Of a DNA stretch of 42,076 nt, positions 1 to 42,076 are shown piece by piece (position 1 is the stretch's first letter; every line of letters starts with the position of its first letter). The DNA is taken from contig JAFXXN010000196.1 of assembly GCA_017542245.1 (NCBI GenBank), positions 1-42,076 of the forward strand, written 5' to 3'. The position numbers and the translations under genes were made by a program. Source of the DNA: Lachnospiraceae bacterium. Lineage in GTDB: Bacteria > Bacillota > Clostridia > Lachnospirales > Lachnospiraceae. Under the pieces are notes generated by a model that searched no databases, had not been told where the DNA came from, and saw only the letters and a list, made by a program, of their open reading frames with translations.

Positions 1-130
1 AATTAATTTTCATTTTAAATTCCAGTTTGACTGGAATTTAGTTTGAAAAAGCTTTATCTGGAATTTACTCTGATTAATCATTGTATGTTATTATTAGTAG
101 TGTAGTGTCCTGGTGGCAGGAGGTAATTAC

Positions 131-1447
131 ATGGCTAATCAAAAACATCTTACTGCAGAACAGCGTTCCTCTATCCAGGATATGCTCTCTCGTAAATTAT
201 CTTTTACCGAAATAGGTGCCGCACTTGATAAAGACCCCTCAACCATCTCAAAAGAGATCCGCAGCCACCTTACTTTTTTAAAAACCGGTTACCGTTTTGT
301 TAAATTCAATGCCTGTCTGCACCGCTCAACTTATAATAAGCTTCATGTCTGTGCGACCTGCAAACCTGACCGCCACTACAAAAAATGCTCCAACTGTCCT
401 GCATGCAATTCGAACTGCAAGGATTTCGTTGAGGTGATCTGTCCTAAACTCCTCAAACCTCCTTATGTCTGCAACGGCTGCTCTGGCCGCCATAGTGACT
501 GCACCCTTGAAAAGCGATACTATTACGCTGATTCCGCCCATAAGAAATACCTTGAGACCTTATCCGAATCCCGTTCCGGCTTGTCCTGGTCCGAAGAAGA
601 TATCAGGCATCTCGACGGGATCATCTCTCCCCTTGTCAAGCAGAGCCAGTCCCCGTACCATATCTGTATTAACAACAAGGACTCCATCATGGTAAGCGAA
701 AGCACCGTTTATCGCCTGATCGAATCCGGCATACTTGTCGCCCGCAATATAGACCTTGCAAGGAAAGTCAGGTTCCGTAAAAGAAAGAAGAAAAAGGACC
801 TTAAGGTTGATAAGGCCTGCAGGCTTGAACGCACTTATCAGGATTTCACTAAATACATGGAAGAAAACCCGGATACTCCTGTAACCGAGCTTGATTCCGT
901 TGAAGGCGTAAAAGGCGGCAAAGTACTCCTTACCATACACTTTGTCAAGGCAGAGATGATGCTGGCTTTCCTCCGTGATTACAATGACTCACAGTCTGTC
1001 ATCGATATCTTCAACAAGCTCTATGAACTGTTGGGACATGAGGTGTTTATAAGCCTTTTCCAGCTCTGTCTTCCTGACAACGGAAGCGAGTTCTCTAATC
1101 CAAAAGCAATAGAGTTCAATGCTGACGGTGTGCGCAGGACACGTATCTTCTACTGTGATCCAAGTGCCCCTTATCAGAAAGGATCCGCAGAGCGTAACCA
1201 TGAATTTATCAGAATGTTTATTCCTAAAGGCGTGGATTTCAGCTCGTATTCGCAGGAAGACATTTCACTCATGATGGATCATATCAACTCGTATGGCAGG
1301 AAAAGCCTCGGTGATAAATGTCCTTATGAAATGTTTTCTTTCCTATATGGAGAAAAAGTGCTGAATACACTGGGCTGTCACAGGATCCCAGCTAAGGATG
1401 TGACCCTCAACAGATCCGTCTTTCGCAAGGAGGTACAATCACAATGA
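131..1447 (+). CDS. IS30-family transposase
   Basis: DDE transposase of 438 residues that would catalyse cut-and-paste movement of the surrounding element. The N-terminal 45 residues form a helix-turn-helix of the IS30 kind (TEIGAALDKDPSTISKEI). Residues 62-130 hold a cysteine-rich patch with CxxC pairs (CATC, CSNC, CNGC) that could bind zinc. The catalytic acidic residues appear as D255 (TELDS), D316 (LPDNGSEF) and E354 (GSAERNHEFI), the usual IS30 signature. An upstream GTG at 113 is in frame, but AGGAGG at 118-123 sits 7 nt before the ATG at 131, so that ATG is chosen. The stop codon overlaps the next start (ATGA). The frame is intact, so the element may be active. Confidence 0.93.
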   Translation: MANQKHLTAEQRSSIQDMLSRKLSFTEIGAALDKDPSTISKEIRSHLTFLKTGYRFVKFNACLHRSTYNKLHVCATCKPDRHYKKCSNCPACNSNCKDFVEVICPKLLKPPYVCNGCSGRHSDCTLEKRYYYADSAHKKYLETLSESRSGLSWSEEDIRHLDGIISPLVKQSQSPYHICINNKDSIMVSESTVYRLIESGILVARNIDLARKVRFRKRKKKKDLKVDKACRLERTYQDFTKYMEENPDTPVTELDSVEGVKGGKVLLTIHFVKAEMMLAFLRDYNDSQSVIDIFNKLYELLGHEVFISLFQLCLPDNGSEFSNPKAIEFNADGVRRTRIFYCDPSAPYQKGSAERNHEFIRMFIPKGVDFSSYSQEDISLMMDHINSYGRKSLGDKCPYEMFSFLYGEKVLNTLGCHRIPAKDVTLNRSVFRKEVQSQ

Positions 1448-1752
1448 GATTCCTTAAACATTCGATAGATTATCAGATCAATATGGAAGCTTTCCATGAA
1501 ATGGAAGACTGCGTCCCAATGACCAGAAAGGAACGCAGTGCTTTATGCAGCTGGGTAAAACAGGGCTATGACATTGAAACCAATCCCTGGGAGTTTACCG
1601 ACTCCGATGGATGGCCGCTCAATTACCTACGAGCTTACCGACTGCATCATGGGTATTCCAGCGGGCCATGGGATGAGTGGAGAGGTCCTGAGGATGAAAT
1701 GATGTGGGACATCTCGACCAAAAGTATTATCCCAGAAGAAAACTTTGACTAA
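1444..1752 (+). CDS. Small accessory ORF of the IS30 element
   Basis: Protein of 102 residues that I do not recognise as a named family. It starts inside the transposase stop codon (ATGA overlap, with AAGGAGG about 10 nt upstream at 1428-1434), so it is translationally coupled to the transposase and lies within the element ends. It is acidic and rich in Trp (SWVKQGYD, NPWEF, GPWDEWRG), with a conserved-looking central block NPWEFTDSDGWPLNYLRAYR. There is no membrane segment and no cysteine motif. Most IS30 elements have one gene, so this is a passenger or a transposition accessory protein. It could regulate transposase activity, but nothing in the sequence proves this. Confidence 0.75.
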   Translation: MRFLKHSIDYQINMEAFHEMEDCVPMTRKERSALCSWVKQGYDIETNPWEFTDSDGWPLNYLRAYRLHHGYSSGPWDEWRGPEDEMMWDISTKSIIPEENFD

Positions 1753-1799
1753 TTAAAAGACCAACCGGGACACTGCTCCATAAACACTTCAAAGACGGG

Positions 1800-1990
1800 T
1801 GGAATTTACTCTGACAAAAAAGCAAACGTAAATCCGACCTTTGGTGAAGTATGCCCTTTTTCCAGCTACTATCATCTATTTTACATCAATTCATCAGAAA
1901 AAGCGACTTTTTACGACAATTTTAATGTAATAATATCGAAACACTGTATTGACCCGGAATTTAAACTGACAAACTGGAATTTACCTTGAC
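1800..1990. repeat. Right-end direct repeats of the IS30 element
   Basis: Three copies of a 15-bp motif lie downstream of the second ORF in the same orientation: TGGAATTTACTCTGA at 1800-1814, CGGAATTTAAACTGA at 1955-1969 and TGGAATTTACCTTGA at 1975-1989. The first is identical to the left-end copy at 59-73. The rest of 1753-2045 is AT-rich sequence with no further gene that I can support. Such repeats are candidate transposase-binding sites. Confidence 0.6.
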
Positions 1991-2045
1991 ATTTGACCAC
2001 ATGCATAAATGCACATCCGGAATCAATCCTCTGTTTTGCCCCCAA

Positions 2046-2681
2046 TTAGTTTTCATCGTTTGGGCGGTCACTTACCGCTTCAACATAAGCCTTAATACAG
2101 TTAACCGCATTTTCAATCCCAACATGACTGCTGTTCAGGCACAAAGAATAGTTCTGCGCCTTTCCCCATTTTTCTCCCGTATGGAAATTATAGTAATTAT
2201 ATCTTCTCTTATCCATCTTAAGGATATTCTCTTCTATCTTTTCCGAGGGCATTCCGTCTATACGCTGAGCCCTCTCTATACGGAAGGGCATATCAGCCAT
2301 GACAAAAATATTGACCACATCGCTCCTCTTCCTCAAAATATAATCCGCACATCTGCCTACGATAACGCAGGGACCCTCATCAGCAATCTTCTTTATAATA
2401 TCTGCCTGAGCCATATAAAGACGGTCATCAAGAGAAAGGCTGTTAAATGTAGTATGTATATTCCCCGAAGTTACCATCCCCCTGGCTATAGAATAAAGAA
2501 GGCTGCTTGTAGCACGGCTCTCTGCACTTTCAAAAGCCTCAACCGCATACCCGCTCTCCTTGGCGGCTCTGGTGATGAGCTCGTTATCATAAAAGGGGAT
2601 TCCCCAGATATCTGCTAGCTTCCTGCCTATCTCCCGGCCACCGCTGCTGTATTGTCTGCTAATAGTAACTATCTTATTCAT
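2046..2681 (-). CDS. Cytidylate kinase-like family protein
   Basis: P-loop nucleotide kinase-like protein of 211 residues, of the kind annotated as cytidylate kinase-like (Cytidylate_kin_2). It opens with the typical strand and loop ITISRQYSSGGREIGRKLA, in which GGREIG takes the place of the Walker A loop, followed by WGIPFYDNELITRAAKESG. The middle holds CVIVGRCADYILR and the lid-like RRYNYYNFHTGEKWG. The family is related to CMP kinase, but its physiological substrate is not established. The start has AAGGAG 8 nt upstream. The opposite-strand frame 1986-2618 is only its shadow. It appears monocistronic, with a stable hairpin in its leader (2704-2734). Confidence 0.85.
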   Translation of the reverse strand: MNKIVTISRQYSSGGREIGRKLADIWGIPFYDNELITRAAKESGYAVEAFESAESRATSSLLYSIARGMVTSGNIHTTFNSLSLDDRLYMAQADIIKKIADEGPCVIVGRCADYILRKRSDVVNIFVMADMPFRIERAQRIDGMPSEKIEENILKMDKRRYNYYNFHTGEKWGKAQNYSLCLNSSHVGIENAVNCIKAYVEAVSDRPNDEN

Positions 2682-2703
2682 GGCAATCTCCTTTCTTTGT
2701 CAG

Positions 2704-2734
2704 CCCCCACCTTCGCTACGCTAAGAGGTGGGGG
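2704..2734. repeat. GC-rich hairpin in the leader of the kinase gene
   Basis: Perfect 9-bp inverted repeat CCCCCACCT / AGGTGGGGG around a 13-nt loop, in otherwise AT-rich DNA 23 bp upstream of the kinase start. No U-run follows on the minus strand, so it is not a typical terminator. It resembles short REP-like hairpins dispersed in clostridial genomes. From here to about 2810 I see no gene. Confidence 0.55.
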
Positions 2735-2853
2735 ATATCTTCTATTTTGTTATAATACCATAAACCCCATAATTGTGCAATATTAGCAAAAAACAATCTT
2801 AAAAAATTAAATGTTTGTGCACACTTATTTGAAAATGATGCTATAATACATAC

Positions 2854-2971
2854 TTGTAAACCCCAATACATTTATAGTTTTTGCTACACCCCAAACCAAG
2901 CGCAATCAGGCGCTTATAGCAAAAATACCTTCTCCGAAAAAAGGATAATCTTCCCCAGATTATCCTTTTTT
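2854..2971 (+). ncRNA. Candidate small RNA, copy A
   Basis: About 118 nt. An extended -10 promoter, TGCTATAAT (TATAAT at 2842-2847), precedes it and an intrinsic terminator ends it: a 9-bp stem (2943-2951 with 2957-2965) followed by T6. Inside is a 9-bp helix (2878-2886 with 2917-2925) holding an unpaired CACCCCAAACC and a capping hairpin AAGCGC-AATCAG-GCGCTT (2898-2915). Unpaired C-rich stretches and CCTTCTCC (complementary to Shine-Dalgarno sequences) are typical of Gram-positive base-pairing RNAs. The segment 2811-2946 is repeated in inverse orientation at 4515-4650 with one mismatch. No open frame of note lies inside. A-runs before the terminator stem mean it may also stop the converging MATE transcript. 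No Rfam family was recognised. Confidence 0.7.
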
Positions 2972-2984
2972 ATTTCTTATAATT

Positions 2985-4364
2985 CTAAATCTTAATCTTC
3001 ACCCATTTACCCATTCTGTACCGGATACTCGCAAACAAAAACCTTGACAACTGATCTGCAAGGATTCCGAACCATATCCCGACTATACCGAAATCAAAAA
3101 CAAATCCTCCCAGCCACGAAACAAGCGTTCTCATGACCGTAACGGACATTGTCGCGGCAAAAGCGGTATAAAGAGTATCTCCTGCACCCCTTAAACATCC
3201 CATATAAATAACCTGGATTATCTGGAAAAGAACAACAAACAAAATGACCCTCATTATAGAAACACCTATCTCTATAATGTGTTCCTCCTCAAAGAACATG
3301 GACATCAGCCAGCGTGCGCCAAAGAAATATGCCAGAATCAGCACGCTTGCTATCATCATTCCGAGAGCTTTGCAGGTCTTACCATAATTCTTGGCAAGCT
3401 CCGGTTTTCCCTCACCCAAAGATCTTCCGATAAGCGCAACCGCTGCTGCCTGCAGGCCGTCACCGAAACTGAAAGTCAGACCCATAAGATTCATACCCAC
3501 CTGGTGGGCAGCCATCGCATCCATGCCCTTCTTTGCAGCCATATAAGCAGTCGCCATAAATCCTATACGCATAAGGATCTGTTCAAAAAATATGCCGTAA
3601 CCTATACGCACCAGACTCTTAAACGCACTCCAGGAAGCCTTTATCTTATCAGAAATAATATACGGGATACTGATAAAAGTCTCTTTCTTCATTATAGAAA
3701 GGATACTCATTATCGAAGAAACAACTGTTCCGAGTACTGTAGCTATAGCCGCTCCGTGGATACCGAGTGCCGGGAACCCGCAGTGGCCTTCTATCAGAAG
3801 ATAATTAAGAACAATATTGACCGCATTGGAAGTAACATTGGTTCTCATGGTAATCTTAGTATTACCTGCGCCGCGCTGTGCCGAATTGATAGCCATCTGG
3901 ACACAGTTAAAGATCATACCACCCATAATAATCCTAAAATATACAACCGCCGCTTCATGCGTTGCAATCTCTTTTGCCCCATCCTCCGTAGAACCGCAAA
4001 GCCTTATTATCGGATCTGCGGTAAAAACAAATATCAGGCTTAAGATCAAGGCTGCAATAACCACAAACAAAATAGCAGTAAGGAAAACCTGATTTGCATC
4101 CTTTCTCTGTTTCTCTCCGAATCTTCTTGCCACAAGAGCCGAAATAGAAACATTCACAGCAAAAAACATAGCAAGACCCACAAACTTAGGCTGTGTGGTA
4201 AGACCTACGGCCGCTACCGCATATGAACCCAGTCTGCTGACCATAAGAGAATCCACAAGTCCGGCGAAAGCCACAAAAAAAGATTCAACTATCGCAGGCC
4301 AGGCCATACCTATCGCAGTTTTGAAGTTTTCCCTGCTATAACCTTTAAAAATCGAGCCAAACAT
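2985..4364 (-). CDS. MATE-family efflux transporter
   Basis: Multidrug/toxin extrusion-type exporter of 459 residues with about 12 predicted membrane helices in two six-helix halves, the normal MATE length and layout. Family features include the opening helix AMAWPAIVESFFVAFAGLVDSLMVSRLG, GLTTQPKF after it, NSAQRGAGNTKITM at the end of the first half, and CLRGAGDTLYTAF at the matching place in the second half. It would extrude organic cations or drugs using an ion gradient; the substrate cannot be read from sequence. Its own promoter is at 4410-4438. It lies between two inward-facing copies of a small RNA gene, and the terminator of copy A is 13 nt beyond its stop. Confidence 0.92.
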   Translation of the reverse strand: MFGSIFKGYSRENFKTAIGMAWPAIVESFFVAFAGLVDSLMVSRLGSYAVAAVGLTTQPKFVGLAMFFAVNVSISALVARRFGEKQRKDANQVFLTAILFVVIAALILSLIFVFTADPIIRLCGSTEDGAKEIATHEAAVVYFRIIMGGMIFNCVQMAINSAQRGAGNTKITMRTNVTSNAVNIVLNYLLIEGHCGFPALGIHGAAIATVLGTVVSSIMSILSIMKKETFISIPYIISDKIKASWSAFKSLVRIGYGIFFEQILMRIGFMATAYMAAKKGMDAMAAHQVGMNLMGLTFSFGDGLQAAAVALIGRSLGEGKPELAKNYGKTCKALGMMIASVLILAYFFGARWLMSMFFEEEHIIEIGVSIMRVILFVVLFQIIQVIYMGCLRGAGDTLYTAFAATMSVTVMRTLVSWLGGFVFDFGIVGIWFGILADQLSRFLFASIRYRMGKWVKIKI

Positions 4365-4409
4365 TTTATCTGCACCATTCCTGTCAAAAACTAATACTTA
4401 TTAATTCTG

Positions 4410-4438
4410 ACTATAGTTTACCATTCATCAATTTTCAA
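4410..4438 (-). promoter_or_regulatory. Promoter of the MATE gene
   Basis: On the minus strand TTGAAA (4433-4438), a 17-nt spacer and TATAGT (4410-4415), about 45 nt before the MATE start. It lies downstream of the terminator of small RNA copy B, so the exporter need not depend on read-through from the RNA. Confidence 0.6.
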
Positions 4439-4490
4439 AACAATGTACTTTCTTGTGGCTATCCTGTAGAAAATAATTTAGGAAACAAAT

Positions 4491-4607
4491 AAAAAAGGAC
4501 AACCTGGGGTGGTCATCCTTTTTTCGGAGAAGGTATTTTTGCTATAAGCGCCTGATTGCGCTTGGTTTGGGGTGTAGCAAAAACTATAAATGTATTGGGG
4601 TTTACAA
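4491..4607 (-). ncRNA. Candidate small RNA, copy B
   Basis: Inverted duplicate of copy A: 136 nt including the extended -10 promoter (TATAAT at 4614-4619 on the minus strand) differ at one base. The terminator stem is not identical: GGATGACC/GGTTGTCC here against GGATAATCT/AGATTATCC in copy A. The changes occur on both arms and keep pairing, partly through G-U pairs, which argues that the terminator is selected for function. It lies between ftsH and the MATE gene, on the same strand as both. The gap 4365-4716 holds nothing else except the MATE promoter. Confidence 0.7.
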
Positions 4608-4716
4608 GTATGTATTATAGCATCATTTTAAAATAAGTGTGCACAAACATTAATTAATTTTTAAAATCTTTTTGAGCAATTCTTACAAATGCCGTCAAAA
4701 AACCATTATCTCCGGT

Positions 4717-6534
4717 TTAAGCTTCAAACAAAGCTTCAAACTCATCTCTGGTAATACGTTCTTTTTCTATAAGAAGCTCGGCACTCTTATGAAGAACATC
4801 TATATTCTCATTAATGATACGCTTAGCTTCCTCATAGCACTTATTGATAATACTATGAACCTCTTCATCGATCTTATTGGCTACATTCTCGCTGTAAGAC
4901 CTTGTATGAGCTAAATCTCTTCCGATAAATACCTCATCTTCATCATTATCATAATTAACCATACCCAGGCTCTCAGAGAAACCATATCTGGTAACCATCT
5001 TTCTCGCAGTCTGTGTAGCGGTCTTGATATCCTGTGAAGCACCTGTGGTAATATCTTCAAAAATAAGCTCCTCAGCAATCCTGCCGCCGAGTGAAACCAT
5101 GATATCCTGCAGCATATGGCTTCTGGTATAGAACATCTCATCCCTGTCAGGAAGAGGCATTGTATAACCTGCAGCACCTAAACCGGTAGGAATGATCGAA
5201 ACCGTATAAACAGGTCCGACATCGGGGAGAACATGGAAAAGAATAGCATGTCCCGACTCATGGTAAGCGGTTATCCTCTTCTCCTTATCGGAAACCACCT
5301 TGCTCTTTCTCTCTGTACCAATGCCCACTTTAATAAATGATTTCTTTACATCCTCTTCGTTTATAAACTTCCGGTTTTCTTTAGCTGCAACGATTGCTGC
5401 CTCATTCATAAGGTTCTCAAGATCGGCTCCGGTAAAGCCTGCAGTAGTACGGGCAATATTGCTTAAGTTTACATCATCCGACAAAGGCTTGTTCCTTACA
5501 TGAACCTTTAAAATCTCTTCCCTGCCCTTAACATCGGGTCTTCCGACAACGATCTTTCTGTCAAAACGTCCGGGACGCATAATAGCCGGATCAAGGATAT
5601 CAACACGGTTTGTAGCAGCAAGAACAATAATACCTTCATTGATACCGAAACCGTCCATTTCAACCAGCATCTGGTTCAAGGTCTGCTCTCTCTCGTCATG
5701 GCCGCCGCCCATACCGGTTCCACGCCTTCTGGCAACAGCATCAATCTCGTCAATAAAAACAATACAGGGAGCATTCTTCTTGGCATCAGCAAACAGCTCT
5801 CTTACTCTGGATGCACCGACACCGACGAACATCTCCACAAAATCCGAACCCGAAATAGAGAAAAACGGAACTCCTGCCTCTCCTGCCACAGCCTTTGCAA
5901 GCAAAGTCTTACCTGTTCCGGGAGAACCCTCCAAAAGGATTCCTTTAGGTATTCTTGCGCCAACAGCCGTATATTTTGCGGGATTTCTCAGGAAATCAAC
6001 TATCTCCTCCAGATCCTCTTTCTCTTCCTTAAGTCCTGCCACATCCTTAAATGAAAAAGTATTATCCTTTCCCACGGTCATCCTGGCTCTGGACTTTCCG
6101 AAATTCATAACCTTTGTCCCACTGCTTGCAGAACCGCCCTGTCCGGTAAGCATCATCATAAATACCACCAGGACTACCGCAATTATCAGATACGGAAGCA
6201 CGCTTGTAAAGAACCAGCTTGGCTTCTCCACTTCCTCAATAGTATAAGGAACATTTGCTTTACGGACAAGTTCCTCAACTTCCTTAATATCCGAGCAGTT
6301 AAACTTTGCCTTCTGATTGCCTGTAAGCAGGAATCTTACCACGCCCATCGGCACTTCCTCGGCCGGAACGATGGTAACGGATTGTACCTGTTTGTTGTTC
6401 AAAGCACTTTCAAATGCCTGAAAGCTGTATTTGACATATCCCGATTCACTGATATTGCGGGAAAAAACCACTACCAGAATCAGTATCACTATAAATGCCA
6501 AATAGATTCCAAAACCTTTCGACTTACCACCCAT
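4717..6534 (-). CDS. ftsH: ATP-dependent zinc metalloprotease FtsH
   Basis: Membrane-anchored AAA+ protease of 605 residues that degrades misfolded membrane proteins and selected regulators. Two membrane helices (about 10-25 and 109-130) enclose a short outer domain. The AAA module has Walker A GSPGTGKT (203-210; the common form is GPPGTGKT), Walker B IVFIDE (258-263) and the second region of homology ATNRVDILDPAIMRPGRFDR. The zinc site is HESGH (425-429). The length is normal, with a short C-terminal tail. It follows tilS by 39 bp on the same strand, as in many Firmicutes where an hpt gene often lies between them; hpt is absent here. Confidence 0.98.
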   Translation of the reverse strand: MGGKSKGFGIYLAFIVILILVVVFSRNISESGYVKYSFQAFESALNNKQVQSVTIVPAEEVPMGVVRFLLTGNQKAKFNCSDIKEVEELVRKANVPYTIEEVEKPSWFFTSVLPYLIIAVVLVVFMMMLTGQGGSASSGTKVMNFGKSRARMTVGKDNTFSFKDVAGLKEEKEDLEEIVDFLRNPAKYTAVGARIPKGILLEGSPGTGKTLLAKAVAGEAGVPFFSISGSDFVEMFVGVGASRVRELFADAKKNAPCIVFIDEIDAVARRRGTGMGGGHDEREQTLNQMLVEMDGFGINEGIIVLAATNRVDILDPAIMRPGRFDRKIVVGRPDVKGREEILKVHVRNKPLSDDVNLSNIARTTAGFTGADLENLMNEAAIVAAKENRKFINEEDVKKSFIKVGIGTERKSKVVSDKEKRITAYHESGHAILFHVLPDVGPVYTVSIIPTGLGAAGYTMPLPDRDEMFYTRSHMLQDIMVSLGGRIAEELIFEDITTGASQDIKTATQTARKMVTRYGFSESLGMVNYDNDEDEVFIGRDLAHTRSYSENVANKIDEEVHSIINKCYEEAKRIINENIDVLHKSAELLIEKERITRDEFEALFEA

Positions 6535-6573
6535 AATCTCTTTAATTCACCTTTTCTGTACTTTCTGTAAAAA

Positions 6574-8007
6574 TCACAGTATTCTTGCCACAAGCACCTT
6601 TTTGGTTTCTTCGGTAACCAGGCAGCTTTCATCCTGGCGGTACCCAATAACCCATAAAACATGGCTGCCCAAGGCAAGAAGTCCTACCCGTTTTCTCTCT
6701 GAAACCGGGATTTTGCTGTCTATCATAAAACGGTTCAGGCTTTTCCTGTGCAGTTCCTTACCCACAAGAAGATAATCACCGTCCCTCATAGTCCTGATTT
6801 CCGGCATACCCCCTATTTTTTCAAAGTCAAACCATTTTATATCAATTTGATGCGGAATTTCACCCTTAAGATCTTCCCTCTCTGCAATCTCCAAGCTGAT
6901 TTTTCCTGAAGTCTCTGTATCCGTCTTAAAAGAAGTATTTTCCTCTTCTGTCCTAAAACCTGGATCTCTTTCATCCGTCTCGAGAGTGTTTTTCCTTAAA
7001 TAAATATATCCGAATTCCTTAACGGCTTTAATAGAATACGGTAAATCTATCATTTTACCGCTCTGTTTTAAATAAAGCTCATCTATAGCCCTTATATGCT
7101 TCTCCTCAACATCCTTAAGCCTTCCGGACACTGTTTCGAAAGCCCTGCGGATCACCCTAAGCCTTATAACGGAATGGAAATCCGAAATATGCGAATAATC
7201 AAGTCTTACTCCGCATATATCCCCTTTTCCGTCACTCACCGTCTCCACATATTTCATCGCGGCGTCAGTCTGCAAATTCAGATAATCCTCAATATCAGCC
7301 GCCTGGCTGCTCAAAGAAGCAATATGCCTCTCAGCTTCATCATTAATAAAATCTTTAACTAAAGGCAGGATCTCATTTCTGATCCTGTTTCTCGAATAAG
7401 CAGTATCACTGTTTGTACTGTCAGTGCGGAACTCCTGTCCTTTTTCTTTTAAAAATTCCTCTATCTCAGGCCTTGAAAGACAAAGGATCGGACGCACCAG
7501 AAAAATGTCCTTATTCTTATCCACCGGCCTTTTCGGAACAATCCCTTTAAGCCCGCTTATACCACTGCCGCGGAAAATATTAAAAAGTACCGTTTCCGCA
7601 TTATCCCCGCTGTTATGCGCTACAGCTATCCGTTTTACGCCGTGCTTTAAAGCACATTCCAGAAAATATGCATATCTGAAATCCCGTCCTGCCTCCTCGC
7701 AGGTCTTACCCGCAGCTTTAGCCATCGCCGGAATGTCAGCACTTACCAGTTCAAAGGCTATCCCGTTATCCCTGCAGTAACTCTCGACAAAAGCAGCATC
7801 TCCCTTTGCCTCATCCATACGGATACCATGATCGACATGGACAACCGTAAGCTTAAGATCCAAAGGTTCCATAAGTTCCTTTAGAAGCAAAAGCATACAC
7901 ATGGAATCCGCTCCGCCGGATACACCTGCCACAACAGCATCGCCCTTTTGAAGAAGATCGTTCTTCCTTATAAAATCAAATACCTTCTTCCCGATATCAG
8001 TTTCCAT
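6574..8007 (-). CDS. tilS: tRNA(Ile)-lysidine synthetase
   Basis: Adds lysine to C34 of the AUA-decoding tRNA(Ile), an essential modification in most bacteria. The N-terminal PP-loop ATP-pyrophosphatase motif SGGADS (30-35) is followed by HVDHGIR and the tRNA-binding AHNSGDNAETVLFNIFRGSG. The C-terminal domain (about 390-477) contains the TilS_C features RTMRDGDYL and LNRFMIDSKIPVSERKR. The total of 477 residues is typical. Its start overlaps the end of divIC by 11 nt, so the two are translated from one message. Residues 325-365 are a less conserved acidic stretch. Confidence 0.95.
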   Translation of the reverse strand: METDIGKKVFDFIRKNDLLQKGDAVVAGVSGGADSMCMLLLLKELMEPLDLKLTVVHVDHGIRMDEAKGDAAFVESYCRDNGIAFELVSADIPAMAKAAGKTCEEAGRDFRYAYFLECALKHGVKRIAVAHNSGDNAETVLFNIFRGSGISGLKGIVPKRPVDKNKDIFLVRPILCLSRPEIEEFLKEKGQEFRTDSTNSDTAYSRNRIRNEILPLVKDFINDEAERHIASLSSQAADIEDYLNLQTDAAMKYVETVSDGKGDICGVRLDYSHISDFHSVIRLRVIRRAFETVSGRLKDVEEKHIRAIDELYLKQSGKMIDLPYSIKAVKEFGYIYLRKNTLETDERDPGFRTEEENTSFKTDTETSGKISLEIAEREDLKGEIPHQIDIKWFDFEKIGGMPEIRTMRDGDYLLVGKELHRKSLNRFMIDSKIPVSERKRVGLLALGSHVLWVIGYRQDESCLVTEETKKVLVARIL

Positions 8008-8362
8008 CAGTCACATTCCCTGCATCATCTTTGGTTTCTGCACTATCCTGATTCACTGCATTTTTTTCCGGATCTCCCGGGATAAAGATAGTCTCGTCTG
8101 AACCTCTTAAACCGAAAATATCCCTTGCCTGATCCTCAACATAATCATCTGTCTGACGATACCGGATCTCATTCTTAATAGCTATCTGCTCGCGTTTTGC
8201 TTTCTCTATGTCATTCTGGATGGACTGGTACTCCTGTCCGCGCACATCCACTTCCTTTTCCATATCCATGGTCTTCCAATAAATAAACCCACAAATAAGC
8301 AAAACAGCCACGAGTATTACGGCCAGTCCCCATCTGCCCTTCTTTCTCATTTTTCCAGCCAT
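7997..8362 (-). CDS. divIC: Septum formation initiator, DivIC/FtsB-like
   Basis: Small bitopic membrane protein of 121 residues: basic N-terminus, one membrane helix (about 13-31), then a coiled coil (33-62) and the FtsB/DivIC end motif YVEDQARDIFGLRGSDETIFIPG. In Firmicutes DivIC works with FtsL and DivIB in the divisome at midcell. The last 25 residues are an acidic, Asn/Asp-rich tail without obvious function. Position between rqcP and tilS is the conserved place for divIC in Firmicutes. Confidence 0.9.
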   Translation of the reverse strand: MAGKMRKKGRWGLAVILVAVLLICGFIYWKTMDMEKEVDVRGQEYQSIQNDIEKAKREQIAIKNEIRYRQTDDYVEDQARDIFGLRGSDETIFIPGDPEKNAVNQDSAETKDDAGNVTDGN

Positions 8363-8378
8363 AGATCCTCCTTCTCAA

Positions 8379-8618
8379 TCACACATACCTGAAAAGTTCC
8401 TTTGCTTCTTCTTTCCTGCTCGTATCCGCTATAGCCAGAACCTCGACCTTTACGGACTTGTTCCCGAAACCTATCTCAATGATATCCCCAACCTTAACGT
8501 TTGCCGAGGGTTTAGCTTCCTTACCATTAAGAAGAACACGTCCGGAATCAGCCGCCTCGTTAGCCACAGTCCTGCGCTTGATAAGCCGTGATACCTTTAA
8601 ATATTTATCAAGTCTCAC
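8379..8618 (-). CDS. rqcP: S4-domain protein RqcP (YabO)
   Basis: A 79-residue S4 RNA-binding domain (MRLDKYLKVSRLIKRRTVANE ... GRVLLNGKEAKPS). In Bacillus this family acts in ribosome-associated quality control, binding the 50S subunit with RqcH to allow alanine tailing of stalled chains. The start is GTG, with AGGAG 9 nt upstream. It lies between the HU terminator and divIC. In spore formers yabP and yabQ normally separate it from divIC; here only 16 bp do. Confidence 0.9.
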   Translation of the reverse strand: MRLDKYLKVSRLIKRRTVANEAADSGRVLLNGKEAKPSANVKVGDIIEIGFGNKSVKVEVLAIADTSRKEEAKELFRYV

Positions 8619-8640
8619 TCCACTCTTCTCCTATACGCCT

Positions 8641-8670
8641 AAAAGACCCCACGATTCACACCGCGGGGTC
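8641..8670 (-). terminator. Intrinsic terminator after the HU gene
   Basis: On the minus strand a 9-bp stem with one G-U pair, GACCCCGCG / CGTGGGGTC (8645-8670), followed by TTTT. It is placed 24 bp after the HU stop and before the rqcP ribosome-binding site, so rqcP must rely on read-through or on its own start. Confidence 0.8.
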
Positions 8671-8693
8671 ATAATTTATAATCCAAAATAAAA

Positions 8694-8978
8694 TCATTTC
8701 TTCTTGGTGTTTACAGCGTCCTTTAAAGCCTTTCCTGCCTTAAACTTAGGTGCATTTGAAGCCTTGATGGTGATTTCCTTCTTAGTCTGAGGATTTCTGC
8801 CCTTTCTTGCTGCTCTCTTAGCTACTTCAAAAGTACCGAAGCCGATAAGCTGAACCTTCTTGCCTGCCTTAAGTTCTTCTGTAACAGATGCGATAAAAGC
8901 ATTAACTGCCTTCTCTGAATCTTTTTTAGATAATTCTGTTTTTGCTGCAATAGCTGCAACTAATTCTGTCTTATTCAT
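8694..8978 (-). CDS. hup: DNA-binding protein HU
   Basis: Histone-like nucleoid protein of 94 residues that bends DNA as a dimer. The sequence is canonical: [20 protein letters not shown], the signature block [20 protein letters not shown] and a C-terminal [13 protein letters not shown] longer in-frame reading begins at 9068, but the ATG at 8978 has AGGAGG 8 nt upstream and matches the universal HU start. It has its own strong promoter (9040-9068) and its own terminator, consistent with high expression. Confidence 0.98.
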
Positions 8979-9039
8979 TGATAATTCCTCCTGAAATTCT
9001 TTACGGCATTCCATTATGCCATTTTTCTTCACATCATTA

Positions 9040-9068
9040 TTTATAATATTATTGCTATGATTTGTCAA
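9040..9068 (-). promoter_or_regulatory. Promoter of the HU gene
   Basis: Minus-strand TTGACA (9063-9068), a 17-nt spacer and TATAAA (9040-9045): near-consensus. The roughly 55-nt leader contains a small hairpin GGCAT-AATGGA-ATGCC before AGGAGG. Confidence 0.8.
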
Positions 9069-9122
9069 GAAAAATTAAGCATTTTTCTTTGTTTTTCGAT
9101 AATTTTCTATCAAAAAACCGAT

Positions 9123-9923
9123 TTAAAGCCCTAAAGCCCACTTAAGACCCTCCTCAAGCTGGGCACGCCAGAATACAAAATCATGGATTCCGGGGCCTGT
9201 AAAGAACGTAACGGGAACCTTATTCTCATCAAGAAAAGCCTTAAATTCCTTATTTGGCTGAATAAGGAAATCCTCCGTTCCGCAAGCCATATAAATATCA
9301 GGGATCTGTTTTCCATCCTCAACCAGCTTTTTAACAAGATACTCGGGATTATTCTCCGACTCATTAAAATCAATATCCTTACTGATTCCGAAAGTCCATG
9401 CATAATACTCATAATTTGCCATAGGATTGCCCATCTCGGGAGAAAGGACCTTGATCATTCCCTGGATAAGGGCGGATGAAAGCGCGATGATCTTGGAAAA
9501 AGTATCATTAAACATGAGTCCGGTATGCAAAGCTCCGAACCCGCCCATCGAAAGGCCTCCGACAAAAGTATCCTCCCTCTTATCGGAAAGTCCGAACGTC
9601 TTTCTTGTATAATTAATAAACTCCTCGCCTACATACGAAGCGTACTTAAAACCGGTCGCCTTATTATTCAGGTAAAAACTGTTATCTCCGTTCGGCATAA
9701 AGAAATTAACATTATACTTATTTGCCAGATCCCCTAAAGGCACATTTGAAGCCCAATCGGTATCGCATCCGCTGTAACCGTGGAAAAGATAAACATTCTT
9801 CGCAGGGCGCTTATAGTTCGGGTTATTCTCCGTTCCATAAGCATTATCATTCGAAAGAATAGCTACAAAATGAGTAGGTCTCGACAATTCCTTTGAGAAA
9901 AAAACACCGTCAAATCTCGCCAT
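9123..9923 (-). CDS. Esterase, alpha/beta hydrolase of the esterase D type
   Basis: Probable cytoplasmic carboxylesterase of 266 residues, similar in plan to the tributyrin esterase/acetyl-xylan esterase group. The nucleophile elbow is GLSMGG (S125 in 123-128). An early HGYSGCDTDW block would form the oxyanion region. CGTEDF and GIHDF near the C-terminus provide the likely acid and histidine (about residue 249). There is no signal peptide, so it acts inside the cell, perhaps on deacetylation of imported oligosaccharides. That role is inferred from the family only. AAGGAG precedes the ATG by 5 nt. The gene stands alone between HU and the flavodiiron gene. Confidence 0.85.
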   Translation of the reverse strand: MARFDGVFFSKELSRPTHFVAILSNDNAYGTENNPNYKRPAKNVYLFHGYSGCDTDWASNVPLGDLANKYNVNFFMPNGDNSFYLNNKATGFKYASYVGEEFINYTRKTFGLSDKREDTFVGGLSMGGFGALHTGLMFNDTFSKIIALSSALIQGMIKVLSPEMGNPMANYEYYAWTFGISKDIDFNESENNPEYLVKKLVEDGKQIPDIYMACGTEDFLIQPNKEFKAFLDENKVPVTFFTGPGIHDFVFWRAQLEEGLKWALGL

Positions 9924-9993
9924 AATATCTCCTTTATTTCCTTTATATAATTATACTTAACTTTTTCTTTTAAGCCTTCCCCAAAACAAAACT

Positions 9994-11787
9994 CTACTTA
10001 ATTTGTTCAAAATCGGATGCCGGATGCTTGCAAAGCGGACAGATAAAATCATCCGGAAGCTCATCACCCTCATAAATGTAGCCGCAGATCTTGCAAACCC
10101 AGCCCTTCTTGCCTTCAGTCTGAGGCTTTGGCTTAACCTTATCCTGATAATAGGTATATGTCATAGTCTCCTTATCCGACATAACCCTGGCCTCGGTCAC
10201 CTCGCAGATGAACATGCCGTGAGTATCAAGATCCACATACTGTTCAACCTTAAGCGACATAAACGCATTGATATATCTCGGAAGAAACACAAGCCCGTTG
10301 TCCGAGCGAAGAACATCCACACCCTCAAACTTATCAACGTTTCTTCCGCTTCTGAAACCATAATTCTCAAATACCGAAAAAGGAGCCTCAACCGACAGAC
10401 AGTTGACATTCATAACACCTGTCTGCTTGATCACGTGATGTGAATAATTCTGCTTGTTGATACATACTGCAACTCTGTTCGGCGAACTGGTAACCTGGGA
10501 AACCGTATTTACTATACAGCCGTTATCCTTACTGCCGTCATTCGAAGTAACAACATACAATCCGTAACCGATCTTAAACAGAGCAGTCAGATCATTCTTG
10601 TTTGCTGTATCGGGAGCTGCTGCCATATAATCCATGCAGAGCTCATCCGCCATCTTTTCTATCTGCTCCTTACTGTAATCATTAAGAGCAGAAGTAATCT
10701 TAACATTTGTCTCGGTATAAGTAATATTCTTACAGCCCTCAAGCATAGCCTTCATGGTCTTTACAGCCATAGGTGCCCAGGAACCGTTCTCGATCATGCC
10801 CACGGTCTTATTCTTAAATCCGCGCTCTGTCAGATGATTGATAAACTCCCTCATGAACGGGAAAATATCGGCATTATAAGTAGTAGTCGCAAGAACTATC
10901 CTTCCATATCTGAAAGCATCCTCAACAACCTCTGCCATATCCGAACGGGCAAGATCGTTAACAACAACCTTCGGGCAGCCCTTTGCCTTAAGCCTGTCAG
11001 CCAAAAGCTCAACAGCCTTCTTTGTATTTCCGTAAACCGAAGTATATGCGATCATGATACCGTCTGACTCAACTCCGTAGCTCGACCATGTATCATAAAG
11101 ACCGATATAATATCCCAGATTATCCGTAAGTACCGGTCCGTGAAGAGGACAGATCTTCTTAATATCAAGAGCTGCTGCCTTCTTTAACACCGCCTGAACC
11201 TGAGCGCCGTACTTACCGACAATACCGAAATAATATCTTCTTGCCTCACATGCCCAGTCATCATCCTCTGCATCCAAAGCCCCGAATTTTCCAAAGCCGT
11301 CGGCCGAGAACAAAACCTTGTCAAAAGTATCATAGGTCATGATAACCTCAGGCCAGTGAACCATAGGAGCTGCGATAAACTTCAGAACATGTTTTCCTAA
11401 AGGAAGCTCATCACCCTCTCCCACTACAATCCTTCTATCCTCAAACTCCTGACCAAAGAAATTCTTCATCATACCGAACGCCTTCTGTGAAGAAACTATC
11501 GTTGCTTCAGGATATGTCTTCATAAAATTAACAATATTTGCCGAATGGTCGGGCTCCATATGCTGAACTACCAGATAATCCGGTTTCTTTCCCTCAAGTG
11601 CCTTAGCCACATTATCAAGCCACTCATGGGTAAAGTTTCTGTCCACCGTATCCATAATGGCTATCTTATAATCCTTTACAACATATGAATTATATGCCAT
11701 GCCTTTCGGAACCACATACTGACCTTCAAAAAGATCTATCTGGTGATCGTTCACCCCTACATACAAAATATCATCCGTTACCCTCAT
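9994..11787 (-). CDS. Flavodiiron protein fused to flavin reductase and rubredoxin
   Basis: Four-domain oxygen/NO reductase of 597 residues that protects anaerobes by reducing O2 to water or NO to N2O. Order: metallo-beta-lactamase-like diiron domain (1-245) with HMEPDH (H76, E78, D80, H81); flavodoxin domain beginning IAYTSVYGNTKKAVELL (about 252-395); flavin reductase-like domain (about 405-545); and a C-terminal rubredoxin with two CxxC knuckles, CKICG and CPLCK. Joining reductase and rubredoxin to the core in one chain means the electron relay is built in; the usual NADH:rubredoxin oxidoreductase is not nearby. AAGGAGG precedes the start. The leader contains a hairpin (11811-11831). Confidence 0.95.
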   Translation of the reverse strand: MRVTDDILYVGVNDHQIDLFEGQYVVPKGMAYNSYVVKDYKIAIMDTVDRNFTHEWLDNVAKALEGKKPDYLVVQHMEPDHSANIVNFMKTYPEATIVSSQKAFGMMKNFFGQEFEDRRIVVGEGDELPLGKHVLKFIAAPMVHWPEVIMTYDTFDKVLFSADGFGKFGALDAEDDDWACEARRYYFGIVGKYGAQVQAVLKKAAALDIKKICPLHGPVLTDNLGYYIGLYDTWSSYGVESDGIMIAYTSVYGNTKKAVELLADRLKAKGCPKVVVNDLARSDMAEVVEDAFRYGRIVLATTTYNADIFPFMREFINHLTERGFKNKTVGMIENGSWAPMAVKTMKAMLEGCKNITYTETNVKITSALNDYSKEQIEKMADELCMDYMAAAPDTANKNDLTALFKIGYGLYVVTSNDGSKDNGCIVNTVSQVTSSPNRVAVCINKQNYSHHVIKQTGVMNVNCLSVEAPFSVFENYGFRSGRNVDKFEGVDVLRSDNGLVFLPRYINAFMSLKVEQYVDLDTHGMFICEVTEARVMSDKETMTYTYYQDKVKPKPQTEGKKGWVCKICGYIYEGDELPDDFICPLCKHPASDFEQIK

Positions 11788-11810
11788 TTTTTTACCTCCT
11801 TCTCAAATTC

Positions 11811-11831
11811 CCGGATGACCCTTGCATCCGG
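11811..11831. other. Leader hairpin of the flavodiiron gene
   Basis: Perfect 7-bp inverted repeat CCGGATG-ACCCTTG-CATCCGG, about 25 nt before the start codon and close to the ribosome-binding site. No U-run follows on the coding strand. It could affect translation or mRNA stability, or be a repeat remnant. No known riboswitch pattern was recognised. Confidence 0.4.
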
Positions 11832-11910
11832 TCCGGGACATAACCCCTTCGTCAAAGCCCCATTTGAAATATGATAACATAATCAAGGGATTAAAGCAAT
11901 TAAACTTTTG

Positions 11911-12471
11911 TTAAAGATTCTTACGCAATTTTTCCGTAAGAAGCGTTGCAAGTACAAGTTTTACTATATCCGGAATTATAAACGGGAACACACACCAGGC
12001 AAGAGCTGTTCCGAGGCCTATAGCACCCGTCTTGTTCGAATAAACTATCATGAACCATGCTGTACCAAAAGCATAACAAACCAAAAGGCCGATGACCATG
12101 GAAACAATACGGACCGGCAGTTTCCCCTTTCCGAGTATTTCTCCAAGCCTGTAAATAAGCCCCATGAAAACAAAACCAACCATATATCCGCCCGTAGTTC
12201 CGAGAATTGCGCCTATCCCGCCTGCAAACCCTGAAAACACCGGTAAACCTATTGCTCCGAGAAGCAAAAAAACTATGATAGAATAAGTTCCCCTTTTCCC
12301 ACCGAGAAGTCCCAGACTGCAGAAAACTCCAAAAGTCTGCAGCGTAAACGGAACCGCCGTCGGAATACTGATCCATGAACAGATCACTATCAGTACCGTA
12401 CATATGGAAATATAAGCAAGATCTATCGTTTTAAAAGCACCTGTATCACTTTTCAATTTCCGTTCCTCCAT
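11911..12471 (-). CDS. bioY: Biotin ECF transporter substrate-binding component BioY
   Basis: Membrane protein of 186 residues with about six helices that captures biotin for an energy-coupling-factor transporter. Typical BioY stretches are ISIPTAVPFTLQTFGVFCSLGLLGGKRGT, GAIGLPVFSGFAGGIGAILGTTGGYMVGF and GTAWFMI. The shared ECF ATPases and EcfT are not in this window. It overlaps the end of birA by 19 nt, so regulator/ligase and transporter are co-transcribed and share the BirA-type operator upstream of birA. Confidence 0.95.
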   Translation of the reverse strand: MEERKLKSDTGAFKTIDLAYISICTVLIVICSWISIPTAVPFTLQTFGVFCSLGLLGGKRGTYSIIVFLLLGAIGLPVFSGFAGGIGAILGTTGGYMVGFVFMGLIYRLGEILGKGKLPVRIVSMVIGLLVCYAFGTAWFMIVYSNKTGAIGLGTALAWCVFPFIIPDIVKLVLATLLTEKLRKNL

Positions 12472-13565
12472 CCTCTTATACTCACTTCACCCGAATTAAG
12501 AGCTTCCGAACTACCGTCTTCATAACGGACAAGCAGATGCAGCTCATCGTCAAGTCCCGTAACTAAAGCGGGAATCTGCTTATCATCTCTTAGCACATTT
12601 ACCTGCTTTCCTATCAAAAAGCAGCGGCGCTTATACTCTTCGGTAAAATCGGAAGATTTAAGATCCGAGCATATATCATAAAGCCTACTTAAGAAAGACG
12701 CAGTAATTCTGCTTCTTAAATCTCTTTCTCGTTCCCCTGTAATAGCTCCCGCAATATCTTTTAGCTCCTCCGGAAATCCGCCTAAAGGTTCATATACATT
12801 AAAACCTATACCTATTACCACCCAATCAAGACCTCCTCCTTCAATATCTATAGACGCTTCCGTAAGGATCCCGCAGGTTTTCTTTCCATCGATATAAATA
12901 TCATTAACCCACTTTATCCCGGGTTTCTTATCCGTATTTTCCTCTATCGCAAAACATGCCGCCACCGCAGCTGCGGTAGTCATCCTGACAGCCTGCTGAG
13001 CTGAAAGCTGTGGCTTAAAAAGAACACTCAGATAAATCCCGCTCTTCGAAGGAGAAACAAAACTCCGTCCCATACGCCCGCGCCCACCGGATTGACTGTC
13101 CGAAACAACCACATACCATGGGCTTTTCCCATTATCTTTCGCTTCATTCAAATACTTCTGCGCTCTTTCCTTTAAATATGTATTTGTAGAATCTATAAAA
13201 TCAAAAACTTCTATATTGAAACGGTCTGTTACATCTTCTTTGCTCCCCGTCTCTTTCCCATCCTGACCTATCGTTTCTCCCTTGCAGCCCATACCTTCTT
13301 CGGTATGTCCTACTACTTCTCTCTTGCGCTGCGATGCTTCCTCCAAATACTTATAAATAGCATTTTTACTCAACGCATCACTCTTTTCCCCGAGCCGATA
13401 TCCACGTTTTGCAGACTCTATCTCGTAGCCTTTCTCCTCCAGCTGCTTTATACATTTCCAGACCGCCGCCCTTGTAATATCAAGTTTTTGGGCAATATCA
13501 CTACCCGAAATAAACTCTGTCCCGCTGTTCTCAAGTAAAGCTGCTATCTGCTCTTTAGTACTCAT
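12453..13565 (-). CDS. birA: Bifunctional biotin ligase / biotin repressor BirA
   Basis: Attaches biotin to carboxylase carrier proteins and, through an N-terminal winged helix (1-65, GSDIAQKLDITRAAVWKCIKQLEEKGYEI), represses biotin genes. The ligase core has GGRGRMGRSFVSPSKSGIY and KWVNDIYIDGKKTCGILTE, and the C-terminal domain is SH3-like. A charged, low-complexity insertion (about residues 80-115) between HTH and ligase makes it longer than usual (370 residues). The ATG at 13565 is preferred to the upstream TTG at 13601, because it opens the canonical MSTKEQIAALL and is preceded by AAGGA about 11 nt upstream. Having the DNA-binding domain and an operator-like site, it probably controls its own operon. 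Confidence 0.93.
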   Translation of the reverse strand: MSTKEQIAALLENSGTEFISGSDIAQKLDITRAAVWKCIKQLEEKGYEIESAKRGYRLGEKSDALSKNAIYKYLEEASQRKREVVGHTEEGMGCKGETIGQDGKETGSKEDVTDRFNIEVFDFIDSTNTYLKERAQKYLNEAKDNGKSPWYVVVSDSQSGGRGRMGRSFVSPSKSGIYLSVLFKPQLSAQQAVRMTTAAAVAACFAIEENTDKKPGIKWVNDIYIDGKKTCGILTEASIDIEGGGLDWVVIGIGFNVYEPLGGFPEELKDIAGAITGERERDLRSRITASFLSRLYDICSDLKSSDFTEEYKRRCFLIGKQVNVLRDDKQIPALVTGLDDELHLLVRYEDGSSEALNSGEVSIRGWRNGN

Positions 13566-13617
13566 ATCCTTAAAAATCCTTCCGCAAAAAACCAATGCCA
13601 ACCACTGTTTCCGGCAA

Positions 13618-13670
13618 AGTATATCACAGCAGGTGCATTATGTCAACTTTTTATTATTATAAATGTTGAC
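13618..13670 (-). promoter_or_regulatory. birA-bioY promoter with overlapping BirA-type operator
   Basis: On the minus strand TTGACA (13641-13646), a 17-nt spacer and TATACT (13618-13623) form a near-consensus promoter. An inverted repeat GTCAAC (13642-13647) / GTTGAC (13665-13670), separated by 17 AT-rich bases, overlaps the -35 box. BirA operators in Firmicutes are long-spaced dyads of the GTTAAC kind, so this fits autoregulation by biotinyl-AMP-bound BirA. The operator call is inferred from position and symmetry. Confidence 0.65.
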
Positions 13671-13716
13671 GAAGTGTTTTTTACATCCTCTCTGAATTCA
13701 TACAAAAACGTCAATG

Positions 13717-13893
13717 TCACCTCGAAAACGCCTTCCGCGTTTCCTCGTTAACAAAACAATGCTCCGCATCTTCAATTTTGTTATAAGATAAAAATTTAGA
13801 CTTTATTATAGAATTTTCTTTCAAATGATGATAAAGTGTATATAAAAAATAAGTACCTGAAAATCCCCACACCCAAAAAATCAAAATAATCAT
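13717..13893 (-). CDS. Possible small membrane protein
   Basis: Open frame of 58 residues with a hydrophobic first 20 residues (MIILIFWVWGFSGTYFLYTL) and a polar tail. AAGG lies 5 nt before the ATG at 13893. It is divergent from the sugar ABC operon and overlaps its upstream region, where a small dyad GACAC-CTTA-GTGTC (13895-13908) could be an operator for either side. I do not recognise the protein, and the frame could be chance. Confidence 0.35.
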   Translation of the reverse strand: MIILIFWVWGFSGTYFLYTLYHHLKENSIIKSKFLSYNKIEDAEHCFVNEETRKAFSR

Positions 13894-13951
13894 AGACACC
13901 TTAGTGTCATATATAAGCTCTTGCAGAGAGAAAGCAGGTGGTTAAACAATA

Positions 13952-15235
13952 ATGAACAAAACAATGAAAAACTTTAGCAGAATATTAATAGTCCTACTTA
14001 CCGTAATACTGACAACCTCCGGATGTTCCGGCTCATCAAAAGGCAGTGTATACTGGCTGAATTATAAACCCGAGTCGGACGAAGTCCTTCAGGAAGTGGC
14101 AGAAATGTATGAAAACCTAACCGGAGTCAAAGTAAAAGTTGTTACCGCGGCATCCGGAACTTACGATCAGATGCTAAACTCCGAATTGGATAAATCCCAT
14201 CCGCCCACAATCATTGTTCTCGGAAATAATGATAAGGTAGCAAAGTGGGGAGATTGCTGTATCAATCTAAAAGATACTCCCATAGAAAAAGAACTCAATA
14301 CCGACAGTTACAATTTCTACGATAATGAAGGAAGGCTCGTTTCCATAGGTTATTGCTATGAATGTTACGGGATCATAGTGAATAAAGATCTTATAGAAAG
14401 AGCCGGACACTCCATGAATGAGCTGATCAATTTCGAAGGTCTGAAAACAGTTGCAGAAGATATCCACAAAAGAGCCGGTGAACTGGGATTTGACGCATTC
14501 ACCGCATCAGACATGGATTCCTCCTCATCCTGGCGTTTTACCGGACACATGGCAAATCTCGAATACTACTACGAAGAAAGAGATGCCGGCGGTTGGACAG
14601 AATGTCCTCCAACCTTAAAAGGAACATACATGGACAATTTCAGAAACCTGTATGACCTGTGTATTAACAACAGCACCGTAAGTCCCGGATCCCTGGCTAC
14701 AGGCGGACATGACCCGGAAAATGAATTTAAAACCGGAAAGGCAGCTTTTTTCGTAAACGGATCCTGGGAATTTGATGCAGTTTCAAAAGATGTCCCTTCA
14801 GCTACGATGATACCCTATTACTGCGGTGTTGAAGGAGAGGAAAAAGCAGGCCTTAACTGCGGTACCGAAAACTGTTGGGCCATCCCTTCGCTCTGTTCGG
14901 AAGAAGATATTCAGGCAACCATGGATTTCCTAGTATGGTGTGTTAACGATCCTGAAGCATCAAGAAAACTGGTTGACACCTTCGGAGTTATGCCGTACAA
15001 AAATTCAGCCGAATCCCGCAACGGCTTCTTAGCAGCTGCAAACGATTATATAGAAAACGGATGCTATGTAATGGACTGGGCAACAAGCTACCAGCCAAAC
15101 GTCGATAACTACAGGGCAGGTCTTGTATCGGCACTTAACGAATACAACTCTGACAGATCTGACAGTAACTGGCAAAAGGTAAAAACAGCCTTCATAGAAG
15201 GCTGGGCATCAAATTATAAGGCGGCACACGAATGA
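13952..15235 (+). CDS. Sugar ABC transporter solute-binding lipoprotein
   Basis: Extracellular binding protein of 427 residues (family 1 type), tethered by a lipid at C25 (signal peptide ILIVLLTVILTTSGC). After the lipobox the mature protein has the usual two-lobe pattern, including VYWLNYKPESDEVLQEVAEMYENLTGVKVKV near the start, FKTGKAAFFVNGSWEFDAV in the middle and a C-terminal helix-rich end. It would deliver an oligosaccharide or sugar to the two permeases that follow. AGGTGG precedes the start by 10 nt. The stop overlaps the next start (ATGA). No regulator or glycosidase gene flanks it, so the substrate is unknown. Confidence 0.93.
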   Translation: MNKTMKNFSRILIVLLTVILTTSGCSGSSKGSVYWLNYKPESDEVLQEVAEMYENLTGVKVKVVTAASGTYDQMLNSELDKSHPPTIIVLGNNDKVAKWGDCCINLKDTPIEKELNTDSYNFYDNEGRLVSIGYCYECYGIIVNKDLIERAGHSMNELINFEGLKTVAEDIHKRAGELGFDAFTASDMDSSSSWRFTGHMANLEYYYEERDAGGWTECPPTLKGTYMDNFRNLYDLCINNSTVSPGSLATGGHDPENEFKTGKAAFFVNGSWEFDAVSKDVPSATMIPYYCGVEGEEKAGLNCGTENCWAIPSLCSEEDIQATMDFLVWCVNDPEASRKLVDTFGVMPYKNSAESRNGFLAAANDYIENGCYVMDWATSYQPNVDNYRAGLVSALNEYNSDRSDSNWQKVKTAFIEGWASNYKAAHE

Positions 15236-16128
15236 AAAATAAAAGAGAACTGACTATATATCAAAAATCAATAAGAAAATGGGGCTGGCTTTTCTTAGGA
15301 CCCATTATGATAGCTTTTACCATAGGATTTCTCTGGCCCTTTATCCACGGACTTTATCTTTCTTTCTGTGATTTCAGGCTGGTTTCCGAGGCAAAATTCT
15401 CCGGACTCTCCAACTTTGAGAAAGCCCTGTCGGATGAAGGCTTCCGTCACGCTTTCCTCTTTACCGCAATCTTTACTTTAGTCAGCATGATCGTAATAAA
15501 TGTACTGGCATTCACGGTTGCATATTATCTGGGAAAAGAAATAAAAGGAAGCAAAATCTTCAGAACAGTATTCTTTATGCCCAACCTTATAGGCGGCATA
15601 GTACTCGGTTACCTCTGGTCCATGATATTTGACGGATTTCTTTCAATGTTTGACACATCAGTACTCATGGAAAGCAAATTCGGCTTCTGGGGCCTAATCA
15701 TAATGCTCTGCTGGCAGCAGATAGGATACATGATGATAATCTATATCGCAGGCTTTAAGACCATAGACGGCTCGATGCTCGAGGCAGCTAAGATTGACGG
15801 GGCAAACGGAAGGCAGACCCTCTTTAAGGTTATGATCCCGAATATGATCCCTGCGATTTCCATCTGCCTGTTCCTCGCTTTATCCAACGGATTCAAGCTC
15901 TTCGACCAGAATCTGGCGCTGACTGCCGGCATGCCGATAACAACCGCTGCAGACGGTTCCATGGTAAAAAGCACGGAAATGATGGCTCTGAACATCTACA
16001 ACACCTTCTACGGTCAAAGCAGTTTCGGGCACGGAGTAGCCCAGGCCAAAGCAGTTATCTTCTTTATCCTTGTCGCTGCGCTTGGCATCATCCAGCTAAA
16101 ACTTACTAACAGGAAGGAGAAAGTGTGA
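15232..16128 (+). CDS. Sugar ABC transporter permease, MalF/UgpA-like
   Basis: Inner-membrane permease of 298 residues with six predicted helices. The cytoplasmic EAA loop that docks the ATPase is EAAKIDGANGRQTLFKVMIPNM (about residues 183-204). The N-terminus QKSIRKWGWLFLGPIMIAFTIGFLWPFIHGLYLSF is typical of this group. It overlaps the binding-protein gene by 4 nt and is followed 3 nt later by the second permease, so the three are one translational unit. Confidence 0.95.
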   Translation: MKNKRELTIYQKSIRKWGWLFLGPIMIAFTIGFLWPFIHGLYLSFCDFRLVSEAKFSGLSNFEKALSDEGFRHAFLFTAIFTLVSMIVINVLAFTVAYYLGKEIKGSKIFRTVFFMPNLIGGIVLGYLWSMIFDGFLSMFDTSVLMESKFGFWGLIIMLCWQQIGYMMIIYIAGFKTIDGSMLEAAKIDGANGRQTLFKVMIPNMIPAISICLFLALSNGFKLFDQNLALTAGMPITTAADGSMVKSTEMMALNIYNTFYGQSSFGHGVAQAKAVIFFILVAALGIIQLKLTNRKEKV

Positions 16129-16131
16129 AAT

Positions 16132-16965
16132 ATGAAACCTAAACACAGAGCAGCTGTAACGGTATTAACCGTCGTAAGCCTGATATATGTTCTTCCGATG
16201 ATCGCCGTAGCCATTAATTCATTTAAAAAGAATACATTTGTCAAATCAGAAACATTCGCACTCCCTAATTCGGAATCATTCGCCGGAGTCGACAATTTTG
16301 TAAAAGGAATGACCTTCGGAAATTATCCTTTTATAAAAAGCGTCCTGTACAGTGTGCTGATAACCGTTGTTTCAACCGCACTTATACTGCTTTTTGCATC
16401 AATGGCAGCATGGTTTATCGTAAGAGTCAACAACCTTATATGTAAAATCTTCTACTATTTGTGCATCTTCTCCATGGTTGTTCCCTTCCAGATGATAATG
16501 TATACCTTAGCAAGAACCGCAGATAAACTTAATCTCAACACACCTTATACGATACCGGTCATATATCTTGGGGTAGGCGCAGGAATGGCTATTTTCATGT
16601 TTACCGGATTTATAAAATCAGTTCCGATAGACGTAGAAGAAGCTGCAGCCATCGATGGCTGCAGCCCCGTAAAAACTTTCTTCTGCGTAGTAATGCCTAT
16701 GATGAAGCCCACTCTTATATCAGTCGGCATCCTGGAAATCATGTGGATATGGAATGATTACCTGCTTCCCATGCTGGTTCTCGATATCACCGAATACAGA
16801 ACTATCCCGATCCACATCCAGTATCTGAAAGGCAGTTATGGCACAGTAGACCTCGGCGCCACCATGGCCCTCATATTCTTAAGCATTATCCCTGTCATAA
16901 TCTTCTATATGTCATGCCAGAAACACATCGTGGACGGCGTAGCCTCCGGTGCTGTAAAGGGATAA
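16132..16965 (+). CDS. Sugar ABC transporter permease, MalG/UgpE-like
   Basis: Second permease, 277 residues, six helices, with EAA loop EEAAAIDGCSPVKTFFCVVMP near residues 166-188 and WNDYLLPMLVL after it, both characteristic of the carbohydrate CUT1 subfamily. No ATPase gene follows. As in many Firmicutes, a shared MsmX-type ATPase encoded elsewhere would energise the system. The stop is 4 bp from the stop of the converging LRR gene, leaving no room for a separate terminator. Confidence 0.95.
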   Translation: MKPKHRAAVTVLTVVSLIYVLPMIAVAINSFKKNTFVKSETFALPNSESFAGVDNFVKGMTFGNYPFIKSVLYSVLITVVSTALILLFASMAAWFIVRVNNLICKIFYYLCIFSMVVPFQMIMYTLARTADKLNLNTPYTIPVIYLGVGAGMAIFMFTGFIKSVPIDVEEAAAIDGCSPVKTFFCVVMPMMKPTLISVGILEIMWIWNDYLLPMLVLDITEYRTIPIHIQYLKGSYGTVDLGATMALIFLSIIPVIIFYMSCQKHIVDGVASGAVKG

Positions 16966-16969
16966 TTGA

Positions 16970-19228
16970 TCAATCCTCAAATTCATCCTCATACGTACCA
17001 TTCATCAATCTAAAATTCTTCCCTGCTTCGAGACCGGCTTCTTCAAGCGCTGCAATATACGCTTCCCGGTCTCCGTCCTCAGGGATGAAAATATAAACAA
17101 AGAATTCCTTTGAAGAATTTCTTTCATCCACAAACTTAGGCGGTTCCTTACCTAAAAAGATAACTTCAGCACCTTCGTACACTTCATACTTCCCGCTGTA
17201 ATACTCTCCCATAATACTTGCAGAGAATGATGAAATATCAACTTCCTTTACAGTTTCCGGAATATATAGATGGTAAATCCTTCCCCTGAGCACAAACTGA
17301 AGGTCCAGCTTATCATAGTCAAGTTCCTTAGTAGTATCCGACGACCGGCTAAGTAACATACCTATAACAGTCTTCGTCCCGGGTATATAAATCTCATTAT
17401 CAACCTGCTTAAAATGTTTATTCCCTTTTTTAAAAGTAATCTTCAAAGAAATATTATTCCCCTCAAAAGCACTGATTCCTATACTTTCAACACTTTTAGG
17501 TATCGTAACCTTCTTTAACTTACAATTTGAAAAAGCATAATCCCCGATAGATTTCAGTCCATTCGGCAATTTAATCTTCTTAACGCCGGTTACCCAAAAC
17601 GCGCATCTTCCAATCTCTGTAACACCCTTTCCAATAGTTACATATTTTAGTTTATTATCCATCGAAGCCATTCCCTCAGGTATCACAGTCACCGTATCCG
17701 GTATCACCAGCTTCTTGATCAAAGTAGCTGAAAATGCATACGGCTTAATAGTTGTAACCCCTTCAGGCATAGTAATATTCTTTACTCTGAAATCAGCTAT
17801 ACCAAGCACGGTGCTACCATCAGCCGTCAGCAGAAGCCCATATCTTTCAACAAAAGAAGTATTACCGTCAGCCACCTTAACAAGCATCTTGTTGGCAACC
17901 GGTCCGTCAATATTCACGGTTCCCTTAGGTATCGTGAGCACCACCTTATCTTTCCTTTCGGCACTTTCATAAAATGCCCTGTCACCTATTGAAACAGTAT
18001 TTTCCGGCAGTTTCACACTCTTTAGCATAAACAGATTTGAGAAAGCCTGCTCACCTATAATAAGGCTCTTGCAGTCATGAATATTTATTTTCTCCAAACA
18101 GCTGTAATAAAATACATCCTTACCAAGTTCAACATTGCCGCCCTTTATCTCCAGCGAACAATTCTCCTCTCCCCAGATGGAAACATTCGAAAACGCTTTC
18201 TCGTCAATCCTAAGATCTCCGGCATTAATATAAAGCGTATTAATATGAGCGTTTAAAAAAGCTGACCTGCTGATCACCTTTACAGTAGATGGGATTTTTA
18301 CCGTATCAAAATTATGGCCGGCCAAAACTCCCGAATCCGTATACCCATAAGTATAATCATCGACAAAGCCAAACCACCTGATACCTTCATCACCTATCTG
18401 CGTAACGGTATACTTCTTACCCTCATACTTAACCGTTTCCGGAATAATCAGGTCATCGCTTTGAATCTGGAATCCCATACTGCCTACTTTATCATCCGCC
18501 TTTGTTCCGATAAGAACAGCCTCATCCTCACCCCTAGTTCTGTAAAGATTGCTGCCATCATAAAAAACATCGCCGTCCACATCGATATTCAAATGAATTT
18601 CCGCATAAAATGTCGATGCCTTCTTCTTGGTCAGCTCATTTGTCATAACTGCGAAAAAAGTATATGTACCCTGCGGAAGGCAGAACTCATCAAAAGATTC
18701 AGAATCCCAAATATAATTACGAATATGATCCGGATTGATAACCTCCTCATCACATTGTCTGCAATAAATATTTTCACGCCTGATCCCAAAATCTTCCTCT
18801 ATTCTGTCTCCCTTTTTGAAAGTAGTTACTTTGGCATCCTTCTTATACCAATATACGCTTTCGGCAATCTTTAATCCGTTCGAACCCTCAATCTTATAAG
18901 CGATCATAGGCTTACAGAATGTCATTTCCAGCTGATCCTTTGAACCGATATATTCCAATTCGGTTTTAAGCCTTACACGGTCACCCGCATGATATTCCGC
19001 CTTATCCGTCTTGAGAGTTAATCTGAAGTTAGCGTTTTCAACCACTGAAACAATAACTCCGTCTTCTTCCGCATCTTCTTTTACAACTTTACCTGTTCTT
19101 TCAGCATTGGTTTTCAGTTCATAGTCAAATGCAGATACATTTCTCCCCGGAAGTATCAGCATAAAACAAACTACCGTTAAACAAAACACACCGCAAAGAA
19201 CCAGCTTTCTCATCCAATTTTTCAGCAT
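16970..19228 (-). CDS. BspA-like leucine-rich-repeat surface protein
   Basis: Secreted protein of 752 residues. The signal peptide (MRKLVLCGVFCLTVVCFMLILPGRNVSA) is followed by an N-terminal beta-rich region (about 30-235) with one CxxC (YCRQCDEE), then LRR_5 (BspA/Treponema) repeats to about 640. Repeat units read like SIGDYAFSNCKLKKVTIPKS. The C-terminal 90 residues are a closing domain. No LPXTG motif or repeat anchor was seen, so its attachment is unknown. The ATG at 19228 is used because GGCAGGAGG lies just before it; the longer reading from 19246 only includes that ribosome-binding site. It is directly downstream of the BlaR1-LRR gene and in one operon with it. Confidence 0.85.
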   Translation of the reverse strand: MLKNWMRKLVLCGVFCLTVVCFMLILPGRNVSAFDYELKTNAERTGKVVKEDAEEDGVIVSVVENANFRLTLKTDKAEYHAGDRVRLKTELEYIGSKDQLEMTFCKPMIAYKIEGSNGLKIAESVYWYKKDAKVTTFKKGDRIEEDFGIRRENIYCRQCDEEVINPDHIRNYIWDSESFDEFCLPQGTYTFFAVMTNELTKKKASTFYAEIHLNIDVDGDVFYDGSNLYRTRGEDEAVLIGTKADDKVGSMGFQIQSDDLIIPETVKYEGKKYTVTQIGDEGIRWFGFVDDYTYGYTDSGVLAGHNFDTVKIPSTVKVISRSAFLNAHINTLYINAGDLRIDEKAFSNVSIWGEENCSLEIKGGNVELGKDVFYYSCLEKINIHDCKSLIIGEQAFSNLFMLKSVKLPENTVSIGDRAFYESAERKDKVVLTIPKGTVNIDGPVANKMLVKVADGNTSFVERYGLLLTADGSTVLGIADFRVKNITMPEGVTTIKPYAFSATLIKKLVIPDTVTVIPEGMASMDNKLKYVTIGKGVTEIGRCAFWVTGVKKIKLPNGLKSIGDYAFSNCKLKKVTIPKSVESIGISAFEGNNISLKITFKKGNKHFKQVDNEIYIPGTKTVIGMLLSRSSDTTKELDYDKLDLQFVLRGRIYHLYIPETVKEVDISSFSASIMGEYYSGKYEVYEGAEVIFLGKEPPKFVDERNSSKEFFVYIFIPEDGDREAYIAALEEAGLEAGKNFRLMNGTYEDEFED

Positions 19229-19232
19229 ATCG

Positions 19233-21830
19233 TTACCTCCTGCCAAATTTAACTTTATTATTTACAGACTTGATCATAGCCACTGAATCCTCTGACAATT
19301 GGACAGACTGCCAAAACGCATACTTATCAATTGTCGTGACACTGTCCGGGATATTGATCTTTTGTAACTTAGAGCAGTTCGCAAAAGCACATTCTCCAAT
19401 AGTCTCTACCGAATCAGGCAAATATACCTCTTTCAGATTTACACATTTATTAAAAGCATATCCCTCAATAGTCTTCAGAGATTCAGGCAGATAAATCCTC
19501 TCCAGATTTGTACACTCCTGGAACGCTCCCCATCTGATAACCTCCACACCTTCAGGAATCCGTATCTCTTTCAGAGCAGTACATGCAAATGCAGAAGAAC
19601 CTATTTCAACAACCGACTTCGGAATATCTATCTTCTCCAAAGACGTACAATGGAAAAATGCACCTTCACCGATTTTAGTAAGCCTGCTGCTAAGGTCAAC
19701 CTTCTTTAAGTTTTCATCATAAGCGAAAATCCAATCAGCCAATTTCGTATGATTTTCCGAAACCTTACAATACTCCAGTTTCCAATTATTACAAAACGCA
19801 GACTTGCCTATGTCAGTAACCGAATCGGGAATAATCACCGATTTGAGCGCACACTTCCCAAAAGCCTCCGCCCCAATAGATGTAAGAGACGCCGGGAGCT
19901 CAATGCTTTCAAGATTCGAGCATCCGATAAAAGCCAAATCTCCGATAGTTTCCACCGTATCGGGCAAAGTTGCCGACTTTATGGTTAACGTATCACTGAA
20001 AGCCTTTTTCTTTATAGTTTTAATACCATAAGGAATGATTGCTGTTTCGTCACTCGGAAGCTGCTGAGCAACTGATGTATCTGTTTCATCTCCGGGTTCT
20101 ATTTTTGATTCTTCATATGGTCCTGTTATGTCTGAGATTTCCGGTATATCTGCTGCTTCCGGCATTTTTATCTCCGAGTCGCCGGTATCTTTTCCCGTTT
20201 TTTCATTTCCCGGAATACCCATTTCCCCGGAATCATCTATATTATCACCAATTTTATCATTTCCCAGAATATCCGTTTCCCCGGAATCATCTATATTTTC
20301 ATCCTGAGTCCTGTCTTCACCTTGTTTGATATCCGTATTTTTCCCAGATTCTATGATGCCCGGAACGGATTCATCACCCGATTTTACGATGCCTGACATT
20401 TCCTGTGTATCCGTTACTTCCGAAACTCCCGGTGCTTTATTTTCTTTTGGGGAATCTGTACTCTCACTTGTTTTATTCTTTCCCGACATACCCGCTTTCC
20501 CGGGATCATCTATATTTTTATCTTGGTTCCTATCTCCACCTTGCTTGATATCCGTATTTTCCCCAGATTTTATAATGTCCGGGACAGATTCATCATCTGA
20601 TTTTATGGTGTCTGGCATTTCCTGCTCCATATCCACCGCTTGCTTATCATCCGTTTCATCTCCCTTACCTGAAGCCGGATTAGTCAGGAAGCAAAGGCCA
20701 AAAACAGAACATCCAAAAACAATACAGGCGATAACGATTTTTAAAGGCTTCTTCATACCGATAACCGCTTTTACCCGATCTTTCACTCCTGTCTCACCAA
20801 AAGCTACAGGACAGACCGTGAGAAGCCTGTTATGTATCGAACATTCGAGAAGTGCCTCCGAATATCCCACCCTTTCTTCCGGTGACATTTTTCCTGCTGC
20901 CCTTTCATCACATGCCAGCTCCAAGTCCTTTGAAAAGCATATGAAAGCCAGCCACACCAAAGGATTGAACCAATACAACATCAAAAGAACAAACCCAAAT
21001 ACCTTCCACAACTGGTCGAAGTGCCTGATATGGGCATTCTCATGTTTGATAACATACTCCAAAGTTGACTCGCTCATTCCTTCCGGTATATAAAGCCTGG
21101 TGCCGACAAGTCCCATGATGAACGGCGACTTAATACCTTCACAGACATATATAGGAACCAATGACTTTGTTTTAAGATTAAAGGGAAGCTCTGCAGGGAC
21201 TGAAATCCGGATGCTCCTCCTAATACGCACTATGCTGTAAATAAAGTAAATAAGCATCAACCCACAGCCCACAAGCCAGATAATACCTATAATATGGACT
21301 AAATCATAAGACTTTCCGGTTTCTACCCTATCTTCATTAACTCTTGCTGTCTCATTTATCTGGAACCCATTTTTATCCCTAAAATCATATAAATTTTGAA
21401 TATTCTCTATATCATCCAAATCTGATGAGGCTTCTTTTGGAATTGCATTATCGCCGTTTACAGTATTCTTAACCTTAAAATTCACTGTATTTTCTGACTT
21501 AACAATCATCCCAGAGTCACTCATACTGTCAAATGAGCTTCTGCTATCATCATTTATACTCGCATATACTTCACCTGGTTCATCATCCCGATCCATTTCA
21601 CCAAAAATAAATTTTGAGTACTCTTCCTGCAAGCCACCTATATCCGGTACAAGCGAAAAGCTGCTTTCAATACCAACAGGCATAACAAGCCGCACTGCTA
21701 CTACCATCCACAGTACCAGATTCACCCACTTCGGTAATTTTTTAATTAAAGGTCTCATAACCATGATTATCAAAATGATAAATCCTGCTATGATGCTTGA
21801 ATCTATCAGCCATGTAAGAATCTGTTCCAT
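19233..21830 (-). CDS. BlaR1/MecR1-type M56 membrane protease with C-terminal LRR domain
   Basis: Sensor-protease of 865 residues. Membrane helices at about 12-27, 34-52, 177-200, 277-298 and 364-382 frame an M56 zinc-protease domain with HENAH (263-267) and ELACDE (304-309). In BlaR1 the part outside the cell is a penicillin-binding domain. Here residues 385-595 are an acidic repetitive linker and residues 597-855 are LRR_5 repeats (units such as LTSIGAEAFGKCALKSVIIPDS). A 32-residue block beginning S(D/G)DESVP occurs twice, at 411 and 484, and an 18-residue NIDDSGE unit is in tandem. It would sense an unknown ligand or cell-wall state and inactivate the BlaI-type repressor encoded just upstream. 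Confidence 0.88.
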   Translation of the reverse strand: MEQILTWLIDSSIIAGFIILIIMVMRPLIKKLPKWVNLVLWMVVAVRLVMPVGIESSFSLVPDIGGLQEEYSKFIFGEMDRDDEPGEVYASINDDSRSSFDSMSDSGMIVKSENTVNFKVKNTVNGDNAIPKEASSDLDDIENIQNLYDFRDKNGFQINETARVNEDRVETGKSYDLVHIIGIIWLVGCGLMLIYFIYSIVRIRRSIRISVPAELPFNLKTKSLVPIYVCEGIKSPFIMGLVGTRLYIPEGMSESTLEYVIKHENAHIRHFDQLWKVFGFVLLMLYWFNPLVWLAFICFSKDLELACDERAAGKMSPEERVGYSEALLECSIHNRLLTVCPVAFGETGVKDRVKAVIGMKKPLKIVIACIVFGCSVFGLCFLTNPASGKGDETDDKQAVDMEQEMPDTIKSDDESVPDIIKSGENTDIKQGGDRNQDKNIDDPGKAGMSGKNKTSESTDSPKENKAPGVSEVTDTQEMSGIVKSGDESVPGIIESGKNTDIKQGEDRTQDENIDDSGETDILGNDKIGDNIDDSGEMGIPGNEKTGKDTGDSEIKMPEAADIPEISDITGPYEESKIEPGDETDTSVAQQLPSDETAIIPYGIKTIKKKAFSDTLTIKSATLPDTVETIGDLAFIGCSNLESIELPASLTSIGAEAFGKCALKSVIIPDSVTDIGKSAFCNNWKLEYCKVSENHTKLADWIFAYDENLKKVDLSSRLTKIGEGAFFHCTSLEKIDIPKSVVEIGSSAFACTALKEIRIPEGVEVIRWGAFQECTNLERIYLPESLKTIEGYAFNKCVNLKEVYLPDSVETIGECAFANCSKLQKINIPDSVTTIDKYAFWQSVQLSEDSVAMIKSVNNKVKFGRR

Positions 21831-21926
21831 AATTCATACCTTGCTTTCTGTATCACTGTTATCTTTTCCTTTTAAACCTTCCCCCCCCTTTGGGGAAAGG
21901 TTGTTGTAAATCAGCCTGCTTACAGT

Positions 21927-22295
21927 TCATTTCAAAGAATTCTTGTAATTATCAATCATACTTCTGATCTCATCCACTTCCTTATCGGAAACTGATTTAT
22001 CCGAAACAAAAGCAGCCAAAAAGGCAGGAAGTGAGCCGCTAAAGTGTTCCCGGACAAACTGCCTGCTCTTTACACCGGCATATTCCTCCTTCGACATCAA
22101 AGAAGATACCATACCATTTTCATTTTTAAACAAACCTTTCTCACATAACTTTCTAAGCACGGTAAAAGTAGTCGATTTATTCCACTCCAGTTTCTCCTTG
22201 CATATTTTCACCAACTCCATAGACTTTATGGGTTCAAGCTCCCATATCATATTTGCAAATCTTTCCTGTATCTCACCTAACTCTATCTTCTGCAT
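21927..22295 (-). CDS. BlaI/MecI-family transcriptional repressor
   Basis: Repressor of 122 residues: a winged-helix N-terminal half (MQKIELGEIQERFANMIWELEPIKSMELVKIC ... STTFTVLRKLCEKGLF) and a C-terminal dimerisation half where BlaR1-type proteases cleave. It stands immediately upstream of the M56 protease gene, the classic regulator pair. It probably represses its own operon, meaning the protease-LRR gene and the LRR surface gene that follow. The start has AGGAG 6 nt upstream. The 96-bp gap to the protease gene contains part of a C-run/G-run repeat (about 21877-21905). Confidence 0.92.
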   Translation of the reverse strand: MQKIELGEIQERFANMIWELEPIKSMELVKICKEKLEWNKSTTFTVLRKLCEKGLFKNENGMVSSLMSKEEYAGVKSRQFVREHFSGSLPAFLAAFVSDKSVSDKEVDEIRSMIDNYKNSLK

Positions 22296-22331
22296 ACTCG
22301 CTCCTTTTCTTATTTTTCTATCTTATATCCA

Positions 22332-22347
22332 ATACTTATTAACGTAT
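22332..22347. promoter_or_regulatory. Possible BlaI operator dyad
   Basis: ATAC (22332-22335) and GTAT (22344-22347) form a short dyad with an 8-nt spacer, 37 bp before the blaI-type start. BlaI/MecI sites are AT-rich dyads with TAC/GTA half-sites. The match is short and could be chance. Confidence 0.3.
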
Positions 22348-22362
22348 ATTTTTTCTTTTAAG

Positions 22363-22423
22363 CCTTCCCCTTAAGATGCCTCACCTGCCAAGTGAAGGTG
22401 GCTGCAAAGCAGCCGGATGAGGT
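22363..22423. repeat. REP-like dispersed repeat fragment
   Basis: Contains CCTTCCCC, a hairpin GGCTGC-AAA-GCAGCC and GGATGAGGTG, the same building blocks as the repeat at 33131-33239. The preceding string TTTCTTTTAAGCCTTCCCC also occurs near 9964 and, in altered form, near 21863. It lies between the stop of the 287-residue LRR gene and blaI. Confidence 0.55.
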
Positions 22424-22445
22424 GTAATTAATCCCATTAATCAGT

Positions 22446-23309
22446 TCAACTATCCTTTGAAATCCGCTCAATTTCACATCTTCCCAGTGAAACCTGCTTT
22501 ATCAATAGCTCCAAGGTATCAACATAATAATCTTCCTTAACCCATATTACAGTTTTCTTCATTTTCTGATAAACCATACCGCCCGGTACTTTGCCGTCAA
22601 ATACTATCTCCCTGCAGGTTTTTCCTATCGCATAATATCCTATTTTAGTCACTGTCTCGGGGATTATCAGCTTCTTGATATTGTCGCACTTATTAAAAGC
22701 ATATCCTGCTATTTTCTTACAGGTTTGAGGAAGAACAATCTCATATACCGCAGGCGTAACATTCCTGGTTCCTTCATATGAAACAAACAGATATGAAGGA
22801 ATCGTCTTCACCTTAGTCTCACTCAAGTCAAGCTTTGATATATTTACGCCCATACACTCCGACTTTAATATTCTGACTGTCGATGGCAGCTTCACGTCCA
22901 CCTTAGCTTTTAAACCATCCTCCGAAAAAGCCTTATACCCTATAGAATATACCGAGTATTTCACATCTCCTTTGTAAACATATGCTTCCTGTTCATAACA
23001 CTTACCGTCATAATACTTCAGCGGTCTTACCTTTACAAGCTGTACTCTGTGTTTCTTCTCACTTATTATCCGGTATACCGCACCCTCGTATTCAAATTCA
23101 TCTTCATTTAAATCTTTGTCTTTATCTATCTGAAACGTAACTCCGTTTTCAGTTTTATCACCATAAGTCACATCTGCAAACTGCCGAGTTTCAAAAACAT
23201 TCCTCGTTTCGTCAACGGGCATGCCGGAACTCTCTTTATCTGCCATAAAAAAAACAGAAATACTGAAAACAGAAATAAATACCCCAAACCTTATAATATT
23301 TTTAATCAT
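22446..23309 (-). CDS. Small BspA-like LRR protein
   Basis: Secreted or membrane-anchored protein of 287 residues. A hydrophobic N-terminal helix (about 8-22, GVFISVFSISVFFMA) is a signal or anchor. The rest has a beta-rich region and about three to four LRR_5 units (VYSIGYKAFSEDG, CKKIAGYAFNKCDNIKKLIIPET, VTKIGYYAIGKT). GGAGG precedes the start. It is on the same strand as, and upstream of, the blaI-type gene, separated from the previous gene by a strong terminator. It may belong to the same LRR system, but its own regulation is not visible. Confidence 0.75.
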   Translation of the reverse strand: MIKNIIRFGVFISVFSISVFFMADKESSGMPVDETRNVFETRQFADVTYGDKTENGVTFQIDKDKDLNEDEFEYEGAVYRIISEKKHRVQLVKVRPLKYYDGKCYEQEAYVYKGDVKYSVYSIGYKAFSEDGLKAKVDVKLPSTVRILKSECMGVNISKLDLSETKVKTIPSYLFVSYEGTRNVTPAVYEIVLPQTCKKIAGYAFNKCDNIKKLIIPETVTKIGYYAIGKTCREIVFDGKVPGGMVYQKMKKTVIWVKEDYYVDTLELLIKQVSLGRCEIERISKDS

Positions 23310-23330
23310 TTATCCTCCCAGTCAACCACA

Positions 23331-23375
23331 AAAATAGGGTATAGGTTTATTTGCTCTAAACCTATACCCTATTTT
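23331..23375. terminator. Bidirectional-type terminator hairpin
   Basis: Perfect 18-bp inverted repeat (23331-23348 with 23358-23375) around 9 nt, with A-rich and T-rich flanks on the two arms. On the minus strand it follows the stop of the 457-residue membrane protein at 23415 and precedes the LRR gene. Confidence 0.85.
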
Positions 23376-23414
23376 ACTCCGGATAAACCTCTTTGTCAAG
23401 ACAAAGTTATTTTT

Positions 23415-24785
23415 TCAATAATATATTTCACAATAATCATAATCCAGATCATTGACATCAAATTTAAGTGTAGCTTTCTCCTTACCTATTCCGTCTGTAC
23501 ACTCTATTACCTTAATAACATTTTCATTCTTGTAAAGCACCGCATAGGCAACCTTTTCAACATACTTATCCCCTTCTACAGTCACCATGATAGAACTGTT
23601 TTCACCCGGTCCAATATCAGTAATCTCTTTTTGCGAACCCGATTCACTTACCGGAGCCGTATTTGCGTTCAGAGTGTAAGTCACCCCGTTTAGGTCCTGG
23701 AAAGGATAAATATCAAACGTTAACGCAACTATACCGGTTTCACCCTTTGGTATTCCTCTTTTATATGTCGACTTTATTCCGTAGGAAATACCATACTTGC
23801 TTTTCATCTCAGCGGAAATTACAACGGCTAAATTATCCTCCTTGGGTGTCACTCTAAAGAAAAGTGTTCTTTGGGTTGCACTCGTATACTCTATAATATC
23901 CTCATTAATCTGCAACTGATCAGAATAAATCACTCCCGCCGAATCACACTTAACTATCCCATATACATCATCCTGATTTAAATAATCATTGCTGTTTGTT
24001 TCCGGCAGCAACTGAACTATCGGAGACTCCTGTCTTGTATCTCTTATTGTGGTTCCCGTAAAGCTTCGCCTTACCAAAGAAAGTGCGATAGTAAAAGCCA
24101 CTAAAAATGCAATAATCGAAACCACCATTACATATTTCTTGCGCTTTTCTAAATCAACCCGCTTCTGGAACTCCTCCTGCTCGCGGAAAATCTTATTCAG
24201 ATCCACTTTTACATTCCGGCTGTAATAACCGTTACCAACCTGCTGCCGGTTCTGAAATCTCGGATCCTGCTCTGCTGCAGTATTATGGAATGTGTTGGTC
24301 ATGTCCCTTCCATAATTAATCTCATGCTTCTGGTTACTCTTGACACCTACAGCCTTGTTCTCAGGTACCTGGTTGCTCTTAATAGTTCCATACTCAATCT
24401 CAGGTACTGATCCGGGCTTGGTATTTCCACCAGCCTTGGTCTCGGTCATCGGCAGCGTCTTTTTACTCTCAATCTTTTTTTCAGGTATCTGGCTACTCTT
24501 ATTGTTTCCAGCTAAAATCTCGGGAACTGAGTTAGTCTTATTACCTCCAACCTCAATTGCGAGCTTAGGACTGGTCTTGTTACTTTCGGTCTTGGTCTCA
24601 ATCACCAGGTTTCTCTCCAGCACCTGACTACTCTTGTTACTTTCGGCTTCAATCTCAAGCACCTGTCCGGTCTTGACACCGGTATCACTATCCAATATCG
24701 GAGACTCGATACCCTGGATAGGAGCCAACTCTATCGGCGCAATAAGATCAACTATCTCAAATGATCTGGAATCATTTTCGTTCAT
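23415..24785 (-). CDS. Single-pass membrane protein with degenerate N-terminal repeats
   Basis: Protein of about 456 residues, family not recognised. The first ~170 residues are a low-complexity region of degenerate 15-25-residue units containing KSSQVPE, KTNSVPEI and KSNQVPEN. A basic coiled segment (EEFQKRVDLEKRKKY) precedes one membrane helix (about 218-238, VMVVSIIAFLVAFTIALSLV). The remaining ~220 residues lie outside and look beta-rich, with a C-terminal part resembling a FxLyD-like or comparator domain. The longer reading begins at 24878, but AAGGG 8-9 nt before the ATG at 24785 favours MNENDSR. It is divergent from the ATPase gene and shares its unusual upstream region. Confidence 0.7.
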   Translation of the reverse strand: MNENDSRSFEIVDLIAPIELAPIQGIESPILDSDTGVKTGQVLEIEAESNKSSQVLERNLVIETKTESNKTSPKLAIEVGGNKTNSVPEILAGNNKSSQIPEKKIESKKTLPMTETKAGGNTKPGSVPEIEYGTIKSNQVPENKAVGVKSNQKHEINYGRDMTNTFHNTAAEQDPRFQNRQQVGNGYYSRNVKVDLNKIFREQEEFQKRVDLEKRKKYVMVVSIIAFLVAFTIALSLVRRSFTGTTIRDTRQESPIVQLLPETNSNDYLNQDDVYGIVKCDSAGVIYSDQLQINEDIIEYTSATQRTLFFRVTPKEDNLAVVISAEMKSKYGISYGIKSTYKRGIPKGETGIVALTFDIYPFQDLNGVTYTLNANTAPVSESGSQKEITDIGPGENSSIMVTVEGDKYVEKVAYAVLYKNENVIKVIECTDGIGKEKATLKFDVNDLDYDYCEIYY

Positions 24786-24936
24786 ATCCATCTTCCCTTC
24801 ATAAATATAGCAACTTCTCACTTTATGACTATTTACCTGAGTACCATTATACAATTTACAAAAGCACTTTACAATCAATATATACGCAAAATATAAATAT
24901 GTAATTGCAGATAAAAAACAAAAAAACCAATCATAT

Positions 24937-24973
24937 ACTAAAATATATTTTAGTAAAATACGTTTTAGTAAAA
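24937..24973. promoter_or_regulatory. Palindrome and direct repeats in the divergent promoter region
   Basis: A perfect 18-bp palindrome, ACTAAAATATATTTTAGT (24937-24954), overlaps the first of two direct copies of TTTTAGTAAAA (24948-24958 and 24963-24973), 15 bp apart. It is a likely binding site for a dimeric regulator of the divergent genes at 24785 and 25123. Confidence 0.5.
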
Positions 24974-24990
24974 CTTTTGCCTTCGAAGAA

Positions 24991-25084
24991 TTTATGAAGA
25001 TTTATGTACATTTATGTCATTTATGAAGAATTATGAAGATTTATGTATATTTATGAAAGATATTGCAATTTATGAAGATTTATG
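24991..25084 (+). repeat. Ten-unit, ~10-bp-phased TTTATG array
   Basis: TTTATG or a one- to two-base variant begins at 24991, 25001, 25011, 25020, 25030 (ATTATG), 25040, 25050, 25060 (ATATTG), 25069 and 25079. The mean spacing of 9.8 bp puts every copy on almost the same face of the helix. The fuller unit is close to TTTATGAAGA. The array ends 38 bp before the ATPase start, so it spans the promoter or leader. Such phased iterons are seen in operators and replication origins; which applies here is unknown. Confidence 0.75.
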
Positions 25085-25122
25085 CTAATATTACCACAGA
25101 TAAATTTTTCGGAGGTGATACG

Positions 25123-26163
25123 ATGAAAAAAGACAACCCTTTCACGCTTACATTTGGGCGCCAGCCTAATGAATACATAAACCGTTATGAAAACATGAAT
25201 TCCATAATCAGCACCTTCGAAGCAGATAATCCCGTAAGCCAGACCTTTCTTATAGAAGGAATCCGTGGAAGTGGCAAAACAGTTCTAATGACTACCATAG
25301 AAAATGAGCTGTCACAAAAGGATAACTGGGTGATAGTATCATTAAATTCGACTCGTGAGTTATTAGACGATCTAGCCATGAGACTCTCCAACGAATACAA
25401 AAAAGTATCCTCTACTCTCAAATCCGGATTTAACATATCTGTCGGAGGATTTGGTGTCGGAATCAATGGCAGCAATACCGAAAACAGCATTTTAATAATT
25501 GAAGATATTTTCGAATCGCTAAAAAAGAAAAACAAAAGGATTTTGATTACCATCGATGAAGTAATGCACGATGCAAATATGAAACGATTCGCCAGCGAAT
25601 TTCAGTTGTTTATAAGGAAAAACTATCCTATCTATCTCCTTATGACCGGACTTTACGAAAACATCTACGCAATTCAAAATGACCCGGCTCTGACTTTTCT
25701 TCTAAGAGCACCCAAAATAAGTATGGAGCCGTTAAGCATTCCCCAGATTGCAAAACAGTATAAACGGGTTTTTGATACAGATGACAATATTTCTAAAAAA
25801 CTTGCTCAGATTACTAAAGGATATGCGTTTGCTTTTCAGGCACTGGGACTTTTATATTACGAATATCATGATACCCTTTCGTTGGAAGAAATCCTTTCTA
25901 AACTCGACGATATGCTAGATGATTTTGTATATAAAAAAATATGGTCTACCCTATCAGATCTCGACAAAAAGATATTATGCGTTTTTGATGAAAACCCCAT
26001 AAAAGTAAAAACTATATGTGAAAAAGCCGACATCCAATCATCGACTTTTTCAAGATATCGTGAAAGATTAATCAACAGGGGATTAATAATCCCTTCCCAA
26101 CATGGATATGTCTCTCTGGCTCTCCCGAGATTTTCAAAGATAATAACTTCTTATATATATTAA
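25123..26163 (+). CDS. Orc1/Cdc6-like AAA ATPase with C-terminal winged helix
   Basis: ATP-binding protein of 346 residues. Walker A is GIRGSGKT (about 47-54) and Walker B is ILITIDEVMHD (about 140-150). A sensor-like segment YLLMTGLYENI follows, then a helical lid and a C-terminal winged helix (about 275-346: DLDKKILCVFDENPIKVKTICEKADIQSSTFSRYRERLINRGLI) expected to bind DNA. The plan resembles archaeal Orc1/Cdc6 and bacterial AAA_16 proteins often found on mobile elements. GGAGGT lies 6 nt before the ATG; the longer frame from 25063 runs through the repeat array and is not used. It could autoregulate through the array. The role is unproven. Confidence 0.8.
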   Translation: MKKDNPFTLTFGRQPNEYINRYENMNSIISTFEADNPVSQTFLIEGIRGSGKTVLMTTIENELSQKDNWVIVSLNSTRELLDDLAMRLSNEYKKVSSTLKSGFNISVGGFGVGINGSNTENSILIIEDIFESLKKKNKRILITIDEVMHDANMKRFASEFQLFIRKNYPIYLLMTGLYENIYAIQNDPALTFLLRAPKISMEPLSIPQIAKQYKRVFDTDDNISKKLAQITKGYAFAFQALGLLYYEYHDTLSLEEILSKLDDMLDDFVYKKIWSTLSDLDKKILCVFDENPIKVKTICEKADIQSSTFSRYRERLINRGLIIPSQHGYVSLALPRFSKIITSYIY

Positions 26164-26254
26164 ATATTGTTATTCCTCTTCCTGTTTTCTCAGCCAAGCC
26201 GATAAGATTCAGAATATCGCCCCGACAACAGTCACGCTAATCTATAAAAAAAAT

Positions 26255-26283
26255 TTGCATTTAATCATTCATTATGATAGAAT
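26255..26283 (+). promoter_or_regulatory. Promoter of the lipoprotein operon
   Basis: TTGCAT (26255-26260), a 17-nt spacer and TAGAAT (26278-26283). The leader of about 70 nt contains imperfect pairing TTGGT ... ACCAA around GTGTGGGTTTCTACAC. The rest of 26164-26361 shows nothing else. Confidence 0.6.
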
Positions 26284-26361
26284 AAAACGCGTAGCTTCAA
26301 AAATTGGTGTGGGTTTCTACACGAATTATTACCAAAGAATAATTTCATAAGGAGAAAAAAA

Positions 26362-28122
26362 TTGAAAACGCAGAAAACAGTAGCCGCTGCAGCAATGCTT
26401 ATAAGTTTTTCAGCAGCTTTAAGTGGTTGTAGCAAAGTAAATAGTATTATTTCAAATATTGATGAAAAAAACTATACGGAAGCTCTTGATGTATTCAGCA
26501 ATAGCAATTTAAATGAAGATGATGCAAAAACATTGGCAGAACAGATGAAACAACGTATCGAAGATAGCCTGTCCAAATATGCTAAAGATGAAATATCCAA
26601 GTCAGACGTAACAGAAATAATAACAACAGCCTATAATATGAATGTAGGTGACCTGTTAAGTTATGTAGGCATTGCCAATAATAAGCTTAATACATTAACT
26701 ATGTCGAAACAGGCATATGATACCGGTGTCCAAGATTCCGTTTTAGGAAAATGGAGCTCCGCATACAAAGCATTCAGCAAAGTTGTAGAAGAAGATATTA
26801 ATCATGATAAGGCTCTTGCAGAAATGAGCAAATGTATAACAGGCTATCGTGATGAAGTAGAGAAAAAAGTTAACGAATATTCCATAAAAGAAGATTATAA
26901 CGGAGCAGTTTCATATCTCAATAACCTTAAGAAAGAAAGTCCCTTCTGTGAAGAAATCCGGGTATTTGTGAATGATAAATTCACAGAAGTCATAATACCA
27001 TATATTAAAAAACTATATCAAGGCGAAATTTCCAATTTTAATTTCAATGTGTTTGGCGATGTGGATTCACTGGCCGAAAGATACGGAGTTACAGATAATT
27101 CCGAAATCATTTCTTTTAAAAATGAATTAACCGATAAGTATCTGGCTGAAGTCAGGTCACAGCTAGAGAAAAATAAAGCAGAAAATAACTATAGTGAAGC
27201 ACTCCGTTATGCTGAATCTATTGCATCATATAGAAATCTTCCTCCTTCTATAAAAGACTATTGTACCAGTTCAATTGAATCACTCAAGACAGAAACTGTT
27301 CTATATCAGGCCAAAGAAGCTGCCGCTCAAAATGATATAGCCTCTGCACTAAAGATAATTTCAGACTACAAAGCAGAAAACAGCATAACTGTCAATGCAG
27401 AACTCGACGGATATGTTGATACAATTTCAAAAGAATACATTAACACCATCTTGACTAAAGTCGCAAAATTACGCGAAGAAGAAAACTATGCAGCGGCTCT
27501 TACTATGCTAAATAAAGCCAACGAGATAATCAAGAATGATGAAATAACAAAACAGATAGAAGAGATCAACGCCATAAAACCTACATATCTATCTGATCTT
27601 AAGATATCAAAGAGCTTCAGATTCGATCTGAAGGATTCAGGTGATCCTATAGAAGATACAGTCGGAAATAAATATGAGGTAGGTAATCTGTTTATAATTT
27701 CATCTGCAACGAAAGATTGGTCCAATCCTGAAATCGGAAGTGTAGATTTTAACCTTGGCTACCAATACACTACGTTATCCGGAACTATAGCTGTGGATGA
27801 TATAAGCAACGATAGTACAGGAATTCTAAAATTTAAAGGTGATGATGTAGTTCTTTATTCTCTCGATGTAAGCAGAATAATGACACCGGTAACCGTAGAT
27901 ATTGACGTATCAACTGTAGACTGGCTCAATATTACCATTGAAGATCCTAAGAATGGTGAAATAGACGTTATTCTTTCAAACTTTAGATTTTCAAATGAAC
28001 CTGTAAAAAAAGCTCCGGACACCGTTGATGAAAATACCGATGGTACAACTGAGGATGGAGAGCCCGAAACACAAGATACGGAAACTGAAAATACTGACAC
28101 AGCAGGGTCTGAGAATCAATAA
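26362..28122 (+). CDS. Lipoprotein with TPR-like helices and an NPCBM-like domain
   Basis: Surface lipoprotein of 586 residues with lipobox AALSGC (C23). Residues 35-400 are helical with TPR-like units (KNYTEALDVF, DYNGAVSYLNNL, NNYSEALRYAESI, ENYAAALTMLNKANE). Residues about 408-546 look like an NPCBM domain: a putative carbohydrate-binding fold with LGYQYTTLSGTIAVDD, a core strand VTVDIDVSTVDWLNITIEDP and a closing FRF strand. The last 40 residues are an acidic Thr/Glu/Asp tail. The start is TTG, with AAGGAG 7 nt upstream. The stop overlaps the next start (TAATG). It may bind peptidoglycan or polysaccharide; no enzyme motif was seen. Confidence 0.75.
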   Translation: MKTQKTVAAAAMLISFSAALSGCSKVNSIISNIDEKNYTEALDVFSNSNLNEDDAKTLAEQMKQRIEDSLSKYAKDEISKSDVTEIITTAYNMNVGDLLSYVGIANNKLNTLTMSKQAYDTGVQDSVLGKWSSAYKAFSKVVEEDINHDKALAEMSKCITGYRDEVEKKVNEYSIKEDYNGAVSYLNNLKKESPFCEEIRVFVNDKFTEVIIPYIKKLYQGEISNFNFNVFGDVDSLAERYGVTDNSEIISFKNELTDKYLAEVRSQLEKNKAENNYSEALRYAESIASYRNLPPSIKDYCTSSIESLKTETVLYQAKEAAAQNDIASALKIISDYKAENSITVNAELDGYVDTISKEYINTILTKVAKLREEENYAAALTMLNKANEIIKNDEITKQIEEINAIKPTYLSDLKISKSFRFDLKDSGDPIEDTVGNKYEVGNLFIISSATKDWSNPEIGSVDFNLGYQYTTLSGTIAVDDISNDSTGILKFKGDDVVLYSLDVSRIMTPVTVDIDVSTVDWLNITIEDPKNGEIDVILSNFRFSNEPVKKAPDTVDENTDGTTEDGEPETQDTETENTDTAGSENQ

Positions 28123-29027
28123 TGATACTAAATAACGCAGAGATTTTACGCTTCTTATCTGATTCGACTCATGAATATGGCATTACAGGAAAAAACAATC
28201 TGGAGTATATCGGACTAACGATTACAGATAAAATAAATACTTCCGCCAAAATATATCTTTGTAACAGAGACAATAAATCAAAGCTTCCGGATTGGGCAGA
28301 TACATTCTGGGAAAAATATTATAAAAAATTATCCCAAATACTGGATATGGAAATCTGCGATACATCAGAATCCATATCAGATCAGATACTCACATATCGT
28401 ATGATCGTGAAACTAAAAAACCAAATTCAGAATTCGCAGATCAAAGAAATATCTGACTATTTTGCGGGAACTGTGGGCGAAAAAGAGCTGGAGCGTTTTC
28501 TAAACTTCAACAATCTAGTAACCGAATATAATAATATTAATCTATCACCGCTTATTCAAATTGGAATTGAGACATCTCAAGATTTCAGATACTTATCATT
28601 TAAGTACTATATGACAATAAAGACTAAATTATCTGAAAATCCTGTAGTTTCAGCAGATACAATACAAATGCTCCTGAACATAGGCTCGGAACAAAATGTA
28701 AAATCCACATTTGAAGAAAGCCTGCTCTACAATATAGAAAAAAGTGACTATTATCCAACATTTGTAGGCATAAATGATAATGGAAATACAGTCGAAAACA
28801 AATTATATTATATTACAAAATTGTATGGAAGAAATCTGATACAAAAAGCTGAGGCTCAGACAAGATCCTTATGTGATGCTCTAGGGCTTGATAACAATCT
28901 TAAAACAACCATTACTAAAGCATACACAGAAAATGGTCTCTATCTGGAAGGTTTAGCCGTATCAACAACCAATCCCGATTCGATAAGAATTTATCTAACG
29001 GAAATAGCAGGAAAATTAAACATTTAA
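28122..29027 (+). CDS. Unrecognised protein with four repeated strand motifs (PT-barrel-like pattern)
   Basis: Protein of 301 residues coupled to the lipoprotein gene by a TAATG overlap. No signal peptide or membrane helix, so probably cytoplasmic. The same pattern, hydrophobic-Gly-hydrophobic strand, turn, then basic-hydrophobic-Tyr strand, recurs four times: IGLTITDKINTSAKIYL (30-46), IGIETSQDFRYLSFKYYM (147-164), VGINDNGNTVENKLYYI (215-231) and EGLAVSTTNPDSIRIYL (276-292), with helices between. This is how ABBA (PT-barrel) prenyltransferases such as the LynF/TruF group are built, but no catalytic residues could be assigned. The fold suggestion is an inference, and the partner being a lipoprotein does not explain it. 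Confidence 0.6.
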   Translation: MILNNAEILRFLSDSTHEYGITGKNNLEYIGLTITDKINTSAKIYLCNRDNKSKLPDWADTFWEKYYKKLSQILDMEICDTSESISDQILTYRMIVKLKNQIQNSQIKEISDYFAGTVGEKELERFLNFNNLVTEYNNINLSPLIQIGIETSQDFRYLSFKYYMTIKTKLSENPVVSADTIQMLLNIGSEQNVKSTFEESLLYNIEKSDYYPTFVGINDNGNTVENKLYYITKLYGRNLIQKAEAQTRSLCDALGLDNNLKTTITKAYTENGLYLEGLAVSTTNPDSIRIYLTEIAGKLNI

Positions 29028-29090
29028 ACATTCAGCTTGAATGTTTGCAATTCTTTTTGAGGGTCAGTCGTAAGTGACTGGCCCTTTCTG
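29026..29090 (+). terminator. Two hairpins ending the lipoprotein operon
   Basis: First a 9-bp hairpin AAACATTCA-GCT-TGAATGTTT (29026-29046) overlapping the stop codon. Then a 9-bp stem GGGTCAGTC / GACTGGCCC (29061-29069 with 29076-29084) followed by TTTCTGTATTTTT. The second is a standard intrinsic terminator and may also serve the converging MFS operon. Confidence 0.8.
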
Positions 29091-29098
29091 TATTTTTC

Positions 29099-30343
29099 CT
29101 ATCTCTCCAGTTCTTTAATCGCCGGCAGCCTAAGCAGTGTCAAAGCTGTAACAGCCAGCAGAACTCCCGAAACCAAAATCATGATCGCGGCACCTCTGCC
29201 CACTCCTTTTCCGGTCAGGGCTCCGAAGCCGTCTGCTGCCACTCCCGAAACCGTATAAGCAACAACATATCCCAGCTGGGAAAGAAATCCGATAAACCCC
29301 CACGCCCTGCCCTGCAGCTCGTCAGGAATATTGGTCCTTGCCAGATAATCCATGCAATTATTGGCTATCGGTAACATGGCAAAGAACAGAAACCCGAATA
29401 TGCAGATAGGGATAACATTTTCTATCAACGACATCCCTATCATAAAAATTCCCGCCAAAAAGAACGAAATCTTAAGTACCCGCGCATACCCTTTTTTAAT
29501 ACCAAAAATTCCAAGAACCAACGCCGCTGCGAGCATTCCGCAGGCACAAACCGACTCTGCGATACCAAGTGTTTTAGAATCGGCAAAGGATAAAATCATC
29601 GGCTCCACTAAGATCTGAAGGATACCCATAAACATAGTAATGGCAGATGACACCATGATCAGCAGGAACACGCCCTTCCTGCCGTGAACTGCCTGCCAGC
29701 CCTCCTTCATACTCGCAAAAAAAGGCTTCTTATCAGTACTCCTGTTAGTTTTAACACCCTTCCTTACGATAGCCGTAGCCGTTATCGTAATAAAGAAAGT
29801 ACATATATCGATAATAAGCAAAAGAGAAATATCACTGACCGCAAGCAGGAACCCCGCTATAACAGGTGAAAACAGATATCTCGCACTCCCTGCAAGAGAA
29901 ACAAGTCCGCTAGCCTTTGAAAACTCTTCTTTAGTCAGAATATCTGTTATCGTAGACCTATACGCCGGCTCCAGAAGTGATGAAAATACTGCGCTCACAG
30001 TCACTCCTATACAAATCTGTACGAGAGTTGCCCCACCGCACTTCATACATATAAGAATAAAGAATATCCCTATCCCCGAGCAGCCGTCTCCGATCATCAT
30101 AAGAAGCCTTCTGTCAAAACGGTCTGCCAAGACTCCCGCAGGAACGCTCAAAAGAAGCGTAGGAAGAAATCCGAGCAAAGTCACTAGCGCCATCCCTGCG
30201 GCACTCCCGGTCTCGTTAAAAACATAAACCCCGAGCCCAAAGCTTGTAAGACCGCCGCCTATGGACGAAATAAGCTCGCCGAACCACAAAAGCAGGAACT
30301 TTCTATATCCCTTACTCATTTCATGTGCCCTCTTCTGACGCAT
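29099..30343 (-). CDS. MFS transporter, macrolide-efflux (MefA) like
   Basis: Membrane exporter of 414 residues with 12 predicted helices. The start RKFLLLWFGELISSIGGGLTSFGLGVYVFNETGSA and the loop PAGVLADRFDRRLLMMIGD are typical of the MFS_3/MefA-like group of drug exporters. It overlaps the end of the CPBP protease gene by 23 nt and is the third gene of the TetR operon, so it is probably induced when the repressor binds a ligand. Substrate unknown. Confidence 0.9.
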   Translation of the reverse strand: MRQKRAHEMSKGYRKFLLLWFGELISSIGGGLTSFGLGVYVFNETGSAAGMALVTLLGFLPTLLLSVPAGVLADRFDRRLLMMIGDGCSGIGIFFILICMKCGGATLVQICIGVTVSAVFSSLLEPAYRSTITDILTKEEFSKASGLVSLAGSARYLFSPVIAGFLLAVSDISLLLIIDICTFFITITATAIVRKGVKTNRSTDKKPFFASMKEGWQAVHGRKGVFLLIMVSSAITMFMGILQILVEPMILSFADSKTLGIAESVCACGMLAAALVLGIFGIKKGYARVLKISFFLAGIFMIGMSLIENVIPICIFGFLFFAMLPIANNCMDYLARTNIPDELQGRAWGFIGFLSQLGYVVAYTVSGVAADGFGALTGKGVGRGAAIMILVSGVLLAVTALTLLRLPAIKELER

Positions 30344-31295
30344 TTTTTATGCACATGTTCGTGACCGGCTTTTCAAAACAAGCAGCTGTTTCTCCTCCAA
30401 ATTGCGTCTCAAGGAGTCTGCCCACATGATCCGTTTCAAAAAACATCTTCTTTTTACATAAAACAATTATAACTGTAGCGATTACAACAACTAATGTTTC
30501 AACACACTTTGTTTCGGGAGTCATTGCAATCTTCTCCTGCATAAAGTTCACAAAAAGATGGAAGATCATGCACGCAAGAATCGACCTGTCACTTACAAGA
30601 TACACCCATGTAATAATAAATCCAAGCGGAATCCCGCTCACAAAGAAATTAATCACATACAAAGGATTTACCATAAGACCGGCCTGGTATGTTCCCTCAA
30701 TAAATATGAGAGGCAGATGCCAAAGTGACCAAAAAACACCAAACACCATAGACTCCCAGAACCAGTTCATATACTGACCGATAGAATCTTCACAATATCC
30801 CTTCCAGCCGACTTCTTCGATGATCGATGCCAAAAGAATCGTGACAAAAGCAGTACCTATGCCCACTCCGGTAAACGAAAAATCCTCTGTAAAAGCAAAC
30901 TGGTCAAGCGACTGCCCAAATAAAAGAGAAAGAAGAATGGACCCTACAATGATTAGTGCAAAAACACCGATACCCAAAAATACATTTAACCATTTAACCT
31001 TATAAAAACCTACTATCTTATTCTTAAGATCCTGCTTTAATTCTTTAGACCCGGATTTTAACACAAATACCGTTGAAACTACGCCGGGAGCAAGCAAGCC
31101 TACAAACATAAGCGTTGCGCCTATATCACCGGGAAGGAAAATAGCCGGGATCCAGAAAATCCATGTAAAGAAATAAGCAAAGGCAAAAAACTTCACAGGC
31201 TTAAAAATGTATTTATCTTTTGTATTATTCATTTTCGTTTTATTTGTTGTGTTTGTTGTCCTATTTACCATAGTATTGTTTGCATCATTCATCAT
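30321..31295 (-). CDS. CPBP-family intramembrane metalloprotease
   Basis: Membrane protease of 324 residues (Abi/CAAX-protease-bacteriocin-processing family). The conserved motifs are visible: EE (E160-E161 in IIEEVGWKGYCED), FGVFWSLWHLPL with H193, and HLFVN with H246 and N250. About eight membrane helices. The first 25 residues are an unusual Asn/Thr-rich stretch (NDANNTMVNRTTNTTNKTKMN). The start overlaps the tetR stop by 4 nt. Members confer bacteriocin immunity or process prenylated or peptide substrates; which applies is not visible here. Confidence 0.88.
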   Translation of the reverse strand: MMNDANNTMVNRTTNTTNKTKMNNTKDKYIFKPVKFFAFAYFFTWIFWIPAIFLPGDIGATLMFVGLLAPGVVSTVFVLKSGSKELKQDLKNKIVGFYKVKWLNVFLGIGVFALIIVGSILLSLLFGQSLDQFAFTEDFSFTGVGIGTAFVTILLASIIEEVGWKGYCEDSIGQYMNWFWESMVFGVFWSLWHLPLIFIEGTYQAGLMVNPLYVINFFVSGIPLGFIITWVYLVSDRSILACMIFHLFVNFMQEKIAMTPETKCVETLVVVIATVIIVLCKKKMFFETDHVGRLLETQFGGETAACFEKPVTNMCIKNASEEGT

Positions 31296-31894
31296 CCGAT
31301 CCCTCCCATAATCAACTCTCTTATAAAACTCATAGTTCCCGGCTGCGCTCCGAAAATCTTCTCCGTCACATCAATAAACGCAGTCACTTCATTCTCCGAA
31401 AAATCAGCCTCGTCAAATAACTTAGAACAGATAATAAGTATCATCTTCACACGTTCTTCTATCTGCTCACAGTCAAACACTCCCATTCGCTTACCTTCTC
31501 TCACCACCTCAGACAGCAACGGAATCGCTTCCGCAACCAGCCTTTTGTTAAGCTTCTCATGAAGGATGATATTCTCATTCGACTCAACTACCTTTGCAAT
31601 ACTCTGTTCTTCCTGACCCGGACGAAGAGAATAAATAACCGCTGCCACCTTCTGCGGAACCGGCATTGGACTCGCTACAACTACTTTGGCTCTTGCAACC
31701 TCCTCATTAATCATCATATCTATTACAGCTTCCAAAGTATCTTCCTTGCTGGGGAAATAATAATAATACGTTCCCTTTGCGATACCTGCCTCAGCTATAA
31801 TCTCGTCAACACTGGTATTATCATAGCCTTTCTCGATAAACATCCGATAAGCAATCTTTAAAAGTTCCTGTTTTCTCTGTTCACCTTTTTTCAT
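31292..31894 (-). CDS. TetR-family transcriptional regulator
   Basis: Repressor of 200 residues. The N-terminal HTH is canonical (RKQELLKIAYRMFIEKGYDNTSVDEIIAEAGIAKGTYYYYFPSKEDTLEAVI); the C-terminal half is a helical ligand-binding and dimer domain. The ATG at 31894 is chosen: AAGGAA lies 7 nt upstream, and the longer frame from 31939 adds 15 residues outside the family. Two operator-like palindromes flank the promoter (32077-32155). The ~180-nt leader 31895-32076 holds no gene, but carries a 14-nt sequence twice (31963-31976 and 32012-32025, one difference). Confidence 0.92.
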   Translation of the reverse strand: MKKGEQRKQELLKIAYRMFIEKGYDNTSVDEIIAEAGIAKGTYYYYFPSKEDTLEAVIDMMINEEVARAKVVVASPMPVPQKVAAVIYSLRPGQEEQSIAKVVESNENIILHEKLNKRLVAEAIPLLSEVVREGKRMGVFDCEQIEERVKMILIICSKLFDEADFSENEVTAFIDVTEKIFGAQPGTMSFIRELIMGGIG

Positions 31895-32076
31895 GCTAAA
31901 TTCCTTTCTTGATTCATTTATTGTCATATACCAAATCATGCGCCTTTACCTTTGGAATCTTCCTTTACCAAGCCATCCCCTAGGTCATGCACTCTTTCCA
32001 ATAAAACCTCTCTTTGCCAAGCCATACCTACTCCAAGCCGTGAAGCGGTCTCATAAAATAACTTTGATTCGTATTT

Positions 32077-32155
32077 TCGACTCTCAGTCGGTTTTTATAT
32101 TATAAATATAGCACAGAATTTTTATTTGTCAAGAACTTTTTCGACTAATAGTCGA
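32077..32155 (-). promoter_or_regulatory. TetR operon promoter with two operator palindromes
   Basis: Minus strand: TTGACA (32127-32132), a 16-nt spacer and TATATT (32105-32110). One palindrome, TCGACTA-A-TAGTCGA (32141-32155), lies upstream of the -35; a related one, CGACT-CTC-AGTCG (32078-32090), lies downstream of the -10. The shared half-site CGACT/AGTCG on both sides of the promoter is what a dimeric TetR repressor would bind. Confidence 0.75.
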
Positions 32156-32173
32156 TTTTTTTATTACATAAAA

Positions 32174-32210
32174 AAACCATCTAAGAATCTTTCTCATCCT
32201 TAGATGGTTT
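32174..32210 (-). terminator. Intrinsic terminator after the ABC ATPase gene
   Basis: 12-bp stem (32174-32185 with 32199-32210) and a 13-nt loop, followed on the minus strand by a run of seven T. It sits 12 bp after the ATPase stop. Confidence 0.85.
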
Positions 32211-32221
32211 CTGCAAATATC

Positions 32222-32992
32222 CTACCAGCCCTGTTCGATAAGCCAGCCGTTCAAACCTCTCTCCCGGCTTCTTATATCACTGTTCTTCTCTAATTTCCCC
32301 AGCTTATATTCACCCTTAATATTTCCATCAACTATATACATAACACGGCTGCACTTTGCCGCAACCTTCGCATCATGAGTAACCAGCATGATAGTAGTAC
32401 CCTCGTCATTAATCTTACCAAGCTCAGTCATAACCTCCTCAGAACTTGTACGGTTAAGAGCTCCTGTAGGCTCATCGGCAAAAATCAGGCTCGGCTTATT
32501 AATCATACTCCTGCAGATACATGCACGCTGAAGCTGTCCGCCCGAAACCTCATTAATATCATTCTCAGCAATATCTATAATCCCAAGCTTCTTCATAAGA
32601 CTCTTCCCATACTCGGCCTTCTCCTGCTTAGAAAGCTTATTCGCCTTTGACTGGCGTGCAGGAAGAATAATATTATCCAGGATATTCAGATTCTTCAGCA
32701 TATACATCTGCTGAAAAATAAACCCCATCTCATTTAACCTCACATTCGCAAGCTCCTTAGCCTTCATCTTAGAAATATCCCTGCCACAGAAATTAACCTC
32801 ACCTGCAGTCATATTGTCCATACCCGACACTGTATAAAGAAGCGTCGACTTACCCGAACCCGAAGGCCCCATGATAGCAATCATCTCGCCCTCTTCCACC
32901 TCAAAATTCACATTCCTAAGTACATTATTCTGTCTCTTATTAACCACATATGTCTTACATAAATCTTTAACTTCTAACACTTTCTTGCTCAT
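32222..32992 (-). CDS. ABC transporter ATP-binding protein, MacB/LolD/BceA type
   Basis: ATPase of 256 residues. Walker A GPSGSGKS (42-49), Q-loop FIFQQMYMLKNLN, signature VSGGQLQRACICR and Walker B LIFADEPTGAL, followed by the switch-histidine region MLVTHDAKVA. This subgroup powers exporters with a separate FtsX-type permease, which is the next gene upstream (33278-35647). The two are separated by about 285 bp containing a dispersed repeat. Substrates of such pairs include antimicrobial peptides and lipoproteins; no two-component system is adjacent to suggest which. Confidence 0.93.
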   Translation of the reverse strand: MSKKVLEVKDLCKTYVVNKRQNNVLRNVNFEVEEGEMIAIMGPSGSGKSTLLYTVSGMDNMTAGEVNFCGRDISKMKAKELANVRLNEMGFIFQQMYMLKNLNILDNIILPARQSKANKLSKQEKAEYGKSLMKKLGIIDIAENDINEVSGGQLQRACICRSMINKPSLIFADEPTGALNRTSSEEVMTELGKINDEGTTIMLVTHDAKVAAKCSRVMYIVDGNIKGEYKLGKLEKNSDIRSRERGLNGWLIEQGW

Positions 32993-33130
32993 CTTATTGC
33001 TCTTGATGATCTTATATCATCTTCCCTTTCGTATATTTTCAATCACCGGGACGGTGTTCTCTGATTGATTTTTTCCCTTTATTTTTCAAGCATCTAGAAT
33101 CAATCGCAGAACCATCCCTATGATTAATTT

Positions 33131-33239
33131 GGCTTCCCCTTGAGGGGAAGCTGTCAGCGAAGCTGACTGATGAGGTGACAAATATGGCAATAACACCTCA
33201 TCCGCCCCTTTGGGGCACCTTCCCCTCAAGGGGAAGGCT
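33131..33239. repeat. Composite REP-like inverted repeat inside the ABC operon
   Basis: Two inverted units face each other: GGCTTCCCC-TTGA-GGGGAAG then CTGTCAGC/GCTGACTG and GATGAGGTG (33131-33176), and CACCTCATC, CGCCCC-TTT-GGGGC and CCTTCCCC-TCAA-GGGGAAGG (33194-33238). Each contains strong hairpins. This type of GAGGGGAAG/GATGAGGTG repeat is dispersed in many Clostridia. Here it separates the permease and ATPase genes, and the hairpins could protect or terminate the upstream message. Confidence 0.75.
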
Positions 33240-33277
33240 ATTGCCAGGTCCAACCCGGCGGTATACCGAGTCAAACT

Positions 33278-35647
33278 TTACTCGATACTATTAATCTCAT
33301 TTGCACTGATATTCCTTACCGACATCGCAGTCAGGAACACCCCAAACAGTGTAGCCGCAATGATAATACCGGGGTAAATCACGTAACTCTCCAACACATT
33401 CGGGTCAAAGATAATCTTCTTCGCGCCCATTCCCGTAAAAATCGAGCCCACGGAAAGCTGGCATACCGGATTATTCAAAACAATAGCTATCACCGTAGAA
33501 ATCAGCATAACTATGAAAACCCTTAGCGTCTGCCAGAAAACTATCGAAGAATGACTGAACCCAAGTGCCTTAAGACATGCTATCTCGCCGCGTTCCTTTG
33601 TAAGGAAGGACTTCTCCATAAGAACCGCCACCAGAATATTGATCAGTATTACCACCAAAAGAACCAGCCATCTCGTATCATCCAGGTAAGCAGCAGAATG
33701 AATCGTCTTATCCGTAAATCCACTGGGTGAATAAATCTCATAGTCAGGAAGAAGTTCCTCCATCTTCTCCAAACGCGCTGCCGTCTCCTTACCCGAAGGG
33801 TTATCCGTAAACTTAATCTGTATTCCCCAGATACCGTTCATATATAAATAATTTCTGTCATCATCCTGATGGAATCTAACACCTTCACCCCTGTTCGTCA
33901 TGGTTTCAAAAGTACCTGAAACGATATAGTCTCTTGAACCGTCCGGATCGGTAACTGTTACAGTATCACCTATAGCGGCTTTTAAATTGTCCAGCAGCAT
34001 ATAATGAAGCGCAATTTCCCTCGGATTCTGCGGTGCGCTGCCATCAACATAGTTATCATAATCATTGGTATCGGTATTCACTCCAAGAAATGCCATCGAA
34101 TTAGCTTTCATATCGCCTTTTTTCAAGGAATAATTAAACAATACCTCTGCTCCAACCTTTGCAGGCATCCCGTTTTTCTCCAGAAGAACCCTTATATTCT
34201 CGAGCTCTTCCTGTAATATTTCCTTACCGTTTTCATTATGATAATCGGTAATATTCTTTGTGCTCGAAAGATATGCATCAGCTTCGGTTACAGCGAACCA
34301 TCTGACAAGCTTTTCACTCTTTAACGTGCTTATACAGTTAAGCACTATCATTACCAGCAGAATCCCGATACTGAACGTAATGATCATTACCATAAAGCGC
34401 TTTAATCCGCTTAAGATATCATTTACAGCCATAAACGGAGCCGGACGCGCACCGGACTTTGAAAGTTTTAAGAACCCTTTCTTCTTATATCTTTCACCCG
34501 TACTGCCGTTCCTTATCGCATCAACAGGAGTATACTTCTTTATAAGCCTCGTCGAACGGAATCCAAAGAACAATACTATCGCTACAACTACTATCGCGCT
34601 TATTACGGAAAGCAGCACAGAACCCTCATCGGAAATCACGATAGTTTCCTTGGCCTTTTCCATAAGAAGGTCTGAAAAAGGGAAGGAGCATATAAATCCG
34701 ATCACCGCTCCAAGGATGGCAAGTGCCAGATATTTTACGAGATACAGCATTCTTATCCCCGCACTCGGTATACCTATCGCCTTCATGATACCTATTTCCC
34801 TGAATTCCTCGCTTATTGTAAAGGATATTGTAAATTTAAGTATAAACAACGCAATAATTATAAGACAGATACTTACTATCATGAGCAATCCTGCAACCAC
34901 CATTTCCATAAGGTAGGTTAACTTCATCGTACCCTTCGTATCCATAAAAGCGATATTGGTACAATCGGCAAGCTCTTTTCTTAAGTCATCCGTATTCTCC
35001 GTATAGAAATAATCAATACTTCCCAGATACTGATCTATGTCTTTCGCTGTTAAAAATTCACTGAAATCTTCTTCACTTATCAAAAACCTCGGAGAATCCA
35101 TAAGTGAACCGCCAAAAAACGCATCCTTTAGCACTCCCAGTATCTTAAAATCCTTCTCAATACCGTCTATGGTAACCGTTATTGTATCCCCAACATCGGA
35201 CTTAAGTAATTCCAAAGCATTCTTCCTAAGATAAACACCGCCTCTCGGAACCTCGGTAATTTCCAGGTTCTTCTCCGAATAAAAGAACTTGTTTATCCTT
35301 CTGTCAAAAGAACTGACCATTACTATTTCAGCGACTTTTATTATTTCTCCGGATTTAACTTTGATTCCTTCTACATTGTATAATATCTTTTCTGATTTAA
35401 TATCATTTACATAAGGAAGCTCCCTCGCTATTTCTTCAGCGGTTCTTTCTGCTCCCTGCGCTCTTTCCAGCGCAATGAAATCACCCACTCCCGCATCTGC
35501 AAAATACTTATCGAGTGAATTAAAAGTACCTGATAAATTCGTCACACTTGAACAAACAAACGTCACCGACATGATGACAAAGATGAAAATAATAAAATTC
35601 ATCGTCTTCTTTCTTTTTAAATCTCTTTTTAGTATCTCAAAAAACAT
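33278..35647 (-). CDS. FtsX-domain ABC transporter permease
   Basis: Membrane permease of 789 residues with two FtsX modules. It starts with the usual anchor (MFFEILKRDLKRKKTMNFIIFIFVIMSV), then a ~220-residue outer domain, a helix cluster at about 250-420 (SEEFREIGIMKAIG is the coupling motif), a second outer domain (about 440-680) and a last cluster (about 690-780, TKERGEIACLKALGF). GAGGAG 7 nt before the ATG at 35647 decides the start; the longer frame from 35779 is not supported. It is first in the operon with the ATPase at 32222. Confidence 0.92.
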   Translation of the reverse strand: MFFEILKRDLKRKKTMNFIIFIFVIMSVTFVCSSVTNLSGTFNSLDKYFADAGVGDFIALERAQGAERTAEEIARELPYVNDIKSEKILYNVEGIKVKSGEIIKVAEIVMVSSFDRRINKFFYSEKNLEITEVPRGGVYLRKNALELLKSDVGDTITVTIDGIEKDFKILGVLKDAFFGGSLMDSPRFLISEEDFSEFLTAKDIDQYLGSIDYFYTENTDDLRKELADCTNIAFMDTKGTMKLTYLMEMVVAGLLMIVSICLIIIALFILKFTISFTISEEFREIGIMKAIGIPSAGIRMLYLVKYLALAILGAVIGFICSFPFSDLLMEKAKETIVISDEGSVLLSVISAIVVVAIVLFFGFRSTRLIKKYTPVDAIRNGSTGERYKKKGFLKLSKSGARPAPFMAVNDILSGLKRFMVMIITFSIGILLVMIVLNCISTLKSEKLVRWFAVTEADAYLSSTKNITDYHNENGKEILQEELENIRVLLEKNGMPAKVGAEVLFNYSLKKGDMKANSMAFLGVNTDTNDYDNYVDGSAPQNPREIALHYMLLDNLKAAIGDTVTVTDPDGSRDYIVSGTFETMTNRGEGVRFHQDDDRNYLYMNGIWGIQIKFTDNPSGKETAARLEKMEELLPDYEIYSPSGFTDKTIHSAAYLDDTRWLVLLVVILINILVAVLMEKSFLTKERGEIACLKALGFSHSSIVFWQTLRVFIVMLISTVIAIVLNNPVCQLSVGSIFTGMGAKKIIFDPNVLESYVIYPGIIIAATLFGVFLTAMSVRNISANEINSIE

Positions 35648-35835
35648 TGTCTTACTCCTCACTGTTAATCTAGAACCCTTAGCTTTATTCAGGATGACTT
35701 CAAAACATCCTTTAAAAGCACCCTCACCTCGCCGCGTTCTGGCCGGGAACCGGCAGGCAGATTTGTTTGTCAGCTTCATTTTAATATCAAATTATTAAAC
35801 AATCCTTAAATACTAAAAGAATTTTTTAACTTTTT

Positions 35836-35902
35836 TGGGGTCAGACCCCATGAACAAAATATGAACACATGTTCATGGGGTCGTTCATGGGGTCTGACCC
35901 CA
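35836..35902. repeat. REP pair forming a 20-bp inverted repeat
   Basis: TGGGGTCAGACCCCATGAAC (35836-35855) and its exact complement at 35883-35902. Between them an additional CATGTTCATGGGG copy is present. This is the first of eight sites of the GGGGTCWGACCCC family in this part of the window. The rest of the 423-bp gap 35648-36070 holds only AT-rich sequence and, just before the next gene, AGGAG. Confidence 0.85.
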
Positions 35903-36070
35903 GTTCCATGATTGAAAAAATTTTGGAAATTGGTATAATAAATTATACCCAAATTGAAAATGCGAAACAGCGTTTTGTTCCCTAGGAAACGCTGAAGGTA
36001 TTTTCAAGGTGACAATGACCGGCTTCTGCTAATTAAAAAGAGTACATAAAAAACATAGGAGAAATATACG

Positions 36071-36964
36071 ATGATAAAAATACCTGATTATAAAAAAATC
36101 AATGTGATCATAGATACCGATGCCGCTTGCGAAGCAGACGATCCGTTCGCCATAGTTCAGGCGTTACTGAGTCCCAAACTCATAGTCAAGGGAATTGTCG
36201 CAGAACATTTTAATGAAGAAGGCTCCGTACAAAAAAGTTATAAAGAAATAGAGACCATACTTGAAGCCATGGAACTCAAAGTTCCCACCCTTATGGGCGA
36301 AGAATATCCGCTTCTTAAATCACAAACTCCGGCAAACGGCGAAACTGCCTGCAGCGAAGGAGTTGATTTCATTATAAAGGAAGCCCTAAGCAGGGACAAA
36401 ACCTATATCCTCTGTCAGGGCGCCATCACAAATGTAGCCATGGCATTCAGAAAATGCCCTGAAATAAAGAAAAAAGTCACCGTCATCTGGATAGGTACCC
36501 ATGGTGGCGGTGACGTAAAAGCTCCCTTCAGGGAATTTAATGCAGGAAACGATATAACGGCAGCCAATGAAGTACTTGCCAGCGGCACTGACCTCTGGCT
36601 GGTTCCTTCGGATGTATACACAACAATAAATGTAGGACTTGCAGAATTAAAACTAAAGGTATTTCCATACGGAAAAATAGGAAAACACCTTTATGAAAAC
36701 ATGATCGAATACAATATGTCACCAAATGCAGGCTGGACTAAAGGCGAAAGCTGGTCTTTGGGCGACTCTCCCGCAATAGCATTGGCCCTGAACCCCGACT
36801 GCGGTAAATACACCTTCGAACCCGCACCCTATATAAATGAAGATACCTCATCTTCCAAAATGCCCGGAAACCCTGTCATCCGCATATATAAAAAGGTGGA
36901 CAGCCGCTACATCCTCGAGGATTTCTTCGCTAAGCTGCAACTGGGGTCGGGTCAGACCCCATGA
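36071..36964 (+). CDS. Nucleoside hydrolase (inosine/uridine-preferring type)
   Basis: Hydrolase of 297 residues that splits ribonucleosides into base and ribose for salvage. The calcium-binding aspartate cluster is DTDAACEADDP (D15, D17, D23, D24), and the active-site region GGDVKAPFREFNAGND supplies further conserved Asn/Asp residues. The family is usually about 300-330 residues. The last codons (GSGQTP and the TGA stop) are encoded by a REP sequence (36942-36964), so the native C-terminus may have been lost and replaced. AGGAG lies about 9 nt before the ATG. It stands alone in an accessory region. Confidence 0.88.
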   Translation: MIKIPDYKKINVIIDTDAACEADDPFAIVQALLSPKLIVKGIVAEHFNEEGSVQKSYKEIETILEAMELKVPTLMGEEYPLLKSQTPANGETACSEGVDFIIKEALSRDKTYILCQGAITNVAMAFRKCPEIKKKVTVIWIGTHGGGDVKAPFREFNAGNDITAANEVLASGTDLWLVPSDVYTTINVGLAELKLKVFPYGKIGKHLYENMIEYNMSPNAGWTKGESWSLGDSPAIALALNPDCGKYTFEPAPYINEDTSSSKMPGNPVIRIYKKVDSRYILEDFFAKLQLGSGQTP

Positions 36965-37022
36965 ACAAACTGTGAACAAACAGGGGCCGACCTCCATAAA
37001 CTGTTCATGGGGTCTGACCCCA
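36942..37022. repeat. REP pair downstream of the nucleoside hydrolase
   Basis: Left copy GGGTCAGACCCCATGAAC (36949-36966), preceded by a duplicated GGGGTCG, and right inverted copy GTTCATGGGGTCTGACCCCA (37003-37022). Between them is a diverged half-copy (AGGGGCCGACCTCCAT). The left copy is inside the hydrolase frame; the right copy abuts the 3' end of the hicB remnant. Confidence 0.85.
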
Positions 37023-37024
37023 TA

Positions 37025-37330
37025 TCATTTAAGGCTCTCTTGAAGAAGCTACGAACAGTTAACCCCTCGTTTGTCAGCTAAGTTAGCCATCCACCGAGGA
37101 AGCGAAACATTTTTCCTTACAGCTCTTGTATCTGTGGCTGCTCTGTACGAGATGGTGTCAATCTGTATAAGTGATAGAAAATCATTTTCCGATCTGTTCA
37201 CAACCGCCTGTCTTGTCGCTTCCGGAATATCAAGTCCTTCATCCTCGGCAACAACAAGCCATCCCGAAGCAGCATCAGTTATCTGATTGATAGCATCCTC
37301 AAGAGAAGCCCCCGTAGTTATGCACCCCTA
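37025..37330 (-). pseudogene. hicB antitoxin remnant
   Basis: Reading the minus strand gives a HicB-like protein: CITTGASLEDAINQITDA, then GLDIPEATRQAV, DTISYRAATDTRAVRKNV, SLPRWMANLADKRGVNCS, an in-frame TAG, and LLQESLK before TGA at 37025. The family reads NCSQLLQESLK, so the TAG stands for a lost Gln codon (CAG to TAG). The first ~35-40 residues are missing and are replaced exactly by a REP at 37331; another REP touches the 3' end. No hicA toxin gene is present. The frame is therefore a dead, REP-bracketed fragment. An opposite-strand open frame (37071-37286) is only its shadow. Confidence 0.85.
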
Positions 37331-37978
37331 TTCATGGGGTCTGACCCCAGGAAGCCACATCTCATCTTCCTTCATATCCTTCTGTATCAAAAGTTCCTGC
37401 TCTTCATGGGAAATCTTGCCCTCAACAAACATGCGATACTGCTCCTTGGGATTTGTGTCAAAATATGAAAAAACCCTGGAAGTATCTATAAGTTCCGCTA
37501 TATAAGATGATATTTTGCTGGCATTTTCTTCTAAACTATCCGACATAAATAACGGATAACTGCTATACTCATAATCCAATGGTTCTCTGACCATCTTAGC
37601 CTTCACCGGGTTCAGGTGTATATAACGACTCACTTCCAGGAAATAACGCTCATCCTCGATAATACAAGCCGTGTAACGCCCTTCAAAAAGATGCCCGGTA
37701 AATGAATGCTTGTGGTTAAACTCTTCAGCATAAAGACTAAGCAGCTTCTGCATTATCCGCCAAAGTTCTGTCGAAATAGTCTCAATAGCCATATGGAAAT
37801 GATTTGTCATAAGGCACAAAGAATGAACCTTAAATGGATACTTTTCTTTGATTGTCTTCATTACTTCCAGGAAATGCAGATAATCACCATAATCCTGGAA
37901 TATTGCCGTCCTTCTGTTGCCCCTACTCATCACGTGATATATCGCACCGGGATACCATATTCTTTTCTGTCTTGCCAT
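37328..37978 (-). CDS. REP-associated tyrosine transposase (RAYT), Y1/IS200-like
   Basis: Single-strand DNA transposase of 216 residues of the HUH class. The HUH motif is TNHFHMAIE (H60, H62); the catalytic tyrosine is probably Y112 or Y119 in the helix ERYFLEVSRYIHLNPVKAKMV, which is highly characteristic of RAYTs (as is HLFEGRY). GGGAGG precedes the ATG at 37978; a longer frame to 38035 is unlikely. REP copies lie on both sides (37331-37349 and 38106-38125), and the downstream one encodes the last residues GVRPHE before TAG. A hairpin GCCTGTT/AACAGGC lies upstream (38038-38065). It is the obvious candidate for having spread the GGGGTCWGACCCC repeats. Confidence 0.92.
   Translation of the reverse strand: MARQKRIWYPGAIYHVMSRGNRRTAIFQDYGDYLHFLEVMKTIKEKYPFKVHSLCLMTNHFHMAIETISTELWRIMQKLLSLYAEEFNHKHSFTGHLFEGRYTACIIEDERYFLEVSRYIHLNPVKAKMVREPLDYEYSSYPLFMSDSLEENASKISSYIAELIDTSRVFSYFDTNPKEQYRMFVEGKISHEEQELLIQKDMKEDEMWLPGVRPHE
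37331..37349 (+). repeat. REP copy at the 3' end of the RAYT gene
   Basis: TTCATGGGGTCTGACCCCA. On the minus strand it encodes the C-terminal residues of the transposase, and on the other side it cuts off the hicB remnant. Confidence 0.85.
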
Positions 37979-38071
37979 TAAACCCTCCCTAAACCTACAA
38001 CATTTACTACTATGCGGATTTTTCTTCTGAAACAAAAGCCTGTTAGGAAAACTCCCTAAACAGGCCGGAAA

Positions 38072-38125
38072 TTCATGGGACCAGCCCCCATTTTGTTCAC
38101 ATTTTGTTCATGGGGTCTGACCCCA
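38072..38125 (+). repeat. REP pair upstream of the RAYT gene
   Basis: A degraded copy, TTCATGGGACCAGCCCCCA (38072-38090), followed by a TTTTGTTCA spacer unit and an intact GTTCATGGGGTCTGACCCCA (38106-38125). The extended context (CCCCCAT, two TTTTGTTCA units, then AATGCT after the copy) is shared with the REP at 40013-40056. Confidence 0.8.
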
Positions 38126-38139
38126 ATGCTTAATCAATT

Positions 38140-39801
38140 TCAAACTGCCTTTTCAATTTCACAGCTGTGATGCTTAAATTCCTCACTATCATTAGACAAG
38201 GTTCTGTCATAATTGATTCCAACTAATATCAGATTCCCTTTGTACAGTTCCAGCCTTTCAGGATAATTCTGCCTGTGGATCTGCGAGATTGCCGTATCCG
38301 CATCCTTTTCATATTTGAGCTCAATTAGCATCGCCGGATACTTCGGATCCTTTGGGATATATGCCAGATCCGCATATCCTTTTCCTGTATCAAGCTCCGG
38401 GATTATCGTATACAGATCCTGCGCGGCATAATATGCCAGCTGCACTGCATAGGATAACCCAGCCTCACTGTGATAGGTCCTGTTTCCTGCTTTGTCATGA
38501 GCCGCTTCAAGCAGTTCTGCTACCATTTTTCGGTCACAGTTCCAAGTGGCCTCAAGAAGCTTTCTCGAATTCTGAAGTGCTCTGAAAGTTACTGTCCAAT
38601 CCCTGTTGTTCTTTGTAGACGACTTAAATACATCCAGTACTTCCTTGTTTGGAATGAAGACTTCCTTTGTATCACTTTCATATCCAAGGTATCCCAAATG
38701 GATCAGCATCGTCAGGATATCATCCTTACTGTGGAATGTGGTCATATCATTCTGATAGCCGGTAATATCCACCGGTATCTTTCCACCTTCCATCAATACG
38801 GCCACATCTTCTTTCAAGCCCTCAAAGTTCCAATCAATATACTGCTGCAGGGCTTCATAGGTTTCTGTCTGGTTCCAATAGTTCTCAAACTGTTTGCTGA
38901 GCATGGCGTTCACAACTGAATATGGACTGTAAATATCATATTCACGATATACTGTATCGTCAACACTCTCCCCTTCAAGGATCATTTCATCTGACGCTCT
39001 GTTAGAAAGCCTGTACCCGTCATACCAGGACTTGAATCCGGAATAATCAAGCTTCTTCTCTTTACATTTATCTTCAACTTCTATACTGGTAAAACCAACA
39101 TATGGAGCCAATTGTCTTGGCTGTATCATGGAATATTCAGTAAACATATTTAGGGCTGAATGCTTACCATACTTCTTGATCGGAAGTATTCCTGTCATGT
39201 AAGCCAGCGCAATATACTCCTTATCTTTCAGCCAATCCCTTAAAAAATCCAGATACTTCTTTTGTCCTTCCTTATCTTCTTTATATTCCCTGAAGATTGC
39301 ATCCCATTCGTCAATGATTATCACGAACTGTGTTTTTTTACTTCCATAAATCTTATTCATCACGGTTCGCAAATTCACTCGATTGCCATATCTGACTCCG
39401 GGATATATTTCTTTTAGTTCAGAAATCACCTCTTCCGACAGGTAATCGAGCATATCATCTATAGACACTGAATCTTGCATAAACTCCGTCATCACCAGCC
39501 TGATTACATCAAATTCTCCAAGGTACTTATCCCATTCAGGGGCGCTCTCTTCTCCTGCACTTTTACTTATCTTGCACTTCTCAAAAAGAGATCTGCTGTC
39601 TGCTTCCCGGTCATAATAGGCACAAAGCATTTTAGCTGCCATGGACTTACCAAAACGTCGCGGGCGTGAAACACAGACATACTTCTGTTCCGTTTTTATA
39701 ACACTATTCAGATAACGGATCATTTCTGTTTTGTCTACGAAAATCTCCGAATTAACGGCTTCCTCAAATGCAGTTTTTCCAGGATTAAAATAAATACCCA
39801 T
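38140..39801 (-). CDS. AAA-ATPase-like / PD-(D/E)XK nuclease-like protein
   Basis: Protein of 553 residues of the common AAA-ATPase_like plus PDDEXK_9 plan. The N-terminal ATPase has Walker A RPRRFGKS (46-53) and Walker B FVIIIDEWDAIF (about 157-168). The C-terminal domain (about 430-540) has the nuclease-like core YADLAYIP ... PAMLIELKYEKD, in which Asp and ELK match the PD-(D/E)XK pattern. These genes are multiplied in gut Bacteroidetes and Clostridia, and their function is not established; defence or mobile-element roles are often suggested. AGGAG lies about 10 nt before the ATG. REPs flank it on both sides. Confidence 0.88.
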   Translation of the reverse strand: MGIYFNPGKTAFEEAVNSEIFVDKTEMIRYLNSVIKTEQKYVCVSRPRRFGKSMAAKMLCAYYDREADSRSLFEKCKISKSAGEESAPEWDKYLGEFDVIRLVMTEFMQDSVSIDDMLDYLSEEVISELKEIYPGVRYGNRVNLRTVMNKIYGSKKTQFVIIIDEWDAIFREYKEDKEGQKKYLDFLRDWLKDKEYIALAYMTGILPIKKYGKHSALNMFTEYSMIQPRQLAPYVGFTSIEVEDKCKEKKLDYSGFKSWYDGYRLSNRASDEMILEGESVDDTVYREYDIYSPYSVVNAMLSKQFENYWNQTETYEALQQYIDWNFEGLKEDVAVLMEGGKIPVDITGYQNDMTTFHSKDDILTMLIHLGYLGYESDTKEVFIPNKEVLDVFKSSTKNNRDWTVTFRALQNSRKLLEATWNCDRKMVAELLEAAHDKAGNRTYHSEAGLSYAVQLAYYAAQDLYTIIPELDTGKGYADLAYIPKDPKYPAMLIELKYEKDADTAISQIHRQNYPERLELYKGNLILVGINYDRTLSNDSEEFKHHSCEIEKAV

Positions 39802-39943
39802 GCTGCAGCACTCCTTCCACCGAACAATATTCCTCTATCCCTAATACTAAAGATACTCTAAACATGCCTTAAAGTCAAGTTTCTTTTCATCACACAGATT
39901 CCGGTATCTATGGCATAAAGCTCATCGCTCAATGCTGCGATCT

Positions 39944-39963
39944 GTTCATAGGGTCTGACCCCA
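39944..39963 (+). repeat. REP copy with one change
   Basis: GTTCATAGGGTCTGACCCCA, one base different from the consensus, in the gap between the AAA protein gene and the flippase fragment. The surrounding 39802-40033 contains no gene. Confidence 0.8.
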
Positions 39964-40031
39964 CCAATTTTAATTTTAACACGTAATTGACAGGGTTATA
40001 AACAATAAAACCCCCATCTTGTTCATATTTT

Positions 40032-40051
40032 GTTCATGGGGTCTGACCCCA
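40032..40051 (+). repeat. REP copy at the 3' end of the flippase fragment
   Basis: GTTCATGGGGTCTGACCCCA. On the minus strand it gives the residues GQTP and the TGA stop of the flippase fragment, in the same frame as in the nucleoside hydrolase. Confidence 0.85.
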
Positions 40052-40738
40052 ATGCTTCCACGCCAACAAAAACACCGCTACAGAAACCGCAGTACACACC
40101 ACCAGACGGCCCGCCAGACACAGGAGACTGCTTACCAGTCCGGAATCGCTCACAGGGAGCAGGAAATCACAAACCACCCAGCTGCACCCTGCCGTAAGAA
40201 GCATAGTAGCCAAGTATAATAAATGATCGGTCCAGTACTCCTTAAGTTTCCCGTTCTTAAAATACCGGTCAAACAGCACCTTCGGGCAGAAAAACACATT
40301 CGTTACAAAGACAGAAAGCACCGTAGCCAGCACAATACCGAACACGCCCCACAACTTACACAATAAAACATTCAGCACTATATTCGCCACGGCTTCCCCG
40401 ATCATAATAAACCGGCACTCAAACCACTGGCCTGCGCCCTCCTGATACACCCAGCGGATATCCCCGGACTTCAAGATATAAAAATACGAACATAACGCGA
40501 TCACGACCGGCATCTCCAGCATCATATCCGTCCCGAGCCACATCCTTACAAACGGCTGGTAAAGACACAAAAGACACACCGTAGCCCATCCCGCAACCGA
40601 AGTATATATGAAGTCAAAAAGCCTCATATCCTTATAATTCTTCTCCCTGCTCTCAGTGGCAATACGGTTCCCCACACTTGCCATCATCAAGCTAAAGATC
40701 ATCAATGTTCCTTCTGGTAAGCTGTAAACAGTTTCATC
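40034..40738 (-). pseudogene. C-terminal fragment of a polysaccharide flippase
   Basis: An open frame of about 235 codons matching the second half of Wzx-type/oligosaccharide flippases (VGNRIATESREKNYKDMRLFDFIY, then six or so membrane helices, with GEAVANIVLNVLLCKLWGVFGIVLATVLS typical). Intact members are about 480-520 residues. The frame is open from an in-frame TAA at 40739-40741, and the N-terminal half is absent. A TTG (40705) or ATG (40702) could act as start, but no ribosome-binding site is evident. The C-terminus ends in REP-encoded GQTP. It is truncated at the 5' side and altered at the 3' side, so almost certainly not functional. Confidence 0.75.
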
Positions 40739-40773
40739 TTATAAAACCTTAAAAATTTCCAAAAATCAACATA

Positions 40774-40802
40774 TTGACACTATAAGATCTTTCATATATA
40801 CT
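40774..40802 (+). promoter_or_regulatory. Strong promoter of small RNA 1
   Basis: TTGACA (40774-40779), a 17-nt spacer and TATACT (40797-40802). No ribosome-binding site or open frame follows before a terminator. Confidence 0.8.
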
Positions 40803-40808
40803 AAGGAT

Positions 40809-40880
40809 AATCGTAATAAATCATTTGGGCTGACGTATGTCTGGTCCACCGACAGGCGCTGGGAGCCTGCGCCGTTTTTT
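40809..40880 (+). ncRNA. Candidate small RNA 1 upstream of the nuclease module
   Basis: About 72 nt. A first hairpin pairs GGGC (40827-40830) with GUCC (40844-40847) and GAC with GUC around a GUAU loop. A second is the terminator: GGCGCUGG (40855-40862) and CCUGCGCC (40866-40873) with one U-U mismatch and a GAG loop, followed by six T. I recognise no known RNA class. It is divergent from the flippase remnant and precedes RNA 2 by about 115 bp. Confidence 0.6.
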
Positions 40881-40997
40881 CCGAAAGGAATATTCTATTC
40901 ACAGGTTTTGACCTCAATGTCGAACATCTGTCTTAATGGCATTGCCAATGTTTAACAAAGCTTAATATTTATTTAACACACCCACCGGATAAACATC

Positions 40998-41026
40998 TTG
41001 ACAAAACCCCTTCTACACTCTATAAT
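40998..41026 (+). promoter_or_regulatory. Consensus promoter of small RNA 2
   Basis: TTGACA (40998-41003), exactly 17 nt, then TATAAT (41021-41026): a perfect sigma-A promoter, unmatched by any other in this window. Confidence 0.9.
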
Positions 41027-41032
41027 AAAAAT

Positions 41033-41188
41033 GACAACGGACAACAGAGAGTGTCCGCTAAGCGTTGAAGCAACAGGTCGTGCCGGTAAGCGATGTGTTG
41101 TGGAGCTTTATGGATGGTTGGATGATACCCCAGAACCGGCAATGAAAACATCACTGGCTCTTCATACACTGAAGAGCCTTTTTATTTT
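41033..41188 (+). ncRNA. Candidate structured RNA 2, immediately before a nuclease gene
   Basis: About 150 nt from a consensus promoter to an intrinsic terminator: 9-bp stem GGCTCTTCA (41156-41164) / TGAAGAGCC (41170-41178), then T5ATTTT. Predicted hairpins are CGGACA/UGUCCG (41038-41043 with 41052-41057) and GCAACA/UGUUGU plus UCG/CGA (41070-41075, 41078-41080 with 41091-41093, 41096-41101). The loop of the second contains GCCGGU (41082-41087), complementary over 6 bp to ACCGGC at 41135-41140, a possible pseudoknot. The nuclease start is 25 nt past the terminator with no other promoter between. An open frame 41031-41201 runs across it but has no ribosome-binding site and begins at the expected transcript start. 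Confidence 0.65.
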
Positions 41189-41212
41189 CTATAAATTCTG
41201 AAAGGCAATCTA

Positions 41213-41827
41213 ATGACTTCCGAAATACTTCTGCAAAGCGTCCAATCATATTCCGATTTAATTGGAACTGAATATAATTTTCATATTGGTCGAGCCGGCA
41301 AACTCATAAAATTCTCGATCACAATCCTTAAAGAGGACTGTCACCATCTTTTAGGATTACAGCATCTTAGTGATCGTCCTGAAAGAAGAAAGCGTACAAC
41401 AGTCTTTGATGAACTGTTGTCTTCAAAAAATTATCGACATAATATCGCCTCTTCGACATTATGGACAACGGAGCTGGAAACCAGGGTGCTATGTGTAAAA
41501 CTGCTGGGCAATATAATAGAAGATAATAACACCATCATCCGCTATAATTCGAAACTAAACAACTATTCTAAAATAACAGCGGAGTACTTACTGATAAACA
41601 AGAATTACCAATTAACCAATAATCTTTTCTCAGATATATATCTTTTCGTAGATAAACGTAGCGAAGAAGCTGGTAATATGTTTTGTAAGTCTATATTCAC
41701 AAAATCAGTGTATGATTATGCTGCCGGTCAGGAAAACTGGACCCTTCTGTACAAAACAAAGACATCTTCTAATGGAATAACAACAGTTTTATATCAGCGT
41801 TTAAACTATAATCCAGAATATCAATAA
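41213..41827 (+). CDS. PBECR4-like nuclease-domain protein
   Basis: Protein of 204 residues that resembles the PBECR4 group (phage-associated barnase/EndoU/colicin E5-D/RelE-like nucleases). The N-terminal half has the family pattern LIGTEYNFHIGRAGKLIKFSI, then HHLLGLQHLSDRP with conserved His and Leu, and the C-terminal end has strand-rich segments ITAEYLLI and DIYLFVDKR. AAAGG lies 7 nt before the ATG. If it is an RNase toxin, its only visible transcription is read-through of the terminator at 41156-41188, the layout of type III toxin-antitoxin loci. The family call comes from motif memory and needs a profile search. Confidence 0.6.
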   Translation: MTSEILLQSVQSYSDLIGTEYNFHIGRAGKLIKFSITILKEDCHHLLGLQHLSDRPERRKRTTVFDELLSSKNYRHNIASSTLWTTELETRVLCVKLLGNIIEDNNTIIRYNSKLNNYSKITAEYLLINKNYQLTNNLFSDIYLFVDKRSEEAGNMFCKSIFTKSVYDYAAGQENWTLLYKTKTSSNGITTVLYQRLNYNPEYQ

Positions 41828-41838
41828 ATCAATTCGCT

Positions 41839-42076
41839 TCACCCAAGGACAGATACATAACCAACTGGAAAAAGCCTGTATACTCCATCAGGCTGTCGGA
41901 TCAGTTCTATCTTTTCAAGTTCCCTTATTGCTGCCGGAACAGTCATGTAATTCTTCTTTTTATGGATCTCCTTCATCCTGTCGGTCAGGCAGCTATATAT
42001 CTTATTCCTTATTATCAGTGCGATAAACTCTATGAATATCTTGCTGTGTGTGGGCTCGTCATGGTAAACCCTCATG
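41839..42076 (-). CDS. Transposase C-terminal part, runs off the window
   Basis: The final 78 codons of an IS4/IS1634-like transposase. The segment HSKIFIEFIALIIRNKIYSCLTDRM and the end YMTVPAAIRELEKIELIRQPDGVYRL match the C-terminal region after the catalytic Glu. The beginning lies beyond the right edge, so whether the gene is complete is unknown. The start codon at 42075 is only the first Met in the window. Confidence 0.7.
   Translation of the reverse strand, partial: MRVYHDEPTHSKIFIEFIALIIRNKIYSCLTDRMKEIHKKKNYMTVPAAIRELEKIELIRQPDGVYRLFPVGYVSVLG

Follow-up and report, generated by a model that had tools for sequence, protein, structure and literature searches.

The locus lies on a contig of a Lachnospiraceae bacterium (GCA_017542245.1, contig JAFXXN010000196.1), from which we analysed a stretch of 42,076 nt (hereafter, the window). 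All parts of the module are on the plus strand. It begins with a sigma-A type promoter, TTGACA-N17-TATAAT, at positions 40998-41026, which matches the consensus at 12 of 12 positions (-35 box TTGACA, 40998-41003; -10 box TATAAT, 41021-41026; spacer of 17 nt). The promoter precedes an RNA of about 155 nt including its terminator, which we place at 41033-41188, taking transcription to start about 7 nt past the -10 box and to end in the T-run. A 5′ hairpin of six pairs is predicted by folding at 41038-41057, and an intrinsic terminator with a T-rich tail occupies 41156-41188 (stem of nine pairs at 41156-41178, then TTTTTATTTT). A ribosome-binding site, AAAGG, can be read at 41201-41205, upstream of the ATG at 41213 that opens a gene for a predicted RNase toxin of 204 aa (41213-41827). 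The perfect promoter, the terminator and the gene's own ribosome-binding site had been pointed out in an earlier note made from the sequence, and all were borne out, as was the absence of tandem repeats from the RNA (internal-repeat score 28, shuffled mean 28.3). RNA and gene each occur once in the 4.7-Mb genome, adjacent to one another.

Other small elements lie nearby. The palindrome GGGGTCTGACCCC, or a form of it with one mismatch, has 14 matches on both strands between 35837 and 40050 (0.01 expected). The palindromes surround a gene for an IS200-like Y1 transposase (37328-38035, minus strand), and we take them to be REP-like elements of a REP-associated transposase. At 40774-40869 a second promoter (11/12) is followed by a terminator-like hairpin, possibly a gene for a small RNA about 70 nt long; it has one copy in the genome, and 37 nt of its 3′ end recur at C180. 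On the minus strand, 41839-42075 is similar to the C-terminal end of an IS1634-family transposase (22.2 bits, under the model cut-off) and is truncated where the window stops.

Rfam covariance models identified the window RNA as drum, RF02958 (core at 41060-41156; 63.2 bits, gathering cut-off 43), the sole match at gathering threshold across the 42-kb window. The earlier note had suggested a new RNA-protein pair; the pairing stands as a finding, but the RNA belongs to an already known Rfam family. Drum was reportedly described by Weinberg et al. in 2017. The energy of thermodynamic folding was modestly better than that of shuffled sequences for 41033-41190 (z -1.92) and no better for 41033-41160 (z -0.67). 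With signals so weak, we rejected folding energy as proof of an RNA gene and used the covariance model instead. Nor did a conserved small protein in 41031-41201, raised in the earlier note as a reason to doubt the RNA, find support, and we rejected it: a stop-free frame spans drum in 6 of 49 loci, no excess over shuffles (18%), an ATG frame of at least 25 aa starts within drum in 10 of the 49, and the 67-aa ORF at 40998-41201, which begins inside the -35 box, has no Pfam match.

We examined the structure in an alignment of 77 distinct drum sequences. In total 91.2% of cells were paired, compared with 76.8% for shuffled partners and 35-45% for slid partners in the same alignment; helix 1, the counterpart of the 5′ hairpin, was paired in 91.1%. 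The pseudoknot joins GCCGGT in a hairpin loop (41082-41087) to ACCGGC (41135-41140) and is outside the structure to which the alignment was fitted. Its covariation was seen first in 18 and later in the 77 distinct sequences, the five core pairs forming in 93.8% of cells with two-sided changes in five of five. The sixth pair formed in 53.3%, so that the 6-bp pseudoknot thought possible in the earlier note holds for its core and is weakly supported at its last pair. A short helix taken from the Rfam alignment, ATG (41122-41124) with CAT (41149-41151), was paired in 96.1% of cells. The loop of a GGTT/AACC hairpin contains the 5′ side of this helix, and the 3′ half of drum thus also resembles an H-type pseudoknot; the hairpin itself varies too little for a covariation test and is not perfectly formed in the window. 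The best-conserved unpaired segment of drum is GAAAGAAA. The k-turn of drum was found by another group to fold in vitro (PMC8191799).

The protein encoded downstream is PBECR4 (PF18813; 78.8 bits against a gathering score of 27, E 9.1e-22; profile positions 1-186 of 188), as the earlier note had proposed. Among 89 relatives, His45 and Gly48 are invariant (His in 89/89), position 91 is Arg or Lys in 89/89 (R91 in the window protein), and 86/89 have Ser or Thr at position 160 (S160). A His and Ser/Thr active site has been given for five of six PBECR families (Iyer et al., PMC5512222), and H45 and S/T160 would fit this BECR-fold active site if the residues are equivalent. PBECR4 is thus a predicted RNase, judged by the family name and the conserved His, Arg/Lys and Ser/Thr. 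An AlphaFold2 model of a class B relative (L031; pLDDT 86.9, pTM 0.84) puts the aligned His64 in a helix and Thr161 in a strand. The gene is under purifying selection, with a median dN/dS of 0.06 over 86 pairs (including two loci, L098 and L100, where drum was not found). As the earlier note had stated, the protein appears not to be a ToxN/AbiQ relative, at least by sequence: no Pfam match to the ToxN family was found at E up to 1, and a sequence search of PDB chains gave none below E 0.05. NCBIfam and PHROGs returned nothing for the window protein, and the PHROGs match of one relative (L028, E 9e-5) is a family of unknown function. We do not believe a weak match to a PADLOC Argonaute model (17.4 bits, E 2e-4) or a Pfam bHLH_INO2 match below the model cut-off (21.1 bits).

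We then looked at the pairing from the side of the protein. A scan of a collection of species genomes with PBECR4 peptide patterns, which used no RNA information, gave 67 loci, mostly from Lachnospiraceae and other Clostridia, with further hosts among Treponema, Lactobacillus, Mitsuokella and a Saccharibacterium. Our own covariance model (R1, built from 18 drum RNAs) found drum upstream on the same strand at 61 of these 67 loci (E ≤2e-4), or at 56 of 62 if five loci on contigs that also gave R1 training sequences (L072, L090, L094, L097, L110) are left aside. This is the conservation upstream of PBECR4 homologues that the earlier note had proposed to look for by covariance search. The distance from drum to the domain was at most 134 nt in 59 of the 61, 259 nt in L103 and 1.5 kb in L086. 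With the Rfam model, drum scored above its own cut-off in 14 of the 20 loci scanned, a mixed set including two plasmid and four order-sample loci (see below). When the window was added to the 61 drum loci, a promoter with at least 9/12 matches preceded drum in 60 of 62, and a strict scan found a terminator behind it in 41 of 62 and none in the other 21; at 549 control positions in the same loci the rates were 8.7% and 8.0%, respectively. The layout that the note had likened to type III toxin-antitoxin loci (promoter, RNA, terminator, gene) is thus present in the window and recurs widely outside it.

The same association was seen from the side of the RNA. In 392 genomes of the host order (the order sample), the Rfam drum model gave 26 matches in 21 genomes, 23 of them above the gathering score, and the Pfam PBECR4 model gave 68 rows in 56 genomes. 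Drum stood directly before PBECR4 on the same strand in 19 of the 26, with 51-71 bases between the RNA match and the domain match. Among the other seven, PBECR4 remnants were found by profile at L013 (C-terminal piece, 72.5 bits) and L015 (N-terminal piece, 40.5 bits), and a 14-residue N-terminal remnant could be made out by eye at L011; PBECR4 was not seen behind drum at L020, L023, L022 and L027, the last two of which are below the Rfam cut-off (37 bits; 43.8 and 24.4 by our own model) and were retained in the count of 26. Across 398 genomes sampled from the whole phylum, drum occurred in the genome of the window and two others, with PBECR4 behind it in one (G420) and without in the other (G460); in a phylum sample of 398, PBECR4 occurred in four genomes, of which the window's own and G028 were already in the order sample. 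Drum without PBECR4 was found at L020, L023 and L058.

Drum and PBECR4 form one heritable unit of constant order: a strong promoter, a pseudoknotted RNA, in most loci a terminator, and the gene. RNA and protein distances were correlated (53 loci, Spearman 0.88, a value reached in 0 of 999 permutations; the Mantel test omits L086, L102 and L093), also among pairs of more than 50% protein distance (0.83). The class of the RNA follows the protein lineage: on the protein tree it requires 10 changes, with a minimum of 8 and a shuffled mean of 25.1, in a labelling that calls all full-length class A rows drum, wrongly so for L098 and L100, which gave no drum match. Treponema rows fall among those of Lachnospiraceae, which suggests that RNA and gene travel as a pair.

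The RNA also outlasts the gene. The gene is full-length (at least 85% of the profile in one frame) in 50 of the 61 drum loci and broken in 11. Four of the six loci without drum have a broken gene; of the other two, L098 matches from profile position 16 and L100 begins within the gene at a contig end, and besides these no full-length gene without drum was found among the 67 loci (Fisher p = 0.02 for drum versus intactness, L098 and L100 counted as full-length). Drum is likewise kept beside broken genes, recognized by profile, at L013 and L015. An antidote would be expected to survive beside a dead gene, as the RNA does, although the asymmetry is partly due to the gene being about four times as long as the RNA. 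At L102, two extra drum genes (3747-3890 and 4127-4271) with their own promoters and terminators lie behind a complete module; they are possibly spare or anti-addiction copies.

A separate branch of PBECR4, with 100/100 tree support, carries a different RNA. R1 detected drum at 0 of 14 loci scanned. In this branch the promoter is followed by a GGTG..CACC hairpin, a tandem pair of units of about 52 nt each, a closing helix of long range, the terminator and finally PBECR4. Each unit contains a GTTG-loop-CAAC hairpin; the partner of loop 1 is a segment immediately past an A-rich linker, and that of loop 2 is the start of the array. Over 13 sequences, 96.8% of cells were paired (83.0% when shuffled); loop-1 pairs formed in 98.1%, with two-sided changes in four of four, and loop-2 pairs in 94.2%, with a two-sided change in one of four. 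Identity between the two units averages 77% (48% when shuffled) and is 60% in a phage copy (L071), barely over the best shuffle. Rfam searches of 17 loci without drum, up to E 1, gave no family for this RNA. Separately, the repeat RNA is preceded on its own strand, at a distance of about 90-150 nt, by Clostridiales-1 RNA in L034 (2453-2620) and by DUF3800-XI RNA in L042 (2378-2425).

A covariance model of the repeat RNA (R2) gave 38 matches in 29 of the 392 genomes, 23 of them directly upstream of PBECR4. Eleven of those 23 were training sequences chosen for that position, which leaves 12 of 27 without them; both R1 and R2 were trained on order-sample loci, and matches there are partly by construction. 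Of the remaining 15 matches, four stand before PBECR4 pieces, recognized by profile (L142, L165) or on visual inspection (L147, L156). The match at L166 is interrupted by a contig end, that in G343:C1 is 1.5 kb upstream of PBECR4, that in G249 comes after a PBECR4, and that in G270 is a second tandem copy; the last seven have no PBECR4. In none of the 67 drum-type loci did R2 match with an E below 0.5. At three loci (L160, L163, L167) repeat-RNA genes are reduced to one unit (87-92 nt), without a downstream PBECR4.

The 68 PBECR4 rows of the order sample represent 67 genes, one being split by stops. Twenty of these have drum (19 by Rfam, G028 by R1) and three more weak R1 matches (G363, G334, G101); 23 have the repeat RNA, with one further weak match (G361), three are cut by contig ends (G338, G095, G044), and one (G343:C1) has the repeat RNA at the 1.5-kb distance noted above. 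Of the remaining 16, inspection by eye gave 11 with another structured, terminator-ended leader: class C at L171, L172, L173, L179 and L181, class D at L177, L182 and L187, drum-like leaders at L188 and L191 and a repeat-like one at L185. The other five comprise L183, with a short possible leader only, the truncated L176, L186 and L189, and L178, a PBECR4 frame of 199 aa that has a repeat RNA after it and no RNA before it. Class C and D leaders, which are repeated or hairpin-rich, had no Rfam match over cut-off in the loci scanned (seven of eight, L173 being left out); as RNA families they are leads. They appear to follow a common plan, in which a hairpin loop pairs across an A-rich linker, and a single ancestral pseudoknot may lie behind both drum and the repeat RNA.

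PBECR4 proteins are mostly solo and on chromosomes, and also occur on plasmids. Nineteen Enterococcus plasmid records carry a relative, with drum in all four examined, and neighbours of the module there include TIR-domain, AbiH and MazF-family genes; a plasmid search with a class B protein (L043) gave no match. The window protein had no match in 50,697 phage records, and a pattern-limited scan of viral contigs gave no drum-type relative, so we rejected a phage-borne module for the type found in the window. The class B protein was found in one phage record and one viral contig, and the phage copy sits behind a type III restriction system. The plasmid and phage neighbourhoods fit defence or addiction.

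We consider it probable, at about 75%, that drum and PBECR4 make up a two-part toxin-antitoxin module that works in a type III-like way, with drum as the candidate RNA antitoxin of a putative PBECR4 RNase. The promoter and a leaky terminator would together yield much RNA and little toxin mRNA. Folded drum would bind PBECR4 and block its active site, perhaps through contacts made by the conserved unpaired stretch. If transcription stopped (for example, upon phage infection) or the element were lost, the RNA would decay first, and the freed RNase would cut cellular RNA and halt growth. In a broader reading, to which we lean with less assurance, PBECR4 is the toxin of a large unrecognized group with several RNA antitoxins, namely drum, the double-pseudoknot RNA with tandem units that is absent from Rfam, and a minimum of two others (classes C and D) recognized by eye.

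The pairing, the abundance and the covariation fit equally well a guide or activating RNA that PBECR4, as an RNA-dependent nuclease, would use as cofactor or targeting RNA, and conflict with RNA-based host systems is discussed for PBECR domains by Iyer et al. (PMC5512222). However, no variable spacer-like segment is apparent, and in all drum helices pairing is preserved by compensatory changes. RNA that outlasts broken genes (11/61) is not a specific prediction of such a role, and where tandem pseudoknotted RNAs are known in such a gene order, they act as antitoxins (PMC5086642). We regard a guide or activator as unlikely. It is also possible to take PBECR4 as an RNA-binding partner of drum and not an RNase, as Iyer et al. 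proposed an RNA-binding role for the PBECR domain of phage Mu MuF, which is inactive; with His45 in 89/89 and Ser/Thr160 in 86/89 fitting the PBECR active site (PMC5512222), this seems very improbable.

The position of drum invites explanations in which it acts on the mRNA. It lies in the 5′ leader of PBECR4 with a terminator at its end, as would a cis-acting attenuator or sensor (for instance, one autoregulated by the protein) with no action on the protein, and AbiD1 has a structured, phage-responsive leader (PMC12373285). Complementarity between drum and the terminator, however, was not in excess (mean z -0.05, 49 loci), drum is found with no downstream gene at the three loci named above, and the two extra drum genes at L102 have their own promoters and terminators; a cis-acting leader is thus improbable. 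An antisense RNA of the type I kind, which would pair with the toxin mRNA, could be expected to adjoin the putative toxin gene, as drum does. Yet drum is on the same strand, and its complementarity to the mRNA start was not in excess either (mean z -0.11, 49 loci; 10% below -2), making this reading exceedingly improbable. The shuffles, in two-base blocks, are a rough control, and on the lack of signal in the 49 loci we rejected both antisense pairing and attenuation.

The proposed antitoxin role of drum invites comparison with the type III systems ToxIN, CptIN and TenpIN, which share the order of promoter, pseudoknotted RNA, terminator and gene. The RNA of the separate branch adds a further likeness in its two tandem units of about 52 nt, CptI and TenpI having about 2.1 repeats of 45-50 nt (PMC12373285). 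In contrast, drum has no tandem repeats and PBECR4 no detectable relationship to ToxN. Type III loci have been searched for by a ToxN homologue, a terminator and tandem repeats (PMC5086642); the window locus lacks the repeats and the ToxN homology, and we therefore describe it as a variant and do not file it as a type III member. The tandem-repeat RNA beside PBECR4 relatives strengthens the comparison, as the repeats are present in the separate branch. RNA-neutralized toxins outside the ToxN family are represented by AbiF and AvcID (PMC12373285 and PMC10511110). AbiF-RCd22 and AvcID, called type III by their authors, likewise have a non-coding RNA beside a gene for a toxin unlike ToxN; their proteins are Abi_2/AbiF and a deoxycytidylate deaminase, respectively, and their RNAs are different. 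Neutralization was demonstrated for these two systems, whereas for drum and PBECR4 it is what we infer.

Excerpts of the literature on RF02958 name no partner gene or function, and the link between drum, of which the window RNA is a member, and PBECR4 did not turn up in the literature searched; an earlier remark in the original description of drum is possible. The name PBECR4 was likewise absent from the literature searched. Solo PBECR domains were described in phages and mobile elements in PMC5512222, where the term noncoding RNA is not mentioned; those studied here are, in contrast, mostly solo chromosomal and plasmid proteins, with a single phage record, from the class B branch.

The orphan RNA drum thus gains a partner and a candidate function, and the repeat RNA is an additional RNA family absent from Rfam, so that two types of RNA can be compared as means of holding one protein family. 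If the proposed antitoxin role is correct, RNA-neutralized toxins would extend to a BECR-type RNase family, and the PBECR4 genes on Enterococcus plasmids would be candidate addiction or defence modules.
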